DNA from: Chryseobacterium sp. GVT01B
GTDB lineage: Bacteria > Bacteroidota > Bacteroidia > Flavobacteriales > Weeksellaceae
Assembly: GCF_019970045.1 (NCBI RefSeq)
Contig: NZ_JAHXYI010000001.1
Coordinates: forward strand, 248,001 to 312,000
Reading direction: 5' to 3'
Length of the DNA stretch: 64,000 bases
The stretch's first letter is position 1, and the number at the start of each line of letters is the position of its first letter. A program made the translations under genes and the position numbers. Of the stretch, positions 1 through 64,000 are shown piece by piece. The notes beneath the pieces were generated by a model. The model made no database searches. It was not told where the DNA came from and saw nothing but the letters and a program-made list of their open reading frames with translations.

Positions 1-1
1 G

Positions 2-1360
2 AAAAAAATAAATGCCAAAATTGTAAAATCTTTTTTTGAAAGCATCAACGAAGCAAAAGAAGTTTTTAATAGTCTGCTGAAAAACGCTGAAACTTTCTTC
101 CCCGCTTTTATCTATAAAAGAATCAACAAATCCCTGACCTTCTTTTTTAACCAGATCAACAAACTGGAGAAATTCATTGCAGATCCGCTCACCGGAATGC
201 AGCATATTGTTTACAGAAACTATCAGATTGCCAATGCTTTTCTTTGTGGAATCTATAACAGTTTGATTGATATTATTGCGGGAATTTTCTCCATCATCGG
301 CTTTATCTTCAAAGCAGTCGCCGCAATGGATAAAGTGAATGACAGAAAAGTAGAATACGGTGAAATGTTTCTGGAATTAATGGAAGACCTGTTTGAAGGT
401 ATTCTTACCTTTGATTATGTAGAGTTCTTTAAGCAATGTATTACCTTCCAGCTCAAAACCATTATCCGTCTGGTAAAGTGGGTGGAAGAAAAGATTCCTC
501 AGATCATGCTGGAAAAAGCAGCTTACTATTATGGCTATATCATTGGGATTATTATTGATATTATTGTGGAAACACTTCTTACAGGTGGAACAGTAGCAGT
601 CGCCAAGCTGGCCAAATCCGTAGAAAGCTTTATCCTAAATCCGCTGGAAAAGATCACCAAGGCGATTACAACAGCTGAGAACGCTCTCAACAGGATTATA
701 GAATTTATTCGAATGATTCTTCGTGAATTTAAAAAAGGATCAAAAGAAATTTTTTCTAAATTAGAAAAGATTTTAAATGAGGTCTTTGGCTTTGGAGAAG
801 AGGTTGCGGATCATGGTTTGTCTCCTAAACAGAAGATGGCGAAGGACAAGCAGAAGAGGATTCAGGAGAAAATAGACAAAAAGAAAAATGTAGAAAAAAA
901 ATCTTTAGATGAAATAGAAGGGGGCGGAATAAGTAAAAAATTATTTTCTATTTGGAAAGTTAATTTGCAGGAAGGAAAATTTAATTGTGCAAACTGTGCT
1001 ATTGCAACAGATGCTATATTAGCAGGAAAGCCAGCATCTGCATTACCCTATACAATTCAGAAACGATTTAGAAATGGGAAATGGGAAAATTATGTTTCTT
1101 TACATGAAGGTACAAAGCCTATAATTTTAGAGAAAGAATTCGGAACTAAGTTTTCAAACTGGACAACTAATTTAAATGACTTAATAAAAGATTTAAAACC
1201 AGGTAGAAGAGGAATTATTTTTGGATATAAAGAAGGAACAAATATGGGACATTACTTTAATGTAATTAATGAAAACGGAGTGATTAAATTTCTTGATGGA
1301 CAAAAAGGGAAAAGAGCAAAATTAATATACGATTATTATCAATTTTTACCAACAAACTAA
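2..1360 (+). CDS. Polymorphic toxin, C-terminal part with papain-fold (Tox-PL-like) tip; 5' end outside window
   Basis: The reading frame is open from the first bases of the window, so this is the last ~453 residues of a longer protein; an internal ATG at 197 is probably not the start. The visible upstream part is long amphipathic and hydrophobic helices, including a Gly/Ile-rich stretch near nt 540-600, as in pre-toxin regions. After a Lys-rich linker (about nt 830-920) comes a compact C-terminal domain with Cys in an NCANCA motif (nt ~980-1000), His in GHYFNV (nt ~1250) and Asp in FLDGQ (nt ~1292). This Cys-His-Asp order, with an ASALP segment between, matches papain-fold toxins of the Tox-PL type, which act as proteases or deamidases. 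Base composition becomes more AT-rich from about nt 890, suggesting an exchanged toxin tip. The delivery route (T6SS or other) cannot be seen here. Confidence 0.8.
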   Translation, partial: KKINAKIVKSFFESINEAKEVFNSLLKNAETFFPAFIYKRINKSLTFFFNQINKLEKFIADPLTGMQHIVYRNYQIANAFLCGIYNSLIDIIAGIFSIIGFIFKAVAAMDKVNDRKVEYGEMFLELMEDLFEGILTFDYVEFFKQCITFQLKTIIRLVKWVEEKIPQIMLEKAAYYYGYIIGIIIDIIVETLLTGGTVAVAKLAKSVESFILNPLEKITKAITTAENALNRIIEFIRMILREFKKGSKEIFSKLEKILNEVFGFGEEVADHGLSPKQKMAKDKQKRIQEKIDKKKNVEKKSLDEIEGGGISKKLFSIWKVNLQEGKFNCANCAIATDAILAGKPASALPYTIQKRFRNGKWENYVSLHEGTKPIILEKEFGTKFSNWTTNLNDLIKDLKPGRRGIIFGYKEGTNMGHYFNVINENGVIKFLDGQKGKRAKLIYDYYQFLPTN

Positions 1361-1368
1361 AATAAATT

Positions 1369-1722
1369 ATGTATACAAAAGAAGAAGCAAAAGCAAAGAT
1401 GCAACGCTTTGTTGATTATCAAAATAAGTTAATAATATGGAATGATATGGGAGAGCCTGATATAATAATCTATGACCAACTTACAGAAGAACATTCTTTT
1501 GGTTGGATATTTTATTGGCAGGTAAAGGATATTAAAGATAATTTCTCTAATGTCTTAGCAGGAAATGGTCCTATTATTATTGAGAAAGATACACTAAATG
1601 TATATAAAATGATGACTGCTATTTCTGTGGAAGAAAATATTATGCTTTATAAAAAGGATAAAAATAAATTATTACAGTTGGAAGAAGATCAGGATGGATT
1701 TTTTGATCCGGTGAATTTGTAA
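1369..1722 (+). CDS. Imm35/YrhB-like immunity protein
   Basis: A 117-residue acidic cytoplasmic protein starting 8 bases after the toxin stop codon. The segment FGWIFYW, followed by LAGNGPIIIEK in the middle of the protein, is the signature of the Imm35/YrhB family, whose members are often encoded directly after papain-fold polymorphic toxins. It presumably binds and blocks the toxin domain encoded just upstream. There is no signal peptide, which fits a toxin acting in the cytoplasm of the target. Composition is as AT-rich as the toxin tip, so toxin and immunity were probably acquired together. Family recognition is from remembered motifs; pairing with the toxin is inferred from adjacency. 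Confidence 0.8.
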   Translation: MYTKEEAKAKMQRFVDYQNKLIIWNDMGEPDIIIYDQLTEEHSFGWIFYWQVKDIKDNFSNVLAGNGPIIIEKDTLNVYKMMTAISVEENIMLYKKDKNKLLQLEEDQDGFFDPVNL

Positions 1723-1789
1723 ACGCTAGAACTGCTACTGAAACAAGTTGTAAATTTTCAGTTTAAACAGGTTCAATTTAAAATAAGTT

Positions 1790-2826
1790 ATGAAGAAAAT
1801 ATTAATACTATTTATTTTACTGTCATTTAAAGGTTATTCAGCAAAAATAGATTTTAATGACCCTAATTTTAAAAGTAAACTTTTACTTGAAAAAGTAGCC
1901 AAGGATATAAATGAAAAATATATCATTATTGATCAGAATAATGATAAAGAAATAGACGAAAATGAAGCCGAAAAAATATTTTATTTAGATATTTCCAATT
2001 CAAAAATTTAATCTATTTGAACTGTTCTAATAATTCTATTTATCGAATTGATGAGTTAAATTATTTGGAAAACCTGACCGATTTAGAAATAGAAAATAAT
2101 TCTATTGAAATGTTTAGTTTAAATAATAAACAGAAACTGAAATCAATAATGGCAGAGAAATCTGGTATTAAAAATGTGAAATTAAAAAATTGTCTGTCGT
2201 TGGAAATAATTTTATTTGCCAATAATCGAATTGAGAATATAGAAATTTCTTTCTCTCCACTTTTAAAAGCAATTTCTGTTGAAAATAATAAAATTAAAAA
2301 GATAGAATTAACTAATTTTCCGGTTGTACAAGATGCTTTTTTACACAACAATGAATTGAGAGAAGTGAATATCTCAAATTGTTATTATCTGCAATCATTA
2401 GATATTGAAAATAACAAGGTAGAAAAGATAATTTTTGAAAATAATTTTAAGCTCAAATCTATACTTGCTGCCAACAATCAATTAAGAGATTTAAATATTA
2501 CAGAATTGTCAGCATTGGAAGACTTAGATTTGGATTCAAATATGATATCTTCACTCGATGCAATAAAAAATACACGATTAAAAAATATTTATTTAGATGA
2601 AAATAAATTAAAATCATTGAAAATCAGCTCGGTAAATATTTATGGGATTAATTTTTATAATAATCCTTTGAAATCTATATGTATTGATCCAAAGATGAAA
2701 AAGAAAATAATTTCCAGTTTAAAAGAAAATGACATAAAAGATTGTGAGATTATTACTACGTGCAATTTTAAAACTGAAGAACCTAATGAATATGAGGTTT
2801 TTAGAACGACTATAAAATCTAAATAA
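1790..2826 (+). pseudogene. Secreted leucine-rich-repeat protein split by a one-base frameshift
   Basis: The first part (1790-2011) has a signal peptide and an EF-hand-like loop (DQNNDKEIDENEA), then runs into a stop at 2009-2011 just after LDISNSK. In another frame the protein continues from about nt 2002 as NLIYLNCSNNSIYRI and then ~260 residues of Asn-rich leucine-rich repeats (xLExLxxxNNxI). The break lies in a run of five A (2002-2006); one extra A would join both parts into a single normal LRR protein of ~345 residues. This may be a sequencing error, a true mutation, or slippage on the A run. The gene is very AT-rich and follows the toxin/immunity pair, consistent with accessory DNA. 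Function unknown; LRR proteins of this group are usually exported or surface proteins. Confidence 0.75.
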
Positions 2827-2864
2827 ACAACATATTTATTTATCTACAACACAAAAATTATAAA

Positions 2865-2895
2865 AACCCCGCACGCCTTTAAAAGGGTCGGGGTT
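2865..2895. terminator. Bidirectional terminator between converging genes
   Basis: Hairpin with outer arms AACCCC (2865-2870) and GGGGTT (2890-2895) and further pairing of CCTTT with AAAGG inside. It is flanked by A-rich and T-rich sequence and sits between the LRR gene and the convergent serine protease gene. Confidence 0.75.
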
Positions 2896-2915
2896 ATTTA
2901 AACTAAAAAAATAAA

Positions 2916-3926
2916 TTAAGGATGTTCATTTCTAGCTCTGATGACCAGATTGACTAAATCTGAGCCGCCACTTGCAAAATTATCGCTTGGATTATGCGCG
3001 CTTTGAGTAGCTACAGCATACGGAGAGCCGTCCCAATATCCCCAAAAAGGACCTCCGCTTTGTCCAGGCCAGATATCTGCTTTATGGCTCATGCTTTCGT
3101 TGTCATCAGCACTCCAGAAATCTCCATCCAGTGCGATACCTGTTTGGTACGTTGGTCTTTGTGTTCCTGTAAGGTCTCCCGGGTATCCTGCGTGAGTCCA
3201 GTAAGCTCCTCCATCCCATGAATCAGAATATGATTTTGATCCTAACCAGCCTGTGCTGTTTCCGATAGGTCTGTCTAATACAATCACTACATAATCGTAT
3301 TGTATCTCTGTTGAATCAATAGATGGGCCTGCCACTTTATATTTGTAATAAGTCAATGTTCCCCAGGCCGTTCCGTAAGGAGCACTGCCGTTATAATACA
3401 TTGGAGTGAATTTCAGCCATCCTGTAGTATTATTAGGTTGCCAGTCAACAATATGAGAACAGGTAAGAAGGTGTCTTGGTCCGATCATTACACCGCTTCC
3501 TGAGCCTAAAGAACTTTCCACTCTGCCAACACATCTCCATGGATAGGCGGTAGAATTATATACTTTTCTCTGATCTGCTCCAAAAATAGTTCTTGCATTT
3601 TCCGGAGTCAGGAAAGAATCTCTGTCAATGAATTTTGGTTTACGGTCTCTTTTCGGTTCAAGTTTTGGATTGTATTCAAAATCAGCATGGGTAGGATAGA
3701 AATGATCAGTTTCCAGAGCTCGGATTTCCGCTGTTTTTTCATCCATAGGCATTCCTATTGTTTTCATCCCTTTAGGAAAAGTTCTTCCGTTGATGGTTTC
3801 CATAGCGGGAGCCTGCTTAAATAATTTTTCAACTGCTTCTGGTTTTTCAGTTGATTTTGCTTTAACAGTTCTAAGTCTTAAAACTTCTTCTGCTGTCATT
3901 GGGTTGTTGTTTTCGATTTTTGACAT
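2916..3926 (-). CDS. V8/trypsin-like serine protease with long N-terminal pro-like region
   Basis: A 336-residue S1-fold protease. The triad is visible: His158 in LTCSHIV, Asp211 in QYDYVVIVLD and Ser290 in GQSGGPFWG. The segment from about residue 115 (GADQRKVYNSTAYPWRCVG) resembles the mature start of glutamyl endopeptidases. Before it lie ~113 residues without a signal peptide, rich in Lys and Arg, including PKRDRKPK at 91-98; this looks like a pro-region. Lack of an export signal is unusual for this family, which is normally secreted as a zymogen. It follows the metacaspase gene in the same orientation with a 74-base gap, so the two are probably co-expressed. Inference: the metacaspase, which should cut after Lys/Arg, could activate this protease. 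No effector-associated domain is recognisable in the N-terminus. Confidence 0.85.
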   Translation of the reverse strand: MSKIENNNPMTAEEVLRLRTVKAKSTEKPEAVEKLFKQAPAMETINGRTFPKGMKTIGMPMDEKTAEIRALETDHFYPTHADFEYNPKLEPKRDRKPKFIDRDSFLTPENARTIFGADQRKVYNSTAYPWRCVGRVESSLGSGSGVMIGPRHLLTCSHIVDWQPNNTTGWLKFTPMYYNGSAPYGTAWGTLTYYKYKVAGPSIDSTEIQYDYVVIVLDRPIGNSTGWLGSKSYSDSWDGGAYWTHAGYPGDLTGTQRPTYQTGIALDGDFWSADDNESMSHKADIWPGQSGGPFWGYWDGSPYAVATQSAHNPSDNFASGGSDLVNLVIRARNEHP

Positions 3927-3949
3927 GATTATTATTTTTAATCTAGTGT

Positions 3950-3985
3950 TTTCCTACTCTTTTAATGGCTTTTCGGATTCCGCCT
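3950..3985 (-). promoter_or_regulatory. Leader motif, copy 1, upstream of the serine protease
   Basis: On the minus strand the 5' leader of the protease gene contains GGCGGAATCCGAAAAGCC followed by AAAAGAGTAGGAAAA. The same arrangement (GGCAGAACCCGAAAAGCC, then ACAGAGTAGGGAA) occurs in the leader of the metacaspase gene at 4866-4901. The distance to the start codon is alike in both (about 20-25 bases). It may be an RNA element, an operator or an mRNA processing site; I do not recognise it. Confidence 0.5.
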
Positions 3986-4000
3986 CTAATAATGATATGA

Positions 4001-4846
4001 TTAAGTGAATATTTTTTGTGAAAATTCTGTAGTGATGCTTTCTGTCTGATTGATTTGCGCTGCTCCCATAGCTGCCAATGCAATAGCAACCTGTTTATCA
4101 AGCGTTTTTCTAACAATATTCCCATTGGTAGCACGTAATATTTTGCAGAAATGGTAGGTGAAATACCCACGTATCTGTCCGCTGATATTCCCTTCCATAG
4201 AAACCTGATTGTCTTTAGCTGCAGCCCATAAAGTATGATTCATTCCGGCCACAGGAACAAGAGCTTTAGTAAGAACAGTTGATTTTTTTGAACTTTTAGA
4301 AGTTTCCATTTCACTGGCATACGTCAGGTAAAATTCATCTTCCAGCATTGGTGGAATATAACGGGCGGTTTCGTTGAGAAGATCCGCTTCCAGTCCCAGA
4401 TCCATTTTTCGGGTTCCTGTTCCGGAATAACAGCAGTCGAAGATCACTTCCATATTGACTCCCGCTTTCAGTTTGCTGAGAACTGTTTTAAAATCATCAT
4501 CGCGAATAACACCGTTATTGGCATAATCATGTGGACAAATAGCTTCGTCCAGACCATCCAGTTCCAGATCCGATCCGATATTAGCCACTCTGGTTCCGTG
4601 TCCCGAATAATAAAAAACAAGAGAATCACCTTTTACACTGGTGCTGATCATGGATTTCAGATAGTTTAATATATTCGCTCTTGTGGCATTCTGATTGGTC
4701 AGGATTTTAATCTTTGCCGGGCTAAAACCACAGATTACCAATGTATTTGCCATATCTCTTGCATCATTTACACAGCCATTAAGATCCGGACCTCCGTATC
4801 CGATGGGTGCATAATCATTAATACCTACGATAAGTGCTTTTTTCAT
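4001..4846 (-). CDS. Metacaspase (caspase-family C14 peptidase)
   Basis: A 281-residue protein starting directly with the caspase fold (KKALIVGINDY). The catalytic dyad is His83 in YYSGHGT and Cys139 in IFDCCYSGT, the bacterial counterpart of the DSCHSG motif. The acidic segment DLELDGLDEAICPHD (93-107) is the type that shapes the basic P1 pocket of metacaspases, predicting cleavage after Arg or Lys. After the p20-like part the C-terminal ~130 residues give a p10-like region with no further domain that I recognise. There is no signal peptide or membrane segment, so it should act in the cytoplasm. It is the first gene of a two-gene unit with the serine protease. Roles suggested for prokaryotic caspase homologues include programmed death and phage defence; here this is inference. 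Confidence 0.88.
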   Translation of the reverse strand: MKKALIVGINDYAPIGYGGPDLNGCVNDARDMANTLVICGFSPAKIKILTNQNATRANILNYLKSMISTSVKGDSLVFYYSGHGTRVANIGSDLELDGLDEAICPHDYANNGVIRDDDFKTVLSKLKAGVNMEVIFDCCYSGTGTRKMDLGLEADLLNETARYIPPMLEDEFYLTYASEMETSKSSKKSTVLTKALVPVAGMNHTLWAAAKDNQVSMEGNISGQIRGYFTYHFCKILRATNGNIVRKTLDKQVAIALAAMGAAQINQTESITTEFSQKIFT

Positions 4847-4865
4847 TGTATTAGTTTTAAAAATA

Positions 4866-4901
4866 TTCCCTACTCTGTTTCGGCTTTTCGGGTTCTGCCT
4901 T
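4866..4901 (-). promoter_or_regulatory. Leader motif, copy 2, upstream of the metacaspase
   Basis: Second copy of the leader element described at 3950-3985, here 20 bases before the metacaspase start codon. About 28 of 36 aligned positions are shared, with an identical core CCGAAAAGCC. Confidence 0.5.
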
Positions 4902-4969
4902 TCTGTTTTTTTCTATGACAAAATTCCTTTATTCTGCAGGACGAAAACAGAGGAGAAAACCGTATTTTG

Positions 4970-4993
4970 AAAAAGGTAAAACACCTTTTTATC
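4970..4993 (-). promoter_or_regulatory. Operator-like block shared with the two-component operon promoter
   Basis: On the plus strand this reads AAAAAGGT then AAAACACC then TTTTTATC. A near copy (AAAAAGGGTG, AAAACACTG, TTTTTATC) lies at 7804-7829 in the promoter of the kinase/regulator operon. It lies 124-147 bases upstream of the metacaspase start. A weak -7 candidate (GAATTTTG on the minus strand, 4919-4926) lies between. A NarL-type regulator encoded next door is the obvious candidate to bind; this is inference. Confidence 0.45.
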
Positions 4994-5020
4994 TGTTTGT
5001 GAGGTTGTTATGAATTAAAA

Positions 5021-5047
5021 ATCCGGCAGCTTGAAAAGCTGCCGGAT
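5021..5047 (-). terminator. Strong terminator of the two-component operon
   Basis: Perfect 12-bp stem ATCCGGCAGCTT/AAGCTGCCGGAT with a 3-base loop, followed on the minus strand by TTTTAATT. It lies 69 bases after the response-regulator stop codon. Confidence 0.85.
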
Positions 5048-5115
5048 ACGTAAATAGAATGTAAAGATGTTTATTTTATAGTATAAGAAATAAGATTAAA
5101 AATGAGAATATTCAA

Positions 5116-5760
5116 TCAACAAAGATCATGTTTCAAGGCAAAAAGTACCAGACCTGCTCTGTTTTTTATATCCAGTTTTACAAAAACCGAATCTCGGTAG
5201 CCATCTATAGTTTTCGGACTCAGGCACATTTTGTCGGCAATCTCTTTATAGGTAAGTTCACTGCAAGCCCACTTTATAAACTCTTTCTCTCTGTCTTTCA
5301 GTTCAGAAAGAAGAGAAGCATTTTTCATTTCTTCTGTTTTTACTTTCAATAATTTCTGGGCAACAAAATCAGTATAGAAACTCCCTTTTTCAAATACAGT
5401 TTCTATGGCCTGGAAAAGGATAGAAGGCTGCATATCTTTCAGTAAATACCCTTTAGCACCTGCCTTAAGCATTCTGATAAGAACTTTTTCATCATCATCC
5501 ATGGTAAGGGCAATGACTTTGATATCGGGGTAATGTTCGGTAAGCCATTCTGTAGTTTCTATACCATTTTTATAAGGCATATTAACATCCATCAGGACTA
5601 CGGCGGGTAATTCAGAAGCTTTTTCCACACCTGCAATAAATTCTTCTCCGTTGGGATGATTCATAATGACCCGATATTGAGTGTTTTCTGTGATCATATT
5701 TTCCAAGGCTTTGGAAATTAAAGTATGATCATCAACGATCGCTATGGGAATAGTTTTCAT
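5116..5760 (-). CDS. NarL/LuxR-type response regulator
   Basis: A 214-residue two-domain regulator. The receiver domain (residues ~5-125) has the acidic pair Asp10/Asp11, phospho-acceptor Asp58 in VVLMDVNMP and Lys108-region KGYLLKD. The C-terminal helix-turn-helix (about 150-210) has the LuxR-type signature LTYKEIADKMCLSPKTIDGYRDSV. Its start overlaps the kinase stop by four bases, so the two are translationally coupled and almost certainly cognate. It is the last gene of a four-gene operon. A target could be the operator-like block present both in its own operon promoter and upstream of the metacaspase. Confidence 0.92.
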   Translation of the reverse strand: MKTIPIAIVDDHTLISKALENMITENTQYRVIMNHPNGEEFIAGVEKASELPAVVLMDVNMPYKNGIETTEWLTEHYPDIKVIALTMDDDEKVLIRMLKAGAKGYLLKDMQPSILFQAIETVFEKGSFYTDFVAQKLLKVKTEEMKNASLLSELKDREKEFIKWACSELTYKEIADKMCLSPKTIDGYRDSVFVKLDIKNRAGLVLFALKHDLC

Positions 5761-6527
5761 AATAAATTTTTATGATAGGTTATCAGAGTTTGTGTTCCTT
5801 TATTTAATTCTGAGTGTATAGAAAGTTCGGCATGAATCAGTTTTGCTCTCAGTTCCATGTTTTTTAATCCTGAGCCATCCTGAATAATGCTTGTATCAAA
5901 GCCTTTTCCGTTATCGGAAATGCTGATGTGTAATTTTTCACAGTCATCTTCCATTTGTATGGAAACATTTTTGGCTTTGGAGTGTTTTAGAATATTGTTG
6001 ATGCTTTCCTGGATAATTCTGAAGAGAATCAACCCATGTTTTGGGGAAATATCAATATCCTGTTTCTGAGTAATGAATTCTATTTTTAATAATTTCAGTT
6101 TTTTGATCCTATGAACTTCTCTTTCAACAGATTCTGCCAGTCCGAAATGAATGATCTGTTCAGTAATTAATGTTTTAGACAGGTTTCTTATATCCTGTAT
6201 ACATTCTCCCAACAGTTCATTGAGCTCAATCAGGTCCTCTTTTTCGTTGTTTTTTAATTTGGTAATCAGCTGATTTTGACGAAGACGTACAACAGAAAGT
6301 TTTTGTCCCAGATCATCATGTAATTCCTGTCCTATATAATTCAGGGTCTGCTCCTTCATTTCTACCTGAGAAGTGGCAAGTTCCTTTTCAAAACGCAGAT
6401 CTTTTTCCTTTTGTTCTATCAGCAATGTTGTTTTTTTCTTGATGAAAACAGCATAGATGAAGATCATTGTCAAAACAACGATAAATAAGGTAATTGTAAA
6501 GATGATGACCAAATTATTCTCTTCCAT
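5757..6527 (-). CDS. Sensor histidine kinase, HisKA_3 type
   Basis: A 256-residue membrane-bound kinase. One N-terminal transmembrane helix (residues ~7-28) is followed by a coiled stretch, the HisKA_3 dimerisation domain with His70 in GQELHDDLGQKL, and an HATPase_c domain with N-box NNILKHSKA, and G-box motifs DNGKGFD and GSGLKNM. It has almost no extracytoplasmic part, so sensing must come from the membrane, from the cytoplasmic coil, or from the 7-TM protein encoded 12 bases upstream. It phosphorylates the overlapping downstream response regulator. Confidence 0.92.
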   Translation of the reverse strand: MEENNLVIIFTITLFIVVLTMIFIYAVFIKKKTTLLIEQKEKDLRFEKELATSQVEMKEQTLNYIGQELHDDLGQKLSVVRLRQNQLITKLKNNEKEDLIELNELLGECIQDIRNLSKTLITEQIIHFGLAESVEREVHRIKKLKLLKIEFITQKQDIDISPKHGLILFRIIQESINNILKHSKAKNVSIQMEDDCEKLHISISDNGKGFDTSIIQDGSGLKNMELRAKLIHAELSIHSELNKGTQTLITYHKNLL

Positions 6528-6539
6528 ATCTAAGAAGTT

Positions 6540-7184
6540 TTATCTGATTTTCTCCTGTTTGTTCCAAATTAAACCTAAGATGAGTATACCGTTACTGATC
6601 AGATTCAGCATAAATAAAATGAAGAAATATATAGTCTCCGAAACAGTAGTTCTGAAAAAGAGTATTGGAATACTTCCAATAAAAAAGATCAGTAAAGCCA
6701 CTGATATCCAGAATGGTAAATAGTTTTTGATTTCCAGTATTTTATCAGAGTTAAAGGTTTGGTACAGGAACAAAATAATTGAAAATAACAACAAAAGAAT
6801 ATCTACATACAGCATATTAAAAGAAAAATGATGGAGCAGATCATCTTCTGTGTAAAACATTACAGCAATATTAAGGACAAAAAGAGCCAGAATGACGGTC
6901 TGTATCTTTTTGAGCAACGGAACATACAATAATTGGTAATAATAAAATAAGTACAAAAAGAATACAATCATCAAAAAACCAATTACATAAAATATGTCCG
7001 TAGGCAGCCTGGTCAGGTCGAAGTAGAAATAACAAAAAATATCAATCAGGGAAAACAACAGATATCCAATAATAAAAAATAAATTTTCCTTTCCGGTTTT
7101 TCTATATTTTATGACCATTAAAAGCATCACTATGATGGATAGGATCATCGATATCTGTTTCCCTGTTTCAATATTCCAGTTCAT
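6540..7184 (-). CDS. Seven-helix membrane protein of unknown function, likely sensor partner
   Basis: A 214-residue protein made almost only of hydrophobic segments, about seven, joined by short charged loops (for example KYRKTGKEN and TFNSDKILEIKN). No enzymatic motif is visible. It lies between a lipoprotein gene and the histidine kinase gene with 12-base gaps on both sides. Because the kinase has only one membrane helix, this protein is a plausible separate sensory module, comparable to 7TM sensor regions fused to kinases in other bacteria. That role is inferred from order and topology only. Confidence 0.7.
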   Translation of the reverse strand: MNWNIETGKQISMILSIIVMLLMVIKYRKTGKENLFFIIGYLLFSLIDIFCYFYFDLTRLPTDIFYVIGFLMIVFFLYLFYYYQLLYVPLLKKIQTVILALFVLNIAVMFYTEDDLLHHFSFNMLYVDILLLLFSIILFLYQTFNSDKILEIKNYLPFWISVALLIFFIGSIPILFFRTTVSETIYFFILFMLNLISNGILILGLIWNKQEKIR

Positions 7185-7196
7185 AATTTTGTGTTT

Positions 7197-7751
7197 TTAA
7201 GGCATTGTTCCTGACAAGGTTTTTGGAGGAGGCGCCAGATTGGTCATGTTCATAGATTCTATGGATGGTACATCTGTATTTTCCTCAGTGGCGGCTGATC
7301 TGGACATTGCATTGGTTCTTTCTCTTTTTTGGGCAGTAGGAACTAAAAATATAGTCTGATAACCTGCATATTCCGGTTTTGCCATTCTGTTTTTAGGATG
7401 ATTCATAGGATATTTTCCCATATAGATCCTGATTCCCGGATTTTTTAATTTCTGTTTTTTTGCATTTTCTTTTACATACTTAATATATCCTTCCATGTCT
7501 TCCAGTGAAAACCAGTACCACCGGGAGTCTGGTTCTCCGTTTCTGTACTTCATGAGAATTTCATGATTGGTTCTGGTGTATTCATCAAAAAGGACCCGGC
7601 CTTCACGATAGCTGATCAGTTTCTTTTTATAACTGTTACTAACGGGTTCTTGAGGAGATTCAGAGCAGCGGGTGCAGCTTAATAAACAGAGTGTTAGAAT
7701 AAATGCTGCACAGAGCAAACTTAAAGTCTTAGTAAAAAAGGAAGTTTTCAT
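7197..7751 (-). CDS. Lipoprotein, first gene of the two-component operon
   Basis: A 184-residue protein with a lipoprotein signal (hydrophobic stretch 10-24, lipobox LLSC). The mature part contains YxxGRVLFDEYTRTNHEILMKY and a segment RIYMGKYPMNHPKNRMAKPEYAGYQTIFLVPT, then a Ser/Met/Pro-rich low-complexity tail. I do not recognise a named domain. As the promoter-proximal gene of an operon with a 7-TM protein, kinase and regulator, it may be an accessory or ligand-binding protein anchored in the envelope. Confidence 0.7.
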   Translation of the reverse strand: MKTSFFTKTLSLLCAAFILTLCLLSCTRCSESPQEPVSNSYKKKLISYREGRVLFDEYTRTNHEILMKYRNGEPDSRWYWFSLEDMEGYIKYVKENAKKQKLKNPGIRIYMGKYPMNHPKNRMAKPEYAGYQTIFLVPTAQKRERTNAMSRSAATEENTDVPSIESMNMTNLAPPPKTLSGTMP

Positions 7752-7776
7752 TTTTATGGTTTTTAATTTTATGGAA

Positions 7777-7829
7777 CAAAATTAGCTAACGGCACAACTA
7801 TAAAAAAGGGTGAAAACACTGTTTTTATC
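7777..7829 (-). promoter_or_regulatory. Promoter of the two-component operon with operator-like block
   Basis: The minus strand has TAATTTTG (plus 7777-7784), matching the Bacteroidota -7 box TAnnTTTG, 26 bases before the lipoprotein start codon. No good -33 TTG is seen at the usual spacing. Instead the block at 7804-7829, shared with the metacaspase promoter, lies about 20-45 bases upstream, the usual place for an activator site. Confidence 0.55.
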
Positions 7830-7830
7830 C

Positions 7831-8078
7831 TTTACTAAATTTACGACTTTTTGATATTCAGATGAATATGAATTGCTGGTTTGTTTTTTTTTAATTAAAA
7901 ATATCCAGTGGTGCCTCTTTATACATAAAATTAAAACCATGATGATCATTCATGGTTTATATGGAAATTAAAATATTAATCATTGAAAATATGAGGACAA
8001 AGACAATATCATGCTGCAGCAAAACGAACAATACATAAAATCACAGTAACCGTTCTCTGACTGAAACGGGTCTCTGTT
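7831..8078. other. Gene-free AT-rich interval between operons
   Basis: No coding signal was found between the two-component operon promoter and the hxlR-type gene stop. The only structure is an imperfect palindrome around 7936-7960 (AAACCATGA, 7-base loop, TCATGGTTT), not followed by a T run. Confidence 0.5.
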
Positions 8079-8426
8079 TTAGCCTTTTATTCTCTCTTTT
8101 TCAATCTGATTTTCACCCCAGAGTCTAAGATAATCAATAAAAGGGATGAGTTCGGCACCGGTTCCCGTTAAAGAATATTCTACTTTCGGAGGAACTTCAT
8201 GATAGACTTCCCTGTGGATGAGTCCGTCATCTTCCAGCTCCCGGACAGTCTGAGTAAGCATTTTAGGGGTAATGTCAGAAAGTGTTTTACGAAGTTCGCC
8301 GTAACGCATAATCGTCTTCAGATGAAGATACCATAAAATACGGCCTTTGTACTTTCCTCCAATCCGTTTAAAAGCGTAGTCAACAGGACAGGACGGCTCA
8401 TTGGTGACTTTTTTTATTTTTAACAT
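8079..8426 (-). CDS. HxlR-family winged-helix transcriptional regulator
   Basis: A 115-residue single-domain DNA-binding protein. The N-terminal Cys (CPVDYAFKRIGGKYKGRILWYL), followed by MRYGELRKTLSDITPKMLTQTVRELEDDGLIHREVY and a C-terminal VEYSLTGTGAELIPFI, is the classical HxlR profile. The conserved Cys13 is the redox- or electrophile-sensing residue in relatives such as HypR and YodB. It is divergent from an oxidoreductase gene, with a palindrome between them, so it very probably represses that gene in response to quinones or other electrophiles. Confidence 0.92.
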   Translation of the reverse strand: MLKIKKVTNEPSCPVDYAFKRIGGKYKGRILWYLHLKTIMRYGELRKTLSDITPKMLTQTVRELEDDGLIHREVYHEVPPKVEYSLTGTGAELIPFIDYLRLWGENQIEKERIKG

Positions 8427-8452
8427 TTTTTCAATGGTTTGATAATCAGTAT

Positions 8453-8523
8453 TAGTATGTTTTTGGTATGTAGATTACTAAAAAGTACATACTTGCTGTA
8501 AAGATATGATGAGACTACATTTG
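8453..8523 (+). promoter_or_regulatory. HxlR operator and promoter of the oxidoreductase gene
   Basis: An inverted repeat GTATGTA (8466-8472) and TACATAC (8486-8492) with a 13-base spacer, plus an extra half site TAGTATGT at 8453-8460. Immediately downstream is a textbook Bacteroidota promoter: TTG 8493-8495, 20 bases, TACATTTG 8516-8523. The second half site abuts the -33 element, so a bound repressor would block RNA polymerase. Confidence 0.8.
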
Positions 8524-8546
8524 TTCAACAATTAAAATTAAAAAAA

Positions 8547-9494
8547 ATGAAAGCTGTTATTTTAAACGAAGCAGGAGGTGTTGAAAATCTTCAATTTGCG
8601 GAAATAGAAAAACCTGTAATAGGAAATGATGAGGTATTGGTAAAAGTAGTATCTGTAAGCATTAATCCTGTAGATGTAAAATCCAGAGCTTATGAAGGAG
8701 TTCTGAATTGGATTTTTGAAGAAAAAAGACCTGCTATTTTGGGATGGGATATCTCGGGAGAAGTCGTGGAAACCGGGAAAAACGTAACTGATTTTAAAAA
8801 AGGAGATGAAGTCTTCGGGATGGTTAACTTTTTTGGAAGGGGAAACGCGTATGCAGAATATGTTGCGGCTCCGGCGGCTCATCTGGCATTAAAACCTCAG
8901 AATATTACTCATCAGCAGGCGGCGGCAGCGTCAATGGCAGCTTCAACAGCTTATCAGGCGCTGGTAGATGTTGCTAAAATTAAAGAAGGAAATAAAGTCC
9001 TGATCCATGCAGCTTCAGGTGGTGTTGGCCATTTTGCTGTTCAGATTGCGAAGCATTTCGGAGCATATGTTATCGGCGTATCATCCGGTAAAAACAGGGA
9101 TTTTGTTTTATCGCTTGGAACTGATGAGCATATTGATTATACAACGGAAAACTTTCATGAAAAAGTGCAGGATGTAGATATCGTGATTGATACCCTTCAG
9201 GGAAAAACGCTATCTGATTCGGTAGATGTTGTAAAAGAGAATGGAATTATCATAACGCTTCCTACTCCTGAGATTCCTGAGGATGTTGCAGACAGAGCCG
9301 GGCAGAAAAAGGTGAATATTGAGTTTATGATGGTACAGTCTAAAAAAGAAACTATGGAAGCAATTGCGGGCTTATTGGGGCAGAAAGTATTGAAACCATT
9401 TGTTTATAAAACATTTCTGTTTGAAGATATTGCCATAGCACATTTGGAGGTGGAAACCAACCGTGTTGCCGGAAAAGTGATTGTAAATCTCTAG
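8547..9494 (+). CDS. NADP-dependent quinone-type oxidoreductase (MDR family)
   Basis: A 315-residue zinc-independent medium-chain dehydrogenase/reductase. The N-terminal GroES-like domain carries GWDISGEVVETG and KKGDEVFGM; the Rossmann domain has LIHAASGGVGHFAVQIAKHFGAYVIG, the NADPH-binding glycine motif. Zinc ligands of true alcohol dehydrogenases are missing, as expected for the QOR/enone reductase group. It reduces quinones or alpha,beta-unsaturated carbonyls with NADPH. Divergent HxlR regulation fits a detoxifying role against electrophiles. Confidence 0.9.
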   Translation: MKAVILNEAGGVENLQFAEIEKPVIGNDEVLVKVVSVSINPVDVKSRAYEGVLNWIFEEKRPAILGWDISGEVVETGKNVTDFKKGDEVFGMVNFFGRGNAYAEYVAAPAAHLALKPQNITHQQAAAASMAASTAYQALVDVAKIKEGNKVLIHAASGGVGHFAVQIAKHFGAYVIGVSSGKNRDFVLSLGTDEHIDYTTENFHEKVQDVDIVIDTLQGKTLSDSVDVVKENGIIITLPTPEIPEDVADRAGQKKVNIEFMMVQSKKETMEAIAGLLGQKVLKPFVYKTFLFEDIAIAHLEVETNRVAGKVIVNL

Positions 9495-9499
9495 CAATA

Positions 9500-9535
9500 A
9501 AAACAGGACCGGAAAGAAATTTCTGGTCCTGTTTT
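9500..9535 (+). terminator. Terminator after the oxidoreductase gene
   Basis: Stem AAAACAGGACC (9500-9510) with GGTCCTGTTTT (9525-9535), continuing into ATTTT. The stem sequence resembles that at 20206-20236. Confidence 0.85.
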
Positions 9536-9576
9536 ATTTTCAAAAGAGCATCCCAGTCGAAGATCCTTTAAAATAA

Positions 9577-9601
9577 AAAACCAGGAAATAATCCTGGTTT
9601 T
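9577..9601 (-). terminator. Terminator of the Rhs operon
   Basis: Stem AAAACCAGGA/TCCTGGTTTT with a 5-base loop, A/T-rich on both sides; it lies just after the stop of the last gene of the minus-strand operon. Confidence 0.8.
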
Positions 9602-9604
9602 TAT

Positions 9605-10315
9605 TTATTGAGAGATAACCTTTACAATAGCCGGGGGAATGGCTTTTTTTAAAATAAAAGTTTCGTAGCTTGGATTTTTGATATTTTTAGCGACGGCTTT
9701 TAGATAGTTCAATTCAGGATAAAAGTAGGAATTGAAATCCTGAATCTCTATATGTGCCGGTATTGCAACAGAAGAAACAACAACTATTTTATCATCTATC
9801 AATGCGCAATAATGCTTGTCTATGTAAAAAGAGAAATAATTCCTGAATGCATATGTATAATCCAGCGGACCATTTTCAGGCATTTTACTGTCTATGGAAA
9901 GGTATCCGGTAAGGCTTTTACGGTCTCCATGTTCAGCTTTATCATTCTTTTCATCAGGAAGCTTAAAGCTATATACAAATTTCCCCTTATAGTAAACATC
10001 AAAAAGCTGAGTTTCTGGAGTATTTTTAAAATCAATGAGCTGCAGGAGGTTTTTATTCCCATCATTCTCAATAATCTCTTTTTTAAATTGGAAAACAGGG
10101 TGAATGATAACTTCAACATGATCCATATTTGTTATCAAGCCTGTTTTATTTTCTCCATATTTTACATTAGCATCTATCATTTTTCTTACATACGATAGGG
10201 CCGCTTTATTATATTCCTCTTTGTTGTATTTATAGACAATAGTGTCTGTTTTATCTTGTGAAAAGCTAAAAGAGCTTATCAATAAACAAGAAAATAAGAC
10301 AATCATATTTTTCAT
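9605..10315 (-). CDS. Secreted protein of unknown family, candidate immunity protein for the Rhs toxin
   Basis: A 236-residue protein with a clear signal peptide (cut probably after SFSFS-Q). The mature part is mixed alpha/beta without any domain I recognise; it has one Cys and many Lys/Asp. The gene starts three bases after the stop codon of the giant Rhs gene and is followed by a terminator, the usual position of an immunity gene. The signal peptide suggests the toxin would be neutralised in the periplasm or envelope rather than in the cytoplasm. Function as immunity is inferred from position only; it could instead be an accessory export factor. Confidence 0.65.
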   Translation of the reverse strand: MKNMIVLFSCLLISSFSFSQDKTDTIVYKYNKEEYNKAALSYVRKMIDANVKYGENKTGLITNMDHVEVIIHPVFQFKKEIIENDGNKNLLQLIDFKNTPETQLFDVYYKGKFVYSFKLPDEKNDKAEHGDRKSLTGYLSIDSKMPENGPLDYTYAFRNYFSFYIDKHYCALIDDKIVVVSSVAIPAHIEIQDFNSYFYPELNYLKAVAKNIKNPSYETFILKKAIPPAIVKVISQ

Positions 10316-10318
10316 ATT

Positions 10319-13300
10319 TTATGGTTTTGAAAGTGAGAATATATTATAAACAGTTTCTGATAAATTATACGTGTTTTGGAAGCTATTCAGCTGGCCATTG
10401 CTTCTTCCTGAATACGGATCAAAAAAGTTGATATGTTTCATTCTTGAAAAATCCTCACTATATTTTATTTCAGTAACCAGAACGGCGTGCCCTTGTCTGT
10501 TCCCGGCTGCTTCTGTGGTGCTGAAACCAAGATATACAGGGTGACCTGACTGTAAACTTTCCACAATGAATTTAACAGCCTGTTTTGTCAATGCTGAAGG
10601 AATTCCGGAATGGAAATAATAGTCGTTCTTTGCTTTAGCTTCATATAGGGCATCTACTTTCAATCCGAATTTCTCGAAATACTCTTTGGTTTGATCGGCA
10701 CGTACTCCTCCAGATTCATTGGCTGCTTTTTGCTGAACAGAAACATCAAGATCTATACCTAAATATTTTGCTGCGGCCCTTGCTACCGTAGGTACACAAT
10801 CTGTTTCACCGGTCTGCGGCTTATCAGCAGCAATATCCATAGATGCGGTTTTCCAATCTACAGCTTCTGCTCCTTCATGAGCTAAGTGATTCAACCCGGA
10901 GGTTAATAATCCCTGTTTTAGGCCATCCCAGAAATTACCTCCTGCAATGGAAGAGGAAAGACCTCCGGAAAGACCACCGGAAGCAAGCATTAGAGCTTTT
11001 AATAATCCTACATTTCTGGAACCAAAAGAACTGATCGAAATAGAATTCCCTTCAACGGAGAATTTATATCCTGATTCGCCTAATGCCTGTACTCCGCTGG
11101 ATACTACAGAAGAAATAGCCCCACTCATAAATCCTGAAATAAATTTTCCTCCTCCTATTTCGGACATTGCTCCTCCTGACAAAGCATGCATCCCCGCCTG
11201 GAAGGCAGCCTTACCGACGGTCAGAGTCTGTGAAAATATAGAGGTGGCGACACTTCCGATTCCAAAGCTGATGATACCACTTGCAAGCCCGGTTGTAATG
11301 GCTTGTCCCATACCATACCAATATGGAACTCCATTGATGGTGTTGATGACAGCGTGTGTTACGGCAGACACTACTACAGCAATGATAAGAACGGCACCTA
11401 ATCCTATATTTCCACTTGGATCAGTGTACAATAAAGGATTATTGGTTACATAACCAAATTTATTATAACTCTGTGTATTAAAAGGATCCTGAATAATAGT
11501 ATCAGGACTAAGGAATCTTCTCATGATAGGATCGTAAATCCTTGCATTCATATGAATAAGCCCGGCTCTCCACAGATGTTCATGTCCGGTATATCCTCTG
11601 TCAATAAGGAGAGTTTCCCCATTGAACTGCTGCAGGTCTACAATTTGTCCATCCATCATTAATCCTTTAAGATTTCCCCACGCATCAAAGAATCGTTTTT
11701 CAACAATAGAACCATCATCTTTTGAAATGGCTAAAATACTTCCCAAATGATCACGATGCAGATAGTAGTTTTGAGACTCCTGAGATCCGTTCAAAAAGCT
11801 TACAACATCTTTTTTAATATAATTTGCAGAATAAGGATCTCCTGTAATATAGGTAACGATTTGCAGTGTGCCACCTCCTTTTCCAGATCTTCTTGTAAAT
11901 TCTATGGCACCGTCGGCAGAATAATATTTTCTTTTTCCTGAAGCTGCTGAAATCATTGAATATCTTGATTTCATTAAGTTGTATTCAAAACTTAAATCTT
12001 CTTTGTTAGGAACCTTAACTGTTAATGGCGAATTGAATGCATTGTATGTTACTTCGGCAAAACCTCGGTTCGCATTTACTTGCTGACCATTCGCATTAAG
12101 AGCGATATTGTTTAGTTTATAATCAAACTCGCCATTGTAGTTATAGTAACCAAGGTCAAGATTTGCAGCCATTCTTCCTCTTTTATCATAAGAATACTGA
12201 TTGGTTACAGTGCCATTGGTTGTTTCCTTTAATAGTCGGTTTAATTTGTCATATTCAAAAGTTTCACTTTTTCCAAAATCATTGCTGTTTCTGGACCTTA
12301 AAACTTCTTTATTGACGTCAAAATCATACATCATGTCCAGTGCAATCAGACCTCCTTTAGCATGATTCGTTCTAAGAAGAGTTCCATCCTGCGGGCTGTA
12401 GTAGTTATTGATAATATAACCATTGCCATATTCCATTTGTGTAGCCTGATTCAAAGCATTCACCGAAGATGTATGCCATATCATCTTATTGGCATTAACG
12501 TCGTTCTGCTGTGTCAGGATACCATTACTGTCATATACATTCTTTGTTTTTGAGGTGGTTGTATAGGCATTCTCATTCCATACGGCAGAAATAGCTGTTT
12601 CATCTACTCTTCCAAAGGTGTCGAAAGTCAGGTTACTACTATAAATAAACTCCGGAGTTTCCTCCTTCTTTCCTTTGATACGATAATACTGGTCATATTC
12701 TGTGGTATAGGCAAAGTTTTTTCCGTTGCTTGTTCCATAGATCTTTTCCAGAAGCTTACTCGTTGGATTGTACTGATAGAACTTTTCTATAGAAGTATTT
12801 TCTGCCGGGGTTTTACCGTATGTTTTTTCTGAAATAGTTTGTCCAAAATCATCGTACTGTAATACGGTATACCCTTTAGGATTGTCTTCACGAAGTAACC
12901 TTCCCAGAATGTCATATTGATAGGTATATGTACCTGAGGATGGATCTACAATTTTTTTCTTGTTACCCCAGTCATCAATTTCGAAAGTGGTTTTGCTGCC
13001 TTCATAGTTGGTTTCTTTTAAAGATCCATTAGGGTAATAGGTATAGTTAATTGTTCCACCATGATCCTGCTGAACAATCGTGTTACCGAAAGGATCCAGT
13101 GTTTTGGATATTTTTTTATGGCCATCATCAACGGTTACTTTTAATCCTTCGTAGCAGGTAATAACTGTTTTTCCTGTGTAAGTTACATGCTTTACCGCTC
13201 TGTTGTAGGCATCATATTCTATTGTATTCCATTTCGTCTGCTCACCTTCAAATAAAGGTTCAGATTTCTTTATTAATTTTCCGAAAATGTCATATTCGCT

Positions 13301-16300
13301 CTTTTTTACAATCCATTTACCATTTGTACTCTGGGTTTTGGTTTGTATTTCTCTGTCGAATTCATCATATGCTGAGATCGTTTCTACTCCTCCTTCTCTC
13401 TTTTTTGAGATCTGATAAATTCCTCCCGGAATTGCTGAAGCAGAAGATTTACTGATGGTAGTTTTCTTACCCAGATAATCAGTAAATGAAGTGATATTAC
13501 CCCAGCCATCATAAGTATAATAAGTCTTTAATCCTCCAATTGCGGCTGTTTCTTCTAAAAGTCTTCCTATTGTATTTACTACCGTGGAAGCTATTAAGCC
13601 ATCAGGTGTTGTTGTAGAAGTTCGGTAACGATTGGTTGAGTCGTAATCATATGTAGTAGTCTGAGAGGCAATTCCTGCGGAAGAAATTGTTTCCTGCTTC
13701 AGATTCCCAATATTATCATAGACAAAGCTCTTATTTAACGACTGAGAATTTTGGCTGAATTTCTGAATTTCTTTGATTGATCCATTTGTTGGATAGTAAG
13801 TACTTACTTCTTTTGCGGTAAACAAATCACCTTGTCTAAAAGAATTATTAACCTGCTCACTGATTTTCCCGTAGAAATAATGAAGACCATTTGTGAATTC
13901 CGGCTGATAAGTAAAGTTGGAATGTGTTATCGCATAATCCCCATAATTGATCCATGTTTTCTTTAATTTAAGATCGTCGGCTTCATCATAGGTATATCTT
14001 TTAATGACATTCATGTTTCTAAGGTTATCAGTCGTTCTTTCCTCTGTGCTGAGAATAAGGCTCTGATTTCCTTTTATGAATTTTTGATTGATGAAATTGG
14101 TTTCTGTTAAAAACTTGGAGATTCCTCCGTAAGTAGTTTTTAATAGGACGTTATCTAATAAAGGATCTTTGGTATTTACTGTCCAGAAAAGAGCATTAGC
14201 AAGCTTTTTATTTCTGAATTTTCCATTTTGCAAAACCGATTCATATCCGTCCGAAACGTAGGTTTTTTGGAATCCTAAAAGACCTCTTCCGTCAAGACTT
14301 TGTATAGCATTTTCATAACGGTATTCTTTTGAAAGAATTTTTCCACTGAAAAGAGTATGAATCTTATTAACCAGATATAATGCTCCGTTGGTCTGATGGG
14401 TATATAATGGATATTTTAAATCATTATCCTTGTGTACGTAGCAGATCTCTTCTTTCGTATCAAGTTTCATCATCTGGCGGTATTCAACTTTTTGCATAAC
14501 AGTAGAACCGTTATTCACCTCCTGAATTTGTTTTTCCAGGAAATTATTGTTGTTGAATGTGATCTTAAATTCAGACCCGGTAGTGATGTCAAAATTACTG
14601 ATAGAAGTCTTGTAGGTATTTAAGAAATTAACCTCATCAGAAACTGTGAAAAGAGAGAACGGGGTTATTTTTTCGTCTTTTAAATCAATTTCCTGATTTA
14701 GCTTGGTAAACGAGGTATTTCCGTTGTTATCTGTAGTATTGACAAAGAATTTAACCTTATTAAATCCAGGCAGCAGGGTCATGTAGATTCCCGGAACATC
14801 TGTATTGGTAATGCTGAAATGCGTTGGCCCTACATATTGAGGAAAACCAGGAACCAAACATTTATATCCCTGTTGAGCGTTGATATATATGGCTGGTACA
14901 GCTTGTGCAGTAGCATTATAGCAGGAGTGTGTGTATACCTGCTCAGTATATAAATCACCAATATTTTCATAGGTAAAATTGCTGATCAAAGGGTTCTGAT
15001 CATTATATTGTATTTTACCGAACTTTGTGATGGAGACAAGGTCAGATTTCCCATCATTGTTGATGTCTGTTACAACTACATTTCCTACGGCAAACCCTTT
15101 CATTGAGTTGTCAGGTCCCCATAAAAATAAGTCCCATCCGGATTGCTTAGGAATTGTTTCATCCTGTGAAGGTTTAATATACGCTAGTTTTTGAGCTGTA
15201 AGATCAAGCTGGCTCGGGATAAATTTTTTACCATCCGAAGTGTACATCCACCATATAAATTGCGGTGTGTTTTCAATAGCAATCCTTAGTTTTGAGAAAG
15301 GATTCATGGTATTAAATACAAACTGTGGAGTCATAAAATCCGTAAGGCCATCTCCGTTGAAATCTCCTAAAAGAATAGGAGTAATAAGTTTTCCGTCACT
15401 ATTATAGCTGAGATCATTTAAAATATTTGTTGAAGACTGTCCTGCAATATCACCATATGGCTTTATGGTCATATCATTTACATTGATCTTATAAATACCA
15501 TATTGGTTACCAGATATAATCATAATTTCCGGTACTCCGTCACCATCCATTTCCAAAAGTCTGTAATTGTCTTCTGTAAGCAGAAGAGAGGTTACTGCAA
15601 ACTCCTTTCGTGTAATGACATCCCCGGTTTCTTTACCTACTTCATATAAATAGATTTTTTGATTAGCCTGTGTATTTCCGCTGATATAAATAAGATCGAA
15701 AAGACCGTCATTATTAAAATCCCCCGGAATAAACATTTTCTGGGCTATTCTGGGAGGAGATGTATAGGTTTGCTGTCCCTGAAAACCGCTGCTAATCCAT
15801 GGGATAGAAGGACCACCAGAAATAACTTTTGTTTTTCCTGTTTTGAAGTCCCGGATTTCTATCTGTCCCTGTAACGACTCGTGTGTTTTGGAAATAGTAT
15901 TGACAATGATCAGCTGGTCATTAGTTGTAATTTTACTGTCATTAATTAATGTTTTTCCCGTAAAGATTCTGGTATGGGCATTAACATAGGTGCTGGGAGT
16001 TATCTGGCCATAAGGGCTGTTAAGATAAAATATAGGATTTCGTATACTACCTGGCTCTGGAGGAGGAGGGGTAGATCCGCCAAAACCTCCGTTTGGCCCG
16101 CTTCTGAAATCAGTAACGGTAGTTGATACATAGAATATATCGTTTCCGCTATTGTTATAAAGGTTACCTGCAGTTACATCTCCTAAACGATAAGTACTTG
16201 CAGGAGTAGTAGCAAGCTGACGCTTTGTTACCTCAGCAGTACCTGTGGAATTGGGAGAATTATAATTGAAGTTGAGCGGTCTCAGGCTTTCTCCGGTTTC

Positions 16301-17197
16301 ATTGAATACATTGATGGTACGTAACCTTTCGTTACTGTCCGCATCTACAAAATCATAGCTGAAAGTGTACTTCCTGTAATCGCCGGAATAAGTAGATCCA
16401 GTGACAATTTCAGAAATGACTTTACTGTTGATATACTGCTGTCCGTTTCTATAAATTTTTGCAATTTTTTTACGGTCTTTGTATAATACTTTTAAATAAA
16501 ATTTATCCGTACCGGTGTCTGTTCCTCCATAGGATATTTTATCCAGTCTTGGAGTATTGTTTGTAATTACATAAGTGTAATGGATTTCATTATCAAATGA
16601 ATCCGCCATTTTTACAATATAGTGCTGCCCTGGTGAAAGCTCATTATACCAGGCAATTTTTCCATCCGTATACTGAATAATGAAACTATATGTTCCAGAG
16701 GATTTTGTAATCTTAATCTTGGAGAAATTTTTAGTAACATATTCTGTATCTGATTTTTTAAGGAGCCTTTGGCCATCTAAATAATAAGGGTCGTTGTCAT
16801 CAAACTGCGGACCTATGGTGATCCCGTCTACATTCTGACTTTTTCCTCCTCTGCTGATAATAGAAAGGCCTGTGAAACTCCATCCCCATCCGGCATTTCC
16901 GTTTCCTGCCTGGCTATTGTAAACCAAGGCTGTATTGGGCTGAAAATTATTTAACCCTTTTAAGGTTTCCAAAGGAACAGTATAAGTAAGTGACCCTCCT
17001 TCGCTGACAGACATTTCTGATTTTATAGAAGGGATAAGAGAATAGTCTGTCGAAATGGTCTTTGAAGAGTTCTGCTGGTTTTCTTTATACCCTGCAGTAT
17101 TATACTCAAGAGATACAGATGTTGCTTGCTGAGCTCCTACAAATTGTGCTAAAGAGAGAAGCGCAAGAACTCCAAGAAATTTTATATTTTTTATCAT
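10319..17197 (-). CDS. SpvB/YD-repeat (Rhs-type) giant toxin with papain-like C-terminal domain
   Basis: A 2292-residue exported protein. A signal peptide (1-22) is followed by a SpvB-like region (VPLETLKGLNNFQPNTALVYNS) with FG-GAP/VCBS-type repeats (GDFNNDGLFD, GDFNGDGLTD, TDINNDGKSD), then many YD repeats (about 1150-1850), then the RHS-associated core ending around residue 1930 (MNARIYDPIMRRFLSPD ... DPSGN). After this come Gly/Ala-rich hydrophobic segments (1930-2100) and a C-terminal domain with Cys ~2134 (ETDCVPTVARAA), His ~2243 (QGHAVLVTEI) and Asp ~2260 (NFFDPYSG), the triad order of a papain/C39-like cysteine protease. Rhs cores form shells that enclose their toxin. It is the third gene of an operon with a T9SS-sorted protein and a TPR protein; no T9SS domain is visible on this protein itself. 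Confidence 0.88.
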   Translation of the reverse strand: MIKNIKFLGVLALLSLAQFVGAQQATSVSLEYNTAGYKENQQNSSKTISTDYSLIPSIKSEMSVSEGGSLTYTVPLETLKGLNNFQPNTALVYNSQAGNGNAGWGWSFTGLSIISRGGKSQNVDGITIGPQFDDNDPYYLDGQRLLKKSDTEYVTKNFSKIKITKSSGTYSFIIQYTDGKIAWYNELSPGQHYIVKMADSFDNEIHYTYVITNNTPRLDKISYGGTDTGTDKFYLKVLYKDRKKIAKIYRNGQQYINSKVISEIVTGSTYSGDYRKYTFSYDFVDADSNERLRTINVFNETGESLRPLNFNYNSPNSTGTAEVTKRQLATTPASTYRLGDVTAGNLYNNSGNDIFYVSTTVTDFRSGPNGGFGGSTPPPPEPGSIRNPIFYLNSPYGQITPSTYVNAHTRIFTGKTLINDSKITTNDQLIIVNTISKTHESLQGQIEIRDFKTGKTKVISGGPSIPWISSGFQGQQTYTSPPRIAQKMFIPGDFNNDGLFDLIYISGNTQANQKIYLYEVGKETGDVITRKEFAVTSLLLTEDNYRLLEMDGDGVPEIMIISGNQYGIYKINVNDMTIKPYGDIAGQSSTNILNDLSYNSDGKLITPILLGDFNGDGLTDFMTPQFVFNTMNPFSKLRIAIENTPQFIWWMYTSDGKKFIPSQLDLTAQKLAYIKPSQDETIPKQSGWDLFLWGPDNSMKGFAVGNVVVTDINNDGKSDLVSITKFGKIQYNDQNPLISNFTYENIGDLYTEQVYTHSCYNATAQAVPAIYINAQQGYKCLVPGFPQYVGPTHFSITNTDVPGIYMTLLPGFNKVKFFVNTTDNNGNTSFTKLNQEIDLKDEKITPFSLFTVSDEVNFLNTYKTSISNFDITTGSEFKITFNNNNFLEKQIQEVNNGSTVMQKVEYRQMMKLDTKEEICYVHKDNDLKYPLYTHQTNGALYLVNKIHTLFSGKILSKEYRYENAIQSLDGRGLLGFQKTYVSDGYESVLQNGKFRNKKLANALFWTVNTKDPLLDNVLLKTTYGGISKFLTETNFINQKFIKGNQSLILSTEERTTDNLRNMNVIKRYTYDEADDLKLKKTWINYGDYAITHSNFTYQPEFTNGLHYFYGKISEQVNNSFRQGDLFTAKEVSTYYPTNGSIKEIQKFSQNSQSLNKSFVYDNIGNLKQETISSAGIASQTTTYDYDSTNRYRTSTTTPDGLIASTVVNTIGRLLEETAAIGGLKTYYTYDGWGNITSFTDYLGKKTTISKSSASAIPGGIYQISKKREGGVETISAYDEFDREIQTKTQSTNGKWIVKKSEYDIFGKLIKKSEPLFEGEQTKWNTIEYDAYNRAVKHVTYTGKTVITCYEGLKVTVDDGHKKISKTLDPFGNTIVQQDHGGTINYTYYPNGSLKETNYEGSKTTFEIDDWGNKKKIVDPSSGTYTYQYDILGRLLREDNPKGYTVLQYDDFGQTISEKTYGKTPAENTSIEKFYQYNPTSKLLEKIYGTSNGKNFAYTTEYDQYYRIKGKKEETPEFIYSSNLTFDTFGRVDETAISAVWNENAYTTTSKTKNVYDSNGILTQQNDVNANKMIWHTSSVNALNQATQMEYGNGYIINNYYSPQDGTLLRTNHAKGGLIALDMMYDFDVNKEVLRSRNSNDFGKSETFEYDKLNRLLKETTNGTVTNQYSYDKRGRMAANLDLGYYNYNGEFDYKLNNIALNANGQQVNANRGFAEVTYNAFNSPLTVKVPNKEDLSFEYNLMKSRYSMISAASGKRKYYSADGAIEFTRRSGKGGGTLQIVTYITGDPYSANYIKKDVVSFLNGSQESQNYYLHRDHLGSILAISKDDGSIVEKRFFDAWGNLKGLMMDGQIVDLQQFNGETLLIDRGYTGHEHLWRAGLIHMNARIYDPIMRRFLSPDTIIQDPFNTQSYNKFGYVTNNPLLYTDPSGNIGLGAVLIIAVVVSAVTHAVINTINGVPYWYGMGQAITTGLASGIISFGIGSVATSIFSQTLTVGKAAFQAGMHALSGGAMSEIGGGKFISGFMSGAISSVVSSGVQALGESGYKFSVEGNSISISSFGSRNVGLLKALMLASGGLSGGLSSSIAGGNFWDGLKQGLLTSGLNHLAHEGAEAVDWKTASMDIAADKPQTGETDCVPTVARAAAKYLGIDLDVSVQQKAANESGGVRADQTKEYFEKFGLKVDALYEAKAKNDYYFHSGIPSALTKQAVKFIVESLQSGHPVYLGFSTTEAAGNRQGHAVLVTEIKYSEDFSRMKHINFFDPYSGRSNGQLNSFQNTYNLSETVYNIFSLSKP

Positions 17198-17275
17198 ATG
17201 AATTGATTATGATCTTATATCGATACTATTAATAGCACAGGCCATGAAAGAATATGGCCTGTCAATAATTTTTTA

Positions 17276-18457
17276 TTAGCGCTTCATAACATTTTTACCT
17301 ACAACCTGTCCTGTGTTTAGCGTAAACTTAGCTACATAGATGCCGGTAATCTGGTTTCCTAAGCTGAAACTGAAATTGAAATTCGCAGGATCCTGCAAAT
17401 TATTTTTGGTAAATAAAAGAGCCCCCGCTCCGCTGAATACTTGAACTGAAGTTACTTTTCCTTGGGCAACACCTGTAATACTTACATTGGCGATATCTGT
17501 GGTAGGGTTGGGGGATAGCTGGATAGCCATTTTGATTTGCTCCAGATTATCCTCTGCATTAACTTCTTTGGCCATAGCTGTTTCAGATAATTCCGTATTG
17601 GCTTTTAAAAGTCCGTTGTTAATAGCAGAGCTGTTTCCTCCCTCATCAAAGCTAAATCTTTTACTTCCGGAAGTAAGTCCTACGTTAATAGATTGAGTAA
17701 CATAAGGAATTGTAATATCACATTTATTATCAATAAGATCTCCCGCGTTTGAGTCCCAGGTCAGAATATCGTAATTTTGAGCTAAGATATTTCCTACATA
17801 GTCCTCCAGAGGTTTAACAGGAGGCATAACAGTGGCAACTAGCGGATTGGGAAACTGAGGAGTATTATAATCATACTGCCAGTCTTTAACCTCATAAAAT
17901 ACACTAGGATTGGAAACTGCATCAAAACCTACAGAAACTCCCATACCATTGCCGTTCTGCTGGAAAGAAACCCCGGAAGCTACCATTTCCTGCTGTAAAT
18001 TATGGCCGGCAACCTTTTTAGCAATAAGCTCTATTGTCTCGTCAGTATTGCTTAACTTGATGACATTCTGATAGATAATCTGGTCCTCTTTGCCCTGAGT
18101 GGTGGAGAAAAAATTAGGAAAATAATCACCTCCTGAGTTATTATTGGCAACGACGACCATGAATTGTTTAGACTTTATGATTTTATCAGGCAGATCAAAA
18201 CTTCCTTCATTATCCCTTAATTTCCAGTCTTTAAGATTAAGATCTGTATCGCTGGCATTAAAAATTTCAATAAATTCCCCACGATGTCTTTTTCGTAACT
18301 TTTCAAATAGTTCAGGGGTAGGATTTTGGTAAGGACCATAGTTTACATCTATGTATTCCGAATAAGGGGTATCTCTGTAAACCTCAGTGATGACAAGCTG
18401 AGCAGAAGATAGAAGGGGGAATAATATAAGTACCCCTCCAAATAATTGTTTTTTCAT
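17276..18457 (-). CDS. Lamin-tail-domain protein with T9SS type A sorting domain
   Basis: A 393-residue secreted protein. After the signal peptide (to about residue 20, SSAQ) there is a lamin-tail-like domain (VITEVYRD ... GEFIEIFNASDTDLNLKDWKLRD, about 20-150), typical of surface and nuclease-associated proteins in Bacteroidota. The C-terminal ~85 residues (AIQLSPNPTTDIANVSI ... GIYVAKFTLNTGQVVGKNVMKR) are a type A T9SS sorting domain, so it crosses the outer membrane through T9SS and is probably attached to the surface. It lies 78 bases upstream of the Rhs gene in the same operon, suggesting that it helps display or deliver the Rhs protein. Confidence 0.88.
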   Translation of the reverse strand: MKKQLFGGVLILFPLLSSAQLVITEVYRDTPYSEYIDVNYGPYQNPTPELFEKLRKRHRGEFIEIFNASDTDLNLKDWKLRDNEGSFDLPDKIIKSKQFMVVVANNNSGGDYFPNFFSTTQGKEDQIIYQNVIKLSNTDETIELIAKKVAGHNLQQEMVASGVSFQQNGNGMGVSVGFDAVSNPSVFYEVKDWQYDYNTPQFPNPLVATVMPPVKPLEDYVGNILAQNYDILTWDSNAGDLIDNKCDITIPYVTQSINVGLTSGSKRFSFDEGGNSSAINNGLLKANTELSETAMAKEVNAEDNLEQIKMAIQLSPNPTTDIANVSITGVAQGKVTSVQVFSGAGALLFTKNNLQDPANFNFSFSLGNQITGIYVAKFTLNTGQVVGKNVMKR

Positions 18458-18473
18458 GGTTGGTTAGGAGAAA

Positions 18474-19805
18474 TTATACTTTATTTAAAAATTTTTGCAG
18501 TTTCTCAAGATGAGAAGATTGGGAAAAATTTCTGTTTTGATTAAGCTGTGCTATTTTCTGTTCCCAGGGATCGGAGCTGGTAGTAAGATCTTTTGCATTG
18601 ATGACCAGATAAAGATATTTTTGGGTTAAGTGTTCCTGATTTGTTTTTTTTAGATATTTAATAACAAGAATATTAACAGAGTCTATAACAGATGTATTCC
18701 TGATTCCTGATTTTTTGTTAAGTAAAGAATTAATATTGTTTTCGGCCTCAGTGGTTTGATTTTGTAGCAGATAAAAATCTGTTTTTTTACATTGAAGAAC
18801 AAATTCCTGGTTTTCATCTGTTTTCTTTTGCTCCATTTCAGAAAGAAGTATTTGGAGCTTTTGGGTATTTGATGGCTGATGCTTTTTTGCAGCATTAAAA
18901 TATGAAGTGGCACTCCAGAAATTCTGTCTTATTTGATGGTTTTTTTCTTCCATGGATAAGAGGGTTTGGAAGTCTCTCTTTTGTTTACCCAATCTTCTTG
19001 TCCAATAAACTGCTGAACGGTCTTTAGGATAGAGGCTATGATATTCTTTAGCAAATTGAATAGCTTGATCAGAGCTATGATTTTTTACATTCCTTTTAAT
19101 AAGAATAAGATAGAGTTCTCTTATATGGTTTTCTCTTTCTTTTTTATAAGGTTTATTCTTAAGTAGAGTAAGTTTAGAAGAAAGCTCATCATTGGTTAAC
19201 TGATCAAACCGGGCTTTAAAAAGCTTTTGGTTCTCCTTGTGCTGCTGCTTTATGTTGGGGTTTTTCTTGTGATGAATCTCTCCGGCTTTAAAGGAGATAA
19301 GTTTATTCACCTTGGCAAGCTGATGTTGAAGTGCTTGATCCTCAGGATACCGAGAAGCAAGCTCAGAAAGCTTATTTTGGGCAACGGAAAGGAGGTTGCT
19401 GTTTTTTAATCGGCTTACTTTTTTATTTCCTGTCGCCATTTTTATATACTGGCTGTATAACCTTTGTTTCAGGTCTTTATTATCAGGATACTTTTGGACG
19501 GCATTTTCTAAAATCTCAAGATAAGCAGATTCCTGTTTAGGCTTTTGAAAAATACATCGCCGTAATCCGTCATAGGCTCTTGCCTCCTGTGGTCGGCTGG
19601 ATATTATCTGTTCATATTTTCCTTTTGCCTTTGCCCATTTTTTCTCTTTGCAGAATGCCTTGGCGTTCTTAAGAAGAGTGTTGACATCATCATTAGTTAG
19701 AGAGTTTTGTGGACTGGGAGAGTTTTTGGAAAAAAAATAAGAAGGAATAAGCAACGCGCCAGCACTCAATGCTGAAAGTTGCAAGAATCGTTTTCTGGAA
19801 ACCAT
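18474..19805 (-). CDS. TPR-like helical repeat protein, first gene of the Rhs operon
   Basis: A 443-residue Lys/Gln-rich, almost fully alpha-helical protein. The N-terminus (SRKRFLQLSALSAGALLIPSYFF) has a short basic region and hydrophobic stretch resembling an export signal or anchor. Repeated helix pairs such as AKGKYEQIISSRPQEARAYDGL and YLEILENAVQKYPDNKDLKQRL are degenerate tetratricopeptide repeats. TPR proteins act as binding scaffolds; here a partner could be the lamin-tail protein or the Rhs protein encoded downstream (16-base gap to the next gene). No catalytic motif is visible. Confidence 0.75.
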   Translation of the reverse strand: MVSRKRFLQLSALSAGALLIPSYFFSKNSPSPQNSLTNDDVNTLLKNAKAFCKEKKWAKAKGKYEQIISSRPQEARAYDGLRRCIFQKPKQESAYLEILENAVQKYPDNKDLKQRLYSQYIKMATGNKKVSRLKNSNLLSVAQNKLSELASRYPEDQALQHQLAKVNKLISFKAGEIHHKKNPNIKQQHKENQKLFKARFDQLTNDELSSKLTLLKNKPYKKERENHIRELYLILIKRNVKNHSSDQAIQFAKEYHSLYPKDRSAVYWTRRLGKQKRDFQTLLSMEEKNHQIRQNFWSATSYFNAAKKHQPSNTQKLQILLSEMEQKKTDENQEFVLQCKKTDFYLLQNQTTEAENNINSLLNKKSGIRNTSVIDSVNILVIKYLKKTNQEHLTQKYLYLVINAKDLTTSSDPWEQKIAQLNQNRNFSQSSHLEKLQKFLNKV

Positions 19806-19818
19806 GGATTCGTGGAAA

Positions 19819-19961
19819 TTAGTGTTTCTTAAAAAAAATAAAGGGAAGGTAGGTTACTACTACTAAATAATAGGCCTCATCTTTCGGTTTAACTTTAATA
19901 AACTCTAATCGTTTGCCTTCCCTTAACGGTGACAAATGTAGTAAAAAATATTAATCTGCAA
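19819..19961 (-). promoter_or_regulatory. Promoter and hairpin-closed leader of the Rhs operon
   Basis: On the minus strand a TTTG (plus 19959-19962) is followed after 18 bases by TACATTTG (plus 19933-19940), an excellent -33/-7 pair. Transcription should begin near plus 19925. The leader then starts with AAGGGAAGG (plus 19916-19924) and 66 bases later has the exact complement CCTTCCCTT (plus 19841-19849), so the first ~85 nt of the RNA can close into one long hairpin loop. Inside is a coding-like frame of ~35 codons (containing RLEFIKVKPKDEAYYLVVV) that ends at 19819; no good start codon lies within the transcript. Confidence 0.65.
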
Positions 19962-20205
19962 ATAGTATTTTGAGAAAAAAATATTGTTTAGAGATTGATT
20001 ATGATGGGTTTTTATTGATGTAAAACAATTGTTTTTGTATTATAAAGATTGATATAAAAATTATAAGTTTATTTTGTTTTATAATTTTTAAAATATTTCA
20101 ATATATATTAAAAATTAAATATTGTGATTTTTTTTCATTTGTACCTCCGAATTAGGATAATATGTATTTCAGTTTAATCATAAAAGCTAAAAATTAAGGA
20201 TAAAA
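19962..20205. other. Very AT-rich gene-free interval
   Basis: Between the Rhs operon promoter and the terminator of the universal stress gene there is no credible coding region; the sequence is dominated by A/T runs. Confidence 0.5.
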
Positions 20206-20236
20206 ACAGGGCCGGAAATTATTTTTCCGGTCCTGT
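20206..20236 (-). terminator. Terminator downstream of the universal stress protein gene
   Basis: Stem ACAGGGCCGGAA (20206-20217) with TTCCGGTCCTGT (20225-20236), followed on the minus strand by TTTTTATCC. A 12-base palindrome GCCTTTAAAGGC at 20262-20273 lies closer to the gene. Confidence 0.75.
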
Positions 20237-20313
20237 CAAACAAGATTAAGTGTAAAATTTAGCCTTTAAAGGCAAAAAAGGATAATTTAAATGTGTTCAG
20301 ATTTTTATTGATC

Positions 20314-21138
20314 TTAATCTATATTGAGTGGAATTGATAGTAATGGTACTTTGTTTTTATAGGCCATAATAGCTGTTTTGCTACGATGGAAAAGAGATTC
20401 TACAAGATTGTATTTGTAGGGAACCATCGTAAGCAGATCCGGATTTGTCAGTCTGATTTCCTCCTCAATAGCCTTGATGACTTCGATGGATTGAATCATT
20501 TTAAAACTGTATTTAATATCATCCAGATCATATCCGGAATTCAGGTCAATATCATGAATAACCTCCGTGAAATCTTCTAAGCTTTCACTTACATTGAATA
20601 CCTCGATCTCGGCATTAAACTCATTAATGAAATAATAAATGTCGTTCATTGCGGTCCAGGTCATGCTTTTATGAGTATCATAGGCAAAAAGGATTTTCCT
20701 GATTCCTGTATATTCTATGTGGGAAGGAACAATTAATATTGGTCTTTTAATTCTGTGAATAGCTCTTGTTACGCTGTTGCCCAAAAGCTTTTGTTCCAAA
20801 GTTTTTTCGGCCATTCCCATGACGATAAAATCACATTCGTGGATCTGCATGCAGTTTTCAAGCTCTTCCATGAAATTTCCGGAAGCCAGATGATGCGTTG
20901 CTTCTATACAATAAAGTGTTTTAAGTTCGGTTGCCTTGTCTTCAAGTTTTTTCTGATTTTTAAGGGTCTGGGTGTAGAAAAAATCTGCCGAAGCCTGTGC
21001 ATTCAAAGCATGTATAGAAATGGTTTGCAGATTAAAAAGTACGATTGTGTATTTATTTTCTTTAGCCATAGATGCTGCATAATGAGTAGCATTTTCAGCT
21101 TCGTGAGAAAAATCTGTGCAGACAATTATTGTTTTCAT
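20314..21138 (-). CDS. Tandem-domain universal stress protein
   Basis: A 274-residue cytoplasmic protein with two UspA-type domains. The first (1-140) begins IIVCTDFSHEAENATHYAASMA and has an ATP-loop-like GNSVTRAIHRIKRPILIVPS; the second (about 145-274) begins KILFAYDTHKSMTWTAMNDIYYF and has lost the glycine-rich loop. Such tandem proteins bind ATP or act in stress and growth-arrest responses. It is monocistronic. A -7-like TAGTTTTG is present on the minus strand at plus 21158-21165, about 20 bases before the start. Confidence 0.9.
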   Translation of the reverse strand: MKTIIVCTDFSHEAENATHYAASMAKENKYTIVLFNLQTISIHALNAQASADFFYTQTLKNQKKLEDKATELKTLYCIEATHHLASGNFMEELENCMQIHECDFIVMGMAEKTLEQKLLGNSVTRAIHRIKRPILIVPSHIEYTGIRKILFAYDTHKSMTWTAMNDIYYFINEFNAEIEVFNVSESLEDFTEVIHDIDLNSGYDLDDIKYSFKMIQSIEVIKAIEEEIRLTNPDLLTMVPYKYNLVESLFHRSKTAIMAYKNKVPLLSIPLNID

Positions 21139-21366
21139 TGTACCGGATTTAATACTGCAAAACTATGATAGGCAGATGTTGTCTTATCGTAAAAATAGGG
21201 TGATGTTGCATAAAATGATGATGAAATGTCTTTTTCAGGTGATGAACCGTAACATTCATTTGAACGCTGCTATTTTACGTTTCAGGGGCGGTTTTGGCGG
21301 TCTCGTTTAAAATAGAGAATACTCATATAAAATCTATTTCTATATTTACATTCACAACTCCCGGAT

Positions 21367-22485
21367 ATGAATAGGATTTCTACCATCAGGAAAAATATAG
21401 TACGGAATAAGAAGATTCTTTCTACCATGAAAAGAAGGCTCGTGATTTGGGCAGTAGCAGTAGTCACTTTCTGTGTTTTTTCCTACCTTATTGATCCCTT
21501 TGATCCCGTTTGGAAGGGCTATCTTGATGCTCCACTAAAGATGATTCTGGAAGATGCTTCATGGATTATCTTTTTTTCTATACTCATTTCCGAGGTTAGT
21601 ATATTTATTGACAGAACACTTAATAAACTTTTGCCTTGGAGAGACAGAACTATAAAGCGACTGCTTATTCAGTGCTTGCTTCAGATTGTGGGAAGTGTCA
21701 TGATTGTGATTATCATCAATGCAATTGTAGACGGTACCTCAGTCACATTACCCGAGATGGACTCCCGAAAAGAATATACTCTGCTGGGACAGTGGATCGC
21801 AACAAATATTGTGATATCATTGATTATCAGTGCATTTAATACCGTGGATTATTTATTGGAAAACTGGAAAAAAACTGCCGTAGAAGCCGCTCAGCATAAA
21901 ATAAGGGCATCTAAACATAAACAGGCTGCCATGGCCGCAGAACTTCAGGCGCTGAAGCTGCAGATTGATCCTCATTTTATTTTCAACAATTTAAGTGTAC
22001 TGTCCGAACTTATTCTGGAAGATCAGCAGTTAGGCTATGAATATTCAGAGAAGTTTGCAAGAGTATACAGATATCTGTTAGTCAATTCCAAAAAAGACAT
22101 CATTATAGTAGAAGAGGAGCTGAAATTTTTAGAATCCTATATCTTTCTGATCGAAAAAAGAATTGGTGAAGGCGTTGTCTTTAAAATAGATATTAAAGAA
22201 GAATACAGATCCATGTACACCCTTCCGTTATCTTTACAATTATTGGTTGAAAATGCCATTAAACATAATCAAACTTCAAAGGTGAATCCTTTGGAAATAC
22301 AGGTTTATACAAACTCTGATGGCGAGCTGGTGGTATCCAATACATTTCTGCCATTGATCAATAAGCCGGATTCCTCGGGAGTAGGGCTTACCAACATTGT
22401 TGCGCGATACGAAATCTTAGGATATCCTAAACCTGTGATTGAAAAAACTGAAGATAAATTTATTGTAAAACTTCCATTGATATGA
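21367..22485 (+). CDS. LytS-type sensor histidine kinase
   Basis: A 372-residue kinase with about four N-terminal transmembrane helices (residues ~25-45, 58-80, 95-118, 133-155), a coiled segment, then a His_kinase domain with His203 in LQIDPHFIFNNLSVL and an HATPase region with VENAIKHN and GVGLTNIVARY. This architecture pairs with LytTR regulators, and the regulator gene overlaps its stop by four bases. An alternative start at 21427 would remove 20 basic residues. The pair lies directly upstream of an RND efflux operon, which it presumably controls. Confidence 0.92.
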   Translation: MNRISTIRKNIVRNKKILSTMKRRLVIWAVAVVTFCVFSYLIDPFDPVWKGYLDAPLKMILEDASWIIFFSILISEVSIFIDRTLNKLLPWRDRTIKRLLIQCLLQIVGSVMIVIIINAIVDGTSVTLPEMDSRKEYTLLGQWIATNIVISLIISAFNTVDYLLENWKKTAVEAAQHKIRASKHKQAAMAAELQALKLQIDPHFIFNNLSVLSELILEDQQLGYEYSEKFARVYRYLLVNSKKDIIIVEEELKFLESYIFLIEKRIGEGVVFKIDIKEEYRSMYTLPLSLQLLVENAIKHNQTSKVNPLEIQVYTNSDGELVVSNTFLPLINKPDSSGVGLTNIVARYEILGYPKPVIEKTEDKFIVKLPLI

Positions 22486-23246
22486 AGATTAATAAGATTT
22501 TAATAGTTGAGGATGAAAGACCCAATGCCGATAGGTTGAAAAGACTGTTGTTGAAGTTAAGACCCCATATCGAAATCCTGTCTGTAGAAGACTCGATTAC
22601 CTCAACAGTACACTGGCTGGAAAATAATGTCGTTCCGGATGTCATCATGATGGATGTCCGTCTTGCAGATGGGCTCAGCTTTGAAATATTCAACAAGCAT
22701 GAGGTGAAAAGTGCAGTTATATTCACTACAGCATACGATGAATATGCAGTACAGGCATTTAAATACAACAGTGTAGATTACCTTCTGAAACCTATTGAAG
22801 AAGAAGAGCTGGATGCTGCTTTAAAACGCTATGAAACCTTTATGGAAGCCGTTCCGGTAGTAGGAACAGCTATAGAAGGTCTTCTTAATTATATCCAGCC
22901 TAAAGATTACAGAAAACGTTTTCTCATCGCCCACAGAGACGGATATAAAACCGTTCTGGCAGAAGATATCCTATACTTTTATACCGAATTGGGAATCAGT
23001 AAAGCCATGCTGAATACCGGAGTTGTAGAGAATGTTCCCCAAACGTTGGAAGAACTTGAAAAACAGCTGGATCCCAAATTCTTTTTTCGTGCCAACAGGC
23101 AATTTATCATTCACATCAATTCCGTGAAGCAGATTTTTAATCATTTTAACGGAAAACTGAAGCTGGAATTGAGAAAGCAGCCTGATATGGAAGTGATTGT
23201 AAGCCGTGAAAAAGCTTCTATATTCAAATCCTGGATGGATTATTAA
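22482..23246 (+). CDS. LytTR-family response regulator
   Basis: A 254-residue regulator. The receiver domain has Glu10/Asp11, phospho-acceptor Asp58 in DVIMMDVRLADG and Lys in DYLLKPIEEEEL. The C-terminal LytTR DNA-binding domain (about 148-250) contains RFLIAHRDGYKTVLAEDILYFY and FFRANRQFIIHINSVKQI. It is translationally coupled to the LytS-like kinase. Two identical 12-base direct repeats lie 170 bases downstream in the promoter of the efflux operon and are the likely binding site. Confidence 0.93.
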   Translation: MKINKILIVEDERPNADRLKRLLLKLRPHIEILSVEDSITSTVHWLENNVVPDVIMMDVRLADGLSFEIFNKHEVKSAVIFTTAYDEYAVQAFKYNSVDYLLKPIEEEELDAALKRYETFMEAVPVVGTAIEGLLNYIQPKDYRKRFLIAHRDGYKTVLAEDILYFYTELGISKAMLNTGVVENVPQTLEELEKQLDPKFFFRANRQFIIHINSVKQIFNHFNGKLKLELRKQPDMEVIVSREKASIFKSWMDY

Positions 23247-23263
23247 TCTCAAAAATACAAATG

Positions 23264-23289
23264 AGACTGCTTTGTCTAAAAAGCAGTCT
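23264..23289 (+). terminator. Terminator after the LytS/LytTR pair
   Basis: Stem AGACTGCTT/AAGCAGTCT followed by a run of eight T. Confidence 0.88.
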
Positions 23290-23416
23290 TTTTTTGCTTT
23301 ACTTATGAAATAGGTTAATTTATCTTTAGCAATTCAGCACTTATTTTATCCCAAAAATCTCTTTTTCGTCACAATTATAGGAAAAAAAAGCTGTTTTCCT
23401 TTCATTTTTACTATCA

Positions 23417-23449
23417 TACGCTTCACCCCCGATTAACTACGCTTCACCC
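23417..23449 (+). promoter_or_regulatory. Tandem direct repeats upstream of the RND operon, probable LytTR site
   Basis: TACGCTTCACCC occurs at 23417-23428 and again at 23438-23449, a 21-base offset (two helical turns), the geometry expected for a LytTR dimer. A weak -7 candidate, TTATTTTG (23482-23489), lies 33 bases downstream with no -33 TTG at the usual spacing, as expected for an activator-dependent promoter. Confidence 0.7.
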
Positions 23450-23516
23450 AACTTCTGCATGAATATCCTTATTATATGAAGTTATTTTGCTCCTGTAAAA
23501 TTTAAAAACTCATATT

Positions 23517-24638
23517 ATGAATTACAGAAAAGGATATCTGGTACTTTCACTTATGGCAGCAGCAATACTGTATTCGTGCGGTTCCGGGAATGGTCAGGAA
23601 AATGCCCAGCAGATGCAGCAGGCGTTACCTACAGATTTTATCCAGGTGAAATCCGGAGATGCAGATGTGTCTACAGGATATCCGGGAAGCATAGAAGGGC
23701 AGGACAATGTTGATATTAAAGCACAGGTGACAGGTTATCTGGAAGCAGTATATATCAAAGAAGGTCAGTATGTAAGTAAAGGACAGACCCTTTTCAGAAT
23801 AAATCCTTCAGTATACAACGAGCAGGTAAACACCAATGAAGCCGCTCTGAAATCAGCTATAGCAGCACAGGAAACAGCAAGATTGGAAGTTGAAAAGCTA
23901 AAACCTCTTGTGGAAGGAAAAGTAGTTTCAGATATGCAGCTGAAAACAGCTCAGGCAAGCTATAAAGCTGCTTCAGCACAAGTAGCGCAGGCACAGTCTT
24001 CCTTAGGTTCATCAAAGATCAATGCTAATTTTACCTATATCAAAGCTCCTGTGAGCGGATACATAGGAAGAATTCCAAACAGATTAGGAAATCTTATCAG
24101 TCCTTCTGATGCCGCTCCATTGACAACGCTTTCAAGCATAAACAGTGTGAACGTATACTTTTCAATGAATGAGGCTGATTTTATCGCTCATAGTAAAGCT
24201 GCAGTATCAGGAAATAATACAGAAGATGTAGAACTTATCCTTGCAGATGGTTCCACCTATTCTCTTAAAGGAAAACTGGAAAATGCCAGTGGAAACTTCG
24301 ACAGAAATACAGGAAGTATTCAGATGAAAGCCGTTTTTCAAAATCCGGATAAATTATTAAGAGCCGGAGGAACAGCTAGAGTAATGATTCATAATGCGTT
24401 GAATGGTGTGATCAAACTTCCGAAAACATCGGTGAAAGACATTCAGGACAGATTCTTTGTCTATAAACTGAATGGTAAGGATAAAGTTAAAATGACTCAG
24501 ATTACCGTTTCAGGAAGTACGTCTCAGGATTATTTTATCAAAGAAGGAGTGAATGCAGGAGATAAGATTGCCGTCAACAGAATTGATGCTCTTACCGATG
24601 GAGCACAGGTTGTTGCCACAACAGTTCCTTTGAAATAG
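23517..24638 (+). CDS. RND efflux periplasmic adaptor (membrane fusion) lipoprotein
   Basis: A 373-residue adaptor with a lipoprotein signal (lipobox ILYSC). It has the usual order: beta-barrel start, lipoyl half-motif (VDIKAQVTGYLEAVYIKEGQYVSKGQTLFRI, about 66-98), coiled-coil hairpin, second lipoyl half (FTYIKAPVSGYIGRI), then beta-barrel and membrane-proximal domains. It connects the inner-membrane pump to the outer-membrane channel; all three genes are consecutive here. It is the first gene of the operon, after the LytTR-like repeats. Confidence 0.94.
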   Translation: MNYRKGYLVLSLMAAAILYSCGSGNGQENAQQMQQALPTDFIQVKSGDADVSTGYPGSIEGQDNVDIKAQVTGYLEAVYIKEGQYVSKGQTLFRINPSVYNEQVNTNEAALKSAIAAQETARLEVEKLKPLVEGKVVSDMQLKTAQASYKAASAQVAQAQSSLGSSKINANFTYIKAPVSGYIGRIPNRLGNLISPSDAAPLTTLSSINSVNVYFSMNEADFIAHSKAAVSGNNTEDVELILADGSTYSLKGKLENASGNFDRNTGSIQMKAVFQNPDKLLRAGGTARVMIHNALNGVIKLPKTSVKDIQDRFFVYKLNGKDKVKMTQITVSGSTSQDYFIKEGVNAGDKIAVNRIDALTDGAQVVATTVPLK

Positions 24639-24667
24639 TTGTATAACCATTCTTAGAAAATTCAAAA

Positions 24668-27600
24668 ATGTTAAAAAAGATAATAGACCGTCCGGTACTG
24701 GCGACGGTAATATCCCTTATCATTGTTATTTTAGGGATAATAGGATTAAACCAGCTGGCGGTGACCAGATTCCCGGATATTTCTCCGCCTACCATCACCG
24801 TTTCAGGATCTTATCCGGGAGGAAACAGTGAGACTGTGATCCGTTCCGTGGTAACTCCATTGGAAGAACAGATCAATGGAGTAGAGGACATGGAATACAT
24901 GAAATCTACTGCGAGTAATGACGGAACATTCTCCATTTCCATTATATTCAAGCAGGGAGTGAATGCCGATCAGGCGGCTGTAAATGTACAAAACAGAGTT
25001 CAGCAGGCCACCCCGATACTTCCCCAGGAGGTAGTAAGAATGGGATTAACCACATCCAAACAGCAGAACAGTATGGTATTGATTTTCAATATTTATACTG
25101 AAGATAATAAGCAGTATGATGAAACTTTCCTTCAGAACTATGCGAATATCAACCTTATTCCGCAGGTTAAAAGGGTAAAAGGAGTAGGACAGGCCATGGT
25201 ATTCGGATTGAAAGATTATTCCATGAGAATATGGCTTAACCCTCAGAAAATGTCCTCTTACGGACTGGAACCGGCAGATGTTTCAAGAGCAATTGCAGAC
25301 CACAGTTTGGAATCTGCTCCAGGTAAACTTGGAGAAGAATCTGATGCGGCCTTAGAATATGTAATCCGATACAAAGGGAAAAAGAATAAGCCGGAGCAAT
25401 ATGAGAATATTATTGTTAAAAATACCGGGAGTCAGGTCATCAGGCTTAAAGATGTAGCCCGTGTAGAATTCGGAGCCATTTCAAATACCGGAGATAACCT
25501 TTCCAATGGGAAAAATGCAGTTACTGTAGCCATCATGCAGACTACAGGATCCAATGCCAATCAGATTGAAATAGGGGTAAACAAAGCCCTTGATCAGCTA
25601 TCAAAATCATTCCCTCCAGGTATCAAATACACAAGTGTAATGAGTACCAAAGAAAGATTGGATGAAGCCACAGGTCAGGTAAAATCTACTTTAATAGAAG
25701 CATTTATCCTGGTTTTTATCGTAGTATTTATCTTCTTACAGGATTTCAGATCTACGATTATCCCTGCAGTGGCGGTTCCGGTAGCAATTATCGGTACTTT
25801 CTTCTTCCTTTTAGTCTTAGGATTTACCATCAATGTACTGACGCTTTTTGCCCTTGTACTGGCCATCGGTATTGTCGTCGATGATGCCATTGTAGTAGTG
25901 GAAGCCGTCCACAGTAATATGGAGGGAACAGACCTTTCAGGAAGAGAGGCTACCCATAAAGCAATGAGTGAGATCACAGGAGCGGTTATTTCCATTACTT
26001 TAGTGATGTCTGCAGTATTTATTCCAATCGGATTTATGTCCGGTTCAGCAGGATTATTCTATAAGCAGTTTGCATATACATTGGCCATCGCAATTATTAT
26101 TTCGGCTGTCAATGCCTTGACATTAACGCCTGCTTTATGTGCTGTATTTTTGAAAAATAACCATGCCGGAGAAGGAGGAGAAAAACCAAAAGGATTCGGG
26201 CAAAGGTTTGCAGTAGCATTCAATGCCGGATTTAATAATATGACGAACCGTTATGCGAAAGGAGTTCGGTTTTTAATAGGACGTAAATGGATTGCAGGAG
26301 GATTAATTGTAGCGGTTATCGGGGTTGCAGGATGGCTGATGTCTAGCACTCCTAAAAGTTTTGTGCCGATGGAAGATGACGGATTCTTTATGTATACCCT
26401 AAGTATGCCTCCGGGAACAGCATTGACAAAAACTACGGAAGTTTCCAACAAGATCAATGAAATCTTAAAAGGAGTAGATGCAGTGAAGGAAAACACTTCC
26501 ATTACAGGATATAATCTCCTTAGTAACAGTGCAGGACCGGCTTACGCCATGGGATTTGTTAAGCTGAAACCTAAAAAAGAAAGAGGTGAAGTACAGGATA
26601 TTCAGGAGGTGGTAGATATGGCCAGTGCAAAATTAGGCGTAATCAAAGAAGGAAGTGTGATGACTTTCAGAATGCCTCCGGTAGAAGGATACGGAATGAC
26701 GAATGATGCAGAGATTGTACTTCAGGACCGTATGGGAAGAGATCCTCAGGTTCTTAAAGCTAAAGCAGATGAATTAATTGGTCAGCTGATGCAGGTTCCG
26801 GAAGTAGCATTTGCCTACACGATGTTCAGAGCAGATTATCCTCAGATGGAGCTTGAAGTAAATGAAGATAAAGCAAAACAATTAGGAGTAAGCATTTCAA
26901 ATCTGTTGGGAACTGTTCAAACGTATTTTTCAGGAGACCAGTCTCAGAATTTCTCAAGATTCGGGAAATTTTACAGAGTGAATATTAAAGCGGACGGTGT
27001 TTTCAGAATGGATGAACAGGCTTTCAATGATATTTTCGTAAAGAATGAAAAAGGAGATATGGTACCTGTAAATACCTTGATTACATTGAAAAAAGTATAT
27101 GGCCCGGAATCCGTTCAGCGTTATAACCTTTATAATTCATTAAATATCAACGTGTCTCCAAAGCTAGGAGTAAGTAACGGAGAATTGATGGGTAAACTGG
27201 AACAAACCTTAAGCAAATTACCTTCTGACTACAGTTACGAATGGACAGGATTGAGTTTGGAAGAAAAATCGGCAGGAAATCAAACGATCGCTATCTTCGG
27301 TTTATGTTTGCTTTTCGTCTATCTTTTGCTGGCCGCTCAATATGAAAGTTATATCCTTCCTCTGGCAGTAATGCTTTCCATCCCAACGGGAATTGTAGGG
27401 GCGTTTTTAGGAATAAAAGCCATTGGTTTGGATAACAATATTTATGTACAGGTAGGATTGATTATGCTTATTGGTTTATTAGCCAAAAATGCAATTCTGA
27501 TTGTTGAATTTGCCATCCAAAGGAGAAAAGCCGGACTTTCAATCCTTGATTCTGCACTGGAAGGAGCGAAGGCGAGATTACGTCCGATTATCATGACTTC

Positions 27601-27829
27601 ATTAGCCTTTATTGTAGGAATGGTTCCGCTGATGATTTCTTCAGGAGGAATGGCTTCAGGAAACAAATCAATCAGTACAAGTGCAGCCATGGGAATGCTG
27701 AGTGGAGTGGTTTTAGGAGTTTTTGTAATTCCTGTACTTTACATGTTTTTCCAGTATCTGGATGAGAAATTCTCTACCAAAAAGAAGTACAATACGATAG
27801 AAAATCAATTGACAAATGAGAATATTTAA
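24668..27829 (+). CDS. RND multidrug efflux permease (AcrB/HAE1 family)
   Basis: A 1053-residue proton-driven pump of full family length. It starts LKKIIDRPVLATVISLIIVILGIIGL, the first membrane helix, and contains the two duplicated halves with periplasmic loops. Motifs include the TM4 sequence ALVLAIGIVVDDAIVVVEAV with the adjacent Asp pair needed for proton transfer, and FGLCLLFVYLLLAAQYESY in the second half. It exports hydrophobic compounds, probably including antibiotics, to the outer-membrane channel. Its 3' end overlaps the channel gene by 14 bases. Confidence 0.95.
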   Translation: MLKKIIDRPVLATVISLIIVILGIIGLNQLAVTRFPDISPPTITVSGSYPGGNSETVIRSVVTPLEEQINGVEDMEYMKSTASNDGTFSISIIFKQGVNADQAAVNVQNRVQQATPILPQEVVRMGLTTSKQQNSMVLIFNIYTEDNKQYDETFLQNYANINLIPQVKRVKGVGQAMVFGLKDYSMRIWLNPQKMSSYGLEPADVSRAIADHSLESAPGKLGEESDAALEYVIRYKGKKNKPEQYENIIVKNTGSQVIRLKDVARVEFGAISNTGDNLSNGKNAVTVAIMQTTGSNANQIEIGVNKALDQLSKSFPPGIKYTSVMSTKERLDEATGQVKSTLIEAFILVFIVVFIFLQDFRSTIIPAVAVPVAIIGTFFFLLVLGFTINVLTLFALVLAIGIVVDDAIVVVEAVHSNMEGTDLSGREATHKAMSEITGAVISITLVMSAVFIPIGFMSGSAGLFYKQFAYTLAIAIIISAVNALTLTPALCAVFLKNNHAGEGGEKPKGFGQRFAVAFNAGFNNMTNRYAKGVRFLIGRKWIAGGLIVAVIGVAGWLMSSTPKSFVPMEDDGFFMYTLSMPPGTALTKTTEVSNKINEILKGVDAVKENTSITGYNLLSNSAGPAYAMGFVKLKPKKERGEVQDIQEVVDMASAKLGVIKEGSVMTFRMPPVEGYGMTNDAEIVLQDRMGRDPQVLKAKADELIGQLMQVPEVAFAYTMFRADYPQMELEVNEDKAKQLGVSISNLLGTVQTYFSGDQSQNFSRFGKFYRVNIKADGVFRMDEQAFNDIFVKNEKGDMVPVNTLITLKKVYGPESVQRYNLYNSLNINVSPKLGVSNGELMGKLEQTLSKLPSDYSYEWTGLSLEEKSAGNQTIAIFGLCLLFVYLLLAAQYESYILPLAVMLSIPTGIVGAFLGIKAIGLDNNIYVQVGLIMLIGLLAKNAILIVEFAIQRRKAGLSILDSALEGAKARLRPIIMTSLAFIVGMVPLMISSGGMASGNKSISTSAAMGMLSGVVLGVFVIPVLYMFFQYLDEKFSTKKKYNTIENQLTNENI

Positions 27830-29231
27830 TATAAAGAACTTCCTTATTTCAGGCGCAATGGCATCTCTGCTGATGTCTTGTGCCGTAGGGAAAAAATATA
27901 CAAGAACAGATCTTCAGGTTCCCGAAACATACAAAGAATCTGTACAGGTAACAGGAGATACGGTACTGCTTCCATGGAAAACCTTTTTCAAAGATCCTAA
28001 ACTGATTGGATTAATAGACAAAGCCCTTTCCAGAAATAATGAAGTGAACGTTGCTCTGAAAAATATAGAACAGCTCGATCTTATCTATAAACAGGCTAAG
28101 TTAGGACTGATGCCAACACTGGACCTCACTGCAGGAGCCAACAGAAGCTGGGCTTCCAAAAATACCCTTAACGGTTCTCTGAATGAGCAGTTTGTGGGGA
28201 CAAAATACATGGATGACTTTAGTGCTGCCTTAAGACTTTCCTGGGAAATAGATATCTGGGGAAAAGCTAAAATGCAGAAAGAATCCGCAGCAGCAGAATA
28301 TTTTGGACAGAAAGAAAACCTGAATGCAATAAAAAGCAGGATTGTAGTTCAGGTTGCTCAGGCGTATTACAACCTTATCAGCCTTGATGAACAGCTGAAA
28401 ATAGCTGAGCAGAATATTGAGCTGAGTGACAATACCCTTAAAATGATGAATCTGCAGTTTACAGCTGGACAGATTAATTCATTGGCCGTTCAGCAGTCAG
28501 AAGCTCAGAAGAAAACCGCAGAACTGTTGATTCCTTTGGCAAAACAGAATATTTCCATTCAGGAAAATGCATTGAGCATTCTTTGCGGAGAATATCCGTC
28601 GAAGATAGAAAGAGAAGGAAACCTTAAAACAATGATTCCTGAAAATAAGCTATCAGAAGGATTGCCTGCACAATTATTGAGCCGCAGACCGGATCTGAAA
28701 ATGGCAGAATTTAATGTTATCAGCCTGAATTCAAAAACCGGATTAGCAAAAGCAGCTATGTATCCGAGTATCAGCTTAAGCCCGCAGATAGGAGTTAACT
28801 CCAATAAGTTCAGTTCATGGTTTGATATTCCCGGATCTATTACCAAAGCAGTTGCCGCTAATCTTGCAGCTCCCATTTTTCAGAAAAAACAATTGAAAAC
28901 AGCTTATGAAACCGCTTTGATTGAACAGGAAAAAGCAGCGATCAACTTTAAGCAATCTGTAATGACTGCTGTGGGTGAAGTTTCCGATGCCATGGCCAAG
29001 TCTAAAGGCTCTTCAGACAGACTGCAGCTTTTAGAACAGAGAACAGCCATTCTGGATAAAGGAATCAATGATGCACTGAAGCTGTATAAAAGCGGAATGG
29101 CAACCTATCTTGAAGTGATTACAGCTCAGAATAATAAGCTTCAGAATGATCTGGAAGCCATTAATGTAACCCTTGAAAGGTTAAATGCAGAAGTAGACCT
29201 GTACAGATCGCTTGGCGGAGGAGTACAATAA
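27816..29231 (+). CDS. TolC-type outer-membrane efflux lipoprotein
   Basis: A 471-residue protein of the OprM/NodT group. The lipobox LLMSC lies near residue 22, followed by two OEP repeats with the typical helices (ALKNIEQLDLIYKQAKLGLMPTLDLTAG and the motif LLSRRPDLKMAEFNVIS at about 285-300). It forms the trimeric exit duct for the adjacent pump. The start lies inside the permease gene, so expression is coupled. Confidence 0.94.
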   Translation: MRIFNIKNFLISGAMASLLMSCAVGKKYTRTDLQVPETYKESVQVTGDTVLLPWKTFFKDPKLIGLIDKALSRNNEVNVALKNIEQLDLIYKQAKLGLMPTLDLTAGANRSWASKNTLNGSLNEQFVGTKYMDDFSAALRLSWEIDIWGKAKMQKESAAAEYFGQKENLNAIKSRIVVQVAQAYYNLISLDEQLKIAEQNIELSDNTLKMMNLQFTAGQINSLAVQQSEAQKKTAELLIPLAKQNISIQENALSILCGEYPSKIEREGNLKTMIPENKLSEGLPAQLLSRRPDLKMAEFNVISLNSKTGLAKAAMYPSISLSPQIGVNSNKFSSWFDIPGSITKAVAANLAAPIFQKKQLKTAYETALIEQEKAAINFKQSVMTAVGEVSDAMAKSKGSSDRLQLLEQRTAILDKGINDALKLYKSGMATYLEVITAQNNKLQNDLEAINVTLERLNAEVDLYRSLGGGVQ

Positions 29232-29250
29232 AATGTAAACGATAAATAGT

Positions 29251-29280
29251 AAAGGAAGCTACATCATATAGCTTCCTTTT
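29251..29280 (+). terminator. Terminator of the RND operon
   Basis: Stem AAAGGAAGCTA (29251-29261) with TAGCTTCCTTT (29269-29279), followed by TTTTGTT. Confidence 0.88.
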
Positions 29281-29486
29281 TTGTTATTTCTAAAGGTAAA
29301 TACAAATCAATTTTAACATGAGGTCCGGAATTTGCAGAGGAGTGATGAATTTTTATATTCATTAAATCAGTGGTTTATGAAAAATTTTATCTTTTTTTTT
29401 AAAAATATATGCAAGATTTTTGAAAAGTGAGATTTATATAGATGAGTACTCGAAAATAATTAATGTTTAACGAAAAAAATAATGCA

Positions 29487-30065
29487 ATGAAAAGATTGAC
29501 AGTACCCCGATTTTTTATGACAGTTTTAATGGTTTTGGTAGGATTTGCCCTATCCTCATGTAATGATAATGAAGGACCGGATATTCCACCTGTAAAAATG
29601 GAAAACTTACCAGGGAACTATAAAGGAAAACTGATTATTATACAGGGAAGCAGTAAAAGAGAAGGGATAAAAGAGTTCAAGGTGAAGAAAGATACCATCT
29701 CATTTGCTGAATTTCCAATTACAGAAATTGTAAAAACAGTAGTGAAAGACCCGGCAAAAGCAGAAGCAGCTTTGAAAACAATGGGAAAAGTAAAGTATGA
29801 TCTTAAATATGCTGCAGTGATTAACACAAGCAATAATGTGATAGAACTGACTTTTGCTCCCAAGACTATGGAACTTCAGATTCCTGTAGACGGTATTAAT
29901 AAAAAGACTGTTGTGGAATTTGTAGCAAAGCAAAAAGGATATTATGTAGGGTTGGATCAGACGCTTAGGTATGCGCTAACAGCCGAAAAAATTACAGTAG
30001 ATGGTACGTTGGTTACCCCTTATACTGTTATTGATTATAATTTTCCATTCTGTATAAAAAATTAA
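29487..30065 (+). CDS. DUF4840-like lipoprotein
   Basis: A 192-residue lipoprotein; I prefer the ATG at 29487 over 29463 because the signal sequence begins there (MKRLTVPRFFMT, lipobox ALSSC). The mature part starts with LPGNYKGKLIIIQGSSK and alternates strands and short helices, resembling the Bacteroidota DUF4840 family; this is a remembered resemblance only. It is followed after ~100 bases by an ECF sigma gene in the same direction, but the extent of co-transcription is uncertain. Confidence 0.6.
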   Translation: MKRLTVPRFFMTVLMVLVGFALSSCNDNEGPDIPPVKMENLPGNYKGKLIIIQGSSKREGIKEFKVKKDTISFAEFPITEIVKTVVKDPAKAEAALKTMGKVKYDLKYAAVINTSNNVIELTFAPKTMELQIPVDGINKKTVVEFVAKQKGYYVGLDQTLRYALTAEKITVDGTLVTPYTVIDYNFPFCIKN

Positions 30066-30168
30066 TTAATAGATATTATCACAAATGGATTGCACTTTGA
30101 TAAGATGCAATCTATTTTTGCCTGACAGTTTTATAATATCCAACAGGATACGGCAGCAGCAGCATTAT

Positions 30169-30735
30169 ATGGAAGAAAGTAAAGAACAGATTTTGGTAAA
30201 GCACCTTTTGAAGAAGGAGGAAGCCGCCTGGAAAGAGCTTTTTGGAGCTTATTCCGGAAATCTGACCTATGTATGCTCCCGTTATGTAGCTGAGAGAGAA
30301 GATGTTCATGATGTACTCCAAAACAGTTTTATCAAAATGTTCCGTTCGATAGAATCTTTTGAGTACAGGGGAAGCGGTTCTTTGAAAGCCTGGATGACGC
30401 GTATCACTGTCAATGAATCTTTGAAACATATCAAACAGAAAGGAGATTTCAAATCTGCGGTAGAAGTAGATGATCTTCCGGATATTCCTAATGAAGAAGA
30501 ACCGGACTTTGAAGAGATTCCGCGGGATGACATTATGATGATGATAAAATCTCTTCCTGATGGGTACAGAACTGTTTTCAACCTGTTTGTATTTGAGAAA
30601 AAAAGCCATAAGGAGATTGCCGGGCTGCTGGGAATTGCAGAAAATTCTTCTGCATCTCAGTTTCACCGTGCAAAAGGACTGCTTGTTCAGAAAATAAAAG
30701 AATTTAAAATGTCAAAAAAAGCACAATATGAATAA
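30169..30735 (+). CDS. ECF-type RNA polymerase sigma factor
   Basis: A 188-residue sigma-70-like protein with region 2 (LFGAYSGNLTYVCSRYVAEREDVHDVLQNSFIKMFRSIESF, about 22-65) and region 4 (LPDGYRTVFNLFVFEKKSHKEIAGLLGIAENSSASQFHRAK). The start at 30169 (MEESKEQ) fits the family; the frame extends upstream to 30085 but without sigma similarity. Its stop overlaps the next gene by eight bases, and that gene product has a membrane helix and an acidic N-terminus, as expected for an anti-sigma partner. Confidence 0.92.
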   Translation: MEESKEQILVKHLLKKEEAAWKELFGAYSGNLTYVCSRYVAEREDVHDVLQNSFIKMFRSIESFEYRGSGSLKAWMTRITVNESLKHIKQKGDFKSAVEVDDLPDIPNEEEPDFEEIPRDDIMMMIKSLPDGYRTVFNLFVFEKKSHKEIAGLLGIAENSSASQFHRAKGLLVQKIKEFKMSKKAQYE

Positions 30736-32125
30736 TGAATGGCTAAATAACCTGCGTAGCCGAATGGATGACCATGAAGAGGACGTTCCGGAAGGATTGT
30801 GGGATGACATCAAAGGTGAATTATTCTCCGAGGACGAAAACAACAGCATTCCAGGGTTTATTCCTGAAATTCATGAAGGCGGAGCGGGTAAGAAAGAAAA
30901 AGGAGTGGGTGCAGGACAAAAATCTTTATTCTATCGTCTCGGAGGTATTGCTGCAGCCATTGCATTACTCTTTTTACTGACGAAAATACTGCCACAGAAT
31001 GATACAGACAAAACCCTGTCTCAGAAACCGACAAATGCTAAAAAAGAAAAGGAAAAGAATTCTTTGAATCCTCTGGAAACGGAGAACATCTCAGGCAGTA
31101 AAGCAGAATCCGGAGTGGAATCTCCTTTAGCTGAAAACATATTGAATACAGGTGTTTCCAAGAAAATGCCGGCACAGAAATATTTTAATACTGAAGAAAA
31201 AAACAGAGTCGGGAATTATCAGAATATTCAGGAAATCATCAAACTTCCGGCTGCTGCGGAATCTTTTCATCAGGAGAGCAAGATCGCTCAGAAATCATCT
31301 CCTGTTGATGATACAGTAAAAGAACCAATCATAGAAAAGATTCCTGATGAGGTTCTTTTCAAACAGGAAGAAGCAAAAGAAGTGTACGCTGAGAATACAA
31401 AACATACTGCAAAATCCCGTGACAAAAAATCATGGATGTTGAGTATGCTTACAGGGAATGTTGCTTCCAACTCTGCAGAGCAGCAGTTTCCGGGGTATGC
31501 CTCCATCACTGGAAAAGCAATGAATGTGGAGCAGGTATGGAGTACTTCCGAGTACCATGATGATCCTCTGACTGCCATATTACTGGCAAATCAAAGTCAA
31601 CCGGTAGAAGCAAGGATCAGACATAAAGTACCGGTTACGTTCGGATTATCCCTTTACTACAATTTAGGAAAAAGGTGGGGAATAGGAACCGGGTTGAACT
31701 ATACCAAACTGGCTTCCGAACTGCATTCAGGAACGGAAAACAATTATATTAAAGGAGATCAGACGGTTCATTACATAGGAATTCCTGTTCAGGTCAACTA
31801 TAATGTCATTCAGAAAGGACGGTTTACAGGATATATCACAGGAGGAGCACTCGTGGAAAAACCTGTGTCGGGAAGTGTTACAACAACCTATGTAGTGAAT
31901 GATGAAATAAAAGATAGTTCAAAAGAACGCCTTGATCATAAGCCGTTACAGTTTTCTGTTAACACCGCAGTAGGATTTCAGCTGAAGGTCATAGACAAAG
32001 TTGGAATTTATGCAGAGCCGGGAATAGGATATCATTTCAAGGAAGAAAATGCTCCTAATACCATTTATAAAGAGAAACCTTTTCATTTTAATATGAAATT
32101 CGGGATCAGAGTGCTGTTGGATTAA
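30728..32125 (+). CDS. Membrane-anchored protein with acidic N-terminus and outer-membrane beta-barrel domain, likely ECF partner
   Basis: A 465-residue protein. Residues 1-75 are acidic and cytoplasmic-like (NNLRSRMDDHEEDVPEGLWDDIK, as in Bacteroidota anti-sigma-like N-termini). A transmembrane helix follows (FYRLGGIAAAIALLFLLTKIL, about 76-96), then a long charged linker (100-260) and a C-terminal ~170-residue beta-barrel region (FGLSLYYNLGKRWGIGTGLNYTKLAS ... FHFNMKFGIRVLLD). One chain thus appears to span the inner membrane, periplasm and outer membrane. It is translationally coupled to the ECF sigma gene and may sequester the sigma factor. Confidence 0.75.
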   Translation: MNNEWLNNLRSRMDDHEEDVPEGLWDDIKGELFSEDENNSIPGFIPEIHEGGAGKKEKGVGAGQKSLFYRLGGIAAAIALLFLLTKILPQNDTDKTLSQKPTNAKKEKEKNSLNPLETENISGSKAESGVESPLAENILNTGVSKKMPAQKYFNTEEKNRVGNYQNIQEIIKLPAAAESFHQESKIAQKSSPVDDTVKEPIIEKIPDEVLFKQEEAKEVYAENTKHTAKSRDKKSWMLSMLTGNVASNSAEQQFPGYASITGKAMNVEQVWSTSEYHDDPLTAILLANQSQPVEARIRHKVPVTFGLSLYYNLGKRWGIGTGLNYTKLASELHSGTENNYIKGDQTVHYIGIPVQVNYNVIQKGRFTGYITGGALVEKPVSGSVTTTYVVNDEIKDSSKERLDHKPLQFSVNTAVGFQLKVIDKVGIYAEPGIGYHFKEENAPNTIYKEKPFHFNMKFGIRVLLD

Positions 32126-32168
32126 TGTAGAAGATTTTTAGACCAAATCACACTTAATAATCTAATAT

Positions 32169-33131
32169 ATGAAAACAAAACTAATTTTTTTAGTGGTTTT
32201 ATTATTCAGTATTCTGGATATAAAAGCACAGTGTACCCCTACAATTACCAGCCCGAGACTTGGACAGAAATATCCGGGAACTATCTTGTTCTGTGACGTA
32301 GAAGATGAAATAATTTCTACCACACAGACGTATGGAACTTATCAATGGTACAAACAGGAATGGACCTGGCAGACACCCAATAATAACCCGTGGGTAGCCA
32401 TTCAGGGAGCCACATCACAGCAGTTAACCGTTAGTGGGAATGACCAGCTGAATTATTTTAAAGTTAAAGTTACAGATGGTGACTGTATCGCGGAAAGTAC
32501 TGCGGTATTTGCTGATGGATTTGTATATGGTCTTCCGGCTATGATGACTACTTATACTCCCGGAACGTATCAGGATAATGGAGGGATAGTGAATGTGTGC
32601 AACGGTGCTTCTGTACAATTTGATAATATATTTCCGGTTGTATACGGTAAGCATACCTGGTTCAGATGTGTACCAAGCAGTAACCCGCCGGTATTAGGAG
32701 ATCCTTGTATTATTCCTGGAGTGGTAGGAGATACTTATGTGGCTACAAGTTCCGGGAAATACGGATTTTATGCCTGTACAGAATATTGTCCGGATCAATG
32801 TCAGATGCTTGATCCGTTTGCTTTTGTGGAAGTGAATTTCGGGGACTGGGACTTCTGCAGCAATCTGGGAACAGGAGAGGTGAAGACTAAAGACAATAAT
32901 CTGAAAATCTATCCCAATCCTACAGCGCAGCACCTTTATATCGGAAAAGAATCAGATAAAATCTATAAAGAGGTCATCATTATAGATATGTCCGGAAAAT
33001 TGGTTCTGAAGAAAAATGACCATCAGTATAATCAGCCAATTGATGTAAGCCAGCTGGTACCAGGAAACTATATTATTGTTTCTAAAAGTGCAGATGGAAA
33101 AGAATATAAAAATAGATTTATAAAGAAATAG
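32169..33131 (+). CDS. Secreted protein with T9SS type A sorting domain
   Basis: A 320-residue protein with signal peptide (to about residue 20, DIKAQ), a middle part with repeated Cys and Trp resembling Ig-like or PKD-like folds (GTYQWYKQEWTWQ; AESTAVFADGFVYG), and a C-terminal T9SS sorting domain (LKIYPNPTAQHLYIG ... GNYIIVSKSADGKEYKNRFIKK). It is exported and probably surface-attached. It lies 43 bases after the sigma/anti-sigma-like pair and may be part of their output. Confidence 0.85.
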   Translation: MKTKLIFLVVLLFSILDIKAQCTPTITSPRLGQKYPGTILFCDVEDEIISTTQTYGTYQWYKQEWTWQTPNNNPWVAIQGATSQQLTVSGNDQLNYFKVKVTDGDCIAESTAVFADGFVYGLPAMMTTYTPGTYQDNGGIVNVCNGASVQFDNIFPVVYGKHTWFRCVPSSNPPVLGDPCIIPGVVGDTYVATSSGKYGFYACTEYCPDQCQMLDPFAFVEVNFGDWDFCSNLGTGEVKTKDNNLKIYPNPTAQHLYIGKESDKIYKEVIIIDMSGKLVLKKNDHQYNQPIDVSQLVPGNYIIVSKSADGKEYKNRFIKK

Positions 33132-33264
33132 GATTACATAGTCTGAATGTGCTAAAATATTGATTGTGGGAAGGAAGATTGGATGTCGGAGGAGGGATTT
33201 GCCTTGTATTGAAGAAGAACTAGAGTAATTTATTTTAATACTTTACGCTCAATAGATACATTTC

Positions 33265-33440
33265 ATCCTTGTTAATCTAATGACGTCATAATTACCCCCC
33301 CCAAAAGGAGTTCTCTCTTTCAGGCATCCGGCTTCCTGACTCACACTAGGTATTTTATCCGGAATTCAGATGAAATAATCTCTTTCGTTAGTTTTTAATA
33401 ATGGTTGGGTCGGTACAAATTTATTTGTACCGATTTTTTA
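33265..33440 (+). ncRNA. Candidate small RNA ending in a strong terminator
   Basis: The 454-base gap before yifB has no coding region but holds a TACATTTC (33257-33264; one mismatch to TAnnTTTG), a C8 run (33295-33302), a small hairpin TCAGG ... CCTGA (33320-33339) and a strong terminator, stem TCGGTACAAA/TTTGTACCGA (33410-33433) followed by TTTTTTATT. The terminator ends no gene in this direction nearby except one 280 bases upstream, so an independent transcript is plausible. I do not recognise a family. Confidence 0.35.
33410..33440 (+). terminator. Strong terminator in the gap before yifB
   Basis: 10-bp perfect stem with 4-base loop and a T-rich tail on the plus strand; see the small-RNA candidate. 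Confidence 0.85.
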
Positions 33441-33536
33441 TTATCATTTTACCCAGCTGACATAGAACTTAAGCACCTGTTTTCGTAATATCTTTTTTAA
33501 TATATCCAATCAGCTAGAATATCATTCATGTAAATA

Positions 33537-33606
33537 TCAGATTTTCAAAATAGTATATTGATTATTTTTACTTCAAAAACACACGATGCTGATTAAAATT
33601 TATGGA
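33537..33606 (+). repeat. Direct repeat, copy A: promoter and first codons of yifB
   Basis: The 70 bases around the yifB start, beginning TCAGATTTTCAAAATAGTAT and ending GATTAAAATTTATGGAA, recur with about 85 percent identity at 35149-35218. Confidence 0.8.
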
Positions 33607-35121
33607 AGCGCCATTCATGGAGTGGCTGCACAGACAATAACAATCGAAGTGAATGTAGATACCGGCGGAGTAGGATACCATCTGGTAGGTCTTCCCGATA
33701 ATGCGATTAAAGAAAGCAGCTATAGAATCTCAGCAGCACTGAAAAACGTAGGATATAAAATTCCCGGGAAGAAAATTACCATCAATATGGCTCCGGCAGA
33801 TCTCAGAAAAGAAGGTTCTGCCTATGATCTGAGTATTGCGATTGGTATTTTAGCGGCTTCAGATCAGATTCTGGCAGAGGAAATTGAGAATTATATTATT
33901 ATGGGTGAGCTTTCTCTCGATGGAAGCCTGCAGCCCATCAAAGGAGTTTTACCCATTGCTATTCAAGGAAGAGAAGAAGGTTTTAAAGGAATTATCCTTC
34001 CCATACAGAATGCCAGAGAAGCAGCTATTGTAAATGATCTTGAAGTATACGGAGTAGAAAATATAAGAGAAGTAATTGATTTTTTTAATGAAGGAAAACC
34101 TCTTAACAGAAGCGTTTTGGATACCCGGAAAGAATTTCATGAGAAGATCAATGATTTTCCTTTCGATTTCTCTGAAGTTAAAGGTCAGGAAACAGCCAAA
34201 AGAGCCATGGAAGTAGCTGCAGCAGGCGGGCACAATATTATTCTTATCGGTCCTCCGGGAAGCGGGAAAACCATGCTGGCTAAAAGAGTTCCCAGTATTT
34301 TACCTCCATTGACTTTGAAAGAAGCTTTAGAAACAACAAAAATTCACTCCGTAGCCGGAAAAATTGGAACCGAAGCTTCACTGATGACTGTTCGTCCCTT
34401 CAGATCTCCTCATCATACAATTTCAGATGTTGCCTTAGTAGGAGGCGGAAGTTACCCGCAGCCCGGTGAGATTTCCCTTGCACATAACGGCGTCTTATTT
34501 CTTGACGAGATGCCGGAATTTAAAAGAACAGTACTGGAAGTAATGAGACAGCCTCTGGAAGACCGGGAAGTAACCATTTCAAGAGCCCGGTTTACCGTAA
34601 ATTATCCTGCAAGTTTTATGTTGGTCGCCTCTATGAATCCAAGCCCAAGCGGATTCTTTCCCGATGATCCTAACAATACCTCATCTGTTTATGAAATGCA
34701 GCGGTATATGAATAAGCTCTCAGGGCCGCTTTTAGACAGGATTGACATTCATATTGAAGTACAGAAAGTAGAGTTTGAACAGCTTTCTGAAAAAAGAAAA
34801 GGAGAAAAAAGTAAGGACATCAGAAATCGTGTACTGAAAGCCAGAGATATTCAGAATAAAAGATATCAAAACCTCAATATCAGTAGCAACGCCCAAATAG
34901 GACCTAAAGAAATTGAGGCCTTTTGTGAATTGGATGAAACCTCTTTCGGGCTCATCAAGCTAGCAATGGAAAAACTTAATCTTTCAGCAAGAGCTTATGA
35001 CAGAATCCTGAAAGTTGCCCGAACAATCGCTGACCTGGAAGAATCTGAGAATATTCTGTCCCATCATATTTCCGAAGCCATACAGTACAGAAGTCTGGAC
35101 CGGGAATTCTGGAATGGATGA
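33586..35121 (+). CDS. comM: YifB/ComM-type Mg-chelatase-like AAA+ ATPase
   Basis: A 511-residue protein. An N-terminal Lon-protease-like ChlI domain (1-165, MADLRKEGSAYDLSIAIGIL region) is followed by an AAA+ core with Walker A GPPGSGKTM (about 221-229), Walker B LFLDEMPEF, and a C-terminal Mg_chelatase_C domain (LNLSARAYDRILKVARTIADLE). ComM relatives act as helicases that extend strand invasion during natural transformation. A dprA gene also lies in this window, 28 kb away, so transformation functions are present. The region around its start codon is duplicated after its stop. Confidence 0.92.
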   Translation: MLIKIYGSAIHGVAAQTITIEVNVDTGGVGYHLVGLPDNAIKESSYRISAALKNVGYKIPGKKITINMAPADLRKEGSAYDLSIAIGILAASDQILAEEIENYIIMGELSLDGSLQPIKGVLPIAIQGREEGFKGIILPIQNAREAAIVNDLEVYGVENIREVIDFFNEGKPLNRSVLDTRKEFHEKINDFPFDFSEVKGQETAKRAMEVAAAGGHNIILIGPPGSGKTMLAKRVPSILPPLTLKEALETTKIHSVAGKIGTEASLMTVRPFRSPHHTISDVALVGGGSYPQPGEISLAHNGVLFLDEMPEFKRTVLEVMRQPLEDREVTISRARFTVNYPASFMLVASMNPSPSGFFPDDPNNTSSVYEMQRYMNKLSGPLLDRIDIHIEVQKVEFEQLSEKRKGEKSKDIRNRVLKARDIQNKRYQNLNISSNAQIGPKEIEAFCELDETSFGLIKLAMEKLNLSARAYDRILKVARTIADLEESENILSHHISEAIQYRSLDREFWNG

Positions 35122-35148
35122 TGATCCTATGCTTTTTTCTATAATATG

Positions 35149-35218
35149 TCAGATTTTCAAAATAGTATATTCGCTATTTTTACTTCAAAAAAACACAGTA
35201 AGGATTAAAGTTTATGGA
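35149..35218 (+). repeat. Direct repeat, copy B: duplicated yifB promoter and start region
   Basis: Degenerate copy of 33537-33606. The former start codon is lost (AGTAAGGATTAAAGTTTATGG against ATGCTGATTAAAATTTATGG) but RIKVYG can still be read where yifB has LIKIYG. It lies 54 bases before the AraC gene start and may now serve as its promoter. Confidence 0.75.
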
Positions 35219-35271
35219 ATGAATGTTGATTCAAAGATTATAGGCTATAAAGGCTTAGCAAAAGCATTTAT

Positions 35272-36144
35272 ATGAAAGATGAAATTAAAAGATATCCCTT
35301 TAAAGCAGGTCTGCCTGTTGAATTTGAGATTGTTCAATTGAAGAATCTATACACTACCAGTAAAAAAATGTTAATCGTGCCACACAGAACAAACTTTTAT
35401 CATATTTTTTGGTTTAAGAGTGGCGGAAATACTCATTTGATTGATTTTGAACCTGTAAAAACCAGTCCCAATACAGTCTTATTTCTGAGTAAGCACAAAA
35501 TCCATAGCTTTGATGAAAGCACAAATCTAGATGGGCTGGTTATTCTTTTCACAGATGATTTTTTTTCTAAAACAAAGGAGCAGGCCAGATATTTACAGAG
35601 TACGATGCTGTTCAATGACTTGAAGTCTATATCAAAGATCAGGATCCAAGACAATATAAAAACATTCACAGACATTGTTGAATTGATGGAAAGAGAGCTT
35701 TTGCAGCCTGCAGACACTTTTCAGCCAGACCTTTTGAGAAATCTTTTATATAACTTCCTTTTATTGTCTGACCGTGAAAGGAGTAGCATGGGTTTTAGTG
35801 AACCCAAAAAGAATGCGGATCTGGATTATGTCATCAGATTTAAGGATATCCTTGAAGAGAATTATATGAAACGTAAACAAGTCAGCAGTTTTGCAATAGA
35901 AATGTATATTACTGATAAGCGCCTGAACAGGGCAACTTCTAAAATACTGGGCAAATCACCCAAACAGCTCATTGATGAAAGAGTAATGCTTGAGGCTAAA
36001 AGGCTGCTAGCCTACACCAATGAAAGTGTTAAAGAAATCAGTTACAGACTTGGGTTTGAAGAGTTAACAAACTTTATAAAATACTTCAGAAAACATGATA
36101 CCCGAACTCCTGTAGAGTTTCGGAAATCTTTTACAATAGAGTAA
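35272..36144 (+). CDS. AraC-family transcriptional regulator
   Basis: A 290-residue protein with an N-terminal cupin-like sensing region (HRTNFYHIFWFKSGGNTHLIDFEPV, about 38-85) and a C-terminal double helix-turn-helix (about 185-288), ending with ESVKEISYRLGFEELTNFIKYFRKHDTRTPVEFRKS, the classical AraC signature. It is followed after 80 bases by a SnoaL-like lipoprotein gene in the same direction, which may be its target. Its upstream region carries the duplicated yifB start region. Confidence 0.93.
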   Translation: MKDEIKRYPFKAGLPVEFEIVQLKNLYTTSKKMLIVPHRTNFYHIFWFKSGGNTHLIDFEPVKTSPNTVLFLSKHKIHSFDESTNLDGLVILFTDDFFSKTKEQARYLQSTMLFNDLKSISKIRIQDNIKTFTDIVELMERELLQPADTFQPDLLRNLLYNFLLLSDRERSSMGFSEPKKNADLDYVIRFKDILEENYMKRKQVSSFAIEMYITDKRLNRATSKILGKSPKQLIDERVMLEAKRLLAYTNESVKEISYRLGFEELTNFIKYFRKHDTRTPVEFRKSFTIE

Positions 36145-36224
36145 AAGTATCATTTAAAAGACCATATCTACCTTTTGGAAGCGCTGTGAAAATCAGAACT
36201 TTGTATTAATAAAATCAAAGAATT

Positions 36225-37076
36225 ATGAAAATAACAGTCTTACTGTTAGTTGCCGGATTAGGATTGATATCATGTGACAATGAAAACACTTTAAAACAAG
36301 AAAAAAATATGGAACCTTCAAACAAAGACAAAGTCGTTGCACTTTTAAAAAGCATTGAAACAGGAGCAACAGAACCTGTAAGTTACATTAACCCCAATAA
36401 ATATATTCAACATAATCTGGCTGTTGCTGACGGATTAGCTGGTTTTGGAGAGCTTTTGCAGCAGTTACCTCCTAATTCTGCCAAAGTTAATACCGTACGT
36501 AGCTTTCAAGATGGAAACTATGTTTTTACTCAGACAGACTATAATTTTTTTGGTCCTAAAATAGGTTTTGATATTTTCCGTTTTGAAGACGGTAAAATCG
36601 TAGAACATTGGGATAATCTCCAGGAAACACCATCAAAGCCCAACCCTAGCGGACACACAATGATAGATGGAACTATTGATGTGAAAGATCTTGAGAAAAC
36701 AGAAGCCAATAAAGCTCTTGTAAGAAACTTTGTTGACGATATCCTTGTAAACAGTAAAATGGATAAGCTGGCAGGTTATTTTGATGGTGACAATTACATT
36801 CAGCATAATCCCAATATTCCGGATAAAGTTTCTGGTTTGGGAGCGACATTACAAGCATTGGCAGAACAAGGAATTTCCATAAAATATAATAAAATCCATC
36901 AGGTTTTGGGACAGGGAAATTTTGTATTGGTAGTAAGTGAAGGATATTTTGGTAATGATTATGATGCTTTCTATGATCTGTTTAGGGTTGAAAACGGCAA
37001 AATTGCTGAACATTGGGACGTAATAGAAAAGATTCTGCCGAAAGAACAGTGGAAGAATAATAATGGTAAATTTTAG
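36225..37076 (+). CDS. Lipoprotein with two SnoaL/NTF2-like domains
   Basis: A 283-residue lipoprotein (lipobox LISC at about residue 17). Two homologous domains follow: one with YINPNKYIQHNLAVADGLAGFGELL and IFRFEDGKIVEHWDNLQE, and another with YFDGDNYIQHNPNIPDKVSGLGATL and LFRVENGKIAEHWDVIEK. This IQHN ... EHWD pattern is typical of SnoaL-like polyketide-cyclase-fold proteins, most without proven enzyme activity. The gene follows the AraC regulator and ends at a terminator. Confidence 0.88.
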   Translation: MKITVLLLVAGLGLISCDNENTLKQEKNMEPSNKDKVVALLKSIETGATEPVSYINPNKYIQHNLAVADGLAGFGELLQQLPPNSAKVNTVRSFQDGNYVFTQTDYNFFGPKIGFDIFRFEDGKIVEHWDNLQETPSKPNPSGHTMIDGTIDVKDLEKTEANKALVRNFVDDILVNSKMDKLAGYFDGDNYIQHNPNIPDKVSGLGATLQALAEQGISIKYNKIHQVLGQGNFVLVVSEGYFGNDYDAFYDLFRVENGKIAEHWDVIEKILPKEQWKNNNGKF

Positions 37077-37130
37077 CATTAATATTACACTGTGTAGGTA
37101 GCACTTGTGTTGCTTACCTGTTAAAAAAAG

Positions 37131-37160
37131 AGGCTGTTTCAAAAGTGAGACAGTCTTTTT
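37131..37160 (+). terminator. Terminator after the SnoaL-like gene
   Basis: Stem AGGCTGTTTCA/TGAGACAGTCT (two G-T pairs) with a 4-base loop and a T run. A second hairpin (GTAGGTAGCAC ... GTTGCTTACCT) lies just before it. Confidence 0.75.
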
Positions 37161-37708
37161 TATATTCGGACATTCCCCAGCCTGGAATCTTGGAAAATTC
37201 GGGTACATCGACTATCAACAAAGGAAGTAAATAAGATAGTGCCATCTTTAAAATCATAACAAATTAAAAATCAGTCTTTTTATTGTTTGATTTCTTTTAC
37301 AATATCAATTTCAGGATGTGACAGATAATAGTAATTATGTAACACATAGGTTAATTTATTATGTTAAGTTTGATTACCAAATCATTAAAGATATTTAATT
37401 ATGAAAATAAAATATTTAAATACAGGGTAGAGCCATCCTTAACTTCAAAAGAATAGGCTAAACCTTATTCTTCCATCTTTTCGATTGAAATACATAACGT
37501 TTAAACGTTACTTACGCTCGGCTCATTGAGCTAATCGTTTCAAGCTTCTGTATTATTAAGTTTTTTTAAACTGTTATAAAAACATATTTAGCAATAAACT
37601 GTGGCTATCTCGTATGCTCTTTTGTTTCAGATTTTTAACAGTTTCAAATTACCTATGGAAGACAGAAGCAGTTGATTGCAAAATTTTTAACCAAATTACA
37701 TTATTACT
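37161..37708. other. Long gene-free interval before the adenylation-reductase gene
   Basis: No coding region was seen. It contains the perfect 16-base palindrome TAACGTTTAAACGTTA (37495-37510) and, 10 bases on, GCTCATTGAGC (37521-37531), about 180-215 bases before the next gene; either could be an operator. The rest is AT-rich. Confidence 0.5.
37495..37531. promoter_or_regulatory. Two palindromes upstream of the adenylation-reductase gene
   Basis: TAACGTTTAAACGTTA is a perfect 16-base palindrome; GCTCATTGAGC is a perfect 11-base one with a single centre base. Neither is followed by a T run, so binding sites are likelier than terminators. The binding protein is unknown. Confidence 0.4.
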
Positions 37709-40700
37709 ATGTCAAACACAATTCCCTCATTAGAAACCTTGTCAATAGGTACAGCGATATTACTGTCATCTGAAGACAGAGAAAAACTTTTAAATGGATT
37801 CAATAAGACCGGCTGGGACTATCATCATGAAGAAACATTAGAGTCTCTTTTTCGAAAACAGGCACTCCTTCACCCCGATAAAACAGCCGTTGTTTATCAG
37901 GATCAGGAAATTACGTACAGTGATTTAGATCAGAGAAGTAATCAGATTGCCAATCTGTTATTGAGTAAAGGAATTAAAGAAGGTAAATATGTTCCTATCT
38001 GGCTGGACCGTTCTCTAGAATGGATTGTTGCTGTTCTTGGCGTGATCAAAACAGGCGCCGCATACGTTCCTATAGACCCCGCTTATCCTGCTAAAAGAGT
38101 AGAATTTATTCTTTCAGATACCGCTGCTGATACGATCATTACAAATCAAAATCTTAAAAACCTTCTACCTGAAACTGAAAGATCAAAAGTCTTTGACCTG
38201 AGCAGTATGGAGAATCTTAATCATTGGTCTTCAGCTTATCCGGAAATTGAAATTCATCAGAACAGTTTAGCCTATACGATTTATACTTCAGGCTCTACCG
38301 GAAAACCAAAAGGGGTAATGGTAAGTCATCTGGCTATCCAGCATTTGGTAACCTGGCACAACCATCATTTTCACGTAGATCACAGTTCAAAACTGACTCT
38401 CGTAGCAGGACTGGCATTCGACATATCCGTTTGGGAAATCTGGTCGGCACTTACTGCCGGAGCTGCTTTGTTTATAGCAGATAATGAAGACAGAACTGAT
38501 GCTCATGCATTGGTGGATTTCTACAGGAGAAATCAGATTACACATGGTTTTGTTCCCTCTGTTTTAGGTCCGCAGGTTGTTAACGATACCAGAAATTATA
38601 ATGATCTGAAATTGAAGTATCTCTTTACCGGAGGTGAAAAACTGAAACCTGTGCTTACTACGGAATTAAGCTATGAACTGATAGACTATTATGGTCCAAC
38701 GGAATGTACTGTATTTGCAACATTTAAAAAAGTGAAAGATATCAATGGGAAATACGTCTCTTCAATAGGGAAACCCATTGCCAACGCAAAAGCCTATATC
38801 TTAAATGAGAATATGGAATTGATGCCGGTAGGGGCAGTAGGAGAATTGTGCATCGGGGGAAATATCTTAGCCAATGGATATCTTAATAATAAAGAGCTTA
38901 CAGATTCTAAATTTATTGATAATCCATTCCGGGAAACAGAAAAACTGTACCGTACAGGAGATCTTGCCAAATGGAAACCTGATGGTGATATTGAATTTCT
39001 GGGAAGAATAGATAATCAGGTGAAAATTCGTGGATTCCGTGTTGAGTTAGGAGAAATAGAACGTACATTGATTCAGCAGAAAGAGATCAATGAGGCTGTG
39101 GTCATGAGCAGGGATACAGAAGGCAACAGTAAATATCTGATTGCTTTTATCGTTTCAAAACCTGATGCAGAGAAAGATATTTCATCAGTTAGAAATGCAT
39201 TGAAAGAAGAGCTTCCGGGTTATATGATTCCTGCCCAGATTATTTTTATAGATAGAATTCCATTAACGGCAAATGGTAAAACAGATACCCATGTTTTAAA
39301 AGATCTGGCAGATAAAGAAGCAAAAGAGCTCATTTCATTTGAGCCGCCTACCAATGAGACAGAAAGAATTGTTGCAGATGTATGGTCTTCAGCTCTGGAG
39401 CGTTCTATTATTAATATTACAGATAATTTCTTTGATATCGGTGGAAACTCCCTTCTGGTAGCGGCAGTTGCCGTGGCATTGCAAAGAAAACTGGATGTAA
39501 AAGTATATCTGAGGGATATTTATCAGTTTCCGGTATTGCAGGAGCTTTCAGAAGTTCTTATCGCGAGGTCAAGAGAAACAAGAGAAGCCGACCCAAAAGA
39601 AGATGTTGAGCCTTACGTTGCCTTGCAGAAAGATGTCTATCTTGCTCCCGGAACTGTTTTTGCAGGAGGGTTTGATCCTAAACAAGTAGAAAACCCCAAA
39701 ACAATATTTTTAACAGGAGTAACCGGATTTGTGGGAATTCATCTTTTGCAGGAACTTTTAGATACTACAAATGCTGAAATCTACTGCCTTGTAAGAGCTC
39801 AGGATCAATTTCACGCGATGGAAAAGATAGACAAATGCTTTAAACAATATCACATTCCTCAAAAAGAAGTACAGAAATCGAGAATTATTCCAGTGATCGG
39901 AGATCTTGCATTGCCGGCATTGGGGCTGTCAGAAGAAATATTCACAAAACTGGCAAAACAAACGGATCTGATTTACCATTCAGGAAGTTCGGTAAACTTC
40001 ATTGAGCCTTATTCTTACATGAAAGCCCCGAATGTAGAAGGATTAAGAGAAATTATCAAATTGGCCGGAGCAGAAAGAACGAAGTGCCTTGCTTTGTTGT
40101 CTACCATTTCGGTATACAGCTGGGGGCATGTGTTTACAGGAAAAACGGTAATGCTGGAGTCCGATGATATTGAACAGAACTTAATGTCTGTAAGCAAAGA
40201 TATTGGATATGTAAGAAGCAAATGGGTAATGGAAGCTGTCGCAGACCTGGCCGCAAAAGAAGGCTTGCCGTTAATTACTTATCGTCTTGGATATGCAATG
40301 TGTCACAGTGAAACAGGAGCAAGTGCTTCCTATCAATGGTGGTCAGGCTTGGTGAAAAATTGTATAGAATTTAAATCTTATCCAGCATTGACTGAGCTTA
40401 GAGAAGGCCTTATCACAGTAGATTATATGACGAAATCTATGGCTCATATTACAAAAAATAAAGAGGCAATAGGTAAAAAATTCAACCTGATTGCCCGTCC
40501 GGAAACCAATCTTACGCTGGAAGGATTCTTTGGACTCATGAAAAAGTATTATCCTTTTACCCTGAAAGATCTTCCTTATAAAGAATGGAGAAAACAGTGG
40601 GAAGATGACAGTAAAAACCGTTTATATCCATTGACAAGCCTTTTCAGGGACAATATGCATGAAGGTTTATCTACCGTTGAGCTTTATCAGAATACTTACA

Positions 40701-40816
40701 TATGGGATTGCTCCAATGTGATTCAGTTTCTGGAAGGTTCAGGTATTCAGGAACCTGTATTTGATAAAAAAGTACTGGATTCCTATTTGACATACCTTGG
40801 AATTCGGGTTGAATAA
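37709..40816 (+). CDS. Stand-alone adenylation-thiolation-reductase enzyme (NRPS-like / carboxylate reductase)
   Basis: A 1035-residue three-domain enzyme. The adenylation domain (about 30-540) has YTSGSTGKPKG (~190), FDISVWE, YYGPTE (~328), YRTGDLAKW and GRIDNQVKIRGFRVELGEIE (~431). The carrier domain has DNFFDIGGNSLL with the phosphopantetheine Ser near 580. The reductase domain (about 660-1035) has the NADPH-binding FLTGVTGFVG (~665) and the short-chain-dehydrogenase YVRSK (~833). It should activate an amino or other carboxylic acid and release it as an aldehyde or alcohol. There is no condensation domain, so it acts on single acids, like carboxylic acid or 2-aminoadipate reductases. No other biosynthetic gene is adjacent, and a phosphopantetheinyl transferase must be supplied from elsewhere. 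Substrate unknown. Confidence 0.9.
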   Translation: MSNTIPSLETLSIGTAILLSSEDREKLLNGFNKTGWDYHHEETLESLFRKQALLHPDKTAVVYQDQEITYSDLDQRSNQIANLLLSKGIKEGKYVPIWLDRSLEWIVAVLGVIKTGAAYVPIDPAYPAKRVEFILSDTAADTIITNQNLKNLLPETERSKVFDLSSMENLNHWSSAYPEIEIHQNSLAYTIYTSGSTGKPKGVMVSHLAIQHLVTWHNHHFHVDHSSKLTLVAGLAFDISVWEIWSALTAGAALFIADNEDRTDAHALVDFYRRNQITHGFVPSVLGPQVVNDTRNYNDLKLKYLFTGGEKLKPVLTTELSYELIDYYGPTECTVFATFKKVKDINGKYVSSIGKPIANAKAYILNENMELMPVGAVGELCIGGNILANGYLNNKELTDSKFIDNPFRETEKLYRTGDLAKWKPDGDIEFLGRIDNQVKIRGFRVELGEIERTLIQQKEINEAVVMSRDTEGNSKYLIAFIVSKPDAEKDISSVRNALKEELPGYMIPAQIIFIDRIPLTANGKTDTHVLKDLADKEAKELISFEPPTNETERIVADVWSSALERSIINITDNFFDIGGNSLLVAAVAVALQRKLDVKVYLRDIYQFPVLQELSEVLIARSRETREADPKEDVEPYVALQKDVYLAPGTVFAGGFDPKQVENPKTIFLTGVTGFVGIHLLQELLDTTNAEIYCLVRAQDQFHAMEKIDKCFKQYHIPQKEVQKSRIIPVIGDLALPALGLSEEIFTKLAKQTDLIYHSGSSVNFIEPYSYMKAPNVEGLREIIKLAGAERTKCLALLSTISVYSWGHVFTGKTVMLESDDIEQNLMSVSKDIGYVRSKWVMEAVADLAAKEGLPLITYRLGYAMCHSETGASASYQWWSGLVKNCIEFKSYPALTELREGLITVDYMTKSMAHITKNKEAIGKKFNLIARPETNLTLEGFFGLMKKYYPFTLKDLPYKEWRKQWEDDSKNRLYPLTSLFRDNMHEGLSTVELYQNTYIWDCSNVIQFLEGSGIQEPVFDKKVLDSYLTYLGIRVE

Positions 40817-40835
40817 TATTTGATTGTTGAAACAA

Positions 40836-40865
40836 AGCCCAAACAGATTCTGTTTGGGCTTTTTC
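40836..40865 (+). terminator. Terminator after the adenylation-reductase gene
   Basis: Stem AGCCCAAACAG/CTGTTTGGGCT with a 3-base loop and a T5 tail. Confidence 0.9.
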
Positions 40866-40907
40866 ATATTATGGTAACCAATGATTTAGGTGTGAAAGAA
40901 AACTATT

Positions 40908-41384
40908 TTATATTCCCTTTTTTCCATCCAGAATCATCTGAATCATCTTTATCTTCCTGTTTTCTCTTGTTTCCGGTTTTTTAGCCTCTTCTATCCAACG
41001 GATATATTCCTTTTTATGGGTATAACTCATTTTGTCAAATAAAATCTTTGCATCCGGATTTTCATTAAAAACAGAGACGATATCTCCTGCAATATCAACC
41101 ACTCTCTCTTCTTTATCTTCTGTAAGAGAAACAGAAACCTCATCTCCGAAAGTTTTCCCAAGCTGTTTCCTGATCTCTTGTGTAAGGCCTAAAATATGAC
41201 AGTCTGATTTCATTTTGGCAAGGCTTCCACGATATTCAACGTTACCATCAAATAGAGCTTTAATCTTTACCTGTCCTTTTTTATTAAACAGTTCTTCTGT
41301 AGAAAAAGGAAATTCTACAAACGCTGCATTCATTTCTCCGTTTTGCTTAATAATAGCTGAGAATTCGATTGTTTGAGGATTCAT
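40908..41384 (-). CDS. DUF1905 / YdeI-like (OmpD-associated) protein
   Basis: A 158-residue cytoplasmic protein. The first ~95 residues form a small beta-barrel-like DUF1905 domain (EFSAIIKQNGEMNAAFVEFPFSTEELF ... GDEVSVSL); the C-terminus (LFDKMSYTHKKEYIRWIEEAKKPETRENRKIKMIQMI) is the YdeI/OmpD-associated motif. Such proteins are common in Bacteroidota and function is not established. It is monocistronic. Confidence 0.85.
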   Translation of the reverse strand: MNPQTIEFSAIIKQNGEMNAAFVEFPFSTEELFNKKGQVKIKALFDGNVEYRGSLAKMKSDCHILGLTQEIRKQLGKTFGDEVSVSLTEDKEERVVDIAGDIVSVFNENPDAKILFDKMSYTHKKEYIRWIEEAKKPETRENRKIKMIQMILDGKKGI

Positions 41385-41414
41385 GATGAAAGATTTTAAT
41401 AGTCAAAAATAAAA

Positions 41415-41440
41415 AAACCGTGAAAGTAATTTCACGGTTT
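41415..41440 (-). terminator. Terminator after the S46 peptidase gene
   Basis: Stem AAACCGTGAA/TTCACGGTTT, A-rich before and after; serves the minus-strand peptidase gene. Confidence 0.85.
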
Positions 41441-41463
41441 TAAAAATAAATCAAATAAGATTA

Positions 41464-43668
41464 TTATTTTTTAGCTTTCTTAGGCGTTGTTGTAGTACCT
41501 GAGTTTTTAGTTTTTGTATCAGCTGGAGTGTTTTCACCTCTTACAAGCTTCAATTCATCTACTAATCTTCTTGCACCAGCAAACTTATCAATTGTCCAAA
41601 GAACGAAACGAACGTCTACGTTGATTGTTTTTTGCCATTCCTGCTCAAATACGATATCACCGCTTAACGCTTCACTGTTACCATCGAAAGCAATACCGAT
41701 AAGGTTTCCGTCTCCATCAATTACCGGAGAACCAGAGTTACCTCCTGTAATATCGTTATTAGAAAGGAAGTTTACAGGCATATAACCTGCTGCATCAGCA
41801 TACTGACCGAAATCTTTAAGGTTGTAAAGGTCAATCACTCTTTGAGGAAGATCAAACTCTTCATCACCTTTCTTGTATTTTCCAACAAGACCAGTCATAT
41901 CAGTATAATAGTTATCAGTAATACCGAAATAGTTTCTGTCATTTCTGATAGGTAATTTATCTACAGTACCGTAAGTTAATCTCATGGTAGAGTTAGCATC
42001 CGGGTAGAATTTTTTCTCAGGCATAGCCTTCATAAGACCTGCTAAAAACAGACGGTTATTTTTTGCAAAATTATCATCTATTTTTACGAATCTCTCAGTG
42101 CTTATTTTTTGATCAGCAACAATTCCGTTAGCAGCTTTCCAAAGCGGATCAGCATCAAGTTTTAATGCATCCGGGTTTAATAAGAAGTTCGTTGCAGAAG
42201 TCTTGTTAGCAAAGATTGAAGAATAAGCCAAATTAGAAACTGTTTTAGCATCCAACCCTAAAATAGTAGCAGAAGCAACCTCAGGGTTTTTAACTCTTGC
42301 TTGGTAAAGACTTGTCATAGCGGCAAGCATTTCACCTTCCAAAGATGGATTGAAGTTTTCATAAGCCGCTTTGATCGCCGCTTCAGTTTTAGGCTTCATT
42401 GCCAGTCTTCCCTGCATATCCTGAGCAGCATAAGCTTTCAGTACAGAACCTACCTGCATAGCAAGAGTAATGTATTTTGCATTTCTTGAAAACTGTGAAG
42501 CATAGTTTCTTTCAACGTTTCTATCAGAAACTTGCTTGTAGTATATACCAATGTCTTCTAAAACACCATTGTATTGATCATTTCCTGGCATTGCAGCCCA
42601 CTTATTATAAGTTTCCTCAATCTTTTGTTTGTCAGAAATAGTTCCATTTTTCTCTACTGCATCAATAGTCCCTTGTCTGTTTTTCCAGTAGTTAGCTACA
42701 GAAGCATATTGAGAAGCATAGTTAAGCTGAGTTGCTTTATCCTTATCCATGTATTTTTTCATAACATCCATGGCAAGTTTAGAAGCCTCAACCCAAGCCG
42801 GGTAATCTTTAGTTACCATTTGCTGAATTCCGTAAGAAGTCAGGTAACGGTTTGTTCTTCCAGGGTAACCTAAGATCATTGAGAAATCACCAGGTTTAAT
42901 TCCCTTAAGAGAAACCGGAAGGAAATGCTTAGGCTTCAAAGGAGTGTTGCTTGGAGAATATTCAGCAGGGTTTCCTGCAGCATCAGCATATACTCTGAAA
43001 ACTGTGAAGTCCGCTGTATGTCTTGGCCATTCCCAGTTATCTGTATCACCTCCGAATTTTCCTAATGATGAAGGTGGAGCACCTACCAATCTGATGTCTT
43101 TATAATCCTGATATACGAAATAGTAGAATTCATTTCCGTTGAAGAAATCTCTTACTACTACAGTATATTTCCCGTTCTCAGAGTTTTCTGTCTGGATTGC
43201 TTTAGTTTCAGCATCAATAACAGCTTTTCTCTCTGCTCCGGTCATATTGTTGTTTAGTTTAGAAGTGATTCTCTGCGTAGCATCATCCATTCTCACTAAA
43301 AATCTTACATAAAGATCCTTTGCATTGAATTCGTCTTTCTGTTTCATTGCCCAGAAACCGTTCTTCAAATAATCTTTTTCTGGTGTAGAAGCCGCAGCAA
43401 CAGCACCGTAACCACAGTGGTGGTTAGTAAATATAAGTCCTTTATCAGAAACAATTTCACCTGTACAGAAACCACCGAAACTTACGATAGCATCCTTTAA
43501 GCTTGAATTGTTCACAGAATAAATTTCCTCAGGCGTAAGGTGCAGACCCTCTTTTTGCATATCAACACCGTTAAGTCTTTTGATGAGCATTAGCAGCCAC
43601 ATCCCCTCATCCGCCCTCATCTGAGCAAAGCCCAGTAAGAAAGTGAATAGTAGAAATAGTCTTTTCAT
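41464..43668 (-). CDS. S46 dipeptidyl-peptidase, DPP7-like
   Basis: A 734-residue periplasmic exopeptidase. I place the start at 43668 (MKRLFLLFTFLLGFAQ, a good signal peptide); an in-frame extension to 43776 would add 36 residues without signal character and overlap the divergent gene. The catalytic residues are His84 in TNHHCGYG, an Asp in DNWEWPRHTADF and Ser in ITGGNSGSPV. The residue that separates DPP7 (Gly) from DPP11 (Arg) is Gly here, in AFDGNSEALSGD, predicting hydrophobic P1 specificity, from memory of the Porphyromonas enzymes. S46 peptidases release dipeptides for amino-acid-fermenting or peptide-using bacteria. The C-terminus is a Lys/Thr-rich tail. It is transcribed alone. Confidence 0.92.
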   Translation of the reverse strand: MKRLFLLFTFLLGFAQMRADEGMWLLMLIKRLNGVDMQKEGLHLTPEEIYSVNNSSLKDAIVSFGGFCTGEIVSDKGLIFTNHHCGYGAVAAASTPEKDYLKNGFWAMKQKDEFNAKDLYVRFLVRMDDATQRITSKLNNNMTGAERKAVIDAETKAIQTENSENGKYTVVVRDFFNGNEFYYFVYQDYKDIRLVGAPPSSLGKFGGDTDNWEWPRHTADFTVFRVYADAAGNPAEYSPSNTPLKPKHFLPVSLKGIKPGDFSMILGYPGRTNRYLTSYGIQQMVTKDYPAWVEASKLAMDVMKKYMDKDKATQLNYASQYASVANYWKNRQGTIDAVEKNGTISDKQKIEETYNKWAAMPGNDQYNGVLEDIGIYYKQVSDRNVERNYASQFSRNAKYITLAMQVGSVLKAYAAQDMQGRLAMKPKTEAAIKAAYENFNPSLEGEMLAAMTSLYQARVKNPEVASATILGLDAKTVSNLAYSSIFANKTSATNFLLNPDALKLDADPLWKAANGIVADQKISTERFVKIDDNFAKNNRLFLAGLMKAMPEKKFYPDANSTMRLTYGTVDKLPIRNDRNYFGITDNYYTDMTGLVGKYKKGDEEFDLPQRVIDLYNLKDFGQYADAAGYMPVNFLSNNDITGGNSGSPVIDGDGNLIGIAFDGNSEALSGDIVFEQEWQKTINVDVRFVLWTIDKFAGARRLVDELKLVRGENTPADTKTKNSGTTTTPKKAKK

Positions 43669-43754
43669 TTTATAAAATAATTTTTGTGTCGCTAATTTAC
43701 TAATTTTTACGAGATTCTGTCCCGGATTGGTATGAAAATGGGATGATAATCCAC

Positions 43755-44189
43755 ATGAAAAAGATCCTCTTATCAATTTTTGCAGTTTTACTTTTAGGAC
43801 TTGTTCTGAATTGTTCCGCAGTGCCGGATAAAAATCCTTCTCTTCAAAGGCAATGGATGCTGGTTTCCTTTGATGGGTTTTTAAAAGAACAGCTTATTAC
43901 GAATAAAGCAGAAATTAATCTGACAGCCAATATCATTGATGGTAAAATTCAAGGGAATGCCTATATGGGATGCAACCAAATGTCTTTCGTATCCGAATGT
44001 AAAAAAGGAGGGAAGGTGAAAATCTCAAACGGAGTAAGTACCATGAAAGCCTGTCAGGATATGAATCTTGAAACCTCATTTCAGAAGAAATTTGAAACCA
44101 TGACAAAATATTCGGTAGAAGGGCATTTTCTTACTTTAACAGATGATAATGGAAATTCAATGAAATTTGTGGCCGCCGATTGGGATTAA
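43755..44189 (+). CDS. META-domain lipoprotein (HslJ-like)
   Basis: A 144-residue lipoprotein; the ATG at 43755 gives the best signal (MKKILLSIFAVLLL, lipobox VLNC). The mature part (QRQWMLVSFDGF ... GCNQMSFVSECKKGGKVKISNGVSTMKAC ... LTLTDDNGNSMKFVA) is a single META domain, shared with HslJ, a protein linked to novobiocin resistance in E. coli. It is divergent from the S46 peptidase gene with an 86-base intergenic region. Confidence 0.88.
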   Translation: MKKILLSIFAVLLLGLVLNCSAVPDKNPSLQRQWMLVSFDGFLKEQLITNKAEINLTANIIDGKIQGNAYMGCNQMSFVSECKKGGKVKISNGVSTMKACQDMNLETSFQKKFETMTKYSVEGHFLTLTDDNGNSMKFVAADWD

Positions 44190-44208
44190 TAATATCCGTA
44201 TAATATAA

Positions 44209-44236
44209 AAGTCCGCTTTGCAGCGGACTTCTTTGT
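44209..44236. terminator. Terminator between META and surface-protein genes
   Basis: Stem AAGTCCGCT/AGCGGACTT with TTTG loop, T-rich afterwards; between convergent genes. Confidence 0.8.
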
Positions 44237-44277
44237 TTGAAAAATCTAGTTTGGTTATCAGCTTTTTTTGAGAGTTA

Positions 44278-44679
44278 TCAGTTTTTAGGAATAGTTTTTT
44301 TAATTTCTTCCAGGGTTGCCGTATTGGGAAGCCCGATAGTTGTTGTCTTTGTGTTCCTAGAATTTATAGTATTATGATATGCCTGTCTGTTGGGAATAGT
44401 TTTTTTGATTTCTTCAAGACTTGCTGTGTTGGGAAGTAATTTTCCCGAATTGTCAGCAGCTGCCTTGGGCTTAGTTTCCTGTTTTTTAACGGCAAGACCA
44501 TGATCAGAAGGTAATCCGGTATTTACAGTTGTCTTTTCGTCTCTTTCCTTGGCTTCCTGCATTTGGATTGCCTGTTTTACAACGAGTGCCTGATCTTCCA
44601 TCGGAACAGCCTGCTTATTTTCCTGAGCATAAATAATAGTGCTTAAAAATAATAACGGGATAATATATGCTATTTTCAT
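44278..44679 (-). CDS. Secreted protein with two LPNTA-LEEIKKTIP repeats
   Basis: A 133-residue protein with signal peptide (cut after IIYAQ). The middle is charged and Lys/Gln/Glu-rich without clear fold. The C-terminal 50 residues hold two copies of the peptide LPNTA(S/T)LEEIKKTIP separated by ~20 residues. I do not know this repeat. It is the last gene of an operon with a large surface protein and a T9SS protein, six bases after the preceding gene, so it may bind or process them. Confidence 0.65.
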   Translation of the reverse strand: MKIAYIIPLLFLSTIIYAQENKQAVPMEDQALVVKQAIQMQEAKERDEKTTVNTGLPSDHGLAVKKQETKPKAAADNSGKLLPNTASLEEIKKTIPNRQAYHNTINSRNTKTTTIGLPNTATLEEIKKTIPKN

Positions 44680-44685
44680 GACGGT

Positions 44686-47208
44686 TTATTTTATGTTGAC
44701 TAATACTTGAATTTTTCCGATCTCTTTTTGGTCATAATCCTGAAGTGCTTTTCCGATTACCTGTCCTATTCTTACCTTTTTGATATCCGCTTTCATGGCA
44801 ACACCTGCTTTAGATGAAGTTACCAAAAGGTCTCCTCTTTTTATTTTTCCGTTCTCAAGACATACTTTGGTTGGAATTACTCCAATGACGCCCATTGGTG
44901 CTTTATTGGAAATATCAGTGTCAATATGTTCTTCCGTAAGAAGTACACCAGGTTTTGTGGCATACACTCCTGCAACAAGAGTAGAATAAGGAGTTGAGGA
45001 TTTTTCAACAGTTCTGTCTGCTTTTGTTGAGATGACAAGGATATCACCAGGTTCATATTCAGAGATACTTCCGTTGACGTCAAATGCTTCTGCAACGTCT
45101 GCACCGCTGTTTTGTGTACCTCCGTTAAAAAATCCACGTCCGGCAGAATTGATTCTTGCTACATTCACTGTACCCGGATTTCCGGATTTAAATAAAGCAA
45201 TAGATCCGTTGCTGTGGGTTTCTACTGTCAGGGCTGGGTTGGTATTGCCGGTATTGTAATTTACAAACCTTGCGGCGCGTCCTTGTCCGAAATTCGGAAC
45301 CCAGGCATAGATTGCGCTTCCTGTTCCGTCTGCAGTCGTTTCTACACCGTCTCCTGTGTTTGAAGCATTAGCTGTTATACCATTACCATTACCATCTGCA
45401 ATAGCAATCAGTGCAGGACCGTTTCCGGAAGGGTTACTGGCATGGAATAAACCTGCGTATCCTCCTGTACCGGAAGATATTCCATAGATTCCAGCTGTTC
45501 CGAAATTGGCAAACTGAGAGTTAACTTCACCTCTCACCGCTGCTGAAGTTCCGGTAACTTTATCTACTTTAAAATTTCCTGCAATACCATTTCCCACCGT
45601 AGTTACAGTGATAACATCACTGGTGTTGGATTCGTTAAAAATATTGAATCTTCCGGCACGTCCGGTAGAAAAAGTAGGTACCCAAGCATAAAGGGCATTC
45701 CCGGCTCCATCAATGTTGGTTTCAACTCCGTTACCATCTTTTCCTGCATTGGCAGTAATGGCATTCCCATTTCCGTCTGTAAGAGCAATCAATGAAGCTC
45801 CGTTTCCTGCAGGGTTTGAGGCATAGAATAATCCGGCGCGTCCTCCGGTTCCTGAAGAAATTCCAAAGATACCTGCTGCACCAAAGTTCCCGAAAATAGT
45901 ATTTACTTCACCTCTTACTGCAGCACCAACACTATTGGTGTTGTCAACAATAAAAGAGGCTGCATTTCCTTGCGTATTATCAGGAATATTCCCGTTTCCA
46001 TTGGTTGCTACCTCAACGGTATTTCCTGTGGTATTCGTTTGGTTAAAATTTTCAAATCGTCCGGCACGGCCTGTACTGTTATTCAAACCTACTTGTCCAT
46101 AAACACCGATACCTGTTCCGGATGTATTGGTAGCAACAAATCCTCTTACTCCATATCCTCCTCCGTCATTACGGCCTACTACCGCTCCGGCAATGTCACT
46201 GGTTGTTCTACCAACGACAGCTTCACCTGCTCCGGTGTTATCACCAACAACACCTGCAGAAGACTGGGAAGAGGTGGAACCATGTACCCCAAATCCCGCT
46301 CCGGTAGAACTTCTTACTCCGGCTCCGTTTCCTGAGGTCGTAACATTTACTACTGTACCATTTCCTACGGTAGATGCACTAAGAGCAACATTATTATTCG
46401 CGTTATTGAAGATTGCAATATTCGCAGGGATTCCATTATTACTGGTAGCATTGAGACCGGTTCCTGTATTACTGTTTGCATATACTCCATAACCGTTTCC
46501 ACTGGAATTTCCGTAAACTCCTAAGCCATTTGGTGTTGTACCATAAACTCCCCATCCGCTTCCGGCCTGGCTTCCGTATACTCCAACGCCAAGTCCGCCG
46601 GTTCCGTTATTAATACCACGTACAGCACTCGAAAATCCACCAGGAGAAGCACTGCTTACAATTCCTCTTACTGCAGAAATATTTGATGTAGCTGTGTTAT
46701 TTACTCCTTCCACAGAAGTACCATCTCCATCGTTGATCAATGAAAATAGAGTAGAAGCATTATTAACAGTCGTGGTATAAGGAATCGTAAAACTTCCACC
46801 GCCTCCACCTGCAGATTTGGCATACATGGCATAAGGAACGCTTAGCAGCTGGCTTGTTCCTACTATAGTATAGCTTGTTCCTCCGGCGGGGTCAGTTTCT
46901 GTTTTTAAATAATAGCTTCCTGCGGGCCAGTCGATGGTGGCAAATGTCCCTGTAAGTACAGTTCCTGTTCCTATTTCAAGGCTGATAAGCCCGTTGGCAT
47001 TGGTATTCCCGGTGAGTCTTTCTGAATAGACTGCGGCGCCGGCAGGAGATCCCTGTAATATGCTTACCCTCACGGCTATACCTTGATTGACTAAGAGTTG
47101 TCCGGAACCGTTTCTCATGACAGCTTGGTAGCTCATTTTTTCCGGAGCCTGAGAAAGTCCCATAAAGAAACCGGTCAGGATCCAAAACAGTAATAATATT
47201 TTTTTCAT
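44686..47208 (-). CDS. Large repetitive surface protein with Bacteroidota adhesin/tail-fibre-like architecture
   Basis: An 840-residue exported protein. After the signal peptide (to about residue 20) an N-terminal domain starts with PEKMSYQAVMRNGSGQLLVNQ and ends at LLSVPYAMYAKSA (~130), a combination common in Bacteroidota surface proteins. Then ~580 residues of Gly/Asn/Thr-rich sequence contain many short VxGxxxG repeats and two longer tandem units of ~127 residues (both with GISSGTGG ... GLF(Y/H)ASNP ... YAWVP). The C-terminal ~125 residues (AEAFDVNGSISEYEPGDILVIST ... KRGDLLVTSSKAGVAMKADIKKVRIGQVIGKALQ) form a compact domain resembling ends of tail-fibre-like proteins. No T9SS domain is seen on it; the preceding gene encodes a T9SS protein. 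Confidence 0.75.
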   Translation of the reverse strand: MKKILLLFWILTGFFMGLSQAPEKMSYQAVMRNGSGQLLVNQGIAVRVSILQGSPAGAAVYSERLTGNTNANGLISLEIGTGTVLTGTFATIDWPAGSYYLKTETDPAGGTSYTIVGTSQLLSVPYAMYAKSAGGGGGSFTIPYTTTVNNASTLFSLINDGDGTSVEGVNNTATSNISAVRGIVSSASPGGFSSAVRGINNGTGGLGVGVYGSQAGSGWGVYGTTPNGLGVYGNSSGNGYGVYANSNTGTGLNATSNNGIPANIAIFNNANNNVALSASTVGNGTVVNVTTSGNGAGVRSSTGAGFGVHGSTSSQSSAGVVGDNTGAGEAVVGRTTSDIAGAVVGRNDGGGYGVRGFVATNTSGTGIGVYGQVGLNNSTGRAGRFENFNQTNTTGNTVEVATNGNGNIPDNTQGNAASFIVDNTNSVGAAVRGEVNTIFGNFGAAGIFGISSGTGGRAGLFYASNPAGNGASLIALTDGNGNAITANAGKDGNGVETNIDGAGNALYAWVPTFSTGRAGRFNIFNESNTSDVITVTTVGNGIAGNFKVDKVTGTSAAVRGEVNSQFANFGTAGIYGISSGTGGYAGLFHASNPSGNGPALIAIADGNGNGITANASNTGDGVETTADGTGSAIYAWVPNFGQGRAARFVNYNTGNTNPALTVETHSNGSIALFKSGNPGTVNVARINSAGRGFFNGGTQNSGADVAEAFDVNGSISEYEPGDILVISTKADRTVEKSSTPYSTLVAGVYATKPGVLLTEEHIDTDISNKAPMGVIGVIPTKVCLENGKIKRGDLLVTSSKAGVAMKADIKKVRIGQVIGKALQDYDQKEIGKIQVLVNIK

Positions 47209-47214
47209 GGCATT

Positions 47215-47688
47215 TTATTTTTTGATGATTTTAAATGTTTTAATATTTTCTCCATTTTGAGTAATCCTGATAATATACATCGCAGAAGGAAGTGAGGAGA
47301 AATTAAGCTCAGATTTTGATTGTGAGATCTTATCTTTTTTTACCAGCTTACCTTGGGCATCGAATAACTGATACTCTGATCCTTTAAAATTATTTGAGGT
47401 AAAATCTAAATACAAATAATCTCTGAAAGGATTAGGGTAGAGCAAAATACCTGTGAGTTCAGAAGAAGTTTCAAGGGAAGTAAGAGTAATAATTTCGTAA
47501 GGCTGTTGAACACCTTCGAGAACCTGTCCTGTTCCTTTTTCGAGATAGGTCATCTGGCCTACACTGTAAGAAACAAAACCATTAGCTGCTGAAGCATCCA
47601 GTCCGGTTGCCAAAACTGCAGATTGTGCGTGCAGTATGGGGACGGAAAAGACAGACAGAATAATACAATAAATAGATATTCTTTCCAT
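47215..47688 (-). CDS. Small protein with T9SS type A sorting domain
   Basis: A 157-residue protein with signal peptide (to LHAQ) and a short middle part (SYSVGQMTYLEKGTGQVLEGVQQPYEI), a motif common in short flavobacterial T9SS proteins. The C-terminal ~75 residues (GILLYPNPFRDYLYLDF ... SAMYIIRITQNGENIKTFKIIKK) are the T9SS sorting domain. It is the first gene of the surface-protein operon; the next gene starts seven bases downstream. Confidence 0.88.
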   Translation of the reverse strand: MERISIYCIILSVFSVPILHAQSAVLATGLDASAANGFVSYSVGQMTYLEKGTGQVLEGVQQPYEIITLTSLETSSELTGILLYPNPFRDYLYLDFTSNNFKGSEYQLFDAQGKLVKKDKISQSKSELNFSSLPSAMYIIRITQNGENIKTFKIIKK

Positions 47689-47782
47689 GGATAACAGTTT
47701 TGGTGATTAATAGATGTGTTTTTTCAAAGGGAATTTGGGAAGACTAAATTACCACCTATCTCAATCGAATGGTAGGAAAATA

Positions 47783-47813
47783 GACCAACGGCAGAAATAA
47801 TCGACCAATGGCA
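47783..47813 (-). promoter_or_regulatory. Tandem LytTR-like sites upstream of the surface-protein operon
   Basis: GACCAACGGCA (47783-47793) and GACCAATGGCA (47803-47813) are direct repeats with a 20-base offset. On the minus strand they read GCCGTTGGT and GCCATTGGT, close to the LytTR consensus [TA][AC][CA]GTTN[AG][TG]. They lie about 95-125 bases before the operon start and 37 bases after the LytTR regulator stop. Confidence 0.6.
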
Positions 47814-47849
47814 TTTTGTGAATTACTGTAGAAGTTTGTTTAGTCTTTT

Positions 47850-48557
47850 TTAAGGATTGAAAAAAGAAAGATTATCCTTGTAGGTACGTCCGATAGGAAG
47901 TTTGATATGATGCGCCAGTTCTATTTCGTGACAGCTTTTTCCGCGGATGAGGTGGCGGGGAACCGCATAGCTTCTGTGTATTCTAACAAAAGAATCAAAA
48001 AAGTTTTTTTGCAGGAGGTTTCCCAGAGAATTTAAAATACAGTGATTTTTTTCAAGGGTAATGATCCTAGTATAATCTTTCAAAGCTTCCAGATACAGGA
48101 TGTCTTTCATTTTGATTTGAAAGATATTTCCGCCTTCTTTTATTTTAATACAGTTTTCTCCTACCATGGCATCATAGCATTTGCACTTCTCTTTTACTTC
48201 AAAAAAATCGAAAAGTCTTTCCATAGAATAATGAAAACGTTCTGCGGTAAGTGGTTTGGTAATAAAATCTAAAGTATCTGTCTCAAAAACTCCGGCAGCT
48301 AGTTCCGGATGGGAGCTTACAAAAATACAGGCAGGAATCTTATGAGCCAGTTTCCGGAATTCGAGTCCGCACATTCCACTTAAATTGGTTTCAGTGATCA
48401 GAACGTCTGTAGGGAGATCAAGATAAGGAATAGCCTTTTCTGCAGAATCAAAAGAGGCAACAATCTCAATGTTTTGGTATTGTTTGATATAATGTTGAAG
48501 AACCAGTCTGTCCAGTTCATCATCATCAATAATCATACATCTAATATGGGTAATCAT
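47850..48557 (-). CDS. Orphan LytTR-type regulator with Glu in place of the phospho-acceptor Asp
   Basis: A 235-residue protein with receiver and LytTR domains. The receiver keeps the acidic cluster (IIDDDELDRL) and TKPLTAE, but at the site aligned with the phosphorylated Asp it has Glu56 (DVLITETNLSGMCG, where DVLILDxxLPGMCG is normal). Glu can mimic phosphorylation, so it may be always active. The LytTR domain (about 130-230) has NIFQIKMKDILYLEALKDYTRIITL and FVRIHRSYAVPRHL. No kinase gene is nearby. It lies just upstream of, and in the same direction as, the T9SS/surface-protein operon, whose promoter carries tandem LytTR-like sites. Confidence 0.88.
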   Translation of the reverse strand: MITHIRCMIIDDDELDRLVLQHYIKQYQNIEIVASFDSAEKAIPYLDLPTDVLITETNLSGMCGLEFRKLAHKIPACIFVSSHPELAAGVFETDTLDFITKPLTAERFHYSMERLFDFFEVKEKCKCYDAMVGENCIKIKEGGNIFQIKMKDILYLEALKDYTRIITLEKNHCILNSLGNLLQKNFFDSFVRIHRSYAVPRHLIRGKSCHEIELAHHIKLPIGRTYKDNLSFFNP

Positions 48558-48750
48558 GATATTCCGGAGATTAGTTTTTAGGTTAAATATTTAACAATCA
48601 GAAATTTATTACATAAAGTTATTGATTTTTTACAAAACCTTCACCAGTAAACTTAAATTTATATTAAAATATGTTATTAAATAAAAATTGATTTTGTTTT
48701 TTTTCTGAAAAATATTAACTTGTAAAAATCATAAACATAGACAGAACTTA

Positions 48751-49977
48751 ATGTTAGAAAAGAAAGAACATAACTATGAGAAAGCAGTCTTGGTGGGTGT
48801 TATTACCCAGAATCAGGACGAAGAAAAACTGACGGAGTATCTAGATGAACTTGAGTTTTTAGCTTTCACAGCCGGAGCAACCGTACAAAAGCGTTTTACC
48901 CAAAAACTGACTCAGCCGGATTCCAAAACCTTCATCGGAAGCGGAAAAGCAATTGAGATAAAAGAATATGTAAAAGAAAACGAGATCGGAACTGTAATTT
49001 TCGATGACGAGCTTTCTCCTTCACAGCTTAAAAACCTGGAAAGAGATATGGAGGTTAAGATTTTGGACCGAACTAATCTTATTCTTGATATTTTTGCCCA
49101 GAGAGCCCAGACTTCTTATGCGAGAACTCAGGTAGAACTGGCTCAATATCAATATCTTTTACCTCGATTGACGAGAATGTGGACCCACCTTGAGCGTCAG
49201 AAAGGGGGAATTGGAATGAGAGGTCCCGGGGAAACAGAAATTGAAACTGACCGCCGTATTATCCGTGACAGAATTACATTGCTGAAAGAAAAACTAAAGA
49301 CCATTGACAAGCAGATGGCGACCCAGCGTAATAACCGTGGGAAAGTAGTTCGTGCAGCTTTGGTAGGATATACCAATGTTGGAAAATCTACTTTGATGAA
49401 TTCCATTTCAAAATCTGAAGTTTTTGCAGAAAATAAACTATTTGCCACTTTGGATACCACAGTAAGAAAAGTGGTAATCGGAAATTTACCGTTCCTGCTT
49501 ACGGATACGGTAGGGTTTATCAGAAAATTGCCTACTCAGCTGGTAGAATCATTCAAATCTACTTTGGATGAGGTTCGTGAAGCTGATCTTTTGATTCATG
49601 TAGTGGATATTTCGCACGAAAGTTTTGAAGATCACATAGAATCTGTAAATCATATTTTGATGGAAATCAATGCTCATCAGAAACCAATGATCATGATTTT
49701 CAATAAGATCGACGATTTCAGCTATGAAAAAAAGGATGATGATGATCTTACCCCTTCAACCCGTAAAAATGTATCTCTGGAAGAGTGGAAGAAAACATGG
49801 ATGGGGAAATCAAAATACCCAACGGTATTCATTTCTGCTTTAACGAAGGAAAACTTCCCGGAAATGAAGAAAATGATTTACGATGAGGTAATGAAGATTC
49901 ATATTTCCAGATTTCCATACAACGATTTCCTTTTCGAATATTTCGATAACGACGAGGAAGAAGAAAGCAACAATTAA
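48751..49977 (+). CDS. hflX: GTPase HflX
   Basis: A 408-residue ribosome-associated GTPase. The N-terminal HflX domain includes TFIGSGKAIEIKEYV and FDDELSPSQLKNLE, with RTNLILDIFAQRAQT and GGIGMRGPGETEIETDRR. The G domain starts near residue 205 (GYTNVGKSTLMNSI; DTVGFIRKLP; NKID). HflX rescues stalled and hibernating 70S ribosomes, notably under heat or antibiotic stress. The next gene starts by overlapping its stop codon by one base. Confidence 0.95.
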   Translation: MLEKKEHNYEKAVLVGVITQNQDEEKLTEYLDELEFLAFTAGATVQKRFTQKLTQPDSKTFIGSGKAIEIKEYVKENEIGTVIFDDELSPSQLKNLERDMEVKILDRTNLILDIFAQRAQTSYARTQVELAQYQYLLPRLTRMWTHLERQKGGIGMRGPGETEIETDRRIIRDRITLLKEKLKTIDKQMATQRNNRGKVVRAALVGYTNVGKSTLMNSISKSEVFAENKLFATLDTTVRKVVIGNLPFLLTDTVGFIRKLPTQLVESFKSTLDEVREADLLIHVVDISHESFEDHIESVNHILMEINAHQKPMIMIFNKIDDFSYEKKDDDDLTPSTRKNVSLEEWKKTWMGKSKYPTVFISALTKENFPEMKKMIYDEVMKIHISRFPYNDFLFEYFDNDEEEESNN

Positions 49978-50612
49978 TGAAATATCACTTTTTCCTTTTA
50001 TTCATCATGTTTTCTGTTTTTGGTTTCAGCCAGAAATCAAAACTTGATTTGAAAGCTGTTGAGAAAAGTCTCAAAAATTCTGATTCTCCTTATAATTACG
50101 AGAAGCTTATTTTTAAATATAAAGGATATCCAAAGTCTCTGGACAGTATAGAGTCACAATATCTTTACTATGGAAGAAATTTCAGAAAAGATAAGGTAAG
50201 TACTTCAGATGATAGCTTTAAAAGCCTTGCTGAAGCCTTTAAACAGAACAATTTTGCAGACTGTATCAAGCAGGGAAAAGCCTTGTATGATAAAGATCCT
50301 ACTAATCTGGATGTTTTGCTGATTCTTCTCAGAGCCTATGATTCTGTGAAGGATGGCAACAATTTTATGCATCACCTGAATCAGTTTCGTTCGCTTACGG
50401 AAGGAATAAAAGTCTCTGGAGACGGGAAATCTGAAAAAACAGCCTATATCGTCAATTCTGTAGGAGATGAATATATTCTGCTGAACATTCTGAATATAGG
50501 AAAGGATTATACGAGAAGCTCAAAATCTGCTAAGGATGGCATGTTTGATGTTTGGGAAAAAGAGGGGCAGCAGCTCTATATTAAAATACTCTATTTGGAA
50601 CTTACCAATTAA
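49977..50612 (+). CDS. DUF4919-like secreted protein
   Basis: A 211-residue protein with a signal peptide (MFSVFGFSQ). The mature part is helical and contains YNYEKLIFKYKGYPKSLDSIESQYLYYG and a TPR-like ALYDKDPTNLDVLLILLRAY, with VNSVGDEYILLNIL near the end, resembling the Bacteroidota DUF4919 family from memory. The gene overlaps the hflX stop codon, so it is expressed with it; the functional relation is unclear. Confidence 0.7.
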   Translation: MKYHFFLLFIMFSVFGFSQKSKLDLKAVEKSLKNSDSPYNYEKLIFKYKGYPKSLDSIESQYLYYGRNFRKDKVSTSDDSFKSLAEAFKQNNFADCIKQGKALYDKDPTNLDVLLILLRAYDSVKDGNNFMHHLNQFRSLTEGIKVSGDGKSEKTAYIVNSVGDEYILLNILNIGKDYTRSSKSAKDGMFDVWEKEGQQLYIKILYLELTN

Positions 50613-50633
50613 TCATAAAATAAAAAACACTTA

Positions 50634-51920
50634 GTGGAATTATATTATTCATTTTCAGCGTTAATCGTATTAGCATCAATATTCGCATATCTCAATTACA
50701 GGTTTTTAAAACTTCCAAGTACCATCGGAATTATGGTGATTGCCATTGTGGTGTCTATTTTCCTGGTAATGTTCGGAGAAACAGTACTTCCGAGAACTTT
50801 CGGACATCTTCACAACCTGATGAACAGTATCGACTTTACGGAGGTCCTGATGGGAGCTATGCTTAATTTTCTTCTGTTTGCAGGGGGAATTCATATTAAT
50901 ATTAATGACCTGAAGGAACAGTTCAGACCTGTAGTGATATTTTCCACAGTAGGAGTTGTAATTTCTACTTTTGTGGTAGGTTTTGGAATGTTTTATCTAC
51001 TGCCTTATGTTGGCGTTAAACTTCCATTCATCTACTGTCTTGTCTTTGGAGCATTGATTTCGCCTACTGATCCTGTGGCGGTTCTGAGTGTTCTGAAACA
51101 AGCTAACGTATCCAAATCACTGGAAACAAAAGTTGCCGGAGAATCTCTTTTCAATGACGGTATGGCGGTTGTAGTCTTTACAGTGATCCTGCAGCTTGCC
51201 GTTGGAAAAGAAGTGGATCTGAGTGTTGAAACAATTGGATTGCTTTTGCTTAAAGAAGCAGGAGGTGGTCTTTTACTGGGGGTCCTGTTAGGATGGGTTA
51301 CTTCAAGATTAATGCGTGAAGTAGATGACTATATTATCTCGGTATTAGTAACACTTTCTGTAGTGATGGGAGGTTATCTTATTGCAAGGCAAATGCATAT
51401 TTCAGGACCACTGACGATGGTGGCAGCAGGATTGTTTATGGGGAACTTCAACAGAAGTTTCAAAATGAAGTCTGTCACTCAGGATTATCTTATCAAATTC
51501 TGGGAGCTTATTGACGAAATTCTGAATGCCGTATTATTCCTGTTCATTGGATTTGAACTTTTGATGATTAAAGATCTTAGACATTTCATGATTCCTGGCT
51601 TAGCTGCTATTGTGGTCGTGCTGTTTGCAAGATTTATTTCAATCTGGGGACCTACGAAGTTTACCTCTTTGAGAAGAAGTTTCAGCCCACAGACGGTAAA
51701 AGTTCTGGTTTGGGGAGGAATCCGTGGAGGTGTTTCCATTGCACTGGCAATGTCTATTCCTAAAAGTGAGTACAGTGAGATTATTCTAAGTATTACCTAC
51801 TGTGTCGTTGTATTCTCGATTATTGTTCAGGGGCTTACCATTGCCAAGGTGGCCAATCCTAATAAGATCGCAAAAGAAGAGAAAGAACAGGAGAATATTG
51901 TCTTAGAAGAGAAAGCTTAA
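50634..51920 (+). CDS. Na+(K+)/H+ antiporter, CPA1/NhaP type
   Basis: A 428-residue inner-membrane antiporter with about 12 transmembrane helices; start codon is GTG at 50634. Diagnostic motifs are SPTDPVAVLSVL (about 142-153) and FNDGMAVVVFTVIL (about 177-190), the unwound-helix region with cation-binding Asp. The end GIRGGVSIALAMSIP is also typical of this family. It exchanges cytoplasmic sodium or potassium for protons. It lies 21 bases after the preceding gene, in a run of plus-strand genes. Confidence 0.92.
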   Translation: MELYYSFSALIVLASIFAYLNYRFLKLPSTIGIMVIAIVVSIFLVMFGETVLPRTFGHLHNLMNSIDFTEVLMGAMLNFLLFAGGIHININDLKEQFRPVVIFSTVGVVISTFVVGFGMFYLLPYVGVKLPFIYCLVFGALISPTDPVAVLSVLKQANVSKSLETKVAGESLFNDGMAVVVFTVILQLAVGKEVDLSVETIGLLLLKEAGGGLLLGVLLGWVTSRLMREVDDYIISVLVTLSVVMGGYLIARQMHISGPLTMVAAGLFMGNFNRSFKMKSVTQDYLIKFWELIDEILNAVLFLFIGFELLMIKDLRHFMIPGLAAIVVVLFARFISIWGPTKFTSLRRSFSPQTVKVLVWGGIRGGVSIALAMSIPKSEYSEIILSITYCVVVFSIIVQGLTIAKVANPNKIAKEEKEQENIVLEEKA

Positions 51921-51945
51921 ATTGCAAATAACAGTCGTTTCGGAT

Positions 51946-52662
51946 ATGAGTATCGTTAAAGAAATACAGGAGGCACTAGCTGTTTTGTCCATTCCTGAGA
52001 AGGCAGAATTCTTTCCAAGGTTTTTCAAGACGGGAAAAGGAGAATATGGTGAAGGCGATTTATTTCTGGGAGTGAAAGTTCCGGATCAGCGGTCTGTTGC
52101 CAAAGAATATTATCCGAAAATAAATTGGGAAGAACTCAGCATATTACTCTCTTCCAAATACCATGAACATAGGTTGACTGCACTTTTTATACTGATTTCA
52201 AAGTTTGAAAAAACAAAAGATAAAGCTGTAAAAGAAGAAGTGGTTGCGTTTTATCTTAATCATCTTTCTCATGTCAACAATTGGGATCTGGTAGACTCAA
52301 GCTGCTATAAAATTTTGGGTAGATATTCTTTTGAAAATCAGAAAGAAAATCTGCTTAGAGATCTTTCGGAATCTGAGGAAATGTGGCATAAAAGAGTAGC
52401 TGTTGTAGGGACGATGCATTATATAAAAAAAGGATCATTTGATCTTACTAAAGAATTCGTAACCAGAAACCTGAAACATCCTCATGATCTGATGCATAAA
52501 GCAAACGGATGGCTGTTACGCGAAATGGGAAATAAAAATGAAGGAGAATTGATAAGCTATCTGAACAAATATTATAAAGAAATGCCTAGAACCTGTCTTC
52601 GGTATGCTATTGAAAAGCTGGACGAAGATCTTCGTCAGGATTATCTGAAAGGACGTATTTAA
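51946..52662 (+). CDS. DNA alkylation repair protein, AlkD-like HEAT-repeat glycosylase
   Basis: A 238-residue protein; I prefer the ATG at 51946 (MSIVKEIQEAL) over a TTG at 51922. It is built of HEAT-like helical pairs and has the family motifs GVKVPDQRSVAKEYY, HEHRLTALFILISKFEK, NNWDLVDSSCYKILG and WHKRVAVVGTMHYI. The WDLVD segment with Trp and Asp corresponds to AlkD catalytic residues. It removes alkylated bases such as 3-methyladenine or 7-methylguanine without base flipping. Confidence 0.9.
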   Translation: MSIVKEIQEALAVLSIPEKAEFFPRFFKTGKGEYGEGDLFLGVKVPDQRSVAKEYYPKINWEELSILLSSKYHEHRLTALFILISKFEKTKDKAVKEEVVAFYLNHLSHVNNWDLVDSSCYKILGRYSFENQKENLLRDLSESEEMWHKRVAVVGTMHYIKKGSFDLTKEFVTRNLKHPHDLMHKANGWLLREMGNKNEGELISYLNKYYKEMPRTCLRYAIEKLDEDLRQDYLKGRI

Positions 52663-52794
52663 AAAGTATAAAAAAATAGTGAAGAGTTTCTCTCTTGAAA
52701 AAAGTACCTGAAAACAGCTATTTATGCTCAAAAAATCAAAGATTGTAAGGTTTTAAGGTCAGAATTGAGTAATTTTGTGGTTTTAAACCCAATC

Positions 52795-53463
52795 ATGAAA
52801 AATTTTCTCAGATTATTTCTTCTATGTATCCCTTTGCTGCTCCTGACTAGCTGTTTCGACATTCTTGATAAAGTAAATGTAAAGGCAGACGGTACGGGAG
52901 AGTATACCATTATTTTGAATGGCAGCAAAAGCAAAACAAGGCTGGCTTCAATCTCCAAAATGGAAACCATCAACGGGAAAAAAGTTCCAAAAAAAGCTGA
53001 TATTGAAAATAAGATCAATGAAGCTGCAAAAATTTTCAAAGGAACTCCCGGAATCAGCAACGTAAAAACCTCCATGGATTTTGATAATTATATCATCAAA
53101 CTGAGCTGTAACTTCAAAAAGATTGAAAACATCAATGCCGGACTGGAAAAACTTAAAGCTCAGAATATATTGGGTAAAATGATTCCTACTCAAATTTACA
53201 GCCAGAATCTTGAGAAAAAGACATTGACAAGAAATAAGGTCAATACTTTCAAAGCAGATTACGAAAAGATGAGCAAGGCGGATAAAGAAGTCTTTAATGA
53301 TGCCAGATATACTTCCATCATGCAGTTCGAAAGTACGGTGAAATCACAAACCAACAATACTTATGTGCTTTCACCCAATAAAAAAGCGCTTAAACTGGAG
53401 GCTGATATCCTGGATCTGATTCTTCAGAAAAAACAAATACAAAACACTATTCTTTTTCAATAA
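52795..53463 (+). CDS. Lipoprotein of unknown family
   Basis: A 222-residue lipoprotein; start at 52795 (MKNFLRLFLLCIP, lipobox LLTSC). The mature part (FDILDKVNVKADGTGEYTIILNGSKSKTRLASISKM) is Lys-rich, alternating strands and helices. I do not recognise a named domain. It is followed after 17 bases by a larger secreted protein and a further membrane-anchored protein in the same direction, so the three probably form an envelope-associated unit. Confidence 0.65.
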   Translation: MKNFLRLFLLCIPLLLLTSCFDILDKVNVKADGTGEYTIILNGSKSKTRLASISKMETINGKKVPKKADIENKINEAAKIFKGTPGISNVKTSMDFDNYIIKLSCNFKKIENINAGLEKLKAQNILGKMIPTQIYSQNLEKKTLTRNKVNTFKADYEKMSKADKEVFNDARYTSIMQFESTVKSQTNNTYVLSPNKKALKLEADILDLILQKKQIQNTILFQ

Positions 53464-53480
53464 ATTTCTAAACTATAGTC

Positions 53481-55502
53481 ATGAAATCTATCTTATTAAA
53501 AACACAAAAAATTATTTTTGTACTCTTTGGTTTTACACTGGTTTTTGCCCAAAATAGTATGAAAATTCCTGCTGATGCCGTATTTTATATGGAAGTCAAC
53601 GGGAAAGAGCTTAATAACAAAATCAACTGGAATAAACTGAACCCCTTGCTGCATGAATTAAGCAAAAAGAACAAAGAAACCAAAGAAAACCTTTCATGGA
53701 CAGATTATTCCAAAACCGGAATCAAATACGATGCTGTTCAATACCATTATGCAAGTTTTAATGATTCTATAAAAGCATACAATACCCATTTTATCATTGA
53801 TAATAAGGAGAAGTTTCAGGAATTCATCAATTCTGTCAAGAAAAAAGGACAGGAAGTTTCTAATAAAAAGAACTATTCCTATGTAGATATCAATGACGAT
53901 ATTTTTGTTGCCTGGAACGGAAATCGTGCGGTTCTTAGAATGATAAGCTACACTAAACCTTATAAGGATCTTTGGTCAACAGAAGCCGTTGCAGACAGTA
54001 CCGCTGTTGCCGTTGACTCCGTTTACGCAGAAGAAGGAGATACTGCTTATACTGATGAGCCGGAAAAACCTTTTGATTATAAAGAGGAGATCAAAAGCCT
54101 TAAAGACGATATTAAGTATCTGAAAGAAAGCATCAAAGATAACAACAATGAGATTGCAAGAATTCAAAAAGATATCAAATACCTTCAGAAACATCATAAA
54201 TATCCTGAAGAGAAGGAAAGTGCTGAAAATGAAGAGGAAATGCCTAATGATGCTTATGCTTACGATGAAGAAGAGGATTTAGCTTACAAAAAAGAACAGG
54301 ATTCTATCCGTAGAGAAAACTTCAAGATCGTTAAAAAGAATGCTGAAGATCATTTTGACCAATACTTCAGTTCAAATCTGGAAATTGAAGTTCCTAAAGA
54401 AATGCTGTCATTCAGAGATGCTAATTCCGATGTTTTTGTCTACACAGACTACGGAAGAATTGTAGAGGAAGGAATCTATGGAAAGATGACGAAATTCTAT
54501 AGTTATGGGCAGCTCTTTAAGAATATGTACAATTCCAACTATTATTATAATCTATATTTTGATAAAGATAAAGTAAGGCTGGTTAATAATTATCAGCATA
54601 AAAATTCTGACATTCAAAAGAATGTATCAGCTATTTATAAAGGGAAGAAAAATAAAAAACTGCTGGAACTTATCAATGAAAAAAGCGTTGGTTACTATGC
54701 AATGAATGTAAATGGGGCGAAATGTTTCGACATGATGTACAGCCTTCTCCAGGATTCCGGAGAAAATGAGTATAAAAAAGAAATGGAACTCATTATGGAA
54801 ACCATGAAAATTGTTCTGGATGAAGAAGCCATTGCCAAAATAGCACCAGGAAACGGAATCTTTGTTTTAAATGAATTGAAATCTAAAAAAGTAGAGTACA
54901 CTGATTATGAATACGATGCTGATTTCAACGAAAAAGAAGTAAAGAAAACCAAAGATATTGCTGTCCCTAACTTCACCTTTGCTTTTGCAACAGAAAATGA
55001 AGGGTACTGGAACCGTATTTTTGATTTGCTTACAACCAATAAAAAACTGTCTAAAAGATTCTCTAAAAAAGGAAATCTTTACACCTTTAAAGACGAAAAA
55101 GACGGTGGATATATAGATCAATTATTCTTTACAGTAAAGGATGGAGTAGTATATCTGATGAGTTCTGCTGACAATATCTTATCAGTAAACCAATCTGATG
55201 TTTCCAGAAAATGGGCGAAAGATTCAGCAAAATATCCTTTGTCAGGAAGATTGGATATTCAGAAACTTTTAACTGGTTTAGATAAAGAATTCAAAACCCC
55301 TAAAGAGAGAAAGGCATTGGATGCCATCAGAAAAAATGTAGGGGAACTGTATTATAAGACAGAAGTGAAAGGAGAGAGTATTCAGACTGAAATGAATTAT
55401 AATATTAAAGATTCTTCAGAAAATAGTTTAATGTATTTCTTTGATGTATTCGATCAGGTTTTTAAAACAAAAGAAACCGAAGAAAAACCACAAATCCTAT
55501 AG
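53481..55502 (+). CDS. Secreted DUF4836-like protein
   Basis: A 673-residue protein with signal peptide (to VFAQN). Its N-terminal part (MKIPADAVFYMEVNGKELNNKINWNKL) resembles the DUF4836 family. The middle has a long acidic coiled-coil (about 195-285). The C-terminal half contains YEYDADFNEKEVKK, shared with the following gene as YEYDDNFNEVEKK. The stop codon is followed at once by the next start. Function unknown; the repeated domain of about 150 residues may be a binding module. Confidence 0.7.
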   Translation: MKSILLKTQKIIFVLFGFTLVFAQNSMKIPADAVFYMEVNGKELNNKINWNKLNPLLHELSKKNKETKENLSWTDYSKTGIKYDAVQYHYASFNDSIKAYNTHFIIDNKEKFQEFINSVKKKGQEVSNKKNYSYVDINDDIFVAWNGNRAVLRMISYTKPYKDLWSTEAVADSTAVAVDSVYAEEGDTAYTDEPEKPFDYKEEIKSLKDDIKYLKESIKDNNNEIARIQKDIKYLQKHHKYPEEKESAENEEEMPNDAYAYDEEEDLAYKKEQDSIRRENFKIVKKNAEDHFDQYFSSNLEIEVPKEMLSFRDANSDVFVYTDYGRIVEEGIYGKMTKFYSYGQLFKNMYNSNYYYNLYFDKDKVRLVNNYQHKNSDIQKNVSAIYKGKKNKKLLELINEKSVGYYAMNVNGAKCFDMMYSLLQDSGENEYKKEMELIMETMKIVLDEEAIAKIAPGNGIFVLNELKSKKVEYTDYEYDADFNEKEVKKTKDIAVPNFTFAFATENEGYWNRIFDLLTTNKKLSKRFSKKGNLYTFKDEKDGGYIDQLFFTVKDGVVYLMSSADNILSVNQSDVSRKWAKDSAKYPLSGRLDIQKLLTGLDKEFKTPKERKALDAIRKNVGELYYKTEVKGESIQTEMNYNIKDSSENSLMYFFDVFDQVFKTKETEEKPQIL

Positions 55503-56738
55503 ATGAACAAAAAGAAGATTATTGTCCCGTTAGTTTTATTACTCGCAGTTGCAGCATATTTTGTGGTTTTTCATAAAAATAAGAACCTCAGATATATTCC
55601 TGAAAGTGCAGATGTGGTAGTTTTAATTGATATTAAAAAAGTAACGGGACAATATCTCTTCAGTCTTGCAGCACATCCTTCACATTGGTCAGGAAACAAA
55701 GCTAAAGGTAAAAGCGCAGGCTCACTGAAAGATTCAGGAATCAGAATTCCTGATTTCCTGCAGATTTTCCATATTAAAGACACAAAGTTTTCCGAATGGT
55801 ACAGTGTTTTAGAACTTAAAGATTCCCAAAAATTCATTGCTTTTTTAAAGAAACAGAACTTTTTAGATAAAGGAAACAACCGTTTTCAGAAAGATCAGAT
55901 TTTTCTTATGATCAATGGGAATCATTGTATTGCGGGAACTTCAGATTTGGCACTTGAAGCCATCCAAAAAGAGATTCAGACTTCTTCAAACTCTGTCAGG
56001 GACGCAGATCAGTTTATTCATAACACGGCCGGAAGCATTTCTTTCATTTCCGGAAAGAAAATTCAAAACTTTTCTATTGAATTACATGATGATGAAATTG
56101 AAATTAAAAACAATTCAAATCCTGAAATCCTTAATGCTGTCGCTTCCAAACTCCAGAAGGGAAATCACTTTCTTGATCTGGAATTAGACAAAGAAAACAT
56201 CAGGAATTTCAGCCGTTTTTTCAATAAAAGTATTGCTGATTCTTCACAGGCTGTTTACCTTAAAGCAACGGCAGATCTTGAACAGGTCAATGACACGATT
56301 GTCAGTTATGAATATGATGATAATTTCAATGAGGTTGAAAAAAAGTCCTTTCAAAAAATCATTCAGCCTGATTATACCATTGATATTAAAAGTGCTGATG
56401 CCAATAAAACCTGGGCGTATTTCGAGTCTAAAAAGTGGATCAACAGTGAAAATCAATTTACCGAAATTCCCTTCCAACCCAATCGAATCAGCAGAAATAA
56501 CAATGGTGTTGTGATAAAATCAACCAGAAAACCAATAGTATTATCACCACTTTTAAAAGAAAACTATATTTTCATCAGAAACAGTGCTCTGTTGTATTCT
56601 TCTTTGAAAACGCTGGGCAATACTGAAAAAAGAATCATTTCAGATATAGAATATGTGTTGTATGGAAATAAGTCGCAGGAGTATTGGGTGAAAATAAAAG
56701 CGAAAAACGGAGAATTACCCTTAATTTTACGCTGGTAA
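55503..56738 (+). CDS. Membrane-anchored paralogue of the preceding protein
   Basis: A 411-residue protein with a single N-terminal membrane helix (IIVPLVLLLAVAAYFVVF, uncleaved by appearance). After it comes YIPESADVVVLIDIKKV, the counterpart of IPADAVFYMEVNGKEL in the preceding protein, and later YEYDDNFNEVEKKSFQ. This suggests duplication and fusion within this operon. It starts immediately after the stop codon of the preceding gene. Function unknown. Confidence 0.65.
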   Translation: MNKKKIIVPLVLLLAVAAYFVVFHKNKNLRYIPESADVVVLIDIKKVTGQYLFSLAAHPSHWSGNKAKGKSAGSLKDSGIRIPDFLQIFHIKDTKFSEWYSVLELKDSQKFIAFLKKQNFLDKGNNRFQKDQIFLMINGNHCIAGTSDLALEAIQKEIQTSSNSVRDADQFIHNTAGSISFISGKKIQNFSIELHDDEIEIKNNSNPEILNAVASKLQKGNHFLDLELDKENIRNFSRFFNKSIADSSQAVYLKATADLEQVNDTIVSYEYDDNFNEVEKKSFQKIIQPDYTIDIKSADANKTWAYFESKKWINSENQFTEIPFQPNRISRNNNGVVIKSTRKPIVLSPLLKENYIFIRNSALLYSSLKTLGNTEKRIISDIEYVLYGNKSQEYWVKIKAKNGELPLILRW

Positions 56739-56767
56739 CCATAGAAACCGAATAAAATTATCTATTA

Positions 56768-57106
56768 ATGGCTCCATCAGACATTGCATTACTCAAAACC
56801 TTTACACACTATTTCCTGCATTTCGTTTTTCCGGTCTTTATTGCATTGATTTTTTATCGTAAAAACTGGAAGAAAGCTTATTTTATTCTCCTTGCTACAA
56901 TGCTGGTAGATCTGGACCACCTTTTTGCTACTCCTATTTTTGATCCGTCAAGAGAAAGTATAGGTTTTCACTTCTTACATTCTTATTATGCCATTGCGGT
57001 GTATTTTTTGCTGGTGTTCTTTAAAGGAAATATCAGAATAATAGGAATCGGGCTTCTGTTTCATATGCTGACAGATTATCAGGACTTTAACTTCTGGCCT
57101 CATTAA
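56768..57106 (+). CDS. DUF6122-like small membrane protein
   Basis: A 112-residue protein with three to four transmembrane helices. Conserved polar residues lie in HYFLHFVFPV, DLDHLFATPIFD, HFLHSYYA and HMLTDYQDF; several His and Asp could bind metal, as in the YdjM/DUF457 membrane hydrolase-like families. Name is from memory of small Bacteroidota proteins of this type. Confidence 0.75.
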   Translation: MAPSDIALLKTFTHYFLHFVFPVFIALIFYRKNWKKAYFILLATMLVDLDHLFATPIFDPSRESIGFHFLHSYYAIAVYFLLVFFKGNIRIIGIGLLFHMLTDYQDFNFWPH

Positions 57107-57172
57107 AATATTATTAATATTTTCTTTTAATATTGAAATTTCTATAGATTTTTTGTATTTTGTAGTCACTTT

Positions 57173-58243
57173 ATGAGACCTAAAGAATTCTTACACTACA
57201 CCTATATTTTTCCTCTCCTTGCGGTAGGGTACTACTTTTCCGGAATGATGGGAACGGGAGTGCTTTATGATATTCTTGCAGGAATTTTATTGATTGGAAG
57301 TGTATTATCAGCAGTACACCATGCAGAAGTAGTGGCTCATAAAGTAGGAGAGCCTTTCGGAACCATTATTCTTGCCCTTTGTATCACCATCATTGAAGTT
57401 GCGCTTATTATCTCGCTGATGGTGGCCGGCGGAGATCAGGCGATCACGCTGGCCAGAGATACGGTTTTTGCCGCTGTAATGCTTATTCTTAACGGAATTC
57501 TGGGAATATGTATTCTCGTAGGCGGTGTTAAATATCATGAGCAGTTTTTTGCCAGAACTTCAGCAACTACTTATCTGGTAAGTATTGTTTCAATCCTGGT
57601 GCTTACCCTTGTTCTTCCCAATTTTACATCAAGTGTCAACGGACCTTTCTATAACGAAGCTCAACTTATTTTTATATCTATTGCCTGTCTTGTCATTTAC
57701 GGTATTTTCCTGATGGTACAGACCGTTCGTCACAGAAGCTATTTTATTGTTCCTGATGAACATCCGGAAGAACATTATATCCCGTCATTGACAAAAACGC
57801 TTATCAGTTTTGGTTTTCTGGTGGTTTGCCTTGTTATTGTAGTGCTTATGGCAAAAGGATTATCTGATACAATAGAAGGAATGGTACAAAGTCTTGGAGC
57901 TCCAAAATCTTTGGTAGGGGTTATTATTGCAGCCGTTGTTCTTCTTCCTGAAGGTGTAGCCGCAATCCGTGCAGCCAGAGCTAATCAGATTCAGTCAAGC
58001 TTAAATCTGGCATTAGGTTCTGCATTGGCAAGTATTGGATTAACGATTCCTGCGGTGTCAGTGGTCTGCATTATGTATGATATTCCTCTGGTACTTGGAT
58101 TGGACAAAAAAGACATTATCCTGCTTTCTTTATCCGTATTTATCGTAATGCTTTCATTAAGCCGCGGTAAGACCAATGTTCTGTACGGAACCGTTTTACT
58201 GGTAAACCTGGCCGCATATATCTTTACCGTAATAGTTCCTTAG
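57173..58243 (+). CDS. chaA: Ca2+(Na+,K+)/H+ antiporter, ChaA/CAX type
   Basis: A 356-residue inner-membrane antiporter with about 11 helices. The two alpha-repeats characteristic of the CaCA superfamily are seen at about 62-85 (GEPFGTIILALCITIIEVALI) and 250-290 (LPEGVAAIRAARANQIQSSLNLALGSALASIGL), with conserved Glu in each. It exports calcium or other cations using the proton gradient. The symbol is given because the ChaA-type sequence order fits; substrate is not proven. Confidence 0.87.
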   Translation: MRPKEFLHYTYIFPLLAVGYYFSGMMGTGVLYDILAGILLIGSVLSAVHHAEVVAHKVGEPFGTIILALCITIIEVALIISLMVAGGDQAITLARDTVFAAVMLILNGILGICILVGGVKYHEQFFARTSATTYLVSIVSILVLTLVLPNFTSSVNGPFYNEAQLIFISIACLVIYGIFLMVQTVRHRSYFIVPDEHPEEHYIPSLTKTLISFGFLVVCLVIVVLMAKGLSDTIEGMVQSLGAPKSLVGVIIAAVVLLPEGVAAIRAARANQIQSSLNLALGSALASIGLTIPAVSVVCIMYDIPLVLGLDKKDIILLSLSVFIVMLSLSRGKTNVLYGTVLLVNLAAYIFTVIVP

Positions 58244-58298
58244 ATAAAAAAGGAAACCTGATAAAATAGATTCTGAGAATCCCGCATCCCGTAACTCA

Positions 58299-58679
58299 CT
58301 ACAGCCTTCTTGCCAATTCCATCTTGAAAGCCATTAGTTTTGCTATGTTTTCCGATTTGTAGATAGCCATATCTGCGTTTTCACCTGCGAAATTCTCCTC
58401 AATAGTAGTACGCCAAAGCTCTAGCCATCGGTCAAAATGTTTCTGTTCCATAGCCTGTATCTCATTAATCGGGAAATGAACGCCCATTGGATTTCCTTTA
58501 TAAGACATCTGCCCGAAAAGAATAGATTCCCAGAAAGAATACATTTTAGGAAGATGTTTATCCCAATCTACTTTAGCAACATCATTAAAGAAAAATCCTA
58601 TGGTTTCATCTTTAATTACCTTTGTATAAAATGCGTTGACAAGGTGCTCAATGTCCTCTCTTGACTCCAGTTTTTTCAT
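58299..58679 (-). CDS. Group III truncated haemoglobin
   Basis: A 126-residue haem protein. The sequence matches group III trHbs: FYTKVIKDETIGFFFNDVAKVDWDKHLPKMYSFWESILFGQMSYKGNPM, followed by HFDRWLELWRTTIEENFAGENADMA. His in KHFDRWLELW is the predicted proximal haem ligand; Trp in WRTT is also conserved. Roles may include oxygen or nitric oxide handling. It is transcribed alone, divergent from the channel gene. Confidence 0.92.
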   Translation of the reverse strand: MKKLESREDIEHLVNAFYTKVIKDETIGFFFNDVAKVDWDKHLPKMYSFWESILFGQMSYKGNPMGVHFPINEIQAMEQKHFDRWLELWRTTIEENFAGENADMAIYKSENIAKLMAFKMELARRL

Positions 58680-58724
58680 ACCTCAAATGTACTCCAAAAT
58701 CAAATTAAAACTCAAATGAATCAA

Positions 58725-58759
58725 TTGATAAAATTCATCAAAACAATATTTTATCTTTG
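58725..58759 (+). promoter_or_regulatory. Promoter of the Kir-type channel gene
   Basis: TATCTTTG (58752-58759) matches the -7 box; a TTG lies at 58725-58727, 24 bases upstream, slightly longer than usual. Confidence 0.55.
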
Positions 58760-58817
58760 CATCAGAATTAGCAGAAAGACGAAATCGTATAACCAACTCA
58801 AAAACAAATGAAATAGA

Positions 58818-59789
58818 ATGACAGGAGGATTCAGAAAAAAGATCCGTCAGAAAAATGCGGAGAATAGTGGCTTCGGAACTAATGCCTCCGGAAGATTTAT
58901 CAATAAAGACGGCCTTCCGAATGTTCAGAGAAGAGGAGTAAATGTTTTCAACAGGCTAAGTTGGTATCATACCATGCTGAATCTTTCTTCATTTCGCTTT
59001 ATCTCCTATCTGGTTATAGCTTATATTCTGATCAATCTTCTTTTTGCAATGATCTATTATCTGATTGGGGTAGAGCATCTTACCGGAATAGATAAAAGTG
59101 ATCCGTTGAATGAGTTTATCGACGTTTTTTTCTTCAGTTCCCAGACCTTCACAACAGTTGGATACGGAAGAATTGCTCCGGTGGGATTTTTGGCCAGTCT
59201 TGTGGCTACTTTTGAAGCGTTTTTGGGATTGCTTACCTTTGCCATTGCAACGGGACTTTTTTATGGAAGATTTTCAAGGCCGAGAGCATATTTACGATTT
59301 TCTGATATAGCAGTTATTGCCCCTTTTCAGGAATCCTCGGCATTAATGTTCAGGCTGGCTCCCTATAAGAATAATGCATTGACGGATGCAGACGTAATTG
59401 TATCTGTTGCCATTGAAGTGATAGAAAACGGAGTTGCAAAAAGTAATTTTTACAGGCTTACTACTCAGATGAGTAAGATTAATACATTGGCTCTTAACTG
59501 GACTGTAGTGCATAAAATAGATGAAAACTCCCCATTTTATGGTTTTTCAGAGGAGGATTTTAAAAATACCGATCTCGAACTTATTGTGCAGGTACGTGCA
59601 TTTGATGAAGTATTTTCCAATACAGTAGTCCAGCGGTCTTCTTACACCACAAGGGAAATTGTGTATGGAGCTAAATTTGTCCCTATGTACTATCCTAACA
59701 AAGAAAATCTCTCAACGGTTCTGGACCTGGATAAAATAAATGAATATAAGAAAGAAGAACTTCCGGATTCAACTGGAAATAATGAATAA
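58818..59789 (+). CDS. Inward-rectifier-like (KirBac) potassium channel
   Basis: A 323-residue channel subunit. Two transmembrane helices (about 60-84 and 130-155) flank the pore helix and selectivity filter TVGYGR (SSQTFTTVGYGRIAPVGF). The C-terminal ~160 residues form the immunoglobulin-like cytoplasmic gating domain of Kir channels (SDIAVIAPFQESSALMFRLAPYKNN ...). It conducts K+ as a tetramer. Its stop codon is directly followed by the next start. Confidence 0.9.
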   Translation: MTGGFRKKIRQKNAENSGFGTNASGRFINKDGLPNVQRRGVNVFNRLSWYHTMLNLSSFRFISYLVIAYILINLLFAMIYYLIGVEHLTGIDKSDPLNEFIDVFFFSSQTFTTVGYGRIAPVGFLASLVATFEAFLGLLTFAIATGLFYGRFSRPRAYLRFSDIAVIAPFQESSALMFRLAPYKNNALTDADVIVSVAIEVIENGVAKSNFYRLTTQMSKINTLALNWTVVHKIDENSPFYGFSEEDFKNTDLELIVQVRAFDEVFSNTVVQRSSYTTREIVYGAKFVPMYYPNKENLSTVLDLDKINEYKKEELPDSTGNNE

Positions 59790-60278
59790 ATGGATTTAGA
59801 TTTTTATAAAAAGCAAGCAATACAGAAGCAGAAAGAGCACAAGAAATTTCTGGACGGATTAAAGAAAAAACCGCCCAAAAACCTCGATTATATTGTACAG
59901 GAAACCCATGATGAAGTTTTTGATGAAATAGATTGTTTACAATGTGCCAATTGCTGCAAAACAACAGGTCCTTTGTATACTGAAAAGGATATTGAGCGTA
60001 TTGCCAAGCACCTCCGGATGAAGTCTGCAGATTTTGAAGCCAAGTTTTTAAGAGTAGATGAAGACAATGATAAAGTATTGCAGAATCTTCCCTGTTATTT
60101 CCTGAATAGTGATAATACCTGTTCTATCTATGAAGTAAGGCCAAAAGCCTGCCGGGAATATCCTCATACAGACCGTAAAAAGATCTACCAGATTAATAAT
60201 TTGATGCTGAAAAATACAGTGATCTGTCCGGCCGCCTTTGAATTCGTAGAAAAAATGATGAAAAATATAGCGAAGTAA
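59790..60278 (+). CDS. YkgJ-family cysteine cluster protein
   Basis: A 162-residue protein with conserved Cys in CLQCANCCKTTGPLYTEKDIERIA (about 50-73) and CYFLNSDNTCSIYEVRPKACREYPHTD (about 107-133). This is the YkgJ pattern, thought to bind zinc or an iron-sulfur centre. The N-terminal 45 residues are Lys-rich and helical. The gene starts immediately after the channel gene, so both are co-expressed. Function unknown. Confidence 0.88.
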   Translation: MDLDFYKKQAIQKQKEHKKFLDGLKKKPPKNLDYIVQETHDEVFDEIDCLQCANCCKTTGPLYTEKDIERIAKHLRMKSADFEAKFLRVDEDNDKVLQNLPCYFLNSDNTCSIYEVRPKACREYPHTDRKKIYQINNLMLKNTVICPAAFEFVEKMMKNIAK

Positions 60279-60514
60279 CTTTAAAAGATAGAAGAAGGAA
60301 GATAGATGGGAGAAGGAAATTATTAAATTAAAGAAATGATGGTTCAACTGTGATAAACTTCCAGCTTCCAGCCTCGGTCCTCCAGCCAAATTCGTTAGAA
60401 TTATTTTTTGCAAATTCCTCTTAAATAATTATAAAGTACGTTAAATTAGCTTATTACACATAATTTTATAAATGGTGCTTCGTTTAAGTTAAACAATCAT
60501 TTAAATATTACATT
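60279..60514. repeat. Low-complexity purine/pyrimidine block in an intergenic region
   Basis: Purine-rich GAAGAAGGAAGATAGATG (about 60290-60320) is followed by pyrimidine-rich CTTCCAGCTTCCAGCC (60359-60376). Such G(A)/C(T)-skewed blocks can pair with one another partly. No gene seen. Confidence 0.4.
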
Positions 60515-60817
60515 ATGAAAAAGTTATTTTTAACGGCAGCGTTTACATTAGTCGGAGTAATCGCAGTATCAGCACAATCAACACCGCAAAAGCCAGCCGA
60601 TACTTCTACTAATAACCCAACGACAACTCAAACACAACAACCGAATACACAGACTACAAGTCCATCGGATCCAAAGACTCAACAGGAAAAAACACCTGCT
60701 ACTACAACGGAAACTGCTCCTGCAACTGACCCAACTGTAAGTACAACACCTACAGATGCTACTAAACCTGCGGATGCACCAAAAGAAGAAAAGAAAGACA
60801 AAAAGAAGAAAAAGTAA
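60515..60817 (+). CDS. Small secreted Thr/Pro-rich protein with Lys tail
   Basis: A 100-residue protein: signal peptide (to VSAQS), then ~65 residues of Thr, Pro, Gln, Ala and Asp low complexity, and a C-terminal KEEKKDKKKKK tail. It has no folded domain that I can see. Such proteins are common as cell-envelope proteins in this group and may be glycosylated on Thr. A terminator follows 26 bases after the stop. Confidence 0.7.
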   Translation: MKKLFLTAAFTLVGVIAVSAQSTPQKPADTSTNNPTTTQTQQPNTQTTSPSDPKTQQEKTPATTTETAPATDPTVSTTPTDATKPADAPKEEKKDKKKKK

Positions 60818-60842
60818 AATCGCTTTAGCAAACACTAGTCGG

Positions 60843-60876
60843 AATCCTGAAATCTTGTATTTCAGGATTTTTTTTG
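60843..60876 (+). terminator. Terminator after the Thr-rich protein gene
   Basis: Stem AATCCTGAAA/TTTCAGGATT with a 7-base loop and a T8 tail. Confidence 0.9.
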
Positions 60877-61232
60877 TTCAATTTCCTCAACTTTGAACCG
60901 GACAATCTTATTGACTAAGTCCAGCGGGAGATCACCAGAAATCGGAAACTGTACAGCTCCTTTGGAATATGCATATTTTCTTTCTTCAAAATCTGCTTCA
61001 AAATTGCGTACCCCTTCAGCTCCGGGATAAAAGCCAATGTGTTTTTTATACGCTGCAAAATAAACCAAAGGTTTTCCTTTATACCTGAAAGCCGGCATCT
61101 GATATCCAATATATTCTTCCAGATCAGGAACCTGTGAATGGAGATGGCTTGTCTTAGTTCAAGCAGCTTTTTCTGTACTTCTATCGGGAACAGAAGGATA
61201 TATTCATCAATATTTTTAAACGTGTTTTTCAT
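60862..61232 (-). pseudogene. DUF1801-family protein broken by a frameshift
   Basis: The start at 61232 reads MKNTFKNIDEYILLFPIEVQKKLLELRQAI and then leaves frame; the rest of the family sequence continues in another frame as HSQVPDLEEYIGYQMPAFRYKGKPLVYFAAYKKHIGFYPGAEG down to 60862. The break lies at about 61132-61146 (plus strand GAATGGAGATGGC). Removing a GA dinucleotide would restore an intact ~122-residue DUF1801 protein; a missing single base is the alternative. Sequencing error or true inactivation cannot be told apart here. Confidence 0.8.
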
Positions 61233-61247
61233 GCTATAAAAATAAAA

Positions 61248-61272
61248 AAAGCGCTGCTAAATGCAGCGCTTT
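61248..61272 (-). terminator. Hairpin after glutamate dehydrogenase, second terminator
   Basis: Stem AAAGCGCTGC/GCAGCGCTTT with a 5-base loop; followed on the minus strand by a T-rich tail. Confidence 0.85.
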
Positions 61273-61325
61273 CTCCTTTCACTTTTTACTTTTTTCCCAT
61301 TATCCCGGGAACAGGCTATATCAAA

Positions 61326-61352
61326 AAAGGTCGGGAATTTTTCCCAACCTTT
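61326..61352 (-). terminator. Terminator of the glutamate dehydrogenase gene
   Basis: Stem AAAGGTCGGGA/TCCCAACCTTT (one G-T pair), followed on the minus strand by T-rich sequence. Confidence 0.85.
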
Positions 61353-61363
61353 GTTTTTTTCTG

Positions 61364-62722
61364 TTACACAACTCCTTGAGCCAACATTGCTTCTGCTACT
61401 TTTACGAAGCCGGCAATATTTGCACCTTTTACGTAGTTTACATAACCATCTTCGTCTTTTCCGTAGTCTCTACAAGCTTTGTGAATACCAATCATGATTT
61501 CCTTTAATCTTGCATCAACTTCTTCAGAAGTCCAGTTAAGACGGATAGAGTTCTGAGTCATTTCTAATCCTGATGTAGCAACACCTCCAGCATTGGAAGC
61601 TTTACCAGGAGAGAATAATACTTTATTATCTAAGAAATAGTTGATTGCATCTAGTGTAGAAGGCATGTTAGCAGCTTCAGTTACACAAACACATCCGTTT
61701 TCAACTAATTTTCTTGCATCATCTAAATCTAATTCGTTTTGAGTTGCAGAAGGGAAGGCAACGTCACACTTCACATCCCAAGGACGTTTTCCAGCGTGGA
61801 ATTCAGCAGAAGGATATTTTTTAGCATAATCTTCAGCTCTGTTGTTTCCTGAAGATCTAAGTTCTAATAAATAATCGATCTTTTCTCCGCTGATACCATC
61901 TTTATCATAGATATATCCATCTGGTCCAGAGATTGTTACTACTTTAGCACCTAGTTCAGTTGCTTTTTTGATAACTCCCCATGCTACGTTTCCGAAACCT
62001 GATACAGTTACTGTTTTACCTTCGAAGTTTTGTCCGATAGTCTTAAGCATCTGCTCAGCAAAATATACTACACCGTATCCTGTAGCTTCAGGACGGATTA
62101 ATGAACCTCCGTAAGCTAGACCTTTTCCAGTAAGAACTCCGGTAAACTCATTTCTGATTTTTTTGTACTGTCCGAATAAATATCCGATTTCTCTTGCTCC
62201 AACACCGATATCTCCTGCAGGTACGTCTGTTTCAGGACCGATGTGCTTGCACAATTCTGTCATGAAAGCCTGGCAGAAACGCATTACTTCCATATCAGAT
62301 TTTCCTTGTGGATCGAAATCTGAACCTCCTTTACCACCTCCCATTGGAAGAGTTGTTAAAGAGTTTTTGAATACTTGTTCAAAAGCTAAGAACTTAAGAA
62401 CTGATAAGTTTACAGTAGGATGGAAACGGATTCCTCCTTTATATGGTCCAATAGCAGAGTTCATTTGGATTCTGAAACCTCTGTTAACCTGAATTTCTCC
62501 TTTATCATCAACCCATGGAACTCTGAAAATAATAATTCTTTCAGCTTCAGCCATTCTTTCAAGCAGCTTCATTCCTGTGTATTCTTTTTTAGTAGCAATG
62601 AATGGAATTACAGTTACGGCAACTTCTTTTACAGCCTGTAAGAACTCCGGTTCGTTAGGATTTTTTGCTTCAATTTTTGCAATAAACTCTTGGATTTTCT
62701 GGTCAATATTATATTGTTCCAT
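61364..62722 (-). CDS. gdhA: NADP-type glutamate dehydrogenase
   Basis: A 452-residue hexameric-type glutamate dehydrogenase of normal length. It shows the catalytic region LTTLPMGGGKGGSDFDPQGKSDMEVMRFCQ (about 120-150, catalytic Lys in GGGKGGSDFDP), Asp in VPAGDIGVGAREIGYL and the Rossmann motif VSGFGNVAWG (about 237). It converts 2-oxoglutarate and ammonia to glutamate with NADPH, or the reverse. Codon usage with repeated favoured codons suggests strong expression. The gene is monocistronic. Confidence 0.95.
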   Translation of the reverse strand: MEQYNIDQKIQEFIAKIEAKNPNEPEFLQAVKEVAVTVIPFIATKKEYTGMKLLERMAEAERIIIFRVPWVDDKGEIQVNRGFRIQMNSAIGPYKGGIRFHPTVNLSVLKFLAFEQVFKNSLTTLPMGGGKGGSDFDPQGKSDMEVMRFCQAFMTELCKHIGPETDVPAGDIGVGAREIGYLFGQYKKIRNEFTGVLTGKGLAYGGSLIRPEATGYGVVYFAEQMLKTIGQNFEGKTVTVSGFGNVAWGVIKKATELGAKVVTISGPDGYIYDKDGISGEKIDYLLELRSSGNNRAEDYAKKYPSAEFHAGKRPWDVKCDVAFPSATQNELDLDDARKLVENGCVCVTEAANMPSTLDAINYFLDNKVLFSPGKASNAGGVATSGLEMTQNSIRLNWTSEEVDARLKEIMIGIHKACRDYGKDEDGYVNYVKGANIAGFVKVAEAMLAQGVV

Positions 62723-62748
62723 ATATTAAGGTTGAATATTATTGTCAA

Positions 62749-62778
62749 CAAATTTAATTTTTTTTTCAAGATTCACAA
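62749..62778 (-). promoter_or_regulatory. Promoter of gdhA
   Basis: On the minus strand TTG (plus 62776-62778), 19 bases, then TAAATTTG (plus 62749-62756), a perfect Bacteroidota -33/-7 pair, 27 bases before the start codon. Confidence 0.75.
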
Positions 62779-62912
62779 CACTGTATTTCAACATTGTTAA
62801 AAATTAAATAATAATGTTTCGTAATATTATTAAATTGATAATTTGTGTTCAAATTTTATTAAAAATGAAATGTTATGTGTGAAATAATGCAATATTAAGA
62901 AATCATTAAATC

Positions 62913-63998
62913 TTAAATTGCCATGAATTGCCTCCCGGAAAATGATTTTACTTTCCCTAAAAGTTCCAATTCTAAAATTATTGGTAAAATTTTGTGCGTG
63001 GCAAGCCCAATTTTCTGAGATAGATCATCCAAAGAAATCAGAGGCTCTTCTTTAATGGATTGATATATTAAATTCTGATTATCAGGTAATTGTACTATGG
63101 TCTCGCTATAAGGAAATAACTCTCCAATTTTTTCTTTAGGAGCATTAAACCCCAACATACCGATAAGATCTTTTATGGTAGAAATGGCTGTTGCTTTGTT
63201 ATGGAAAATCAGCTGATTACATCCCTGGCTGCAGAGATCTGTAATTTTCCCTGGAAGGGCAAAAACGTCCCTATTATAATCATTGGCAAAAGCGGCGGTA
63301 CTTACAGAACCTCCTCCAAAACCGGTTTCCACTACAATGGTTGCGGGGGACATTCCTGCTACAATTCTATTTCTCTGAATGAAGTTTTCACGGTCTGGTT
63401 TTTGGGAAGAGCTGAACTCTGTGATTAATGCTCCACCTTCCTGAAGAATTTTCTCAGAAAGCTTCCTGTTTTTTGCCGGATATAAATATTGAAAGCCGTG
63501 TGCAAGGACAGCTATTGTAGGTTTCTGATGAAGAATAGACTGCTCATGAACCTCTTTGTCAACTCCTAGAGCAAGGCCGCTTACCGATAGATAAGTAGAA
63601 GATTGAGAGGCTTCAAACAAGTCTTCAATAAACTGCCGGCCATATGACGTCATATTCCTGGTTCCGACGATACTGACTTTTGAAATTGAATCATCAATGT
63701 TTCCTTTTTGATAAAGAATAGCAGGTGCATCATTACATTCGTTAAGCAGAAAAGGTGTTTCACCAAGATGTTTCAGCCTGACCTGAATATTATTCTTTTC
63801 GCAAAAATTTAATTCTTCTTCTGCGAATTCCAAATGCTTATTATTCCCAATGTCTGAAACTGTTTTTTGTCCTATGCCTTCCAGCTTTTTGTATTCTTTC
63901 TTTGCTCTTCTCCAGGCTTCCTGGGCACTTCCAAAAGTACGGACAAGTTTATGAAAATGAATGTCGCCTATCTGGCTGCACTCGCGGAGGGCGATTGC
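62913..63998 (-). CDS. dprA: DNA-processing protein DprA, 5' end just outside the window
   Basis: The frame remains open to the window edge, giving 362 residues; with the family length of ~370, only a few N-terminal residues are missing. An internal TTG at 63833 is not the real start. Visible parts: N-terminal HhH/SAM-like region (ALRECSQIGDIHFHKLVRTFGSAQEAWRRAKKEY ... LEGIGQKT), the Rossmann-like core with VGTRNMTSYGRQFIEDL, SGLALGVDKEVHE and ALITEFSSSQKPDRENFIQRNRIVAG, and a C-terminal winged-helix. DprA loads RecA on incoming single strands in natural transformation. Confidence 0.93.
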   Translation of the reverse strand, partial: AIALRECSQIGDIHFHKLVRTFGSAQEAWRRAKKEYKKLEGIGQKTVSDIGNNKHLEFAEEELNFCEKNNIQVRLKHLGETPFLLNECNDAPAILYQKGNIDDSISKVSIVGTRNMTSYGRQFIEDLFEASQSSTYLSVSGLALGVDKEVHEQSILHQKPTIAVLAHGFQYLYPAKNRKLSEKILQEGGALITEFSSSQKPDRENFIQRNRIVAGMSPATIVVETGFGGGSVSTAAFANDYNRDVFALPGKITDLCSQGCNQLIFHNKATAISTIKDLIGMLGFNAPKEKIGELFPYSETIVQLPDNQNLIYQSIKEEPLISLDDLSQKIGLATHKILPIILELELLGKVKSFSGRQFMAI

Positions 63999-64000
63999 AT

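What the first reader, a model, noticed from the sequence alone, without database searches (positions are those of the whole stretch)
2916..4846. Cytoplasmic metacaspase plus V8-like protease pair: possible two-step proteolytic cascade
Seen: two adjacent protease genes in one direction, both with intact catalytic residues (Cys139/His83; His158, Asp211, Ser290) and both without export signals. The serine protease has a ~113-residue Lys/Arg-rich N-terminal region ending in QRK right before its V8-like mature start. Known: metacaspases cut after Arg/Lys, and glutamyl endopeptidases are made as zymogens cut at this place. Inference: the metacaspase activates the second protease inside the cell, perhaps in a death or defence response. 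A pair without any recognisable death, TIR or effector-associated domain, beside a two-component system, is not one I know.
Basis: partly seen in the sequence, partly recalled or inferred. Interest (0 to 1): 0.75.

Follow-up and report, generated by a model that had tools for sequence, protein, structure and literature searches.

The report
RNA-tagged caspase and serine protease pair
In Chryseobacterium bacteria a caspase-like protease gene and a second protease gene sit side by side in all 54 of 148 genomes searched that carry either one in its close form, both genes carry the RNA element that also precedes bacteriocin-like peptide genes, and the first enzyme would likely switch on the second by cutting it at one conserved spot.

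Summary
In 148 genomes of the genus the metacaspase (MC) and the close serine protease (SP) occur in the same 54, always adjacent; 94 lack both close forms, three of them with a distant SP paralogue. All 54 keep the membrane gene of the neighbouring sensor cluster; four genomes keep that cluster without the pair. (1) The likely activation point is Arg112|Thr113, not after QRK121: structure alignment puts Thr113 at V8's Val1; P1 is Lys/Arg in 75 of 93 aligned sequences and 53 of 53 MC-linked loci, against 10 of 37 unlinked. (2) Both genes carry a DUF805b RNA hairpin (RF02914) about 20 nt before the start codon, in 47 of 47 Chryseobacterium pair loci; in this genome 9 of 18 such elements precede bacteriocin-like GG-leader peptides. 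(3) Glu specificity is not supported, and self-activation of SP stays a serious rival. No defence system was recognised among 43 flanking proteins. Activation of SP by MC is inferred, untested. New variant of a known kind.

The parts
2916..3926 (-). serine protease zymogen (SP), 336 aa, V8-type fold, catalytic His158/Asp211/Ser290
3591..3926 (-). N-terminal prodomain of SP, residues 1-112; residues about 11-60 and 71-100 predicted with good confidence
   Evidence: pLDDT by block; P78 invariant, P9 nearly so
3588..3593 (-). predicted cut site Arg112|Thr113
   Evidence: P1 K/R 75 of 93, P1' Thr 93 of 93, P3' Phe 93 of 93; Thr113 = V8 Val1 position; pLDDT under 50 at residues 112-114
3951..3986 (-). 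DUF805b RNA element in the SP leader, 24 nt before the ATG
   Evidence: Rfam RF02914 48.2 bits, gathering 35.6, E 1.2e-10
4001..4846 (-). metacaspase-like C14 protease (MC), 281 aa, His83/Cys139, Asp28/Asp137 of the presumed S1 pocket
4867..4901 (-). DUF805b RNA element in the MC leader, 20 nt before the ATG
   Evidence: Rfam RF02914 44.8 bits, gathering 35.6, E 1.8e-9
4917..4990 (-). conserved block upstream of MC, perhaps promoter and regulator site (inferred)
   Evidence: runs of columns conserved in 90% or more of 46 leaders, e.g. GAATTTTGTC
5021..5047 (-). intrinsic terminator between the response regulator gene and MC
   Evidence: 12-bp stem and T run; -20.6 kcal/mol, z -6.5
2864..2900 (-). 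terminator-like hairpin after SP
   Evidence: -16.1 kcal/mol, z -3.2; not listed by the simple scan
5116..5760 (-). LuxR-type response regulator (RR)
   Evidence: PF00072 + PF00196; linked in 47 of 47 Chryseobacterium pair loci
5757..6527 (-). sensor histidine kinase (HK) of HisKA_3 type
   Evidence: PF07730 + PF02518; linked as RR
6540..7184 (-). 214-aa membrane protein (TM; multi-pass by eye), no Pfam or NCBIfam family
   Evidence: same strand and contig as MC in 54 of 54 pair genomes
7197..7751 (-). 184-aa lipoprotein (LP; lipobox LLSC read by eye), no family

Best explanation
The two genes encode a metacaspase-like C14 protease and a V8-fold serine protease with a predicted folded prodomain, kept together as one two-gene cassette beside a two-component system, and the metacaspase would likely activate the serine protease in the cytoplasm by cutting after Arg112, which would expose Thr113 at the position of V8's mature N-terminus. 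Shown here: the cassette, its co-inheritance, the conserved catalytic residues, the basic P1 residue, and the two DUF805b RNA elements. Inferred: the cassette is its own transcription unit, switched on by the neighbouring LP/TM/HK/RR relay; translation of each enzyme is tuned separately by its own DUF805b hairpin close to the start codon; MC is held inactive until a cation rise (for instance envelope damage letting Ca2+ in), then processes SP; freed SP degrades proteins in the damaged or dying cell or its lysate. Because the same RNA element precedes bacteriocin-like GG-leader peptides, the pair probably serves competition or lysis conditions rather than phage defence.
For: Coupling: the 54 MC genomes and the 54 close-SP genomes of 148 are the same ones, adjacent, same strand, 66-79 bp between the matched stretches in 53 and 281 in G480, whose SP has stops inside. 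In a phylum sample of 395 the same four genomes hold both close forms. Four genomes with the sensor cluster lack both genes together. Site: Thr113 = V8 Val1 / Esp Val67; P1 is K/R in 75 of 93, changes about 21 times on the tree but crosses basic/non-basic only 5 times, while P4-P8 change 41-52 times. Linked loci 53 of 53 basic, unlinked 10 of 37 (L021 and L106 are the same contig by length, so 52 distinct). Twelve further SP/MC pairs that share a longest-contig length (compared by eye) have K/R in 12 of 12. Asp284 of the pocket is invariant in 93 while P1 switches class, so P1 does not simply track SP's own pocket (inference). MC keeps Asp28 and Asp137 (= CgMCA-I Asp236, TbMCA Asp211) in 51 of 51. 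RNA.
Against: No biochemistry. P1 is also Lys in 10 of 37 SP loci without MC nearby, so another protease or SP itself can be the cutter; unlinked C14 matches (E 1e-3) occur in 9 of those 10 genomes but also in 11 of 16 genomes with non-basic P1, which does not discriminate. Linked lineages are few: collapsed at 90% identity 6 of 6 against 6 of 28, p 7e-4; at 80% 4 of 4 against 2 of 22, p 0.001; at 70% 2 of 2 against 1 of 13, p 0.03; at 60% 1 of 1 against 0 of 7, p 0.13. P3 (Gly in 70 of 93, 13 changes) is more conserved than P1. Other prodomain positions are also mostly basic (for example 22, 92, 96, 102). Of the three aspartates that bind Ca2+ in CgMCA-I, Asp198 and Asp214 are kept and Asp245 is Arg146. 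MC homologues of 300-330 bits live without SP in 9 of 395 genomes. The MC model is poor (pLDDT 63). Nothing ties the DUF805b element to a ligand or protein.
Confidence: 0.45

Rival explanations
1. SP activates itself: a preference for Lys/Arg lets it cut its own 112-113 bond, and MC acts on other targets in the same pathway.
For: Invariant Asp284 six residues before Ser290 (93 of 93) is where trypsin has Asp189 (recalled); Val/Ile285 replaces the Thr of Glu-specific 1p3c. P1 Lys persists in 10 of 37 unlinked loci.
Against: Glu-specific 1p3c also has Asp at that place, so Asp284 alone does not show a Lys/Arg preference. The loci with P1 = Thr (23 of 37 unlinked) would lose their own site although Asp284 is invariant in the nine P1 = Thr rows of A4. 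Self-activation does not by itself explain the strict MC/SP co-inheritance.
Confidence: 0.25
2. The prodomain is never removed: it is a permanent regulatory or docking domain, and MC and SP are co-regulated but independent proteases.
For: Most of residues 11-100 is predicted with good confidence (pTM 0.89 for the chain); SP and MC each occur without the other in other lineages.
Against: Invariant Thr113/Phe115 behind a hypervariable, low-confidence linker with a mostly basic P1 looks like a maturation junction.
Confidence: 0.15
3. MC and SP process or destroy the bacteriocin-like GG-leader peptides that carry the same RNA element (many begin MKNLKKLS..., rich in Lys/Arg).
For: Shared DUF805b element: 9 of 18 elements of this genome precede such peptides.
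Against: Elements and GG-leader-like peptides also occur in a genome with neither close MC nor SP (G038); an exporter beside one peptide carries its own C39 peptidase.
Confidence: 0.06
4. A caspase-type anti-phage system like canu, in which an infection sensor triggers MC and SP kills the cell.
For: Same logic (caspase-family protease plus proenzyme) as canu (PMC12799240, abstract and passages); PADLOC's general caspase model matches MC.
Against: No nuclease, TPR, Ig or EAD family in the six genes of the module; no system among 43 flanking proteins scanned.
Confidence: 0.07

Closest known systems
canu caspase-nuclease systems (CanABC; PMC12799240, abstract and passages seen)
   Same: caspase-family protease encoded next to a proenzyme that it activates by site-specific cutting
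   Different: partner here is a V8-fold protease, not an MBL nuclease; no Ig/TPR parts found; a two-component system and RNA leaders instead
V8-type S1 proteases: V8, Esp, B. intermedius glutamyl endopeptidase
   Different: no export signal seen, long prodomain predicted folded, Glu-pocket Thr replaced
Metacaspases / orthocaspases (TbMCA2, Yca1, CgMCA-I)
   Same: His/Cys dyad, acidic residues at the S1 positions, some cation-site aspartates
   Different: short stand-alone bacterial form; one Ca2+ ligand replaced; substrate unknown
Trypsin and caspase effectors of NTP-dependent conflict systems (PMC7159879, passages seen)
   Same: both protease superfamilies are used as effectors
   Different: in the passages seen they display mutual exclusivity and are fused to or encoded with VMAP/vWA parts; here they are paired without such parts
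DUF805b RNA (Rfam RF02914)
   Same: both leaders score over the gathering cut-off; hairpin and AGAGUAGG tail conserved
   Different: no difference found; no call tells the function of the family

Membership tests
metacaspase (C14) | His/Cys catalytic dyad | tested here: met
   His83 and Cys139 invariant in 51 of 51
metacaspase (C14) | acidic residues for a basic P1 pocket | tested here: met
   Asp28 and Asp137 invariant in 51 of 51; Asp137 aligns with CgMCA-I Asp236 = TbMCA Asp211; the pocket roles are recalled
metacaspase (C14) | cation-binding aspartates | tested here: inconclusive
   D100, D116, D117 match CgMCA-I D198, D214, D215; the third Ca2+ ligand D245 is R146
metacaspase (C14) | cleavage after Lys/Arg | not testable with these tools
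   needs an enzyme assay
V8-type S1 protease | fold and triad | tested here: met
glutamyl endopeptidase | pocket Thr (190, numbering and role recalled) | tested here: not met
   Val 66, Ile 27 of 93 at 285, aligned with Thr of 1p3c
glutamyl endopeptidase | pocket His (213, recalled) | tested here: inconclusive
   Gln308 in 93 of 93 stands at the place by eye; no alignment of mine with a Glu-specific enzyme covers it (that with 1p3c ends before it; YdgD has Gln too)
glutamyl endopeptidase | secreted with signal peptide | tested here: inconclusive
   no hydrophobic stretch seen by eye; no signal-peptide program was run
canu | MBL-fold nuclease partner | tested here: not met
   partner is a PF13365 protease and no nuclease family was found among the window and Flavobacterium neighbours scanned
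EAD/conflict-system caspase | EAD or EACC1-type association | tested here: not met
   NF047832 54.2 bits against cut-off 140; only PF00656 in Pfam
DUF805b RNA | score at or above the Rfam gathering cut-off | tested here: met
   48.2 and 44.8 against 35.6 bits
DUF805b RNA | covarying hairpin | tested here: met
   11 elements of this genome, 4 pairs: 86% of cells paired and 10 cells changed on both sides, each reached by 0 of 500 shuffles; but pairs with a double change (3) and further pair types (5) are reached by 179 and 130 of 500. The structure line is Rfam's, so it leans that way; single-sequence folding is not unusual (z -0.10, 0.18)

The most novel reading that the evidence does not exclude
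Flavobacteriia run a two-step caspase cascade inside a bacteriocin regulon: an envelope-sensing two-component system makes an initiator metacaspase and an executioner zymogen, an orphan RNA hairpin at each start codon gates translation of both together with the GG-leader peptides, and cation entry on damage fires metacaspase, serine protease and, in Flavobacterium, a co-encoded muramidase, giving programmed lysis that releases the cell's weapons.
Probability: 0.15. Interest if true: 0.87.

Novelty: new variant of a known kind. Interest (0 to 1): 0.62.

Why it matters
What bacterial metacaspases cut is largely open. Here a strictly co-inherited neighbour offers a candidate substrate with one predicted bond to test, without the death or immunity domains searched for. 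It also gives the uncharacterised DUF805b RNA a concrete gene set (GG-leader peptides plus this protease pair) and a narrow place about 20 nt before the start codon, which makes translational control directly testable.

Tried and rejected
Cut after QRK121: rejected, Arg120 lies in the mature enzyme and is invariant. Glu specificity: not supported on the pocket Thr. Defence-island membership: little support (the SP and RR hits are weak, 17-18 bits). An N-terminal GG-type leader on SP (its PMTxxEVxKLKxxKA resembles GG leaders by eye): set aside, no GG, and residues 11-20 are predicted with pLDDT 93. A conserved inverted repeat AAAAAGGT-N5-ACCTTTTT as regulator site: in the window and in 1 of 47 other loci, dropped. 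MC structure: model too poor to use. The 516-aa protein of the Flavobacterium operon: no family, no significant solved relative, 52 homologues with no descriptive name shown, no match in the window's genome (no positive control there). Papers: DUF805b gave no paper; DUF805 gave 8, none about RNA by title or shown abstract; a paper recalled as the source of the motif (10.1093/nar/gkx699) is not held. No title or shown abstract in the listings described an MC/V8-fold pair; PMC3501461 (passages) reports proteolysis domains in 23 metacaspase operons and has no occurrence of 'trypsin'. Odds changed on re-checking: self-activation from 0.27 to 0.25, because 1p3c also has Asp at the Asp284 position.

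Full report
Observation. The window carries SP (2916-3926, minus) and MC (4001-4846, minus), then RR, HK, a membrane protein (TM) and a lipoprotein (LP), all on the minus strand. Families: MC PF00656; SP PF13365; RR PF00072/PF00196; HK PF07730/PF02518; TM and LP none. The nearest named records are Chryseobacterium.

Linkage. A protein-pattern scan of named genomes returned 78 distinct SP loci (the best 80 of 105 kept); 47 of 78 hold MC right upstream (broken into three frames in L051). MC beyond a contig end cannot be excluded for short loci such as L042 or L049. In 148 genomes of the genus, 57 had an SP match: 54 close (at least 530 bits) and 3 distant (about 125 bits); 54 had MC. The two sets of 54 are identical and the genes are adjacent on one strand, 66-79 bp between matches in 53, and 281 in G480, whose SP has stops inside the match. 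In a phylum sample of 395, SP matched in 7 and MC in 36; the four close SPs and the four close MCs (over 500 bits) are in the same genomes; 3 distant SPs and 32 weaker MCs stand alone. TM matched in 59 of 148, one of them marginal (27 bits); 54 of 54 pair genomes have it beside MC on the same strand. Four genomes (G423, G471, G474, G490) have LP-TM-HK-RR but no MC or SP; in G423 the gene after RR is one that lies about 1.8-2.5 kb downstream of SP in L020 and L015. So the two protease genes behave as one cassette attached to a slightly more widely kept sensor module. In Flavobacterium cucumis (L057) a sensor module lies divergently beside MC-SP (TM there read by eye only). In L053, L057, L067 and L105 the run continues downstream with unknown genes and, by eye, a gene like the PF11860 muramidase identified in L053; L052 shows none.

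Maturation site. Solved relatives are YdgD 7uxg and glutamyl endopeptidase 1p3c by sequence and 1p3c, Esp and V8 among others by fold. The structure alignments set residue 115 on residue 3 of V8 and 1p3c and on residue 69 of Esp, so Thr113 is the mature N-terminal position. Around it (93 sequences): P1 K 53, R 22, T 9, E 6, Q 3; P1' Thr 93; P3' Phe 93; P4-P12 highly variable. On a FastTree of the catalytic domain P1 changes about 21 times but between basic and other only 5 times; P3 (mostly Gly) changes 13 times. In the AlphaFold model most of the prodomain and the protease are confident, and pLDDT falls below 50 at residues 112-114, and also at 1-5 and 64-68. Among 90 loci, 53 of 53 with MC nearby are basic at P1, 10 of 37 without it are (23 T, 2 E, 1 Y, 1 V). 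Twelve more SP/MC protein pairs that share a longest-contig length, used as a proxy for one contig, are 12 of 12 basic. The association is weak once relatives are merged.

Who cuts? For MC: co-inheritance, basic P1, and MC's conserved acidic residues at the S1 positions; of the aspartates reported at the cation site of CgMCA-I (PMC9622860, passages), Asp198, Asp214 and Asp215 are kept and Asp245 is not. Against a simple story: SP has an invariant Asp six residues before Ser290, the trypsin Asp189 place (recalled), and lacks the pocket Thr of 1p3c, so SP could prefer Lys/Arg and activate itself; but 1p3c, Glu-specific, has the same Asp, so this is no proof. The loci with Thr at P1 keep Asp284, which argues that P1 is not set by SP's own pocket (inference). 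C14 proteins elsewhere in the genome do not discriminate: 9 of 10 genomes of unlinked Lys-P1 loci and 11 of 16 of the others searched have one at E 1e-3. I put MC-driven activation at 0.45 and self-activation at 0.25.

RNA leaders. The only two Rfam matches over cut-off in the 64-kb window are DUF805b elements before SP and before MC. A model built from the 11 over-cut-off elements of this genome (two of them the window's own) gave 106 matches at E 0.05 in 65 loci searched: 94 are the MC and SP leaders of 47 of 47 Chryseobacterium pair loci; nine are the SP leaders of L053, L105 and L039 and the leader of the 516-aa type gene in L051, L052, L053, L057, L067 and L105; three are weak; none lies before RR, HK, TM or LP (a pattern check agrees for those four genes, and misses some MC and SP leaders that the model finds). 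No MC leader element was found in the Flavobacterium loci. The hairpin covaries by two of the measures, but single-sequence folding energy is not unusual. In this genome 18 elements reach E 0.01, 11 over the cut-off; at E 0.01 two of 14 control genomes also ring, none over the cut-off. Nine of 18 (6 of 11) lie 18-22 nt before a leader_Chryseo bacteriocin-like peptide; 36 such peptides are found genome-wide at E 0.01, 29 over the family cut-off, and of the nine seven are over it (coordinates compared by hand). Others precede a tail-collar protein, a DUF6520 protein and a DUF308 protein. In three further genomes (G083, G423, G038; 25 elements at E 1e-4, 20 over the cut-off), 23 were examined (the two at the pair of G083 left out) and 22 have an ATG frame of 40 or more codons 13-26 nt downstream, many of them GG-leader-like by eye. 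G038 has neither close MC nor SP, so the element serves more than this pair.

Transcription. A strong terminator separates RR from MC and a hairpin follows SP, so MC-SP is probably its own unit (inferred); a block upstream of MC is conserved.

Reading. The best fit is a sensor-linked, RNA-tuned metacaspase-to-serine-protease relay used under competition or envelope stress; cation triggering, lysis and the target proteins are inference. Related logic is known from canu (PMC12799240, abstract and passages); the conflict-system survey describes trypsin- and caspase-like domains as mutually exclusive in effector positions of the systems it treats there (PMC7159879, passages). Hence 'new variant of a known kind'.

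Noticed in passing
window 197-1722 (+): Glutamine-deamidase toxin domain protein (PF15644, 66.6 bits) followed by an Imm35-like gene (18.2 bits, below cut-off 27.5); toxin relatives recur on the 3' side of the pair in L006, L010, L011, L047 and L107.
   Followed up: partly
window 2017-2826 (+): Leucine-rich-repeat protein (PF12799) beside the pair; in f18 genomes a metacaspase of about 300 bits also sits beside LRR-like proteins (L093, L097, L104, by eye).
   Followed up: no
L048, L049, L050, L077: SP relatives without MC sit next to other proteases: subtilase S8 (L049, L077), papain C1 with a chagasin inhibitor (L050), NAL1-like trypsin fold (L048).
   Followed up: partly
L053:13538-14368, L057, L067, L105: An N-acetylmuramidase (PF11860, 212.5 bits in L053) lies downstream of MC-SP in Flavobacterium; genes with a similar start are seen by eye in L057, L067 and L105.
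   Followed up: partly
L143:4115-6370: A C39-peptidase ABC exporter is followed by a DUF805b element and a GG-leader-like peptide in the window's own genome.
   Followed up: partly
L115, L116, L117: Three genomes of the genus have only a distant SP paralogue (about 125 bits), near groES/groEL-like genes (by eye), with Thr or Val at P1 and no close MC.
   Followed up: partly
window 10319-17197 (-): 2292-aa RHS/YD-repeat-like protein with a cysteine-peptidase-like C-terminus (by eye).
   Followed up: no
L106:3-1527: C39 peptidase and radical-SAM genes (peptide-maturation type) lie about 4 kb from the pair in this one locus.
   Followed up: no
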